34,569 bases of DNA. Origin: Campylobacterales bacterium. Lineage in GTDB: Bacteria; Campylobacterota; Campylobacteria; Campylobacterales; Sulfurovaceae. The notes below the pieces were generated by a model. The model had not been told where the DNA came from. It ran no database searches and was given only the letters and a program-made list of their open reading frames with translations. A program made the position numbers and the translations under genes. Of this stretch, positions 1 to 34,569 are shown in pieces (position 1 is the first letter of the stretch; the number at the start of each line of letters is the position of its first letter). The stretch covers positions 1 through 34,569 of the forward strand of contig JAJRRK010000009.1 of the NCBI GenBank assembly GCA_024279555.1, given 5' to 3'.

Positions 1-1
1 T

Positions 2-97
2 ATAGAAGCGGCTTTCAAAGCCCTTGCAGTCTCCCTGAGACGTGCAGTGACGATCAATGAGAATGCCGGTATACCCAGTACCAAGGGCGTACTATGA
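2..97 (+). CDS. hisB: Imidazoleglycerol-phosphate dehydratase, C-terminal end (partial)
   Basis: Open frame from the window edge reads IEAAFKALAVSLRRAVTINENAGIPSTKGVL*, the HisB C-terminal signature (..IPSTKGVL); its TGA overlaps the ATG of kdsC (ATGA). Confidence 0.85.
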   Translation: MEAAFKALAVSLRRAVTINENAGIPSTKGVL

Positions 98-591
98 GTA
101 TCAAGTTGATTGTGTTGGATGTGGACGGTACGATGACAGATAGCCGTATCACATACAGTGAAACGGGTGATGAGATCAAGTCTTTTAACGTTAAGGACGG
201 TTTAGCGATCGCATCCTGGCGAAAACTGGGACGTCAGGTTGCAATCATCACGGGCAGAAAGTCAGATATTGTGGCGCGTCGGGCAAAAGAGCTGCGTATC
301 GAGTATTTCTATCAGGGTGTCGAGAACAAAAGAGAGGTGCTTGAGGCACTTTTGGAGAAGCTGGACATCAGCATGGAACATGTGGCGGCCATCGGTGATG
401 ATTTGAACGATCTTCCCATGCTCAAGGCTGCGGGTATCTCTTTTGTACCAAGAGATGCGAGTAGTTATGTGGACAAGATCGCCGATGTGATCCTTACCAA
501 AAAAGGCGGTGACGGTGCGGTAAGGGAAATGATAGAGTATCTCATCAAAAAAGAGGGACTCGAACAGAAGTATTTGGCTCTATGGGACTGA
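94..591 (+). CDS. kdsC: 3-deoxy-D-manno-octulosonate 8-phosphate phosphatase (HAD family)
   Basis: LDVDGTMTDSRITY, KDGLAI, TGRKSDIV and GDDLNDLPML motifs; followed by lptC/lptA-like genes. Confidence 0.92.
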   Translation: MSIKLIVLDVDGTMTDSRITYSETGDEIKSFNVKDGLAIASWRKLGRQVAIITGRKSDIVARRAKELRIEYFYQGVENKREVLEALLEKLDISMEHVAAIGDDLNDLPMLKAAGISFVPRDASSYVDKIADVILTKKGGDGAVREMIEYLIKKEGLEQKYLALWD

Positions 592-1094
592 AACTCGAAT
601 TTTTACTGGTGCTGCTGATTGCATTGACCTCCGTGCTGACCATGACGACCAAACTTGCCGATCATGAATATGTACCTCAGAATATAAAGAAAGAACTGGA
701 GTTTACGAACACAACCTTTACGGAGGTAACGACAGAAGGAAGAGAAGGAGTCGCTTTCGGAACTCATGGGACACGCAGCAACGGTGTGCTTGAAGTGGAG
801 GGACTGCGTTACCACAGCGATACGGTAAAACGCTTGTTGGCGGACAAAGGAAGATACAAAGGCGACAATATCTATCTTGACGGCAATGTGCGTTTCTACC
901 AGGAGAGCGGATTTGAGTATCATACTGAACACGGCTACTATCACAAACCGACAGCCATACTGTATGCAACCTCGCCATTCGTTGCCATGATGGATAAAAA
1001 TATTCTGCATGGGGAGCGGATGGCATACCATACCCGAACCAAAGAGGTGTATGCAGAGAGTGTTGACGCGGTTCTCTATACGGCAGAAAAATGA
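582..1094 (+). CDS. lptC: LPS export protein LptC-like (single N-terminal TM, periplasmic)
   Basis: N-terminal hydrophobic helix, periplasmic beta-rich sequence, position between kdsC and lptA. Confidence 0.7.
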   Translation: MGLKLEFLLVLLIALTSVLTMTTKLADHEYVPQNIKKELEFTNTTFTEVTTEGREGVAFGTHGTRSNGVLEVEGLRYHSDTVKRLLADKGRYKGDNIYLDGNVRFYQESGFEYHTEHGYYHKPTAILYATSPFVAMMDKNILHGERMAYHTRTKEVYAESVDAVLYTAEK

Positions 1095-1129
1095 TATAAT
1101 AAGATTTTATAGAGAAAAGGGGCAGAGAT

Positions 1130-1597
1130 TTGAAAGGTTTGAAATATACGGTCATACTGTTGTTGGGGATCACCCTCCTGTTCGCCGAGAAGGTGCAGGT
1201 CACTTCAGACCATATGAAAGCGATGGATATGAAGAAGGAGATACACTTCATAGGCAACGCAAAGGTAATACAGCTTGAGAACTGGATACACGGTGATGAG
1301 ATCATTGTCTATTTCAATGAGAACAATGAGACCAAAAAGTATGAGGCGATCGGTCAGGTGACATTCGAGCTCAAACAGAAGGATGCCTTCTATAAAGGGA
1401 GTGCGGACAAGGTCACCTATTATCCCAAGCGGTCTGAGTACATACTGACAGGCAAGGCGGTCATTGACGATCTGGTGAACAAACGCCATGTCAACGGTGA
1501 TGAGATCGTTCTTGACATGAAAACAGGCAATGCCAATGTCAAAGGAAACAGAGAAAAACCGGTCAAGTTTATTTTTGATATGGAGAAGAAAAAGTGA
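1130..1597 (+). CDS. lptA: LptA/OstA-like LPS transport periplasmic protein
   Basis: Signal peptide; VTSDHMKAMDMKKEIHFIGNAKVIQ...GDEIIVYFNENN, typical OstA/LptA repeats. Confidence 0.85.
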   Translation: MKGLKYTVILLLGITLLFAEKVQVTSDHMKAMDMKKEIHFIGNAKVIQLENWIHGDEIIVYFNENNETKKYEAIGQVTFELKQKDAFYKGSADKVTYYPKRSEYILTGKAVIDDLVNKRHVNGDEIVLDMKTGNANVKGNREKPVKFIFDMEKKK

Positions 1598-2229
1598 GTA
1601 TGCCACGTATCGTCGAAGCCAACTTCATCAAGTCGGCACAGAGCATTGCGGATTCCCTGCCTGAAGACATGAGCGAAGTGGTCTTTCTGGGGCGCTCCAA
1701 TGTCGGGAAAAGCTCTACGCTCAACGGGCTTACACAGCGCAAGAACCTCGCTAAAAGCTCTGCCACACCGGGGAAAACGCAGCTGATAAACTTCTTTGAA
1801 ACACGCTATCTTTACAATGATGAGAGCTATCCCGTCCGTTTTGTGGATCTTCCCGGATTTGGCTATGCGAAGGTATCCAAATCTCTCAAAGAGGTGTGGC
1901 AGCGTAATCTCGTAGAGTTCATTGAACAGCGTGTCTCCATCCGTCTCTTTATCCACCTGCGTGATGCACGCCACCCGCATGCAAAGATCGACGATGATGT
2001 GGAAGCCTATATCTCCGAGTTTATCAGACCCGACCAGCGCTACCTGACGGTCTTTACGAAGATGGATAAGCTCAATCAGAAAGAGCGTAACAAACTCAAG
2101 CGGGAATTTCCGGGTTCCATCTCGGTATCGAACCTCAAAAAGAACGGGTATGAGAGAGTACACCGGGAGATCCTCCATACGATATTTGGTGTCGGTTTGC
2201 ATGAAGAGGAGACGGAGGATGCATCGTGA
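1594..2229 (+). CDS. engB: Ribosome biogenesis GTPase YsxC/EngB (start GTG 1594 or ATG 1600)
   Basis: GRSNVGKSSTLNGL (G1), TPGKTQLINFF (G2), DLPGFGYA (G3), FTKMDK (G4). Confidence 0.95.
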   Translation: MSMPRIVEANFIKSAQSIADSLPEDMSEVVFLGRSNVGKSSTLNGLTQRKNLAKSSATPGKTQLINFFETRYLYNDESYPVRFVDLPGFGYAKVSKSLKEVWQRNLVEFIEQRVSIRLFIHLRDARHPHAKIDDDVEAYISEFIRPDQRYLTVFTKMDKLNQKERNKLKREFPGSISVSNLKKNGYERVHREILHTIFGVGLHEEETEDAS

Positions 2230-2687
2230 TCGAATTGGTCAAAGCGAAGCTCGATGACATCCCCGCAATGGAGGCGCTTGTCGCAGACAAAGTCAAGGAT
2301 GGAACGATCCTTGAACGCAGTGAGGATGAGATGGCTACGAATATCCGTTCCTATGTGCTTGCGAAAGAAGATGATAAACTGGTAGGTTATACGGCCTTAC
2401 ATATTCACTCTCCGCGACTGGCTGAGATCCGGAGCCTGATCGTGGATGAAGCTTACCGCGGACGGAATATTGGAAAGCGTATGGTGAAGTTTACCCTTGA
2501 AGAGGCAAAGGTACTGGGTGTCAAAGAAGATGTGCTTGTATTGACCTATCTGCCTGCTTTCTTTGAGAAACTCGGTTTCAGAGAAATCAACAAAGAGAGT
2601 ATTCCCGAGCACAAGATATGGGCGGACTGCATCAAGTGTATACACTTCCCCGTCTGCAATGAAGTAGCACTGGTATACAAGGTCTAA
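2226..2687 (+). CDS. GNAT N-acetyltransferase, short N-acetylglutamate synthase-like
   Basis: GNAT fold pattern: VDEAYRGRNIGKRMVKFTLEEAK, LTYLPAFFEKLGFREI. Confidence 0.8.
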   Translation: MIELVKAKLDDIPAMEALVADKVKDGTILERSEDEMATNIRSYVLAKEDDKLVGYTALHIHSPRLAEIRSLIVDEAYRGRNIGKRMVKFTLEEAKVLGVKEDVLVLTYLPAFFEKLGFREINKESIPEHKIWADCIKCIHFPVCNEVALVYKV

Positions 2688-2695
2688 GCATACAG

Positions 2696-3154
2696 ATGAA
2701 TATGACGATGACACGCTATTTGCAGAAATTGCTCCTCTGGATACTGGTGATCTTGTTCGTGCTTTTCTATCCGATGATCATCTCTATCTATGTCTATCTA
2801 CCTCTTTTCATCGGTGTGATGGGATATATTCTCATACGGGGGATAGACCAGGGACGTATCTCCTACATTGTGATCTCACTGCTCTATCTGATCAATATGG
2901 ATATCAATCTCTCCCTGCCGTTTTTTCTGGTATCAATCGCGATACTTTTCGTCTACATCTTCATGTATCCGCACTTTGTCCATTTCAGAAAATGCAAGGT
3001 GTGTACCCCATTTCTGACGGTACTGATGATCGATCTTGTCTATCTGGGCTTTCTGCTGGCGTATGATTTTGTTTTTCAGACAGAAAACATCATTTTGGAT
3101 GATATTCTGCTCTATCCTCTGGTAGTGGATCTTCTTATGGCGGTGATACTGTGA
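2696..3154 (+). CDS. Small multi-TM membrane protein directly upstream of mrdA (possibly MreD-like by position)
   Basis: Highly hydrophobic multi-helix sequence; 4-bp overlap with the mrdA start. Confidence 0.6.
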   Translation: MNMTMTRYLQKLLLWILVILFVLFYPMIISIYVYLPLFIGVMGYILIRGIDQGRISYIVISLLYLINMDINLSLPFFLVSIAILFVYIFMYPHFVHFRKCKVCTPFLTVLMIDLVYLGFLLAYDFVFQTENIILDDILLYPLVVDLLMAVIL

Positions 3155-5085
3155 GATATCAGTTTGTTATTCTGATATTTATTGCTGTCTGGGCGATCAT
3201 GATTACCCGTCTCTATCATGTCAGTATCAAGTCGAATTACTATTATGAAGAACTTGCCAAAGAGAATGTCCAGCGAAAGGAGTATATCAAGCCTGTCAGA
3301 GGAGAGATCACCGATGTTAACGGCAATCTGCTTGCGATGAACCAGATCGGTTTTTCCATCTCTGTCAGACCGCATCTTGAATCAGGAGGAGAACAACTCA
3401 AAGCAGTGGGAGAGATTCTCTCCGAGACCTTTCCCGACCTCAATACCACCATACTTTACAAGGTCTACAAGAAGCAGAACTCACCCTACAACCACAAGTT
3501 CATCAAGGTAGTCGACTTCATTCCTTATGCCGATATGATGGGTGCCTATGCCAAGCTGAGCCTTAATGAAGATATCAAGATAGAGGCAGAGACCAAGCGC
3601 TATTATCCCTACGGAAGGTATGTAGCGCATATCATCGGCTATACGGGCCGTTCCAACCAAAAAGAGAACAGTGCAGATGAGGTGGTGGATGTGGTAGGGA
3701 AGGTTGGTAAAACCGGTCTTGAACGTTACTACAACAAAGTCCTGCAGGGAGAGTTGGGGTATATTGTCAATAAAGTAACGGCAACGAACAAAGCGATCAA
3801 GACACTGGAAAAAGTACCGCCCAAGGACAATAAGAACCTCACTCTCAACATCGATATCAATCTGCAGCAGATGATCTATAAAGAGTTTGCTAAAATGAAA
3901 GAGACAGGTGTAGCGATTGTCATGCGTGTGACGGGTGAGATCATTGCGGCAGTGAGTTACCCTGCGTATGATCCGAACCTTTTTGTAGGAGGAATCAGTA
4001 CGAAGGACTGGCGGGCACTTCAGGAAGATCTGGCCCATCCTTTCACTAACAAGATCACCCATGGGACCTATCCTCCCGGTTCGACCATCAAAATGGGAAT
4101 GGCTCTAGCATTTGACAAAACACATCCCGGAATACTTGAACAGGGGGAGTATTGTAAAGGGTATATCACGATAGGGAGCAGCTCTCATAAATTTAGATGT
4201 TGGAAGCACTATGGACACGGTAATGTAACATTACGAAAAGCAATACGTGAAAGTTGTGATGTTTACTTCTACAATAAAAGTCTCAAAGTAGGTATTGATG
4301 CCATGGCAAAAAACCTCCGTTCTTTCGGGCTGGGAGTCAAAACAGGTGTAGATTTACCGCGTGAATATAATGGTGTTATTCCTGACAAAGCGTGGAAGAT
4401 GCGTCGCTTCAAGCAGCCTTGGTATAAAGGAGAAACGGTTATTGCTGCAATTGGGCAGGGATATGACTCTGTCACGCCACTTCAGGTGGCACGTTATACG
4501 GCACTGGTGGCTACAGGCAATCTTGTTACCCCGCGTGTGGCAAAGCTGGTTGACGGAAATGAAACGAAGACGGTCATTAAACCGATCGCTTTCAATCCTG
4601 TTTCAATCTCCGAGATACGTAAAGGGATGTATGATGTCTGTAATACACCGGGAGGTACAGCCTACCGGACAATGCATAATCTTCCAGTTATTGCAGCAGG
4701 AAAGACAGGTACATCCCAGGTGACATCCATTCCTCAGTCCACTGTGAAGCGTCTGAAAGAGTCAGAGCTTGCCTATTTTCACCGCTCACATGCATGGATC
4801 ACCACCTATGCCCCCTATGGTGACCCGCAATATGTCGTAACGGTGCTTGTAGAGCATGGTGGTCACGGGGGAAGTACTTCCGGTCCTATGGCGGCAAAGA
4901 TATACAAATGGCTTTACGCACACGGCTATTTCCGTAAAAAACCGACAGAGACAGAGCGTTTGGAGATAGAGAAATCGCTGGAATCCTCACCGGTACCGGC
5001 ACATACAATACCGCAGGCAAGACCGGCAAAGAAGAAAAGCGTGAAAAAAAAGAGAAAGGTCATGAGGGAACTCGACCTCTTTTAG
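3151..5085 (+). CDS. mrdA: Penicillin-binding protein 2 (peptidoglycan transpeptidase)
   Basis: N-terminal TM, REYIKPVRGEITDVNGNLLA, GTYPPGSTIKM (SxxK), AAGKTGTSQ (KTG). Confidence 0.93.
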   Translation: MRYQFVILIFIAVWAIMITRLYHVSIKSNYYYEELAKENVQRKEYIKPVRGEITDVNGNLLAMNQIGFSISVRPHLESGGEQLKAVGEILSETFPDLNTTILYKVYKKQNSPYNHKFIKVVDFIPYADMMGAYAKLSLNEDIKIEAETKRYYPYGRYVAHIIGYTGRSNQKENSADEVVDVVGKVGKTGLERYYNKVLQGELGYIVNKVTATNKAIKTLEKVPPKDNKNLTLNIDINLQQMIYKEFAKMKETGVAIVMRVTGEIIAAVSYPAYDPNLFVGGISTKDWRALQEDLAHPFTNKITHGTYPPGSTIKMGMALAFDKTHPGILEQGEYCKGYITIGSSSHKFRCWKHYGHGNVTLRKAIRESCDVYFYNKSLKVGIDAMAKNLRSFGLGVKTGVDLPREYNGVIPDKAWKMRRFKQPWYKGETVIAAIGQGYDSVTPLQVARYTALVATGNLVTPRVAKLVDGNETKTVIKPIAFNPVSISEIRKGMYDVCNTPGGTAYRTMHNLPVIAAGKTGTSQVTSIPQSTVKRLKESELAYFHRSHAWITTYAPYGDPQYVVTVLVEHGGHGGSTSGPMAAKIYKWLYAHGYFRKKPTETERLEIEKSLESSPVPAHTIPQARPAKKKSVKKKRKVMRELDLF

Positions 5086-5092
5086 TGTATCT

Positions 5093-6025
5093 TCAGATAC
5101 TCTGGATGGTATGCTCCAGGAAAAGCCCGAGGATGATCACCAGGCTGATACCGGCTGATTTGGTGTAGAGTTTGTTTGCTGTGAGGAAAACGAGCAAAAG
5201 TGTCGCCACACCCATTGTCGCTATATCAAAGAGATAGGTGAGTGACTCTATGGGCATCGGCTTGACCAATGCAGCAGACCCGAGTACGACTGTTGTGTTT
5301 GCCATGTTTGAACCGATAATGTTTCCGATTGCCATATCGACTTTTCCTTTGAGTGCGGCAGAGATGCTGACGACCAGTTCGGGAAGAGACGTACCAAGAG
5401 AGATGAGCACAATCCCGATAACCCATTCGGAGATACCTAAGCTTTTGGCGATATCCGAGGCACTTTCGACAGTAAAGTGTGCGCCCACGATGACAAGGAA
5501 GAAGCCGATAAAAAGCATGGGAACGGTACTGACCCAGCTGAAAGGCTCTTTCGCGATATCTTCAAGATCCTCTTCGGGGATGTTTTTTGCATCCTGCAGC
5601 AGAAAGAGCAGATAAGCACCCATCAGAAGCAGTAGCAGTGCCGCATCGAATCGTGAGATCATATTGTCCATGATCATCAGCACAAATACAAATACCGGCA
5701 TTAAAGCCCATGTGCTGTCTTTTGCGAAGAAGTCTCTGTCTGGTGTGATCCTTCTGGCGATCAGAAAGACTGCTGCGAGTACGAGTGTGATATTGAGGAT
5801 ATTGCTTCCGATGACATTGGAGATGGCAATGTCAGGTTTGTCTCCTATGCTTGCGGCAACACTGGCAGCCATCTCCGGCAGTGAAGTTCCCAATGCAATG
5901 AGTGTGGCACCGATGATGAATTCGGGAATGTCAAACCGCAGTGCGATCTTCTCACTTTGGTGTATGAGAAGGTCAGCACCCCATATGAGTACACCCATGG
6001 CAATGACAAAAATCAGAAAACTCAT
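5093..6025 (-). CDS. Calcium/sodium antiporter, CaCA family (YrbG-like)
   Basis: Duplicated alpha-repeats ATLIALGTSLPEMAASVAAS...SNVIGSNILN and VLISLGTSLPELVVSISAA...GNIIGSNMAN. Confidence 0.92.
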   Translation of the reverse strand: MSFLIFVIAMGVLIWGADLLIHQSEKIALRFDIPEFIIGATLIALGTSLPEMAASVAASIGDKPDIAISNVIGSNILNITLVLAAVFLIARRITPDRDFFAKDSTWALMPVFVFVLMIMDNMISRFDAALLLLLMGAYLLFLLQDAKNIPEEDLEDIAKEPFSWVSTVPMLFIGFFLVIVGAHFTVESASDIAKSLGISEWVIGIVLISLGTSLPELVVSISAALKGKVDMAIGNIIGSNMANTTVVLGSAALVKPMPIESLTYLFDIATMGVATLLLVFLTANKLYTKSAGISLVIILGLFLEHTIQSI

Positions 6026-6456
6026 GATTCTCCGCCTTGATTACGCACAATAAGACTTTTGGGCAATTTCCATGCGTTTATGATCACTTCTTCTTTCTTT
6101 CGCATCTGTCCTTCATCCATCTCATGGTCATATCCTACCAAATGCAGCAACCCATGTATAAAAAGGAGGGTGAGCTCCTCCTGATTACTGTGTCCGTAGG
6201 CTTGTGCATTCTGTGTGACATAGTCTTTGGATATGACAATAACCCCCAGTGGTGTGTCAGGAAAGTTGTCACCCATGGGAAAGCTGAGGACATCGGTCGC
6301 TTCCTCCTTGCCCCGGTGCTGTGTATTGAGGGCTTTGATCCCCTCATTGTCCGTGACAACAAGTTCAATTTGGCGTTGGGTGAGATCCTCAGCGATCTTT
6401 TCCAGCAGGTCAGTATCGACAAGTAGGTCGGTTTCATTTACTAAATCTATTAACAT
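6022..6456 (-). CDS. ybeY: Endoribonuclease YbeY (rRNA maturation)
   Basis: HRGKEEATDVLSFPMG and HGLLHLVGYDHEMDEGQMRKKEE (HGxLHLxGYDH). Confidence 0.93.
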   Translation of the reverse strand: MLIDLVNETDLLVDTDLLEKIAEDLTQRQIELVVTDNEGIKALNTQHRGKEEATDVLSFPMGDNFPDTPLGVIVISKDYVTQNAQAYGHSNQEELTLLFIHGLLHLVGYDHEMDEGQMRKKEEVIINAWKLPKSLIVRNQGGES

Positions 6457-6462
6457 GGTGCC

Positions 6463-6486
6463 ATTTTACCCAAATCTTGGTAAAAT
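6463..6486. promoter_or_regulatory. Inverted repeat upstream of divergent ybeY/queC
   Basis: ATTTTACC-CAAATCTT-GGTAAAAT, perfect 8-bp arms. Confidence 0.4.
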
Positions 6487-6617
6487 GCAGAATGATTACC
6501 GCACCAACATATACCTGAAACTTGATACTGGTGATTTTGTTCATAATCAAGGTAGATTTTTGAAATCCTAGCCGTAGCTAAGGTAATATCAATAGCATCT
6601 TAAAAAGGATCGTTCAG

Positions 6618-7301
6618 ATGAGAAGAAAAGCCGTCTGCATTATATCAGGAGGTATGGACAGCGCCCTGAGTGCTGCCATTGCGAAAGCGGAGGGGTACAG
6701 CATTATTGCCGTGCATTTCAACTATGGGCAGAGGACGGAGAGCAAAGAGTTGGCGTGTTTTAGAAAGATCGCTGATTCACTTAAAGCAGCTGAACGCTAT
6801 GAGATCGACCTGCCTTTTTTTGAACAGATCGGCGCATCTGCATTGACGGACAGAAGCATAGAGGTACCTACCGGCGGTCTGGAAGAGGGAGTGCCTGTCA
6901 CCTATGTGCCTTTCCGCAACGGTATCTTTCTCTCTATTGCTGCTTCTATAGCGGAAAAGCACGAGGCGGATGCACTCTACATCGGTGTGGTCGAAGAGGA
7001 TAGTTCCGGGTATCCGGACTGCCGTGAGCACTATATCGAAGCCATGGAAAGAGCGATCAACCTCGGCACTAAAGATGAGACGACCCTTATCATCAAAATG
7101 CCGCTTGTGCATATGAAAAAGAGTCAGATCGTCGCCAAAGCTCTGGAGATGGAAGTACCGTTGGCTGATACCTGGAGTTGCTATAAGGCAGAAGAAAAAG
7201 CATGTGGTGTATGTGACAGCTGTCGGTTACGGTTAAAAGGTTTTGCTCAAGCGGGTACGATAGACCCCATCACCTACGAGATGACGGGGAAACAGGACTA
7301 G
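6618..7301 (+). CDS. queC: 7-cyano-7-deazaguanine synthase
   Basis: ISGGMDSALSAAIA PP-loop, FNYGQRTE, C-terminal Zn motif SCYKAEEKACGVCDSCRLR. Confidence 0.95.
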   Translation: MRRKAVCIISGGMDSALSAAIAKAEGYSIIAVHFNYGQRTESKELACFRKIADSLKAAERYEIDLPFFEQIGASALTDRSIEVPTGGLEEGVPVTYVPFRNGIFLSIAASIAEKHEADALYIGVVEEDSSGYPDCREHYIEAMERAINLGTKDETTLIIKMPLVHMKKSQIVAKALEMEVPLADTWSCYKAEEKACGVCDSCRLRLKGFAQAGTIDPITYEMTGKQD

Positions 7302-7684
7302 TATCGCTGATAGGCGTTGGCGATATAGGTGAACTCATACTTATGATTAGGATACCGTGCGGTACCCTCGGCAATAAACTGTGCTCTTGTGATCTGTCTG
7401 TCCCAGAGTCGGTACATCAAGTTCTTGAACCACTCTTTCTCTTCAGGGGTGTTGAGCTTCATACGGTTGTAGTTTGGGTTGGACTGTGTACTCTGTGCTA
7501 CTTTGATCATCGTTTCGTGGAACTTCTCCTCTTTTGCCGGTGTCGGTCTTTCATAGGTTGATGCAGCCATTGACGGACCGCCTACATTGGAGCAACCTGC
7601 AAAAAAGAGTGATGCCAGAAGCAGTGTGGATGTGTATCGTTTCATATCGCTATTCCCTTCATAGTAATTGATAATGTATTGCAT
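7298..7684 (-). CDS. Hypothetical lipoprotein
   Basis: Signal peptide with lipobox (LLLASLFFAGC); start probably the internal ATG (MKRYTSTLLLA). Confidence 0.65.
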   Translation of the reverse strand: MQYIINYYEGNSDMKRYTSTLLLASLFFAGCSNVGGPSMAASTYERPTPAKEEKFHETMIKVAQSTQSNPNYNRMKLNTPEEKEWFKNLMYRLWDRQITRAQFIAEGTARYPNHKYEFTYIANAYQRY

Positions 7685-7819
7685 AAATTATAGCGCAAAA
7701 GTATCTCAAAAGTATCACTTGATGTATAATTTATCAAAATTTTATCCGAGATAGCAATGATCTTGTGATATGATTGCAAAAAGTCAAGGAACTTTATAGG
7801 TGCCCTCAAGGAGATACAC

Positions 7820-8854
7820 ATGTGTACTATGGCAGTTTCAAAAGAGGCGGAAGCAGTATATAATCTGGTAGAAGAGTTGCAAGGTTATTTTGTTAAAAAG
7901 CTCGATGATGTCAGTCATACATTGGGTAAGGACAAAGCTTGTGAAGCCGTGGAATGGCTTAGAGACGGTGGAATACACGGTGGTGGTATACGCTACGAGA
8001 CAAGAGACGAGAGCGTTTTTGACACGGGATCGGTCAACATTTCCCAGGTGCACTATGATGACATGCCCGAAAAAAGACTCGGTTCGGCCACGGCTATCTC
8101 GACCATCATCCATCCTGCCAATCCGCATGCACCCTCCATGCATATGCATATCTCCTGGACACAGATGCGTAACGGGAGTGGATATTGGCGTCTGATGGGT
8201 GACTTGAATCCTTCTTTGAAAAACGATGTGTTCAAGCGTGATTTTGACATGGCGCTTGAGCGAGTTACAGATGAACTGTACGAAGCAGGTGAGGCACAGG
8301 CCGAGCGTTATTTTACCATTCCTGTGCTGGGGCGTACCCGCGGTGTAAGCCATTTTTACCTGGAGGGGTACAACAGTGGCAATTTTGAAGCAGATCTTGC
8401 ATTCGCCCAACGCTTCGGGAAAGCGGTGATCGATGCCTATATCGGCATCACACTTCAGGCATTGCAGTATTACCGTACCTATACCGCCGAAGAGAAGTCG
8501 CAGCAGATCGACTACCATACCCTCTACTTCTTTCAGGTACTGACGCTGGATAGGGGAACGACATCGGGACTGTTGGTGCATGACCAAAACGATGTGGGCA
8601 TCATGGGCTCTTTACCCTCCCATGTCAATCGTCCCTTGCTCTACAGTTGGCTGGAGAAGATGCCCAAACCTCAGGATAGACTGCTGCTGTCACTCATAGA
8701 CGCACTACCGGAAGGAAAGATTGTTCCTGTAACCAAAGCAGTTAAAAAGCGTCTTGCGGAGGCTGTGCGCGCACACTACAAAACATACCCCGAAGCGATC
8801 TCGATGCAGGCAAGCGGTGAGATTGTTCCGCCTACTGTTGCGAACCATTCATAG
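7820..8854 (+). CDS. hemF: Oxygen-dependent coproporphyrinogen III oxidase
   Basis: HPANPHAPSMHMHISW, FFQVLTLDRGTTSGLLVHDQNDVGIMGSLP. Confidence 0.9.
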   Translation: MCTMAVSKEAEAVYNLVEELQGYFVKKLDDVSHTLGKDKACEAVEWLRDGGIHGGGIRYETRDESVFDTGSVNISQVHYDDMPEKRLGSATAISTIIHPANPHAPSMHMHISWTQMRNGSGYWRLMGDLNPSLKNDVFKRDFDMALERVTDELYEAGEAQAERYFTIPVLGRTRGVSHFYLEGYNSGNFEADLAFAQRFGKAVIDAYIGITLQALQYYRTYTAEEKSQQIDYHTLYFFQVLTLDRGTTSGLLVHDQNDVGIMGSLPSHVNRPLLYSWLEKMPKPQDRLLLSLIDALPEGKIVPVTKAVKKRLAEAVRAHYKTYPEAISMQASGEIVPPTVANHS

Positions 8855-9340
8855 AGGCAGGAAAACCCCTTTTGTACGGTCTTTACGGATACGGTCATAG
8901 GGTGTGACAATGCCGTTCATGGCAATGTAGATACCTCTCTTCGGCTCTGCGCAGAGAAAACCGAATGCTGATGCAAAATTGGCGGTTGCTTCGACAGGGT
9001 CGATACTGTAGGGTACCATAGCGCCGGTAAGTACAATCTGTTTTTGTGTTTCTGCATCGTCCAGATATTCAGCGCTTAGATGCATGGTGTCCGTACCGTG
9101 CACGATGAGTATTTTCTCTTCAGGGGACTGGTGTATGGTTGCTAGCATTTCTAGTCTGTCCTGACTTGTCATCTCCAGTGAATCTTTGCCGATGATGTTG
9201 ACGATCTGAAACGAGGTGAGCCATCTGGAAGCAAGAGCATGCAGGGCTGTGGCGTCTTTGTCTACATCGAGGGTACCCGTAAGTGGGTTGTAGATTTTGT
9301 TGAAAGTGCCGCCGGTATTGATGATGAGTAGGTCTTTCAT
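8849..9340 (-). CDS. Asparaginase-domain protein, short (N-terminal domain only)
   Basis: Start reassigned from the listed 9577 to ATG 9340: MKDLLIINTGGTFNKIYNP; LIVHGTDTMHLSAEYL; LTGAMVPYS. Ends before the usual C-terminal domain. Confidence 0.85.
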   Translation of the reverse strand: MKDLLIINTGGTFNKIYNPLTGTLDVDKDATALHALASRWLTSFQIVNIIGKDSLEMTSQDRLEMLATIHQSPEEKILIVHGTDTMHLSAEYLDDAETQKQIVLTGAMVPYSIDPVEATANFASAFGFLCAEPKRGIYIAMNGIVTPYDRIRKDRTKGVFLPL

Positions 9341-9428
9341 GACTGCTTTCTGTTCTTTTTTTCGAATGGTACTATATTTTACCTCAATGATGATAAAATA
9401 CGGCAATTTTAATTTGGAGAATGAACAG

Positions 9429-10256
9429 ATGTTAATGCAAGGTAAAAAAGGGGTGGTACTTGGTATCGCCAACAAAAAATCTATCGCATACGGTATTGCA
9501 AAAGCGTGTAAAGAACAGGGTGCCGAGATGGCGATCACTTTCCTCAACGAGCGATTCGAGCAGAAGCTCGCACCCATCGCGGAAGATCTCGGATGCGGCT
9601 CAAGACTCTATCCGTGTGATGTGAGCAGACCCGAAGAGATCAAGGCACTCAGAGAGTCTTTGGAGAAAGATTTCGGTCAGATCGACTTTATTGTGCACTC
9701 CATCGCGTTCGCACCCAAAGAGGGGCTAAGCGGTCGTTTTATGAACATCTCCAAAGAGGCGTTTGATGTGGCGATGGATATCTCTGTCTACTCTCTTATA
9801 GAAGTAACCAGAGAACTCAAACCGATCATGTCTGACAAATCCTCAGTACTTACCCTCAGCTATTATGGCGGTGAGAAGTACATTCCAAACTACAACCTCA
9901 TGGGTGTTGCCAAAGCAGCCCTTGAGATGACGGTGAAGTATCTGGCAGAAGATCTCGGACGTGACGGCATCCGTGTCAATGCCATCAGTGCAGGACCCAT
10001 CAAGACACTCGCAGCAGCAGGTATCGGTGACTTTGGCTTTATGCTTAAATGGAACGCGGCACACGCACCACTAAAGAAAAATGTCACGATCGAAGAGGTA
10101 GGGAATTCGGGTATGTACCTGCTCTCAGATCTCTCTTCAGCTGTGACAGGCGAGATCCACTATGTCGACGGCGGTTACAACATCATGGGAATGCCGGCAG
10201 TCGAGTTCGACGAGAACGGTAAGCCGCACATCGCATGGAACGGAGAGTCAAAATAG
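9429..10256 (+). CDS. fabI: Enoyl-[acyl-carrier-protein] reductase (NADH)
   Basis: GKKGVVLGIANKKSIAYGIAKAC, SYYGGEKYIPNYNLMGVAKAALE, RVNAISAGPIKTLAAAGI. Start reassigned from 9297 to ATG 9429. Confidence 0.95.
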   Translation: MLMQGKKGVVLGIANKKSIAYGIAKACKEQGAEMAITFLNERFEQKLAPIAEDLGCGSRLYPCDVSRPEEIKALRESLEKDFGQIDFIVHSIAFAPKEGLSGRFMNISKEAFDVAMDISVYSLIEVTRELKPIMSDKSSVLTLSYYGGEKYIPNYNLMGVAKAALEMTVKYLAEDLGRDGIRVNAISAGPIKTLAAAGIGDFGFMLKWNAAHAPLKKNVTIEEVGNSGMYLLSDLSSAVTGEIHYVDGGYNIMGMPAVEFDENGKPHIAWNGESK

Positions 10257-10283
10257 ACACACTGCGTTTATTTTGAAATAAAT

Positions 10284-11084
10284 ATGGCTAATAAATCTCA
10301 GCGCTCAACGCTCAGCGCTCAACGCTCTTCGCATGACAGTGCCGAGTACCTGAAGAAAAAAGCCTTTTTTGAGAAGGTACTCACCATCTACGGTCGCAAT
10401 GCCGTACTTGAAGCGTTGCAGGACAATACCATCTCCATCTACAAGCTTCATCTCTCCGACTCCAATAAACCTGCCAAAGTCCTTGATGCCATTGTCAAGC
10501 AGGCAAAGGCGCGCAATATTGACATTGTCTACCATGACAAAAAAGCTCTCTCCCGCATCTCCAAGAATGCGAAGCAGGATCAGGGTGTGGCTTTGGATAT
10601 CGTGCTGGAGCATTTTGGCTCTGTGGAGGATTTTACAGCCACACACCAACACTACCGCATCATCGCACTTGATGGCGTGACCAACCCACAAAATCTGGGG
10701 ATGATCATCCGCTCCTGTGCGGCTGGGAATATCGATGCGATCTTACTGCCGACCAAAGGTGCAGCACAGATCAGCCCGCTGGTCATCAAGGCAAGCGCCG
10801 GTACACTTTTCAAAATGCCTATCATCAAAACCTCCAACTTCGCAGCAACCCTCTTGGGTCTCAAACAAGAGGGTGCTGTACTCTATACACTCTCTTCCCA
10901 TGCGTCAAAAAGCTACAAAGATCAGCACTACTCCGACAAAACCGTCTTTGTACTCGGCAATGAGAGCGAAGGGGTCTCCTCTGCTGTCGAGAAGCTTTGT
11001 GATGAGAGTATCTCTATTCCGATGAACCGAGGGGTGGAGTCTCTCAATGTAGCGGTTACGGCTGCACTGCTTGCATTTCTTTAA
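10284..11084 (+). CDS. rlmB: SpoU/TrmH-family 23S rRNA 2'-O-methyltransferase (RlmB-like) with heptamer-encoded N-terminal extension
   Basis: IYGRNAVLEAL, DGVTNPQNLGMIIRSCAAGNIDAILL, LGNESEGVSSAVEKLCDESISIPMNRGVESLNVAVTAALL. Confidence 0.85.
   Translation: MANKSQRSTLSAQRSSHDSAEYLKKKAFFEKVLTIYGRNAVLEALQDNTISIYKLHLSDSNKPAKVLDAIVKQAKARNIDIVYHDKKALSRISKNAKQDQGVALDIVLEHFGSVEDFTATHQHYRIIALDGVTNPQNLGMIIRSCAAGNIDAILLPTKGAAQISPLVIKASAGTLFKMPIIKTSNFAATLLGLKQEGAVLYTLSSHASKSYKDQHYSDKTVFVLGNESEGVSSAVEKLCDESISIPMNRGVESLNVAVTAALLAFL
10298..10332 (+). repeat. 5 x 7-bp heptanucleotide tandem array (TCAGCGC TCAACGC TCAGCGC TCAACGC TCTTCGC)
   Basis: Read directly; lies inside the 5' coding end of the rlmB-like gene. 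Confidence 0.9.
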
Positions 11085-11146
11085 AAGTATAGCAATTTGA
11101 CATTTTTTTCAATCTTTCTCCTCTTTTTTCGATAAAATATACCCAT

Positions 11147-12484
11147 ATGAAATCAGAGGAGTTCTCCATGCCTTCCCCCAATACCATCCAATGTCCCAAC
11201 TGCGGTACACAGATAGATATTGACGAGATCTTCTATCACCAGATTGAAGAGAAGTTCAAGCAGCAGCAGATCGCCGAGCGGCAGAAGCTTCAGGCAGAGG
11301 TGGATGAAGCACGAAAACAGTACAAGAGCCATCTCGATGCGCTCAAAGCCAAAGAGGAAGCGCTTTTGGCAGAAAAGGAGCGTTTTGACGAGGAGTTGCG
11401 CAAAGCGACCAGAGAACAGCTGAAGCTCGAGCGTGCCAGGCTGGCAGATGAACTCAAACGGCAGATTGTCGAAGAGCAGAGCGAAGCGATGGCGGCAATG
11501 CAGCAGGAGTTGGAGCAGAAGTCCAAGCAGATACAGGAGCTCAGTACCGCAAAAATCGAGATAGAGCGGCTCAAACGCGAAAAAGATGAGCTTGCACTCA
11601 AGGCAAAGATGGAAGCGGAGCAGGAGCTCAACAAAAGGCTTGCCGACGAAAAAGCAAAAATGCAGAAAATGTTCGATGAAATGGCGGCAAGCAGACTCAA
11701 GGAGGTAGAGGAGTCCCAAGCACTCAAGCTCAAAGAGAAAGATGAACAGCTCGAACAGCTCAAACGCTCACTTGAAGATGCCAAACGCAAGGCGGAGCAG
11801 GGGAGCATGCAGGTGCAGGGTGAAGCGCTGGAACTTGCTATCGAGAGTTGGCTCTCAGCACAGTTTCCGTTCGATACCATCGAAGAGGTCAAAAAAGGGG
11901 CGTTTGGAGCCGACTGCGTGCAGACGGTACATACCCGAGAGATGCAAAACTGCGGGGTGATCTGCTACGAGTCCAAGAACACCAAAGCATGGAGTGACAA
12001 CTGGATAGCCAAACTCAAGCAGGATATGCTCAAAGTGGGTGCCGACATCGGTGTGTTGGTGACATCGGTCTATCCCAACGGCATGGAGCGTATGGGATGG
12101 GTGGACGGCATTTGGGTCTGCTCTCTCGATGAGTTCAAAGGCTCGGTCAGCCTGCTGCGGGAGAGTCTCATACGCATCCACAAAACGGTGCAAAAAGAGG
12201 AGAACAGAGGTGACAAGATGGCACTGCTCTACAACTACCTCACAGGCAACGAATTCCAAATGCAGCTCAAAGCCATCGTGGACGGTTTTGTGCAGATGCA
12301 GAACGAACTGGACAAAGAGCGCCGAAGTCTCATGGCGGCATGGAAACGGCGCCAAAAGCTTATAGACGGCGTGTTGCAGAATACCACAGAGATGTACGGC
12401 TCGTTGCAGGGCATTGCCGGTGTCGGGGCACTGGGGCACATAGAGGCGCTGGAGCTGCCGGCGAGTTTGGATGATGAATCATAA
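11147..12484 (+). CDS. DUF2130 family protein: Zn-ribbon-like N-terminus, long coiled coil, C-terminal nuclease-like domain
   Basis: CPNCGTQIDIDEIFYHQIEEKFK; long E/K/A/L coiled coil; FDTIEEVKKGAFGADCVQTV...CGVICYESKNTKAWSDNWIAKLKQDM. Confidence 0.85.
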   Translation: MKSEEFSMPSPNTIQCPNCGTQIDIDEIFYHQIEEKFKQQQIAERQKLQAEVDEARKQYKSHLDALKAKEEALLAEKERFDEELRKATREQLKLERARLADELKRQIVEEQSEAMAAMQQELEQKSKQIQELSTAKIEIERLKREKDELALKAKMEAEQELNKRLADEKAKMQKMFDEMAASRLKEVEESQALKLKEKDEQLEQLKRSLEDAKRKAEQGSMQVQGEALELAIESWLSAQFPFDTIEEVKKGAFGADCVQTVHTREMQNCGVICYESKNTKAWSDNWIAKLKQDMLKVGADIGVLVTSVYPNGMERMGWVDGIWVCSLDEFKGSVSLLRESLIRIHKTVQKEENRGDKMALLYNYLTGNEFQMQLKAIVDGFVQMQNELDKERRSLMAAWKRRQKLIDGVLQNTTEMYGSLQGIAGVGALGHIEALELPASLDDES

Positions 12485-12499
12485 CAGTATGGTAAGAGC

Positions 12500-12919
12500 A
12501 TGAGTTTACACATATCCAACACCGTCACCATAGACGAAAACGAGATAGGGATCTCTGCCATACGTGCCAGCGGTTCGGGCGGGCAGAAGGTCAACAAGGT
12601 CGCGGCGGCGGTGCATCTGCGTTTTGACATCGCCGCTTCGTCTCTGCCGGAGTTCTACAAAGAGAAACTGCTCTCACTCAAAGACAAGCGTATCACCAAG
12701 GAGGGTATCATCGTCATCAAGTCGCAACAACACCGTAGTCAGGAGCAGAACAGGGAGGAGGCACTGGAGCGGCTGGCAGAGCTCATTAAGAGTGTGAATA
12801 CGGTACAGAAAAAGCGCATTCCCACCAAGCCGACTAAAGGGGCAGTGAACAGGCGGATCCAGTCCAAGAAGAAACATGCCGCCAAAAAGAAGCTGCGCGG
12901 AAAAGTAGAGAGGGAGTAG
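12500..12919 (+). CDS. arfB: Alternative ribosome-rescue factor / peptidyl-tRNA hydrolase ArfB (YaeJ)
   Basis: RASGSGGQKVNKVAAAVHLRFD (GGQ) and a basic C-terminal tail KPTKGAVNRRIQSKKKHAAKKKLRGK. Confidence 0.93.
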   Translation: MSLHISNTVTIDENEIGISAIRASGSGGQKVNKVAAAVHLRFDIAASSLPEFYKEKLLSLKDKRITKEGIIVIKSQQHRSQEQNREEALERLAELIKSVNTVQKKRIPTKPTKGAVNRRIQSKKKHAAKKKLRGKVERE

Positions 12920-12929
12920 GATCATACAG

Positions 12930-13325
12930 ATGAAAATTTTTGCTTTACAATCACTAGCCGGCGGTTTTTTGGATGAAGACCTGAAACACTTCAATAAAGA
13001 ATTCGATGATTGGTGTGTGCAGTTTGAAAGTATGGAAGATGCCCAACTGCTCTTGGACACCCTCGATACAAACAGGCAGATCAAGATTGTAGAGATTACA
13101 CCGCTGAGTTACCCCAAGTACTTTTTTCCAAAATTGCAGGGTATCATACATACGACACGCGAATATGACGGCAAGATTATCTGCATTGTCGAGCCGCAAA
13201 TGGGCGCGAATTTTCGCATTGCTATATGCGACATGGAGAGTAAAAGGGTCAGAATGCTTGACACACGTTACAAGAGTGCACTGAGTGCCGAAGGGGCATT
13301 TGCCAATTTGTCTTTTGATTTATAG
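12930..13325 (+). CDS. Conserved hypothetical protein
   Basis: 131-aa ORF fitting tightly between arfB and the convergent gene. Confidence 0.6.
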   Translation: MKIFALQSLAGGFLDEDLKHFNKEFDDWCVQFESMEDAQLLLDTLDTNRQIKIVEITPLSYPKYFFPKLQGIIHTTREYDGKIICIVEPQMGANFRIAICDMESKRVRMLDTRYKSALSAEGAFANLSFDL

Positions 13326-13335
13326 GTAGCCGACT

Positions 13336-14598
13336 TTAAAGTTCCAAAAAAACCCGGTAGTTCTTAAAATGCTGCTGCCCATAGATGCCTTCGTATTCAT
13401 CGGGGAGTGCGTAGGTACCGTTTTGGGTCTTGAGCATCCCGCGGAGGTCTATGATGAGCTCTTTGAGATGCCTATGAGGGATGAACCTGAAACGTGTCGT
13501 ATAGGTTTTGCTATACTGCCAAGGTTTTTTGTCTGCTTCTATGAGCAGGTAGTCTGCCTGTTTGCTTTTGTGAAGTTTGGCATCGTAGATCTTGTTGTGC
13601 AGGCCGTAAGAGATGAGGCGGTCGAATCTGTTTCGGTAGGTTTGAGTGAGTACCTTTTTGCTGTGTATCTGAGGCAGGGAGATGGAGAGCCAGCCATGAA
13701 GGGCGGATGTTTTGGCGGTCATAGATGCGGTGACGGAGACAGTACCATCCTGGTTCTTTTGGGCTTGAAGCCGGATCGTCATATGTTCATTGTCAAATGT
13801 GGCGTGCGTCTCTTTGGGCTGTGAGAGTGCGAAAGCAAGTGGTCCCTTCGGGTCGATGAGCTCTCTGATCTTATAGTAGGGCAGCAGAAATGTTGTGATA
13901 CCATCCGCATAGGATTTGATCTCGTATTGGTTGTAGAGAAAGTTGAGCCCTCGGGAAGTGAGTGCGAATTGGTCGGCAAGTTTGAAACTGTTCTCGAACC
14001 AGCCGTCATCTGCAAGTGTCTCGTACGGTTTGAGTGCAGAGGCGTGTCGGTAATGTTGTTCTGCGATCTTGAGGAGTTTCTCTTCGGTATGCGGTAAAAA
14101 GAGCTGCTCCAACCCTATCTTTTTTTGACTCTTTATATCGAAGTTCTCATAGGCAATGCCGTAGGCACCGTGCGCTCCACCGGTATAGCTGCTTGAAGTA
14201 ACGCTGAGTGTGTAGGTGGCAGGTGTTTTGCTGAAGAGGTCGATCTCGGTGTGGTTGTACCACTCTCCCTGAATGTCCCCTTTGAAGTCCTTGACCAGCG
14301 AGAGGACATCCTCTTTGAGTTTCTCTGCCCTGTAATGCTGTAACTGCGGTTTGATATATGCGGAGAGATCTTTCATAAAGGAGGGAAGGTCACTATCGTC
14401 AGGGTCGATGTATCGCAGTTTTTTCTCCTGACAGAGGGTTTTGTCCGAGCCGTTTGTTTTGCAGTATTGTTCAGAGAGTGTCAGGTAGGCAAGTCCATTG
14501 GCAGAGCGGTCGATAAATATCTCCCTGGCAAAACTACTTTGAAGCAGTAGCAGCAGGGATATAGAAAGTTTGGCAGGCAGATTCATGGGTGTCTCCAA
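13336..14598 (-). CDS. Exported protein with DUF4163/DUF3298 (RsiV-like) domain
   Basis: Signal peptide; SVTSSSYTGGAHGAYGIAYENFDIKSQKKIGLEQLF. Confidence 0.65.
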   Translation of the reverse strand: METPMNLPAKLSISLLLLLQSSFAREIFIDRSANGLAYLTLSEQYCKTNGSDKTLCQEKKLRYIDPDDSDLPSFMKDLSAYIKPQLQHYRAEKLKEDVLSLVKDFKGDIQGEWYNHTEIDLFSKTPATYTLSVTSSSYTGGAHGAYGIAYENFDIKSQKKIGLEQLFLPHTEEKLLKIAEQHYRHASALKPYETLADDGWFENSFKLADQFALTSRGLNFLYNQYEIKSYADGITTFLLPYYKIRELIDPKGPLAFALSQPKETHATFDNEHMTIRLQAQKNQDGTVSVTASMTAKTSALHGWLSISLPQIHSKKVLTQTYRNRFDRLISYGLHNKIYDAKLHKSKQADYLLIEADKKPWQYSKTYTTRFRFIPHRHLKELIIDLRGMLKTQNGTYALPDEYEGIYGQQHFKNYRVFLEL

Positions 14599-14649
14599 GT
14601 ATAGGTCGTGTTGTGGTATGATAACAGAAGTATTTTTAAGGAGTTTACC

Positions 14650-14952
14650 ATGCTCATCCGAAGCGGCAAGATACAGTTTCTTTTCTGGACGGCATTTTTC
14701 TCTGTGATGGTCTATCTGTGGATCGCTTGGGTGGGACTGCAGACCTTTGTACTACCCGATGAAAAGCCGATGGAACTGCCGCATGATGAGATCGTGCTGA
14801 TGTTCATTCTGTATGGGCTTCTGAGTGTGATGCTGATGGCGGGTACGGTGGTGGCTGTGATGATTAACAACCGTTACTACCGGAATTTCTTCGGCTTTAT
14901 GATCTTTGTGGCGTTTGGTTCGCTGCTGGTAGCCAAGAGCATGTTCGGATAG
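14650..14952 (+). CDS. Small membrane protein (3 predicted TM helices)
   Basis: MLIRSGKIQFLFWTAFFSVMVYLWIAW...; start reassigned from 14608 to ATG 14650. Confidence 0.55.
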   Translation: MLIRSGKIQFLFWTAFFSVMVYLWIAWVGLQTFVLPDEKPMELPHDEIVLMFILYGLLSVMLMAGTVVAVMINNRYYRNFFGFMIFVAFGSLLVAKSMFG

Positions 14953-14958
14953 AGGTGT

Positions 14959-15282
14959 TTACTGCTTTTTTGCCTGATCTTTTGAAATGCCCATGTAAAG
15001 GTCGTAGTTTTGTGCGTAGTTCTCCAGATTTTCTTCAAGCATGGAGGCATATTGTCCGACAAAATAATCCATCAGCTCCTTTTTCTTCGCTATCATTGCT
15101 TCACCGCTTTCCAAACCTGCTGCGCTGATCCATGCGCTGAAGCGTGCTGCCGCATAGAGGAGGGAATTGTTGACAAGACCGGGCTGTACCTGCTGGTTGA
15201 TATGTCCGTTGGCAAGGGCAATATGGGCATCGGCTCTTTCAAAGAATTTTTCATCAAGCTGCTGTTCCTGGTTATCTGACAT
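14959..15282 (-). CDS. DUF3144-like small protein
   Basis: FFERADAHIALANGHINQQVQPGLVNNSLLYAAARFSAWISA. Confidence 0.65.
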   Translation of the reverse strand: MSDNQEQQLDEKFFERADAHIALANGHINQQVQPGLVNNSLLYAAARFSAWISAAGLESGEAMIAKKKELMDYFVGQYASMLEENLENYAQNYDLYMGISKDQAKKQ

Positions 15283-15352
15283 GTATGATCCTTTTTGTGA
15301 TATTGTACTTTAAAGTGCTATAATCTGCCTTGAAAAAAAGAAAGGGTCGCTT

Positions 15353-16606
15353 GTGTACAGGTTCTCTGTAGTAGTAATTCTCGTTATGATGAACAGCCTG
15401 TGGCTCTCCGCCAGTGCGGTAAAGATGATCAGGTATAAACCACCCCAAATGGATATCTCCTATGAAAAAATGGAGGCACTGAGTCTGCTGAATGAGATAC
15501 GCGAGTCCATGGGGATGAACACACTGATACACAATGAGTCTCTCGCTGCTGCGGCGCAGGCACATGCTGACTACCTGGTTTGGAATCATGTCACGTCCCA
15601 TAATGAGATCCCCGGACACAGAGGTTTTACAGGCAGAAGACCCTCAGATAGGGCTTTCCGTGCGGGGTATCTTTCCTCTCAGGTCAGTGAGAATCTCTCT
15701 ACCAAAAATCCTGATGCCCGAAACTCCATTGACGGGCTCTTCTCTGCGATCTATCACCGCTTCGGTTTTTTGGATATGAGCATCGATGAAGCGGGTGTCG
15801 GCGTGTCACAGGAGAGAAAAGATACAGAGTGGAGTGCCTTTGTCTACCTGATGGGGAATAGTAGGCTCAATGCACTCTGCCATGAACCCTCTTTCAAAGG
15901 ATACGGGCGCTATGTCTATGGAGTATGCAGGGACAAAAAGCACCGTATTTCACAGAAACGCTTTCTCTCTGCAAAACACGCTAACAATGAGTACAACCCA
16001 AAAATCGTGTTCTACCCCTATGATGGACAGACAGATGTGCCCCCTGTATTCTACAGTGAGATACCGGATCCTCTGCCGGACTATGATGTGTCTGGATTTC
16101 CCATCAGCGTTGCTTTCAACGACTTCTACTTTTACAAGGTAGAACTGATTTCCTTCAAACTTTACGATGGGAGAGGGAGAGAGGTTGTTCCGGTACGCAT
16201 TATGAACAGAAGCAACGATCCACACGGTCGCTTTACCTCGCATCAGTTTGCACTTTTTCCGATGAAGCGTCTGGAATATGACACTGATTATCGGGTAGAA
16301 GTGGTCTATCGAGACAAAGGAAGCAAAAAGAGACGAAGTTGGACATTTCATACGAAACGGTTGGATGAAACGTTTTTTCGTATTGCGAAGCGTACAGGAA
16401 CCATTACCATAAAGCCATACAAAAGCTATCTGCTCTATCTGGTACCGCTGGACGGTCATGATGTCATTAAGGGTGTGCAGTTCCCGGAAGATGTCGATGT
16501 GACTTTCTATGACAACAATACGCTTCGTATAACCCTTATGTCTGACAGCAAAAGACCTTTTACGATCAAGAGCAAACGACATACGATCCATCTAAAAGTG
16601 AAATGA
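15353..16606 (+). CDS. CAP (SCP/PR-1-like) domain extracytoplasmic protein
   Basis: LNEIRESMGMNTLIHNESLAAAAQAHADYLVWNHVTSHNEIPGHRGFTGRRPSDRAFRAGY, SENLST. Confidence 0.8.
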   Translation: MYRFSVVVILVMMNSLWLSASAVKMIRYKPPQMDISYEKMEALSLLNEIRESMGMNTLIHNESLAAAAQAHADYLVWNHVTSHNEIPGHRGFTGRRPSDRAFRAGYLSSQVSENLSTKNPDARNSIDGLFSAIYHRFGFLDMSIDEAGVGVSQERKDTEWSAFVYLMGNSRLNALCHEPSFKGYGRYVYGVCRDKKHRISQKRFLSAKHANNEYNPKIVFYPYDGQTDVPPVFYSEIPDPLPDYDVSGFPISVAFNDFYFYKVELISFKLYDGRGREVVPVRIMNRSNDPHGRFTSHQFALFPMKRLEYDTDYRVEVVYRDKGSKKRRSWTFHTKRLDETFFRIAKRTGTITIKPYKSYLLYLVPLDGHDVIKGVQFPEDVDVTFYDNNTLRITLMSDSKRPFTIKSKRHTIHLKVK

Positions 16607-16666
16607 ATTCACACAGAATTAACATTGTACGAATATAATATACAAAAACAACACCAAGGAAGTATA

Positions 16667-17446
16667 ATGATGAAAAAAACGCTACTCTTTTTAGGTGCGG
16701 CGTCAGCCGTTGCTTTTGCAGGGAACAGTGAAGCTCTTGTCAAGAAACACTGTGCGAGCTGCCATATGCTCGAACAGCCCAAGCCGGAGCAGATCCCGAC
16801 ACTGACCGCTCCGGCATTCGATGCGGTGATCTTTCACCTCAAAGATGCCATTAAAGGGCATGAGGAACAGGTAGATTTCATTGTTGACTATGTGCAGCAT
16901 CCATCCGCCTCCAAATCGGTCTGTGAGTCCAACAAAGTGGCAAAGTTCGGTGTGATGCCTTCGCTTAAAGGCAAAGTGACACAAAAGGAACTTAAAGAGA
17001 TCGCCGATTATCTGCTTGAGAAGTATCCGCATCCTGATTTCGTACGTATGATCAAAGAGATATTGAAGAACGATGCCATGGCTGCATTGAAAAGCTCACC
17101 GTTCCTCATTAACTCTGACAACCTTCCGCACATGACCAAGCTGCTCATTCAAAACTGGGACAAAGCAAAACTGGGGCTGACACCGGAGCAGAAAGAGAAA
17201 CTTCTGAAAATACGCAAAGAGACCATGGGTGGTGTTGCAAAGATCAAACAGCAGCTCGAACCGCTTGAAATGGAAGTGGCTGATGCGATGATCGACAGAG
17301 AAGACCCCAAAAGTGTTGAGAAACAGCTTGAGCAGATAGCCAGACTGAAACTTGAAGCCAGTAAAATACACCTCAAATGCATCGCCGATACGACTGCGGT
17401 TCTCAGTGAAGAACAGGTTGCCGTATTGCTTCCATTCTGGGAGTAG
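16667..17446 (+). CDS. Cytochrome c with C-terminal LTxxQ (Spy/CpxP-like) helical region
   Basis: Signal peptide, CASCH haem motif; C-terminus LGLTPEQKEKLLKIRKE...TAVLSEEQVAVLLPF. Confidence 0.75.
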   Translation: MMKKTLLFLGAASAVAFAGNSEALVKKHCASCHMLEQPKPEQIPTLTAPAFDAVIFHLKDAIKGHEEQVDFIVDYVQHPSASKSVCESNKVAKFGVMPSLKGKVTQKELKEIADYLLEKYPHPDFVRMIKEILKNDAMAALKSSPFLINSDNLPHMTKLLIQNWDKAKLGLTPEQKEKLLKIRKETMGGVAKIKQQLEPLEMEVADAMIDREDPKSVEKQLEQIARLKLEASKIHLKCIADTTAVLSEEQVAVLLPFWE

Positions 17447-17660
17447 AGGTAATACAGCGGTAATAGACCTGCAGTATACTTTGTGTGTTCAGATGATGAA
17501 TATCTGTTCAACGAAGGTTATCAATACTTCCTTCATCTATTGTCTATAAGGGGATGTCGGCGATTTCCTCTGATTGCCCTATGACCCCTCTTACAGTTGC
17601 GGCATTACCTTTATAGCATAGTCTCCTTTCATCAGAACCCCGTGTGGGGGTCTCTGACCA

Positions 17661-18758
17661 TTATCCACGTATCTCCAAAAAGTTTTTTGTACTGATGTCA
17701 TCCCACGGCTTGTTGAGTTTGTAGAAGGCTTCATAACTTGCCAGTACCCGTTTGAAGTCGGGACTTTGGGCGCTCTGTTCGGCCAGTACCTCTTTGAGTG
17801 CTTTTTTGGCGGCATCCATCATCTCTTTGGGGAAGGTCTTGATCTGTACGGTTTTGGGCAGTTGCGCGAGTGCTTTGGCATTTTTGTAGCGGAACTCCTG
17901 AAGCATGTCTCCGGTCATGGCTTTGCTCGCTTCGGTAATGATGGCTTTGTGCTCTTCGCTCAGTTTTTCCCAGCGTGCCTTGTTGAAGGTCAGCTCCAGA
18001 ATGGAGCCGGGTTCGTGCCAACCGGTGTAGTAGTAGGGTGCTGCCTTGGCAAAGCCCATCATGCTGTCAAGTGCCGGTCCGACCCATTCGGTCGCGTCGA
18101 TGGTACCGCGTTCGAGTGCAGTGTATATTTCTCCTGCGGGCAGCAGTACGGGGTTGACCCCCAGCTTCTTCATCACCTCTCCGCCTAGTCCGGGGATACG
18201 CATCTTCAGCCCTTTGAGGTCGGCAAGGCTTTTGATCTCTTTTTTGAACCAGCCGCCCATCTGGGGACCGGTGGTACCGCCTATGAGCGGATAGAGGTTG
18301 AATTTGCCGTAGAGTTCACGCCACAGTTCATACCCGCCGCCGTACTTCAGCCATGTGATCATCTCTTCGCTCGTCAGCCCCAGTGGCATCCCGCCGAAAA
18401 TGGAGAAAGCGAGGTTCTTTCCTTTCCAGTAGTAAACGCCGGAGTGAAATGCGTCTATTTGTGCTGCCGAACAGGCATCGAACACTTGCATGGCGGGGAC
18501 GAGGATGTTCTTGGCAAAGACTTTGATCTCCAGTGTACCGCCGCTCATTTCAGAACAACGTTTGGCAAACGCATCTACCCCCGTCCCCATGATGGGAAAG
18601 TGTGCCGGCCAAGAGGTTGCCAGTTTGAGCGTCACCTTTTTGCCTTTGTTGATGTGTACCTGCGTACCGTCTTGTTTCTCTTCGGGTCTGTGGCAGCCGC
18701 TCAGTGTCAAAGTACCTGCACCCACAGCGGCAGCGGTTAGAAAGTCTCTTCGTTTCAT
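17661..18758 (-). CDS. TRAP transporter substrate-binding protein (DctP family), Tat/lipoprotein signal
   Basis: MKRRDFLTAAAVGAGTLTLSGC; LKLATSWPAHFPIMGTG; AGEIYTALERGTIDATEWVGP. Confidence 0.9.
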   Translation of the reverse strand: MKRRDFLTAAAVGAGTLTLSGCHRPEEKQDGTQVHINKGKKVTLKLATSWPAHFPIMGTGVDAFAKRCSEMSGGTLEIKVFAKNILVPAMQVFDACSAAQIDAFHSGVYYWKGKNLAFSIFGGMPLGLTSEEMITWLKYGGGYELWRELYGKFNLYPLIGGTTGPQMGGWFKKEIKSLADLKGLKMRIPGLGGEVMKKLGVNPVLLPAGEIYTALERGTIDATEWVGPALDSMMGFAKAAPYYYTGWHEPGSILELTFNKARWEKLSEEHKAIITEASKAMTGDMLQEFRYKNAKALAQLPKTVQIKTFPKEMMDAAKKALKEVLAEQSAQSPDFKRVLASYEAFYKLNKPWDDISTKNFLEIRG

Positions 18759-19068
18759 GGGTTTTCCTGTGTTGGAATATTTGGGGTTATTATAGCGCAG
18801 ATGGGGTATGATTTGTATGTCTGTAGTCTTTCTTACAACAATGTTTAGACAAGGTACAGTTGTGGACAGTAAACTGTCTAAGGATAGTTTTTTGCTACGG
18901 ACACCTCAAGGCAATTTTCAGCAAATTACTTCTTTGAGCTCTTACGGTTGTGATGCATTTACAGGTTTAGTTAAAAAATGTCTCTATAGTTTTTACATTC
19001 TCTTTAATATTATGATCTGTAACCAAAACAGTGCTATAGTTTCTCACTGAAGAAGAGGAGGGCAGCCT

Positions 19069-19713
19069 ATGCACTGTCACATCTGCAATCAAAAGACCGT
19101 TACCTTTCAGGATGAAAAGAGCGGCATTGCCTACCATCACTGCAAACCCTGCAAGTACATCTTCAAGGACCCCTCCTGCTATCAGCCCATAGAGGTACAG
19201 AAAGCCCGTTACGACCTCCATGAGAATGATGCGAACGATGCAGGGTATAGAGCCTATTTCCAGCGCTTTGTGGACTTTGTGCTACCAAAGGTAGGTCAGC
19301 CTCAAAATGCGCTTGATTTTGGCTGCGGAAGAAGCAGACTGTTGGCTGACATATTAAAAGATATGAACATCGATACCGATGTGTACGACCCCATTTATCA
19401 TCCCGACACACAGTGGCATACTAAAAAATATGAACTCATTGTATCGACAGAGGTATTTGAACATCTGCATGACCCCAAAAGTGTCTTTGAACAGTTGGTG
19501 GAACGCTTGACTCCGGGTGGGTATTTGGCACTGCAGACACAGTTCCATCCCAATGATCCAGAGGTATTTAAAAGGTGGTATTACCACAAAGATCCGACAC
19601 ACATCGTCTTTTTCAGACCGAGAACATTTAGGGTTCTTGCAGAGATGTATGGGTGTGAGTTTCTTGCAGATAACGGGAAGAATATGGTAGTATTAAAAAA
19701 AAGGAAAGTGTAG
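19069..19713 (+). CDS. Class I SAM-dependent methyltransferase with N-terminal Zn-ribbon-like motif
   Basis: CHICNQK...HHCKPCKYIF; LDFGCGRSRLLADIL; STEVFEHLHDPKSVFEQLVERLTPGGYLALQTQ. Confidence 0.8.
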   Translation: MHCHICNQKTVTFQDEKSGIAYHHCKPCKYIFKDPSCYQPIEVQKARYDLHENDANDAGYRAYFQRFVDFVLPKVGQPQNALDFGCGRSRLLADILKDMNIDTDVYDPIYHPDTQWHTKKYELIVSTEVFEHLHDPKSVFEQLVERLTPGGYLALQTQFHPNDPEVFKRWYYHKDPTHIVFFRPRTFRVLAEMYGCEFLADNGKNMVVLKKRKV

Positions 19714-19717
19714 TCAT

Positions 19718-20200
19718 ATGTTTGCATTATTGAAAAAGTTTTTTGGTGGTAAGAGGGAAGAGAAGGCCGTGGAATCACCGGGAAGGACATTCAAACGAAT
19801 TTTGACCGGTGACTATTTTGGACTGCGCAATCCTGATGCGTCAGTGGAGACAGTACAGCAGGCAAAACAGGAGAAAATAGACAAGATACAGGAGCTTGGA
19901 CTCTCTCCAAAATTTTTACGTTATGCCCGGAAGAAAATGCCTGGTAAAGAAGAGGAACGGATTGTGGCTGCTTATGTTGCCTTTCAGAAGGAGGAGTTTG
20001 ACCCGAAACTCAATATGGTGCATGTCACGGAGATATCGTTCATTGTCCCCAGTGAGGAGTTTAATGAGTTTGAAGAGATGGCAGGTGTTAGCCTGAGAGA
20101 AGACTTCAGGGATCTTTACGAGGCTGAGCAGACCTATAAAGGTGAAGAACGTAGAAAAAAAACACGCCCCTCCCCTCTGGAGGCTTTGGAGAAGTCATAA
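19718..20200 (+). CDS. Conserved hypothetical protein
   Basis: 160-aa ORF with Shine-Dalgarno-like AGGAAAGTG upstream. Confidence 0.5.
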   Translation: MFALLKKFFGGKREEKAVESPGRTFKRILTGDYFGLRNPDASVETVQQAKQEKIDKIQELGLSPKFLRYARKKMPGKEEERIVAAYVAFQKEEFDPKLNMVHVTEISFIVPSEEFNEFEEMAGVSLREDFRDLYEAEQTYKGEERRKKTRPSPLEALEKS

Positions 20201-20213
20201 GGCTTGTGGCGTT

Positions 20214-20804
20214 TCAGCCCCAGAAATCCTCATCACTCATACCACCCGCCTTTTTACGTGCGACCATTGCTGCTTTCATGGTTTTGTACCCCATGTAGTC
20301 GGTGTCCCGGTACTCGCTGATGTGCAGCAGTTCGCAGCGGTCGTCGAAAGCTGCTTCGAGTTCGCCTTCGTTGAGCCTGAAAGCAGGGTTGGAGGGTTCG
20401 CGTTCGTTGTCAGGGTGGTGGAGAAACGTTTCAAAGATGATGATACCGCCCGGTTTGAGCGCATCGATCATCTGTGTAAAGAGCTTGCGCTGCAGGAAAT
20501 AGACCTTGACGATCAGATCATACTTCTCTTTTGGAAGTGTGTAAGTGTCAAAGTCTACCTCTTTGGCATGGATACCCGGAATATCCTGCAGCTTTTCGAT
20601 GGCTACCGAGGAGATGTCGAGTGCGTCGACCTCAAAGCCTTGCTCTGCCAGCCATTTGCTATGTCTTCCATTGCCGCAGGCAATGTCGAGCGCCTGTTTA
20701 CCCGGTGCGAGCGATGTGTACCGTGTGACCAGTTCTATGGGTGTGTGGGGCATTTCGTCCCTGCTGTGTTTGGCGTTCCACCGTTCTTTGTCTTCCGCTG
20801 CCAT
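20214..20804 (-). CDS. Class I SAM methyltransferase (TehB-like), paralogue of 33089-33670
   Basis: LDIACGNGRHSKWLAEQGFEVDALDISSVAIEKL; PGGIIIFETFLHHPDNEREPSNPAF. Confidence 0.82.
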   Translation of the reverse strand: MAAEDKERWNAKHSRDEMPHTPIELVTRYTSLAPGKQALDIACGNGRHSKWLAEQGFEVDALDISSVAIEKLQDIPGIHAKEVDFDTYTLPKEKYDLIVKVYFLQRKLFTQMIDALKPGGIIIFETFLHHPDNEREPSNPAFRLNEGELEAAFDDRCELLHISEYRDTDYMGYKTMKAAMVARKKAGGMSDEDFWG

Positions 20805-20870
20805 AGTGCTAAGCCTTTTTGGTTATGATTTTGTCTCTATTTATTAGGATTAAAATAACAGGATTTGACT

Positions 20871-21641
20871 ATGAGCAAACTTACATTCATCTCATGGAAT
20901 GTCAACGGCATTCGCGCGGTAGATAAAAAAGAAGCACTTAAATGGATCGATGAGACGGAAGTGGACTTTCTGTGTCTGCAGGAGATCAAGGCAGAGGCCG
21001 ACCAGATACCTGACACGCTCTTTAAGCGAAAGTTCAAATTTCAGAGTATCAACTCCTCTTCGAAAAAGGGGCAGTCGGGTGTGGCGCTCTTTACGGACAT
21101 CAAGGGCGAGCCGTTTGCCTGTGAACATGTGGATATTCTCGATGAGGGGCGCATCAATGAGTATCACTTCGACAACTATGTACTGCTGAACATCTACTTC
21201 CCCAACGGACAGAGCGGAGAAGAGCGTCTTGCTTACAAACTGGCATTTTACGACCGATTCCTTGAGCACATCAATACACTGCGCAATCAGGGCAAATCCA
21301 TCATCTTCTGCGGTGATGTCAACACCGCACACAAAGAGGTGGACATCGCACGCCCCAAAGCGAATGAAGGCACATCGGGCTTCCTGCCCATCGAGCGTGC
21401 ATGGATGGACAAACTGGTGGAAAACGGCTATGTAGACACTTTCCGCTATATGCACCCTGATGCGGTGGACCGATATAGCTGGTGGAGCTACCGTGCGGGT
21501 GCGAGAAGCCGAAATGTGGGCTGGCGTATCGACTACTTCTTTGTCTCCGAAGACCTCAAAGAGAAGATCGTTGAAGCAGAGATACTGGATGACATCATGG
21601 GGAGTGATCACTGTCCGGTCAAATTGGTACTGGAAGTATGA
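20871..21641 (+). CDS. xthA: Exodeoxyribonuclease III / AP endonuclease
   Basis: LTFISWNVNGIRA, LCLQEIKAE, GDVNTAHKEVD, YSWWSYRAGARSRNVGWRIDYFFVS, GSDHCPV. Confidence 0.94.
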   Translation: MSKLTFISWNVNGIRAVDKKEALKWIDETEVDFLCLQEIKAEADQIPDTLFKRKFKFQSINSSSKKGQSGVALFTDIKGEPFACEHVDILDEGRINEYHFDNYVLLNIYFPNGQSGEERLAYKLAFYDRFLEHINTLRNQGKSIIFCGDVNTAHKEVDIARPKANEGTSGFLPIERAWMDKLVENGYVDTFRYMHPDAVDRYSWWSYRAGARSRNVGWRIDYFFVSEDLKEKIVEAEILDDIMGSDHCPVKLVLEV

Positions 21642-21937
21642 TCGACTTTCTGACCTTTAAAACATTTATTACACCATCATTGCTTATCTTGATGTATGTC
21701 ATGGGTGCAGTGGTGATCCCTTTTGTCAGTTACTATGTGGGAAAATGGCTTCTGACACGCTATTTCAGCAAGCAAAAGGAGCAGTTCTATGCTGTTACGA
21801 CGATAAAGCAGCGTATATGGCTGTTGATGTTGTCCGTGGGTTGTTTTGTCTGTATGGAGATTATGTGGCGTGTAATGATGGAGTTTTTCGTCGCCTATTT
21901 TGACATGCATGAAGCCCTGATGAACCTCAGCGCCTAA
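21638..21937 (+). CDS. Small hypothetical membrane protein
   Basis: Two hydrophobic segments; 4-bp overlap with the xthA stop. Confidence 0.6.
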   Translation: MIDFLTFKTFITPSLLILMYVMGAVVIPFVSYYVGKWLLTRYFSKQKEQFYAVTTIKQRIWLLMLSVGCFVCMEIMWRVMMEFFVAYFDMHEALMNLSA

Positions 21938-22389
21938 CTCTTTTTGTAATGCTTTGACAAAAAGGCATTGAACTGGTTGGCAAAAGCATGGGCATCTTTG
22001 GTACCGAATGGTTTGGGGTCTCTGGTCATCTCTCCGTTCTCGCGGATACTTTCCATCAAGTTTCGCATGGCAAGGTACTGCTTGATATTTTCAGTCGAGT
22101 AGAGCTCTCCGCGATGGTCAATCGCATGGGCTTCTTTGCTGATGATCCTGTCCGCGAGGGGAATATCCGCAGTAATGACCAGATCTCCTTTCTGACACTG
22201 ATCTGCGATGAAATCATCTGCCACATCGGCACCCTGATCGACGATGATATATTCAATATTGGCTGAGTTCCCGATGTTGATCTGTTTGTTGGCAACCACC
22301 CGTGTAGGGATATGCAGCCGTTGGATACTTCTGAGTACGATCGGCTTGAGCAGGTTGGGAAAGGCATCGCCGTCGATGAAAAGCGTCAT
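21934..22389 (-). CDS. YaiI/YqxD (DUF188) family protein
   Basis: LFIDGDAFPNLLKPIV, VDQGADVADDFIADQCQKGDLVITADIPLADRII. Confidence 0.9.
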   Translation of the reverse strand: MTLFIDGDAFPNLLKPIVLRSIQRLHIPTRVVANKQINIGNSANIEYIIVDQGADVADDFIADQCQKGDLVITADIPLADRIISKEAHAIDHRGELYSTENIKQYLAMRNLMESIRENGEMTRDPKPFGTKDAHAFANQFNAFLSKHYKKS

Positions 22390-22589
22390 AGTATCTCCTT
22401 GACCCTGCCTACTTCTCCGGTATTGAGCCGTACTTTGATACCGTGGGGATGGGTAGGGGAGTTGGTAAGGATCTTCTGCACCTTTCCGTAGGTGATGTAA
22501 CCGGTGGGCTGGTCTTCCTTGAGCACCACACCGACATCCAGACCGTAGCGGATATTGATACGTTTTTGGCCGTCTTTAGCGGGGTTCAT
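22386..22589 (-). CDS. YwbE family protein
   Basis: IRYGLDVGVVLKEDQPTGYITYGKVQKILTNSPTHPHGIKVRLNTGEVGRVKEIL; start reassigned to ATG 22589. Confidence 0.88.
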   Translation of the reverse strand: MNPAKDGQKRINIRYGLDVGVVLKEDQPTGYITYGKVQKILTNSPTHPHGIKVRLNTGEVGRVKEIL

Positions 22590-23070
22590 AGTTGAGTATC
22601 TTTTTGACAGTGGGGATGGCGCAGAAAAAGAGGGCATCGAAGAGCGGATTGAGACGTGTGGTTTTTTCATCTACGACCTCGAAAGGCTGAAAGAAGAACC
22701 CCGGTCCCTGTGCCTTGTCTGCCGGTTTGACATGAAAGACGATGGGTTTGAGGGTACGCACAAGGTTGAGTACCTTTTTATAGTTGGAGGCACTCTCCTC
22801 AGGCAGCAGGTTTTGGCGTTCGCTTTCGCCGGTACGCATCTTCTGGAGCAGTTGAAGTTTATCGTTGAATATCACTTTGTTCCACTTGATTTCTCCCAGC
22901 TCCATGGTAAAGGTACGATTGGCAGTGGTCAGGGGATGGGGTGATGTCTCTCTGATGGCTTCGAGAAGATGGAGAAAGAAGTTCTTTCCGCCAAACTTGT
23001 CGGCTGCTTCGAGTAGCAGTTGATGATAGTGAAGTTTTTCCTCATCGGTGAGGGTGTTGTAGTCGCACAT
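22576..23070 (-). CDS. Conserved hypothetical protein
   Basis: MCDYNTLTDEEKLHYHQLLLEAADKFGG...; overlaps the YwbE start. Confidence 0.6.
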   Translation of the reverse strand: MCDYNTLTDEEKLHYHQLLLEAADKFGGKNFFLHLLEAIRETSPHPLTTANRTFTMELGEIKWNKVIFNDKLQLLQKMRTGESERQNLLPEESASNYKKVLNLVRTLKPIVFHVKPADKAQGPGFFFQPFEVVDEKTTRLNPLFDALFFCAIPTVKKILNYEPR

Positions 23071-23175
23071 AGTGGTCTCTTGTATTAATATGGATGTCAT
23101 TATACCTGAAAAGTACGGCTCTGTGCGGCGATACAGAAAATTAATAATATTTTACTATAATAATTATTATTTTTA

Positions 23176-24381
23176 ATGGAAGAAGAGATGAGTAAAACCC
23201 CGGAGCACAATAAGCAATCCCAATACGCACGTTACGAAGATATTGACAAAGAACAACTCGAAAGAGACATTAATGCCATCAAAGAAACGATGGAACTACC
23301 ATCTGAGGAGGATTTTCAGCATCTTCTGAAAATGGAGCGCTGGGGCAGGGCGTTCACCTTTTTTGGATATGCGATCATTCTGCTATTGACACTGACGGAG
23401 TACTTTTATGGAGCACTCTCTGGGTGGATATTTTGGCCGGCGGCAGTGGTGGCGGCACTCTGTATCAGTACCGGCAATGTTGCCAGATGGTCGAACGTGA
23501 CCCACCCTGTACTGCATGGCGCCTACGATAAGGTACCCAACATTCCCGAGCGCTATACCAAGAAGCACTTCGCCAAGGGAGCACGCCGCTATATTGACTG
23601 GCTTGACTGGATCAAACCGCAGGCGTGGGAGTATGAGCACAACATTATGCACCACTACCATCTGGGGGAAGATGAGGACCCTGATCAGGTTGAACGTAAT
23701 CTACAGTGGCTGATACAGTCAAAGACACCGATGTGGCTTCGTTATGTCATCATCTACGCTTTTGCAGGCACATGGAAGTTTACCTACTATGCACCCAATA
23801 CGCTGCGAATTTTGGAGAACAAAAAGCGACGTGATCAGGCGAAGCTGGAGATTAGGGACTTTGAATTTAACCCACGTACCAAGAACGGACTGGAGCTGTG
23901 GATGGAGTATCTGCTCCCTTACATTGTTATTAAATTTGTGCTTTTCCCTGCGCTTTTCCTGCCGCTTGGACTGCATGCGGTCTGGACGGCGTTCATCATC
24001 ATACTCATGGCAGAGTTCTTTGCCAATCTGCACTCTTTTCTGGTGATCGTTCCTAATCACTCCGCAGAGGATATCTATATGTTCTCAGAACCACACAAGA
24101 GCACAGGTGAGTTCTACCTGCGTCAGATCATGGGGAGTGTCAACTACAATACCGGTTCGGACTGGAAAGACTTCCTACACGGCTTTCTCAACTATCAGGT
24201 AGAACACCACCTCTTTCCCAATATGCCTCTGAGCTACTATCAGAAGATGCAGCCCATCGTTAAAGAGATCTGTAAAAAGCACAACCTTGAGTACCGTCAG
24301 GAGTCGGTATTCAAGCGTATCTTCATGAGTATTGACCTGATGGTCGGTAAAACAAAACTGCTTAGAGTCAGCGGCATATAG
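23176..24381 (+). CDS. Membrane fatty acid desaturase family protein
   Basis: Histidine boxes HPVLH, HNIMHHYH and QVEHHLFP with intervening TM segments. Confidence 0.85.
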   Translation: MEEEMSKTPEHNKQSQYARYEDIDKEQLERDINAIKETMELPSEEDFQHLLKMERWGRAFTFFGYAIILLLTLTEYFYGALSGWIFWPAAVVAALCISTGNVARWSNVTHPVLHGAYDKVPNIPERYTKKHFAKGARRYIDWLDWIKPQAWEYEHNIMHHYHLGEDEDPDQVERNLQWLIQSKTPMWLRYVIIYAFAGTWKFTYYAPNTLRILENKKRRDQAKLEIRDFEFNPRTKNGLELWMEYLLPYIVIKFVLFPALFLPLGLHAVWTAFIIILMAEFFANLHSFLVIVPNHSAEDIYMFSEPHKSTGEFYLRQIMGSVNYNTGSDWKDFLHGFLNYQVEHHLFPNMPLSYYQKMQPIVKEICKKHNLEYRQESVFKRIFMSIDLMVGKTKLLRVSGI

Positions 24382-24389
24382 AGAGCTTC

Positions 24390-25016
24390 ATGCTTACACC
24401 ACAACGACTTGAGAAGATTGATGCACTGCTGCGGCGCAAACAGCCTGATCTGCAAATGTTTTGTGATAATGTACACAGTTCCCAGAACATCTCTGCCATC
24501 ATGCGTTCATGTGACGGGGCGGGTGTACTTCACTTCTATTACAGCGTCAATGACGACAAAGCACTGCGTATTCACAAGACTATTACACAGGGTGCCCATC
24601 GCTGGATAGAGAGCCAACGAGTAGATACTGCACAAAAGAGTGCTTTTCTCCAGAGTAAAAAAGAGGAAGGATTTCAGCTCGTGGTAACCCATTTGGACGA
24701 GCAGGCTGTTTCATTCCGCAAGATAGACTATACTAAACCGACGATGATCGTTGTGGGTAATGAGAAAGAGGGGGTATCAGAAGAGGTACTTTCGCTTGCG
24801 GATGCTACCGTGGTGATCCCCATGCGGGGTATGGTGCAGAGCCTTAATGTCTCTGTAGCTTCTGCCTTGGTACTTTTTGAAGCGGAACGACAGCGTCATG
24901 AAAAAGGGTATTACGAGTCTGCACGGCTTAAGGAAGAACAGATAATGTTTTTTAAAGAGAAGTGGATACGCAGAGATATGATCGTCAGAAGGAGCAAAGG
25001 GTGGATCATGGCGTAG
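24390..25016 (+). CDS. SpoU/TrmH-family tRNA 2'-O-methyltransferase (TrmH-like)
   Basis: NVHSSQNISAIMRSCDGAGV, VVGNEKEGVSEEVLSLADATVVIPMRGMVQSLNVSVASALVLFEAERQR. Confidence 0.88.
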   Translation: MLTPQRLEKIDALLRRKQPDLQMFCDNVHSSQNISAIMRSCDGAGVLHFYYSVNDDKALRIHKTITQGAHRWIESQRVDTAQKSAFLQSKKEEGFQLVVTHLDEQAVSFRKIDYTKPTMIVVGNEKEGVSEEVLSLADATVVIPMRGMVQSLNVSVASALVLFEAERQRHEKGYYESARLKEEQIMFFKEKWIRRDMIVRRSKGWIMA

Positions 25017-25030
25017 GAACGGCATGATCT

Positions 25031-27097
25031 CTATGAAAGGTACTTCTCTATCACTGATTTTAACTGTTCTATTGAAACAGGCTTGGTTAGGACTTCATCT
25101 GCACCGGCTTTTCGTATTCGGTCACCATGGTGCGAATCGCCGCTGAGACTAATGATTGCCAAAGATTCCATTTCATTGTTATTGATTTTCTCTTTGATGA
25201 TAGCGATAGCTTCGCTTCCGAGCATTTTAGGCATATTCTCATCAATAATCAGCATGTCGAATTTCTCTTCAGAAAGTTTCTCCAATGCAGTCTCCGCATC
25301 ATCGGCAAGCCTGACTTTCATATTCATTTTTGTGATAAGCGCATCCATGAATTTGAGGTTTATTCTGTTATCATCGACAACCAATATTTTTTTCTCTGAT
25401 AAATTTGTATCAAAGTCAATTGTTTTACCATGTTTTTCCGACTCTTGTGGATCCTTGTGTTGGAGGGCTTCATACAGCTTTTTGGTTAAGATAGGATAGG
25501 AGAGTTTGACAATGTTGCCTTTAAAGTAATTAAAAGTAATGCCAAAAGTGTCTTCTATCCAAATGACAGAACATCCTTTGTCAAGGAGTAGCTGCGTATA
25601 CTCGTAGTCATCTTCATCTATAAATAGTTTTTCTATGATGAAGATGTCACTCTTGTTGTAGTTACTGTTTTGGTAAATCTCTTTAAGGGTTCCGTTGGCG
25701 TCTTCAAGCACAACATTGAGTTGAAAACGTTTCAAATAGCGTCTTATTGTTTTTGCACGGATATCTTTTCTTTTTTTCCATCTGTAAAGACGTACGGATT
25801 TGTCAATCTTGGTCAACTCTATAAGCGGTTTTGTCTCTTCGGGTGTAATTGCAGGCAGATCAAAGGAGAATGTGCTTCCCTCTCCTTCTGTACTCTCCAC
25901 ACGAAGTCGACCGCCAAGAAGAGAGACGATCTGATAGGAAATGTTAAGTCCAAGTCCCGTTCCCCCAAAATCACGCTCTGTTGAACTGCTCTCTTGTCTG
26001 TAGGCGACAAAAATGTCTTCTAGCGCCTCTTTTTTAATCCCTATACCGGTATCGCTAACTGCAATGGTTATCACATTTTTGTTTGTGTCAAGTACAATAT
26101 CAATAAGAATACTGCCGTTTTCCGGTGTAAACTTAATAGCATTGCTCAAAAGATTTGAAAGCACCTGTTTGATGCGGTATTGATCGGATATGATTTTCTC
26201 CGGCAAGAGGGGATCAATATAGGTTGAGAGTAGAATATTTTTTTTGCGGGCAGTTTCATAAAATATTTTAACGGTATCGGCAAGTGCATCATGCAGATCG
26301 AAAGGTTTTTTCTCTATGGGAAGCTCACCGCTTTCAATCTTGGCGACATCGAGGGCATCATTAATAAGCCGTACCATGTGTTCACCGCTTTTGAGTGCGG
26401 AATGAAGGTACTCTTTTTTGGTTATATCCGTTTCATTAAGTGCTAAAAGATCCAAAAATCCGATAAGTGCATTCATCGGTGTTCTTACATCATGAATAAT
26501 ACTATGGAAATACTGTTTATCTCTGGCAATGGCTTTCTCTAGCGCATGAGTATTGTCCAGGCATTGTGCAAGTGTAAGTTTCTCTCTGTTCTCTACATTT
26601 GGGAAATAGGGCTTGACTCCCTCAAGAAACTTGATCAAATAGAGTATCTGTTTTTGGGAAAACTGTTTATCCGAGTTTTTCTCTATGGCCCCCCATACCA
26701 ATATATTGGGAAAAGTGGCACGTTTTTCCTTTTGTATCCAAACCGGTACAAGAACAAGCTCTTCAATCTCATGATCGGTAAGATTGTCCAATTTCTCTTT
26801 GTAGAGCAGACTATGCTCAAGATCTTTTAGCAGAAGTGGCTGTTTTTTGGTGATTACCTCTGAAAAAAGATGTTCTTCTTTCATTTGAGGCTCATAGATT
26901 CTGTCTAAAGAGAGTATATTATACCTCTTTGGCGGTTCCAATACAAGTATATAGAGATGATCCGCTTCTATGAGTATTTGAAGTTGCTCTTCTATGTAGG
27001 GGTATATGCTCTCGCTCTCTAATGATTTAACAGTTTCTACACTTTCAAGAACAAATTCTTTAAATTTTGCAATAGAAGGTTGTTTGGGAGAAGTCAT
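25031..27097 (-). CDS. Hybrid sensor histidine kinase/response regulator (GAF-like, HisKA, HATPase_c, degenerate receiver, receiver)
   Basis: HDVRTPMNALIGF (H-box), LLSNAIKFTPENG (N), VSDTGIGI (G1), GGTGLGLNIS (G2), KILVVDDNRINLKFMD...MLIIDENMP...LTKPVS receiver. Confidence 0.93.
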   Translation of the reverse strand: MTSPKQPSIAKFKEFVLESVETVKSLESESIYPYIEEQLQILIEADHLYILVLEPPKRYNILSLDRIYEPQMKEEHLFSEVITKKQPLLLKDLEHSLLYKEKLDNLTDHEIEELVLVPVWIQKEKRATFPNILVWGAIEKNSDKQFSQKQILYLIKFLEGVKPYFPNVENREKLTLAQCLDNTHALEKAIARDKQYFHSIIHDVRTPMNALIGFLDLLALNETDITKKEYLHSALKSGEHMVRLINDALDVAKIESGELPIEKKPFDLHDALADTVKIFYETARKKNILLSTYIDPLLPEKIISDQYRIKQVLSNLLSNAIKFTPENGSILIDIVLDTNKNVITIAVSDTGIGIKKEALEDIFVAYRQESSSTERDFGGTGLGLNISYQIVSLLGGRLRVESTEGEGSTFSFDLPAITPEETKPLIELTKIDKSVRLYRWKKRKDIRAKTIRRYLKRFQLNVVLEDANGTLKEIYQNSNYNKSDIFIIEKLFIDEDDYEYTQLLLDKGCSVIWIEDTFGITFNYFKGNIVKLSYPILTKKLYEALQHKDPQESEKHGKTIDFDTNLSEKKILVVDDNRINLKFMDALITKMNMKVRLADDAETALEKLSEEKFDMLIIDENMPKMLGSEAIAIIKEKINNNEMESLAIISLSGDSHHGDRIRKAGADEVLTKPVSIEQLKSVIEKYLS

Positions 27098-28776
27098 ACT
27101 TCATCTGCCTCCATTTGTATAAATTCTTCAAGTGCATCAAGACAAGGCTGATTTTGATCTATCTGCATATCTACCACACTGTAGTCATAAAAGTTTATGG
27201 AATCATCTTCTTGGCATCCATTCATCACTGTCAGGATGCAATATGGTTTTTGTTGTAGTTTATTTTTGAAAAGTTCATCTGAAAACCGGGATTGAAATAC
27301 AATGAGATGCGTAATATCATCTTTAAAAAGTTCCAATTTCTCAGCACCACTAAGTTGCGATTTGGATATTCCCATCGATACTAAATATCTGGCAATATTG
27401 TTAGCCGCATCCATATCTTCTTTTTTGTTTAGGAGCAGTCCTACTTTTATAGTCTTGTCCGATATTGAAGTCACAATAGCTTCATTACTCTCTTTTTCAT
27501 ATGGAATAGAAAGAGAGAAAAGAGCCTGTTTCTTATCTGTATCTACAGAAGAGGCAATACTTCCTCCTGTCTGTATAAACTTGCTGTAGGAGAGATATAG
27601 CGCATCATCAGGTTTCTCTTTTGTATCGCGAAAGAGTGTACGGTGCAGATCCATATGCTCCTCTTTAATAGCATATAAAATACGAAAAATAAGAGAAGAA
27701 GGTTTTTTGGGATGAAGTGTTAGACGTATTTCAAAAGGCAAAGAATTATGCGTATATTGTAATGCAAATTGAAGAAGTTCCGAAATGAAAATATATGTAT
27801 TTTGTCTATCGATGCTTATTTTGGAAGGCAATCTCGCATCTAGGAAAAAAAGCATGGAGATGTTTTGGTAACAGACAAGTTCTTTCATGGTAGTGGCAAA
27901 ATGCTCGAAAAACGGCTTTGTTTCTACACTTGCTTTACTTTTGAAAAGTTCATCGATAACATTATTCGATGTGGTAAATTGGAAAGTATGCAAAAGATGC
28001 TCACTGAGTTGCCTCATAAGCTCTTCTATATGCAAAATATGTGGCATATTCTTATCGTTATGGTGTGTCTGCTGCTTGATTTGCGCAATAATATTTTTGG
28101 TGTTCTCAAGAGTAGTATTGGTCCCCATGAGAATATTGATGAGTGTTGCAATGATCTCTTGAGGTGTCTTGAAAATTTGCTCATTTTCCTTAATGCGATT
28201 AATGACAGCATTTTTTTGCATCTCTGTCTGTTCCGCAAGTTTTTTGGCGGCAAGAAGGAGTATTGTTTCTATAGATTGCAAAAAAGCCATATCGTCCTTT
28301 TTGAAAGAACGGTGTATCTTAATACTTTTGACTCGTGTTGTCGCGCCTATCATCTGGCTTCCGACAATCAAGGGTTCAATAACTTCTTCCTTTTCGTTTT
28401 CATATACTTTCCAAAGTGAGAGCACAATATCGTAACGTTCATCTTTGTTAAGAATGGGAAAAAGCAGGAGTGAACTTACATCTTTTTCATGATTACAGTC
28501 TATACTCTGGTTGCATAAAGTTTGGGACATCGGTTCATCGATAATCTCTTGCTGTTTTGTTTCAAATGTTTTTTGAACAAAGCTCTCTGGAAGCATAAGC
28601 ATATCTTGCCACTGTAAATCTTCAGGCATCAAAATATACTTTTCTGATTTCTTGTCATGCACAATCATTGACATACCGTCAACATTGCACTCTGTCTGGA
28701 CAATCCCTTTTATAAAGTGAAAAACCTCTTCGTAATCAGTCAGGTTTTCGAGTTCGGTTAAAAATTGTTCTTGCAT
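27094..28776 (-). CDS. GAF-like plus degenerate histidine-kinase-like protein (predicted pseudokinase)
   Basis: VETKPFFEHFATTMKEL..NISMLFFLDARLPSKISIDRQNTYIFISELLQFALQYT aligns by eye with the neighbouring HK segment IEKKPFDLHDALADTV..NILLSTYIDPLLPEKIISDQYRIKQVLSNLLSNAIKFT but lacks the H-box His, N-box Asn and DxGxG. Confidence 0.7.
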   Translation of the reverse strand: MQEQFLTELENLTDYEEVFHFIKGIVQTECNVDGMSMIVHDKKSEKYILMPEDLQWQDMLMLPESFVQKTFETKQQEIIDEPMSQTLCNQSIDCNHEKDVSSLLLFPILNKDERYDIVLSLWKVYENEKEEVIEPLIVGSQMIGATTRVKSIKIHRSFKKDDMAFLQSIETILLLAAKKLAEQTEMQKNAVINRIKENEQIFKTPQEIIATLINILMGTNTTLENTKNIIAQIKQQTHHNDKNMPHILHIEELMRQLSEHLLHTFQFTTSNNVIDELFKSKASVETKPFFEHFATTMKELVCYQNISMLFFLDARLPSKISIDRQNTYIFISELLQFALQYTHNSLPFEIRLTLHPKKPSSLIFRILYAIKEEHMDLHRTLFRDTKEKPDDALYLSYSKFIQTGGSIASSVDTDKKQALFSLSIPYEKESNEAIVTSISDKTIKVGLLLNKKEDMDAANNIARYLVSMGISKSQLSGAEKLELFKDDITHLIVFQSRFSDELFKNKLQQKPYCILTVMNGCQEDDSINFYDYSVVDMQIDQNQPCLDALEEFIQMEADEV

Positions 28777-28787
28777 GCAATATCTCC

Positions 28788-29423
28788 TTAGTTGTTACCG
28801 TTGAATAGCTTTTTCATCTTATTGACAGCTGCTTCTAGTATGCTGCTTTTTTCTTCTGTACCCATATTCTCTTCTGTCGTTATTGCCTCTTTGTTTGGGA
28901 GGGATTGTTTGGTTTCACTTGTTCCGTAGTGTACTTCAAGGAAATGTGGAAGTACTTGATCCAAAGTGGCAATATCTTCTTGGGAAAATTGTTCCGGGGG
29001 GACATCGACTGTGGCTTGTTTCACTGTAACTCCAATGGTTCTATCGCCTGATTTCAGAGGGACTATCTGCTCTTGCGTTGTTGTGTATCCCTCTTTCCCA
29101 ATGCCGATGATCATTCCCACATGGCTATCATTGTATTTGACCGGATAGTACAAAGCAGCATATATGTTTTCACAGTAACTGTCATATTTAGGATTGAAGC
29201 GCTCATCCTTCTTGATATTGTTGATGTAAAATGGGGTACGGTTTTGCCATGCATAACGGGCTAGTCCTCTTTTGGGAATTTGCTGTTTTATGAAAAATAG
29301 TGTTTTTTCTGCATTAATCAATCGTTTCAGTACATACAATATATAGTCTATACGCTCGTTTTCTTTTTGAATGGTCTGTACGGTATTGAGAGACTTGATT
29401 AAAATACTTTCATTTTTGTTCAT
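28788..29423 (-). CDS. GAF-like domain protein
   Basis: VLKRLINAEKTLFFI...GLARYAWQNRTPFYINNIKKDERFNPKYDSYCENIYAALYYPVKYNDSHVGMIIG, GAF-like pattern. Confidence 0.65.
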   Translation of the reverse strand: MNKNESILIKSLNTVQTIQKENERIDYILYVLKRLINAEKTLFFIKQQIPKRGLARYAWQNRTPFYINNIKKDERFNPKYDSYCENIYAALYYPVKYNDSHVGMIIGIGKEGYTTTQEQIVPLKSGDRTIGVTVKQATVDVPPEQFSQEDIATLDQVLPHFLEVHYGTSETKQSLPNKEAITTEENMGTEEKSSILEAAVNKMKKLFNGNN

Positions 29424-29535
29424 CAGAACTCTTTTAGATTAATTAATATTATAATATTTCAACGCTATATCTATTATAGTACTCAAGTATTATAAATGAC
29501 AACGGCACATGATGCGTACCGTTGTACGGAGGCGA

Positions 29536-29745
29536 TTATGCCTCTTGCTTGTGCATATTGCGGATCAATCCGTTGATGAACCCAAGCATTTGTGGTGTGA
29601 CCCCTTTAAGATCTTCGTTGGTTACATCCATTTGTGCCAAAATACCCATAACATCTTTATAGAACTCTGCAGGTTCGATCTCTTTTTTCTTCATCTGTTC
29701 GATGAAGCCGTCTAATTGCTCTTGAATCATTGCGATATCCCTCAT
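29536..29745 (-). CDS. Small 69-aa protein, cassette B (paralogue of 30468-30674)
   Basis: MRDIAMIQEQLDGFIEQMKKKEIEPAEFYKDVMGILAQMDVTNEDLKGVTPQMLGFINGLIRNMHKQEA; RBS-like AGGAG; conserved between copies. Confidence 0.8.
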   Translation of the reverse strand: MRDIAMIQEQLDGFIEQMKKKEIEPAEFYKDVMGILAQMDVTNEDLKGVTPQMLGFINGLIRNMHKQEA

Positions 29746-29781
29746 ACCATACTCCTATTTTCATATAAATGTTTTCAACCA

Positions 29782-29828
29782 AAAGACCATACACGGTCTT
29801 TCACCTGAAGATGAACTGCGCATCTTCA
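29782..29828 (-). other. Conserved double-hairpin spacer, cassette B
   Basis: AAAGACC-ATACAC-GGTCTTT (29782-29801) and TGAAGATG-AACTGCG-CATCTTCA (29806-29828), between roadblock stop and small-protein start. Confidence 0.8.
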
Positions 29829-29859
29829 TATAAACCGACAGTTTTGTGTTGCAATGCTC

Positions 29860-30237
29860 TTAGAGATCCTGCAGCTTTTTGACAAATGTTTTCAGTGCGA
29901 CAAGCAGACCGCCCATTTTGTAGTTTGCCGGTGCCAGTACACCCAGTGCAATATCTTCACCAAGATCTTTAATGGCAATAAAACCGCCTTCAGCAGTAAT
30001 GATCATGTTGTCGAACTTCTTCTTCTCTGTATTCTCAAGGATACCCGCAGTAACAGACAAAAGTGATGCCGCATCTGATGCAATGAGGTCACTGTCGAGC
30101 GTTTTATCGGTAATGGCGCTTGCCAGCTCCAAACCTTCCGCTGTTGCAAGAACCGCGCCTTGAAGTCCTGCCGCATTGACAAACTCTTTTAAAAGTCCGT
30201 CTCCCTCTGTTCCCAATTTCAATGAATCTATAGCCAT
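29860..30237 (-). CDS. Roadblock/LC7-domain protein, cassette B
   Basis: LLKEFVNAAGLQGAVLATAEGLELASAI...LSVTAGILENTEKKKFDNMIITAEGGFIAIKDLGEDIALGVLAP. Confidence 0.85.
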   Translation of the reverse strand: MAIDSLKLGTEGDGLLKEFVNAAGLQGAVLATAEGLELASAITDKTLDSDLIASDAASLLSVTAGILENTEKKKFDNMIITAEGGFIAIKDLGEDIALGVLAPANYKMGGLLVALKTFVKKLQDL

Positions 30238-30343
30238 GTTGTAGCTCCTTAGTATAATTTTAAGTTCACTCTCCTAATAGAGCAGATCAAACTCAACTGC
30301 TATGATAACTGAAAAATATTTAAAAATCATCGTATGTTATATT

Positions 30344-30365
30344 TTTATTACATTTTTGTAATAAA
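30344..30365. promoter_or_regulatory. AT-rich inverted repeat upstream of roadblock cassette B
   Basis: TTTATTAC-ATTTTT-GTAATAAA, perfect 8-bp arms. Confidence 0.4.
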
Positions 30366-30426
30366 TTACAAAATCAAAAAAGTGGAGTATATCAGAAAGT
30401 TGTATTAGACAAGTAGTAGTAAAATG

Positions 30427-30454
30427 ACCCATGCCAAGCAGTCTTGGTATGGGT
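30427..30454 (-). terminator. Candidate terminator after cassette A
   Basis: ACCCATGCCAAG-CAGT-CTTGGTATGGGT, 12-bp stem with one G-T pair, just downstream of the small-protein stop. Confidence 0.6.
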
Positions 30455-30467
30455 ATATATTGTGTTT

Positions 30468-30674
30468 TTAAATCTGTTTTTTCATATTGCGGATCAAACC
30501 ATTGAGAAAGCCAAGCAGTTGCGGCATGACCCCCTGAAGATCTTCATTGGTCACATCCATTTGTGCCAAAATGCCCATGACACCTTTGTAAAACTCTGTT
30601 GGCTCTATCTCTCTTTTTTTCATCTGATCGATAAATCCGTCCAATTGTTCTTGGATTTGTGCAATGTCTCTCAT
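30468..30674 (-). CDS. Small 68-aa protein, cassette A (paralogue of 29536-29745)
   Basis: MRDIAQIQEQLDGFIDQMKKREIEPTEFYKGVMGILAQMDVTNEDLQGVMPQLLGFLNGLIRNMKKQI. Confidence 0.8.
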   Translation of the reverse strand: MRDIAQIQEQLDGFIDQMKKREIEPTEFYKGVMGILAQMDVTNEDLQGVMPQLLGFLNGLIRNMKKQI

Positions 30675-30710
30675 GTAATGTTCCTTTTTTTATATAAATG
30701 TTTTCAACCA

Positions 30711-30757
30711 AAAGACCATACACGGTCTTTCACCTGAAGATGAACTGCGCATCTTCA
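30711..30757 (-). other. Conserved double-hairpin spacer, cassette A
   Basis: Same two hairpins (30711-30730 and 30735-30757); identical to cassette B. Confidence 0.8.
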
Positions 30758-30788
30758 TATAAACCGACAGTTTTGCGTTGCAATGCTC

Positions 30789-31166
30789 TTAGAGATCCTG
30801 AAGCTTTTTGACAAATGTTTTCAGTGCAACAAGCAGACCACCCATTTTGTAGTTTGCCGGCGCCAAAACACCCAGTGCAATGTCTTCACCAAGATCTTTA
30901 ATGGCAATAAAACCGCCTTCAGCAGTAATGATCATGTTATCGAACTTGTTCTTCTCTGTATTCTCAAGGATACCCGCAGTAACGGACAAAAGCGATGCCG
31001 CATCTGATGCAATGAGGTCACTGTCGAGCGTTTTATCGGTAATGGCGCTTGCCAGCTCCAAACCTTCCGCTGTTGCAAGAACCGCACCTTGAAGTCCTGC
31101 TGAGTTGACAAACTCTTTTAAAAGTCCGTCTCCCTCTGTTCCCAATTTCAATGAATCTATAGCCAT
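30789..31166 (-). CDS. Roadblock/LC7-domain protein, cassette A
   Basis: Differs from cassette B at only two of 125 residues (A/S and K/N); start reassigned from 31223 to MAIDSLKLG at 31166. Confidence 0.85.
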   Translation of the reverse strand: MAIDSLKLGTEGDGLLKEFVNSAGLQGAVLATAEGLELASAITDKTLDSDLIASDAASLLSVTAGILENTEKNKFDNMIITAEGGFIAIKDLGEDIALGVLAPANYKMGGLLVALKTFVKKLQDL

Positions 31167-31301
31167 GTTGTAGCTCCTTATGAAAAATTGCAGCTTCACT
31201 AAACTTAAAGAAAGTAAAACCAAAAATAATTATAAAAATAAGTAGATTTAAGTTTGCTAAAAAAATAAAGTGTTTTTTTATGGTTTTTCATGTAGTGTTT
31301 G

Positions 31302-31336
31302 CATCAAAAGAGAACACGCTGTGTGCTCTTTTGATG
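31302..31336 (-). terminator. Candidate terminator downstream of sorB
   Basis: CATCAAAAGAG...CTCTTTTGATG 11-bp perfect stem, with inner ACAC/GTGT pairing. Confidence 0.65.
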
Positions 31337-31369
31337 TGTTGTTTGAGAATAATTTGTGTATGGGCAGTT

Positions 31370-31678
31370 TTACTTCTCCTTCCCATTCCCGTAATGTTCA
31401 AACAGATAATCAGTAATGATCTTTGCATCTTGCTCAGAAATTGGTGCTTTGAAGTGGACGATCATCTTGTCGACCTTGCCTCTCCAGAATGCTTTGGACT
31501 GTCTGCCCTGATTGATGATATAGCCGAACGAGTGACACATGAGGCAGTTTGCCTGTACAACATCGAAACCTTTGCCCATTTTGATGGGGAAGGCTACATA
31601 CGGTACTTCGATCTTCTCTTTGACCTGTGCCATCATGGGGGTGAGGGCGATCAGTGTGGTTAAAACTATTTTTTTCAT
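31370..31678 (-). CDS. sorB: Sulfite:cytochrome c oxidoreductase, cytochrome c subunit (SorB-like)
   Basis: Signal peptide MKKIVLTTLIALTPMMA; CLMCH haem motif; directly downstream of sorA; start reassigned from 31975. Confidence 0.8.
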   Translation of the reverse strand: MKKIVLTTLIALTPMMAQVKEKIEVPYVAFPIKMGKGFDVVQANCLMCHSFGYIINQGRQSKAFWRGKVDKMIVHFKAPISEQDAKIITDYLFEHYGNGKEK

Positions 31679-31691
31679 CTTTTGTGTTCCT

Positions 31692-32897
31692 TTATACAAC
31701 TTCGACAGTGACGACATCGATACCGTTATATTTGTATCCGCCGTGGTTCCACTTGATATCTTTTGCCAAAGGCTGTTCTTCGCCCAGTTTGTTGATCGCT
31801 TTTGCCATGATCTCAAGTTTGCCGAGTTTTTTGGGCTTAAAGCTGTAGCGGAAAGTACGGTAGGCGTAGCGTCCGAGTTTTCCGCTGTCAAGAATGGCAT
31901 CTTCCCAGGTTTTTCCGCCGTCAAGTGAGATCTTAACGGTTTTGATACCTGCACCGCCGTCAAATGCGACACCACGTACGACTGCCTGTGACTTGAGCGT
32001 CAGTTTGTCCCCATTTGTCGGGTATCCGATAACCGATTTGACGTTCATTCTGTAGATAGGTTTTGTTTTTGGGAACTTCTTTTCAGGCGTTTCACACTCA
32101 CACTCATTGTCCGGCACAACATAGGCGTGATCCATAAAGAAGAGCTTCTCATATTTGTCCGAAACGGTGATGTTGTCGATCATTTTGATCCAGCTGTCGG
32201 AATAGACGCCCGGAATGACCAGTCTGACGGGAAAACCGTTCAGGTAGGGAAGGTCTTCGCCGTTCATCTGGTAGGCAATGATGACGTGGTCATCCAACTC
32301 ATCGAGATGGAGTTCACGGATGAAGTCAGGGGTTTCGTAGTAGGCTGCCTTTTCGCTTCCGCGTACTGCAAGCCACTCGGCACCCTTTTTGACACCGGCT
32401 CTGTCGAGAATGTCACGCAGCCTGACCCCTTTCCAGAGTGCGCAGCCCATAGCGCCGTTACCCCACTGGATACCGCCTGCGGTAGGACTGAAGGCTGAAC
32501 GGCTGTTACCGCCACATTGCAGTACAGCAGCCACTTCAACCTGCTCATAGTCCTCTTTGAGCTCTTTAAGCGAGATCTTGAGCGCTTTGTTGACCATACC
32601 GTTGACGCTGATGGTGAACTTGTCCGGGTCGATATAGGTCGGGATATCCGGCATATGCCAGCGTACGAAGAACTGGTCGTTGGGAGTCAGCGCACAGGTG
32701 AAGACTTCTCTTGGGGTCTCCAGCAGCGGCGGTCTGTCTGAGTAGGTGATAAGTGGGCGCTTCTCGGGAAAGGCGACATCACTGATCTTGCGGTTGTCAA
32801 TGGGCTGGTGGGTTGTACCTGCCTCAGCAGCGGTCGTACCGAGTGCGGCGGCACCGGCTGTGACAGCGGCTTTTTTGAAAAATTCTCGTCTTTTCAT
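31692..32897 (-). CDS. sorA: Molybdopterin-dependent sulfite oxidase (SorA/SoxC-like), Tat-exported
   Basis: MKRREFFKKAAVTAGAAALG Tat signal; VAAVLQCGGNSRSAF; GFPVRLVIPGVYSDSWIKMIDNITV; C-terminal dimerisation domain. Confidence 0.88.
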   Translation of the reverse strand: MKRREFFKKAAVTAGAAALGTTAAEAGTTHQPIDNRKISDVAFPEKRPLITYSDRPPLLETPREVFTCALTPNDQFFVRWHMPDIPTYIDPDKFTISVNGMVNKALKISLKELKEDYEQVEVAAVLQCGGNSRSAFSPTAGGIQWGNGAMGCALWKGVRLRDILDRAGVKKGAEWLAVRGSEKAAYYETPDFIRELHLDELDDHVIIAYQMNGEDLPYLNGFPVRLVIPGVYSDSWIKMIDNITVSDKYEKLFFMDHAYVVPDNECECETPEKKFPKTKPIYRMNVKSVIGYPTNGDKLTLKSQAVVRGVAFDGGAGIKTVKISLDGGKTWEDAILDSGKLGRYAYRTFRYSFKPKKLGKLEIMAKAINKLGEEQPLAKDIKWNHGGYKYNGIDVVTVEVV

Positions 32898-33088
32898 AAA
32901 ATACCTTTTTAGGGGGAGATGATATGACCGGAAATATGGCCATAGATGAAAATATTATGCGGATTTATGGCTTAACGAAGCCTGAAACAGGGATGAAAGC
33001 AGGGAATTCCCGATGATTACAGGTAAAGTGTGTTAATAAGTAATACTGTACACTTTTAAATATCAGTTAAATTTATCTGAACAAAATG

Positions 33089-33670
33089 CTATAGCTTATT
33101 TTTTCTTCCCACAATACCCTGCTTACGCATACGATAGAGTTCGTGGGGTTCATTCCAGAACTCTACATAGTGAAGTATTTCGAAGCTCCCCTCAAGTAGC
33201 GTTTTAAGTTCTCCTTCTCCAAGAAGAAAATCGGGGTTGGAGTCCTGTTTTTCATTCTCCGGGTGCTGCATATAGGTTTCGATGACAAAAAGTGCCTGTG
33301 GTTTCAGAGATGCTGCTGTTCGTGCAATGAGTTTACGGTCAAGATAGTTGGTCATGACAGCAAGGTCATAATATGCCTCTTTGGGTGTGAAGGTATCAAG
33401 GTCGGCCTCTATGGGTGTAATATCAAGATCTGAAGCATGTTCATGAAGTGATGATAACGCGACAGAAGAGATATCGACCGCATCGACGCAAAATCCGTGT
33501 TTTGCAAGAAATATGCTGTTACGCCCACTGCCGCAGGCAAGGTCTATGGCATGTTTCCCGGGTGCTTGCCGGTAGTGGTTCTCCAGGACAAGGCTGGGTG
33601 GACGCGCTTCCAGCAGTACGGGTTTCTCCTGATACTTCTGGTTCCATTTAGTGCGGTCTTTTTCTGCCAT
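33089..33670 (-). CDS. Class I SAM methyltransferase (TehB-like), paralogue of 20214-20804
   Basis: IDLACGSGRNSIFLAKHGFCVDAVDISSVALSSL; FVIETYMQHPENEKQDSNPDF. Confidence 0.82.
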   Translation of the reverse strand: MAEKDRTKWNQKYQEKPVLLEARPPSLVLENHYRQAPGKHAIDLACGSGRNSIFLAKHGFCVDAVDISSVALSSLHEHASDLDITPIEADLDTFTPKEAYYDLAVMTNYLDRKLIARTAASLKPQALFVIETYMQHPENEKQDSNPDFLLGEGELKTLLEGSFEILHYVEFWNEPHELYRMRKQGIVGRKNKL

Positions 33671-33679
33671 AGGCGTACC

Positions 33680-34045
33680 TTACGAAAGTTTTTCGGTCAG
33701 TTTTTTACAAAACACTTCAAAAGATGGAAGCTCCAGTGTGGATTCACGCTGCTTCGTTCCCCACATGGGTTCAGGGAAATAGCTGTCCTCTTTGAACCGT
33801 GCCATGATGTGCCAGTGAACATGGGGCAGGTAGTTGCCAAATGAAGCAATGTTGATCTTGTCGGGTGTGTAGTAGGTGATCATCTCTTTTTCAATGATAT
33901 CGAGCAGATCGTAGATCTCGAATTTGATCTCGGACGGCACTTCGCTCATCTCCTTGTAGGGGTGCTGCGTGAAGATTTTCAGCCACGGTATCTCACTTGC
34001 TTCGGTTTCGATGCGGATGGTTTCGTTTGCATAGATGACAGACAT
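33680..34045 (-). CDS. HIT-family (histidine triad) protein
   Basis: LPHVHWHIMARF (HxHxH) at the C-terminal half. Confidence 0.85.
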   Translation of the reverse strand: MSVIYANETIRIETEASEIPWLKIFTQHPYKEMSEVPSEIKFEIYDLLDIIEKEMITYYTPDKINIASFGNYLPHVHWHIMARFKEDSYFPEPMWGTKQRESTLELPSFEVFCKKLTEKLS

Positions 34046-34491
34046 CAGCGTATCCTTTTCATGGTGGTTCTGCCCAGCTTCAAAATGGCAGAGGGTTTAT
34101 GCGCTTCTCCCAGTGGTGCAACAATGACATCAGCAGACGCTTTGGCATAAGCTTCATCGTACGGTTTACCACTGAGGTTTGCAGAGGTTGTGTACGCCCA
34201 CTGCAGCCGATTGAGAAGAAGTGTGTGGTAACTGTTTCGTACAAGGCGGTAGGAGTGTCCATCGGGCATGATGAATGTCGTGCGATTGGCGCGTCTGAGG
34301 CGGTTTTTGTGTGCTGCAGGTACACGGGTGAAAGATTGCAGTGTTTTGAGTGAGGTAAGTGCTTTGATGTAGTATTTATGCGGCGGACGTTGTTTGATTT
34401 GCGTCAGTTTTGCCTCATTTTGGGAGACAAAACCGATAGTCGTGTCGGTCTGAGTGAGAAAAACATACGATCTTAACGCTTCACGCTTCAC
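34045..34491 (-). CDS. Sua5/YciO/YrdC-family protein (short), GTG start within heptamer array
   Basis: FLTQTDTTIGFVSQNEAKLTQIKQRPPHK; YTTSANLSGKPYDEAYA. Confidence 0.8.
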   Translation of the reverse strand: MKREALRSYVFLTQTDTTIGFVSQNEAKLTQIKQRPPHKYYIKALTSLKTLQSFTRVPAAHKNRLRRANRTTFIMPDGHSYRLVRNSYHTLLLNRLQWAYTTSANLSGKPYDEAYAKASADVIVAPLGEAHKPSAILKLGRTTMKRIR

Positions 34492-34507
34492 GCTTCACTC
34501 TTCACTA
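34473..34507 (+). repeat. 5 x 7-bp heptanucleotide tandem array (TTAACGC TTCACGC TTCACGC TTCACTC TTCACTA)
   Basis: Read directly; spans the upstream gene's stop and the Sua5-family start. Confidence 0.9.
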
Positions 34508-34567
34508 ACTAAGGTAGTCCTGTATCGCTTTGGGAGCGACACAGCCGTTGTTGGCTTTGAGTTCCTT
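34505..34567 (-). CDS. C-terminal end of an unidentified protein (partial)
   Basis: Minus-strand frame reads ..KELKANNGCVAPKAIQDYLS* with tandem stops TAG TGA inside the heptamer array. Confidence 0.5.
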   Translation of the reverse strand, partial: KELKANNGCVAPKAIQDYLS

Positions 34568-34569
34568 GA

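Follow-up and report, generated by a model that had tools for sequence, protein, structure and literature searches.

Most of what is known about roadblock proteins concerns their partnership with small GTPases. In the conservons (AGPS) of actinobacteria, comprising CvnA-D and the accessory CvnF, a histidine kinase is encoded beside a roadblock protein, a small function-unassigned protein and the Ras-like GTPase CvnD, and in the case of CvnF8/CvnA8 a GAF protein binds and activates the kinase encoded beside the roadblock gene (PMC13343842). The MglA-MglB-MglC/RomR polarity module combines the GTPase MglA with more than one roadblock (MglB/MglC) and a receiver-domain partner, and the eukaryotic Ragulator/LAMTOR, a scaffold of several different roadblock-fold subunits, acts on Rag GTPases. 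A census counted 328 orphan MglB homologues, none of which had been characterised experimentally as of 2014, and found no Rup GTPase coupled to MglB (PMC4316618).

The window investigated here, i.e. the whole analysed stretch of 34,569 nt from a Sulfurovum-like bacterium (GCA_024279555.1, contig JAJRRK010000009.1), carries a variant of a transferable cassette in which roadblock proteins are paired with a sensor kinase directly, without a GTPase, which points to a little-studied way of building a signalling hub. The cassette resembles the conservons in that a histidine kinase lies beside a roadblock and a small function-unassigned protein, in the GAF accessory protein, as in CvnF8, and in the match of the roadblock profile to CvnB5. 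Unlike the conservons, it has no CvnD Ras-like GTPase at the locus (three carriers, named below, have no free-standing one either) and no match to CvnC, its small, 110-aa and 220-aa proteins belonging to no Pfam family; its kinase is a soluble hybrid with receiver domains and without LPxR, it occurs in another phylum, and its common form has extra roadblock-like proteins. With the MglA-MglB-MglC/RomR module it shares Robl_LC7 proteins, a receiver-domain partner and the use of more than one roadblock, but MglA is missing, the partner is a histidine kinase and no counterpart of the small protein was found there. As in the orphan MglB homologues, the roadblock gene is uncoupled from a GTPase gene; the cassette group is, however, tied to a defined transferable kinase unit. 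The likeness to Ragulator/LAMTOR, whose multi-subunit design the common cassette may share, concerns fold and design only.

Gene content and layout of the window locus

The seven genes listed in the earlier note (two for roadblock proteins, two for small proteins and one each for a GAF-like protein, a degenerate histidine kinase and a hybrid histidine kinase) were all confirmed among the ORFs of the window; they and the features described below lie on the minus strand, the genes running from 31166 to 25031. The genes robA (30789-31166) and robB (29860-30237) each encode a roadblock/LC7 protein of 125 aa. Both proteins matched Robl_LC7 in Pfam with 40 and 37 bits against a curated cut-off of 23 (E 3.7e-10 for A and 2e-9 for B), and the family profile also matched the solved roadblocks 9jue, 7f8m and 3leq (CvnB5); judged by their sequences, they are members of the Roadblock/LC7 (MglB) superfamily. 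The small proteins smA (30468-30674; 68 aa, predicted soluble) and smB (29536-29745; 69 aa) gave no Pfam, NCBIfam or PADLOC family above cut-off. As no relatives were detectable outside the cassettes, a role of the small protein as scaffold is a guess. HepT and PDB relatives were considered and rejected, the weak matches being short or far below cut-off.

The duplication of the roadblock/small pair, already proposed in the earlier note, proved to be real. RobA and robB are 98% identical at the protein level (dS 0.16, dN 0.007), and the spacers robA-smA (30675-30788) and robB-smB (29746-29859) contain the same stem-loop (AAAGACC-GTGTAT-GGTCTTT) and show one difference in their first 90 bases, whereas smA and smB are 84% identical and saturated at synonymous sites (dS 3.3, dN 0.08). 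This indicates an old duplication in which the roadblock gene and spacer were later homogenised, and rules out an assembly copy. The low dN between the duplicates, in the small protein set against a saturated dS, indicates that both genes are under purifying selection.

The GAF-domain protein of 211 aa (28788-29423) matched GAF_2 just below the cut-off (E 6e-6). The 560-aa protein (27094-28776), which had no Pfam match, consists of a GAF-like N-terminus, a degenerate HisKA/HATPase region and a receiver-like remnant. Alignment with 13 kinases showed that the phospho-acceptor histidine, the N-box asparagine and the G1 aspartate are not retained, and that the protein has neither a GGTGLGL box nor a working receiver. 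This loss of catalytic motifs agrees with the degenerate kinase called previously and supports the classification as a true pseudokinase. Its nearest kin were hybrid kinases of the type encoded near the Rup cluster on contig C74 of the same genome (about 22-26% identity), and its branch in the kinase tree was extreme, with 6.5 changes per column. The 688-aa protein (25031-27097) is a soluble hybrid histidine kinase with a GAF-like N-terminus, HisKA, HATPase, a degenerate receiver and a receiver. It matched HisKA, HATPase_c and Response_reg in Pfam and retains H202, the N box, the G boxes and D619, S652 and K672 of the receiver; no C-terminal LPxR motif was found in its sequence.

The genes for the GAF protein, the pseudokinase and the hybrid kinase are tightly coupled (11-nt gap and 4-nt overlap). 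The spacers 3' of smA and smB, of 230 and 112 nt, both contain hairpins, and consensus scanning alone placed a terminator-like hairpin 3' of smB (29499-29525) and a sigma-70-like promoter (11/12; 29473-29502) 5' of the GAF gene. Because of these spacers and the promoter-like site, the seven genes need not form a single operon.

Conservation and horizontal transfer of the cassette

Among 398 Campylobacterota genomes sampled from the phylum, six contained Robl_LC7, and these were the same six that carry the small protein. A hybrid kinase adjoined the roadblock/small pair in all ten complete cassettes outside the window, nine of which had the gene order rob–small–110 aa–220 aa–kinase, and the small protein was conserved in every cassette found. 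Pairs occurring consistently without kinases, which the earlier note had regarded as evidence against a joint system, were not encountered in these neighbourhoods. In the tree, the hybrid kinase of the window clustered with the other cassette kinases (96/90). The conserved core lacks a GTPase and consists of a roadblock protein, the small protein and a soluble hybrid histidine kinase; in the common unit, one kinase is accompanied by two further proteins of 110 and 220 aa, neither belonging to a Pfam family. Counterparts of the GAF protein and the pseudokinase were absent from the ten other complete cassettes, and both were therefore rejected as parts of the conserved system. The window locus is a genome-specific variant, in which the roadblock/small pair is duplicated and genes for the GAF protein and the pseudokinase take the place of the two middle ones. 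A genome-contig scan gave just two loci, as it relies on near-exact peptides. Of the earlier proposal that roadblock and small proteins form a module for a kinase pair, the constant association with a kinase could be upheld, but a pair of kinases, a GAF protein and a duplication are features of this genome alone.

Comparison of genomes G359 and G461 showed 94.8% identity of the five-gene unit over 3,872 bp, versus 75.5% for hemL of the same pair. The match stopped about 90 nt before the roadblock gene and 10 nt past the kinase stop codon, i.e. at the cassette borders, indicating that the five genes had been inherited as one unit and that the cassette moves as a unit by horizontal transfer. The AT content of the cassette exceeded that of the flanks in 11 of 11 loci, and the outer neighbours differed among most complete loci. 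The insertion site between cytC and SpoU was empty in three relatives (68-258 bp), versus 6.35 kb in the window, and a deletion scar was observed in G458. Presence was patchy, with the small protein in 9 of 78 genomes of the genus and at least nine changes of cassette state on the hemL tree. Searches of plasmids with the roadblock protein, and of phages and plasmids with the small protein, gave no match.

GTPases and alternative explanations

None of the 11 complete cassettes contained a GTPase gene. The lack of MglA in the window, as described in the earlier note, was confirmed, and the roadblock genes are not coupled to an MglA-type GTPase gene as in MglA/MglB systems. Nor was there such a gene just outside the locus that might account for the roadblock proteins: the genome encodes a single free-standing Ras-like GTPase (PF00071, E 4e-31; DIEGG in G3), and this on the separate contig C74. 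There it is part of a self-contained Group 1 Rup cluster with a coiled-coil protein, an OmpA-domain protein and a kinase, and without a match to Robl_LC7. This cluster has the full Group 1 composition (Rup GTPase, coiled-coil, OmpA-domain protein and output kinase/cyclase), and the window cassette does not. Although both are linked to histidine kinases in the same genome, and the pseudokinase has its nearest kin near the C74 cluster, they are separate loci with their own components, and the cassette also occurs without Rup. The roadblock proteins might act in trans as GAP or GEF of the C74 GTPase, as MglB does for MglA, with the kinase downstream or in parallel. A true Ras-family GTPase is available for this, and within the genus a Ras-like GTPase was found in 8 of 10 cassette-bearing genomes versus 6 of 31 others (Fisher p 0.001, uncorrected), which would fit action in trans, although the phylogeny-aware test on the hemL tree was not significant (median p 0.25, too few informative pairs). 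Furthermore, the cassette-bearing genomes G060, G178 and G135, which are 99-100% complete, lack a free-standing Arf/Ras-like GTPase as judged by PF00025 or similarity to the C74 GTPase, and the C74 GTPase belongs to a Rup group never seen coupled to MglB in the census (PMC4316618), so that this explanation is considered rather improbable.

The patchy distribution, the repeated state changes, the AT richness, the recent transfer and the deletion scar in G458 would also suit a mobile accessory system for conflict or defence against phages or competitors, in place of an environmental sensor. This is thought unlikely, as the cassette encodes no toxin, nuclease or other effector, the searches made found no phage or plasmid relatives, and PADLOC returned generic kinase/receiver-domain similarity for the hybrid kinase only, with no specific match to a known anti-phage defence component. 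Similarly little weight is given to decay of the window variant, with the pseudokinase as a dying gene and the duplication as noise. The long pseudokinase branch and the lack of a close relative would be expected of it, but the 560-codon frame is unbroken and overlaps the intact hybrid kinase gene by 4 nt, the catalytic motifs have been lost without any stop codon, and the low dN of the duplicates speaks for purifying selection on the roadblock and small proteins. Adjacency by chance found no support at all and is extremely improbable, given that the association is kept in 10 of 10 complete loci, most of them with different outer neighbours.

Proposed control of the hybrid kinase

The preferred reading, to which a probability of roughly 0.6 is assigned, is that an orphan-MglB, conservon-like scaffold controls the soluble hybrid kinase independently of a GTPase, and that the window locus is one genome's own form of a cassette that moves horizontally. 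Dimers of the roadblock protein, an orphan member of the MglB/Robl_LC7 superfamily, would form a cytosolic platform with the small protein, and this complex, together with variable input subunits, would hold the hybrid kinase on or off according to a stimulus. In most genomes, these subunits would be the proteins of 110 and 220 aa; in the window, they would be the GAF protein and the pseudokinase. The kinase would autophosphorylate at H202 and transfer the phosphate to D619 of its own receiver, from where it would presumably be passed to an Hpt protein and a response regulator encoded elsewhere; neither is found in the cassette. Because the compact, soluble five-gene unit links an orphan roadblock to a single kinase, a role of roadblocks without a GTPase is testable by reconstitution. 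The window variant, in which a GAF protein and a pseudokinase replace roadblock-like subunits, is a natural experiment on input versus core parts.

A broader reading is put forward more tentatively, namely a transferable GTPase-independent system in which several roadblock-fold proteins and a dedicated small protein, as a hetero-oligomer, would directly regulate a histidine kinase, with input subunits swapped between genomes (roadblock-like versus GAF protein and pseudokinase). At least one of the two further cassette proteins looks like an additional roadblock, and the common cassette may thus hold one clear roadblock, one modelled and one possible. The 220-aa model was too poor for use (pLDDT 40). 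Initial profile comparisons built from few sequences gave no signal. The model of the 110-aa protein is another roadblock fold, but of moderate confidence, with a pLDDT of 66 and Foldseek E values no better than 0.015-0.1. Its top 16 PDB matches were all MglB, MglC, CvnB5, archaeal roadblocks or roadblock-containing Rag/Gtr chains, and by profile comparison (82.9%) it is related to the C-terminal half of the 220-aa protein.

Conserved core and mobility of the roadblock-kinase cassette

The locus had been proposed as a single system, and this stood for one part of it: the roadblock-kinase cassette is a real, constantly associated and moving unit, whereas the GAF protein, the pseudokinase and the duplication are local to the window genome and do not belong to a conserved system. 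Among 60 relatives searched, the 125-aa roadblock protein (Rob) was present in five further members of the genus. In 398 genomes of the phylum, the small-protein profile gave strong matches in six, and Robl_LC7 matches were found in the identical six and none elsewhere; within the genus, the small protein was present in 9 of 78 genomes. Besides the window, 13 loci were read, ten complete (G024, G009, G006, G359, G454, also represented by JALWHT010000093, G464, G461, G178, G135 and JALWZI010000141) and three interrupted by contig ends (G060, G015 and G002). Nine of the ten complete loci showed the gene order rob, small, ~110-aa, ~220-aa, hybrid kinase. The most distant locus, that of G135, lacks the 110-aa gene, has its kinase oriented toward the other genes and carries a tandem small-protein pair after a single roadblock gene (contig C78, 8468-8881), which is an independent duplication. 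The earlier note had considered that rob/small pairs might occur without kinases; none did, a kinase being present in 10/10 complete loci outside the window. The window hybrid kinase grouped with the cassette kinases (tree support 96/90).

The AT content of the cassette was above that of its surroundings in all 11 of 11 loci, and at least nine gains or losses were required on the hemL tree. Genomes G359 and G461 share a 3,872-bp stretch of 94.8% identity, starting about 90 bases 5′ of rob and ending 10 bases past the kinase stop, whereas the two hemL genes share just 75.5% identity and the cassette flanks do not match. Judged from sequence, the five genes moved recently as one unit between these lineages, and the match bounds this unit more sharply than gene order alone. 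G464, G016 and G022 have no insertion at the site occupied in the window (cytochrome c-SpoU gap of 68-258 bp). In G458, 38 codons of the cassette kinase tail are retained (contig C87, 3893-4066) adjoining a TonB-like gene, at a position equivalent to that of the cassette in the sister genome G454; this remnant marks a past loss of the cassette. In G009, reading frames resembling transposases lie directly 5′ of the roadblock gene (contig C43, 9259-10149), and one of them looked IS200-like by eye.

Local features of the window locus

All seven genes described in the earlier note were recovered on the minus strand. In Pfam searches, both 125-aa proteins (robA, 30789-31166; robB, 29860-30237) matched Robl_LC7 above the curated cut-off, the 211-aa protein (28788-29423) matched GAF_2 slightly below cut-off and the 688-aa protein (25031-27097) was a hybrid kinase, retaining H202, the N box, DTGIGI, GGTGLGL and receiver residues D619, S652 and K672. 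The 560-aa protein (27094-28776) matched no Pfam family. Aligned with 13 intact kinases, it showed no phospho-acceptor histidine, N-box asparagine, G1 aspartate, G2 box or working receiver; by this alignment it is a pseudokinase, as its earlier description as a degenerate kinase had indicated. It was placed toward a different hybrid kinase family, on a branch so long that its origin is unsure. No membrane-helix-like hydrophobic stretch was found in any protein of the locus.

The two rob-small units (smA, 30468-30674; smB, 29536-29745) are spaced 929 bp apart. Comparison of the two rob genes showed 15 differences in 378 bases (dS 0.16, dN 0.007), and a single one in the initial 90 bases of the spacer downstream, while synonymous sites of the small genes are saturated (dS 3.3, dN 0.08); outside the units, no convincing alignment between copies was obtained. 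An assembly copy was ruled out as the source, because the flanks differ and the small genes have diverged. From these comparisons we read the duplication as old, with rob and the spacer homogenised later, probably via gene conversion. Consensus scans placed hairpins downstream of both small genes and, ahead of the GAF gene, a promoter-like site; together with the spacing, these suggest at most three transcription units. Both rob-small spacers (30675-30788 and 29746-29859) contain the stem-loop AAAGACCGTGTATGGTCTTT, and the spacer hairpin perhaps sets the rob:small ratio. In most other cassettes, this spacer could be folded into a different hairpin.

Middle proteins and the GTPase question

The window lacks the 110-aa and 220-aa genes, their place being taken by the second rob-small pair, the GAF protein and the pseudokinase. 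A Pfam search with the 110-aa family gave nothing above cut-off. Its AlphaFold2 model (two-sequence input, pLDDT 66) showed helices and strands alternating in a roadblock-like order, with archaeal Roadblock3, MglB, MglC, CvnB5, Ragulator and the roadblock ends of Rag/Gtr GTPases as best PDB matches (TM ~0.5-0.6, probability ≤0.98, E 0.015-0.1). In profile comparisons, the 110-aa family matched the C-terminal half of the 220-aa family (82.9%, E 9e-6) and, weakly, Rob (14.8%); the 220-aa model (pLDDT 40) was not usable. A second roadblock in the common cassette, the 110-aa protein, is thus probable, and a third possible.

An MglA-type GTPase just outside the locus, considered earlier as an explanation for the roadblock proteins, was not found; the single free-standing Ras-family GTPase of the window genome lies on another contig, C74 (Ras E 4e-31). 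The genes clustered with it there (1437-5650) encode a coiled-coil protein, an OmpA-domain protein and a kinase. Wuichet and Sogaard-Andersen describe such an arrangement, with the G3 glutamine missing, as a Group 1 Rup system, and 0 Rup proteins in their census were coupled to MglB (PMC4316618). The C74 cluster shares both the arrangement and the missing glutamine (DIEGG). In G009, two Rup-type GTPases were adjacent to each other. Ras-like GTPases occurred in 8/10 cassette genomes versus 6/31 others in the genus (Fisher p 0.001, relatedness ignored), an association that did not reach significance once relatedness on the hemL tree was considered. In G060, G178 and G135 (99-100% complete), the cassette was present and no free-standing Ras-like GTPase was found; therefore a GTPase partner is not needed for cassette retention, and may serve the cassette in genomes holding both.

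Proposed function

Going by gene content, the cassette most likely encodes a soluble platform that would be built from roadblock dimers plus the small protein and would serve the hybrid kinase, with variable subunits providing the input. The cassette resembles a conservon minus its GTPase, but the features that define conservons are not found in it, and it should therefore not be classed as one. Experimentally, the nearest precedent comes from conservons, in which the accessory GAF protein CvnF8 binds to CvnA8, a kinase whose autophosphorylation it increases (PMC13343842). By analogy, the window GAF protein could act likewise on its kinase, and the pseudokinase could be the active hybrid kinase's allosteric partner.

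No response regulator or Hpt protein was found within the cassette, and the genes flanking it vary between most genomes. Candidate phosphorelay partners are encoded beside the Rup cluster on C74 (9689-17531), comprising a GAF hybrid kinase to which the pseudokinase is most closely related, a 129-aa protein, receiver proteins and one protein resembling the Hpt-like protein of another locus (L053). The 129-aa protein has no Pfam match and appeared roadblock-like by eye.

Follow-up and report, generated by a model that had tools for sequence, protein, structure and literature searches.

A tandem pair of roadblock and small-protein genes

The window, a 34,569-nt stretch from a 1.82-Mb draft genome of a Campylobacterales bacterium, carries two similar gene units in tandem on the minus strand, 929 bp apart, each made up of a roadblock/LC7 gene (Pfam PF03259), a spacer, and a small-protein gene in that order (Table 1). 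The spacers are read from 29859 to 29746 and from 30788 to 30675. Named relatives of the window roadblock protein come from metagenome assemblies of Sulfurovum, Nitratifractor, and Nautiliaceae. The small protein had no match by Pfam, NCBIfam, or PDB sequence or fold; AlphaFold2 predicts three helices with a mean pLDDT of 89.5. Its relatives outside the window are 45 to 68% identical to copy A, and the residues FYK and G-P-L-F-N are invariant.

Table 1. Features of the two units and their spacers in the window.
Feature	Position	Strand	Remarks
Roadblock/LC7 protein A	29860..30237	-	125 aa
Roadblock/LC7 protein B	30789..31166	-	125 aa; 98% identical to A
Spacer A	29746..29859	-	114 nt; roadblock A stop to small-protein A start
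Spacer B	30675..30788	-	114 nt; second copy
Small protein A	29536..29745	-	69 aa; three predicted helices; no known family
Small protein B	30468..30674	-	68 aa
Main hairpin A	29774..29809	-	UUCAGGUGAAAGACC-GUGUAU-GGUCUUUUGGUUGAA; 14 bp; -15.1 kcal/mol
Main hairpin B	30703..30738	-	core 30711-30730
Stem TGAAGATG/CATCTTCA, copy A	29806..29828	-	8 bp; -7.1 kcal/mol
Stem TGAAGATG/CATCTTCA, copy B	30735..30757	-	
Homogenised block, copy A	29763..30251	-	ribosome-binding site, roadblock gene, and spacer; sharp identity drop on both sides
Homogenised block, partner copy B	30692-31180	-	
Hairpin after small-protein gene A	29499..29525	-	ACAACGG...CCGTTGT; -14.1 kcal/mol
Hairpin after small-protein gene B	30427..30454	-	ACCCATACCAAG...CTTGGCATGGGT; -14.4 kcal/mol

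One hairpin dominates the predicted spacer fold

An earlier note on this DNA, made from the letters alone, had drawn attention to a spacer that is almost identical in both copies, holds two perfect stem-loops, and is explained by no reading frame. Both stems are indeed present, the 8-bp TGAAGATG/CATCTTCA stem and a 7-bp AAAGACC/GGTCTTT core (29782-29801 in copy A) that extends to the 14-bp main hairpin. The point about reading frames is nearly right, the exception being a 22-codon ORF that crosses the spacer in both copies and has no recognisable ribosome-binding site. The TGAAGATG/CATCTTCA stem and the base of the main hairpin have 4 nt in common. The predicted pairing probability of this stem is only 0.03 to 0.21, compared to >0.93 for nearly all pairs of the main hairpin; forcing it to form costs 2.9 kcal/mol (-21.6 vs -24.5). 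The 14-bp AAAGACC hairpin is predicted to dominate the spacer fold, with the TGAAGATG stem mostly unformed.

Two perfect stems of at least 7 bp within 96 nt occurred in 0.1% of dinucleotide shuffles (about 1 in 1000), and in each copy the best spacer hairpin exceeded the strength of those in shuffled sequence (z -2.6 and -3.7). The fold of the whole spacer showed no extra stability over shuffles (z -0.9 and -1.2), and when 114-nt stretches of the window were matched for GC, about 5% contained an equally strong hairpin. The hairpin is stable and lies between the stop of the upstream cistron and the start of the downstream one, as a stabilising or processing hairpin would. At 14 bp and -15.1 kcal/mol, it also provides the G+C-containing stem-loop of an intrinsic terminator; a U-tract directly 3' of the full window stem is absent, the tail being AACAUUUAUA, and a consensus scan did not call the hairpin a terminator. 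We considered and rejected a dispersed repeat. The first stem has weak BLAST matches elsewhere in the genome; three of them were examined in context and all fall within what looks like coding sequence for proteins, clearly pdxJ-like and ftsH-like in two cases, so we took the matches as chance.

The roadblock gene and spacer form one near-identical block

The earlier coordinates and near-identity of the spacer were right for its conserved part, which covers 96 of the 114 nt (29764-29859). Here, 95 of 96 positions are identical between the copies, and the single mismatch (A/G at 29847) falls outside both stems, while the 18 nt adjoining the small-gene start are identical at 11 and differ at 7. 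The roadblock genes match at 363 of 378 nt and the small-protein genes at 164 of 210 nt; the flanks of the two units are unrelated (49% and 33% identity). The near-identical block extends from the roadblock ribosome-binding site (30251) to 29763, just before the ribosome-binding site of the small gene.

The two genes of the unit also differ sharply in silent divergence. Among the 15 differences between the roadblock copies, 13 are at third positions, with a dS of 0.11 to 0.16, whereas the small-gene dS ranges from 0.9 (YN00) to 3.3 (NG86, near saturation). Differences fall on 13/126 third positions (10%) in the roadblock gene vs 31/70 (44%) in the small gene (p=1e-7). Such an abrupt drop in silent-site divergence within one tandem pair fits a gene-conversion block. 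Since two ages are impossible for a single tandem duplication, recent gene conversion (or re-duplication) of the roadblock gene plus spacer is the simplest reading of these sequences, and with a roadblock dS this low next to a small-gene dS of at least 0.9, it would explain most of the spacer near-identity. A wrongly merged repeat in the draft assembly is an unlikely source, since both copies lie in one contig and the differences are scattered. As in concerted evolution by gene conversion generally, a near-identical block sits inside an otherwise diverged tandem pair; what sets the window block apart is that it takes in a non-coding hairpin spacer and ends where the partner gene begins to diverge.

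It had also been claimed that conservation is higher in the spacer than in the adjoining coding gene. This holds against the small-protein gene (95/96 vs 164/210, p=2e-7) and against roadblock third positions (1/96 vs 13/126 differences, p=0.004), by which measure the spacer is somewhat too conserved, but not against the whole roadblock gene at the nucleotide level (p=0.21). The copy differences are patchy, and a perfect run of 92 nt occurs inside the roadblock gene as well. Some leftover constraint on the spacer beyond conversion is possible, though not proven. Near-identity of a spacer in tandem copies should be taken as weak functional evidence when the adjoining gene has also been homogenised.

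Hairpins at the same place in related genomes

A profile of the small protein located the unit in 14 of 175 family genomes, and a roadblock protein search located it in 10 of 78 genus genomes, where every unit-bearing genome except that of the window has a single roadblock copy. The window spacer sequence itself was absent from all other genus genomes (78 searched). Besides the two in the window, 17 distinct spacers were readable, and those of Sulfurovaceae-type genomes are 73 to 119 nt long. When spacers of 40 nt or more were scored for a hairpin plus T-tail, 8 of 16 distinct spacers, window copy A included, scored beyond shuffles at p<=0.05 (combined p about 2.5e-7, with relatedness ignored). 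The T content in the 12 nt after the hairpin was 57%, compared to 31% elsewhere in the same spacers, with some hairpin ends set by eye, and a U-rich stretch follows the hairpin in several relatives (e.g., L012, L021, L022, and L011). These sequence comparisons indicate that the relatives recurrently have a hairpin at this place, in the gap that separates the roadblock gene from the small-protein gene.

Four of these spacers (L010, L018, L019, and L028) have in common GGUG together with a stem of 5 bp capped by a GNAA loop. Pairing holds in all 20 cells of the stem, and two of its five pairs carry two-sided changes (U-A/A-U and C-G/U-A); sliding the pairing by 1 to 3 nt lowers it from 100% to 35 to 55%. 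The covariation score was equalled by 59 of 500 column shuffles, there being only four sequences. We regard these data as evidence for a real hairpin in those four species. A covariance model of this hairpin found its own spacers strongly, gave weak matches elsewhere in the genus (E 0.01-0.1), and had no match in the window spacer. An alignment of the window hairpin with those of relatives was set aside as not convincing, since only AGGTG before the stem is held in common.

The hairpin is not found everywhere. We detected no significant hairpin in the spacers of L037, L055, and L032; the Nautiliaceae spacers of L035 and L036 are only 9 and 16 nt long and have no hairpin, and the 58-nt spacer of L065, a more distant Nautiliaceae genome, has no significant one. 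Since these three Nautiliaceae genomes have either almost no spacer or, in L065, no significant hairpin, the gene pair does not require one. The earlier note's reading of the spacer as an RNA element gains from the recurrent hairpin and from the covariation in the four-species family, but its conservation argument was mostly wrong, because the spacer occurs in no other genus genome and its identity is part of a homogenisation that extends over the roadblock gene as well.

A second hairpin lies 3' of the small gene, where it is significant (z below -2.9) in 11 of 14 Sulfurovaceae-type relatives and in both window copies; in these relatives it has -10.5 to -22.8 kcal/mol and usually no U-tract. 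The ends of the first two cistrons are marked by hairpins. Across the window copies and L010-L055, this second hairpin exceeds that of the spacer in both strength and constancy, with z down to -10.

Possible roles of the spacer hairpin

An RNA role for the spacer hairpin is plausible since a hairpin recurs in the operons of relatives and one four-species family covaries; it could be a stabiliser, a processing site, or a leaky terminator. The striking identity of the two spacers is best explained by gene conversion as its main cause, acting on a hairpin element that is real but ordinary. In the account that we put forward, to which we give about an even chance, the hairpin is of the ordinary intercistronic kind, acts as a 3'-end stabiliser or a leaky terminator, favours roadblock mRNA, and was homogenised by gene conversion. 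The spacer would form the 3' UTR of the roadblock cistron within what is presumably a single roadblock-small protein message, where the 14-bp hairpin probably blocks 3'-to-5' RNA decay of the roadblock message and may also end part of the transcription ahead of the small gene. The outcome would be more roadblock than small-protein mRNA, with a likely effect on the protein ratio. The hairpin 3' of the small gene would act likewise ahead of the downstream genes. Most relatives have a histidine kinase among these, as does the window further down. Termination would have a share in species whose hairpin precedes a U-tract, and levels would fall from roadblock to small to signalling proteins. The window species would have duplicated the unit in tandem, and recent gene conversion over the roadblock gene and spacer would have made the spacers near-identical.

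Known systems offer partial parallels. For the Clostridium cellulolyticum cip-cel operon, stem-loops between genes are described as directing the selective processing and stabilisation of RNA (PMC4423207). As in the window, the upstream cistron of a message with several genes has a stem-loop at its 3' end; on the other hand, the phylum and the RNases differ. In Escherichia coli, protective RNA structures lead to differential decay of operon segments and shape stoichiometry (PMC5927463). The window structure could likewise protect the upstream segment of a polycistron, but the E. coli structures covered there are mostly inside coding regions, while the window hairpin is in a spacer. Intrinsic (Rho-independent) terminators within operons resemble these spacers in their short hairpin and, in several relatives, the U-rich sequence downstream, and differ in that the window copy has no U-tract.

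It is also conceivable, though rather unlikely, that conversion is the whole story and that the hairpins have no role, the roadblock and spacer block having been copied recently between the units. The single sharp-edged block with its equally long perfect run inside the roadblock gene, a spacer sequence shared by no relative, and the frequency of comparably strong hairpins in GC-matched stretches all fit this reading; the excess of spacer conservation over roadblock third positions and the hairpins of relatives at this place, which are beyond chance, speak against it. Less likely still is a hairpin whose main work is leaky intrinsic termination, by which it would attenuate read-through into the small gene. 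The U-rich sequence often found 3' of the relatives' hairpin would suit such a role, as would the GACC/GGUC core of the window hairpin, which runs into UUUUGGUU, but the terminator scan and the sequence that follows the full stem do not.

More elaborate regulation seems improbable. We give little credence to a lineage-specific regulatory RNA whose exclusive stems set the roadblock:small protein ratio on a signal, with selection rather than conversion keeping the copies identical, and slightly less to a switch in which the TGAAGATG/CATCTTCA stem and the 14-bp hairpin are mutually exclusive, possibly with translation of the 22-codon ORF. The shared nucleotides, the energy cost of forcing the first stem, and an ORF that spans both stems are what one might expect of a switch, but the main hairpin is predicted to form almost throughout, the ORF has no evident ribosome-binding site, and inspection of the relatives' spacers identified no alternative stem. 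A small RNA made from the spacer, as the earlier note had suggested, is scarcely credible: apart from two stems within 96 nt, nothing supports it, with no Rfam match at gathering score, no promoter-like site found in the spacer, and no conservation outside the window genome.

If the ordinary intercistronic hairpins do set stoichiometry, Sulfurovum-type bacteria would have a kinase-linked operon in which roadblock is in excess over its partner, a small helical protein not described before.

Neighbours of the unit

In relatives, the unit is followed by a protein of ~110 aa, a protein of ~220 aa, and a hybrid histidine kinase; in the window, the second roadblock-small unit comes next, together with a protein that weakly resembles GAF, another of 560 aa, and a related kinase. 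The ~110-aa protein takes the place of the second unit in L027:4796-5125, L033:4851-5213, L037:4690-5013, L041:4785-5111, and L032:4877-5206. It looks roadblock-like by eye, but profile comparison was not significant and we did not retain it as a second roadblock. Without a dedicated search, no small GTPase gene was noticed adjoining the window unit. From 25031 to 29423, the window has a co-directional run of genes in which roadblock genes and a hybrid histidine kinase occur together, an arrangement reminiscent of how kinase and roadblock are paired in actinobacterial conservons (PMC13343842). In a Nautiliaceae genome (L036:4395-4808), two small-protein genes lie in tandem 3' of one roadblock gene.
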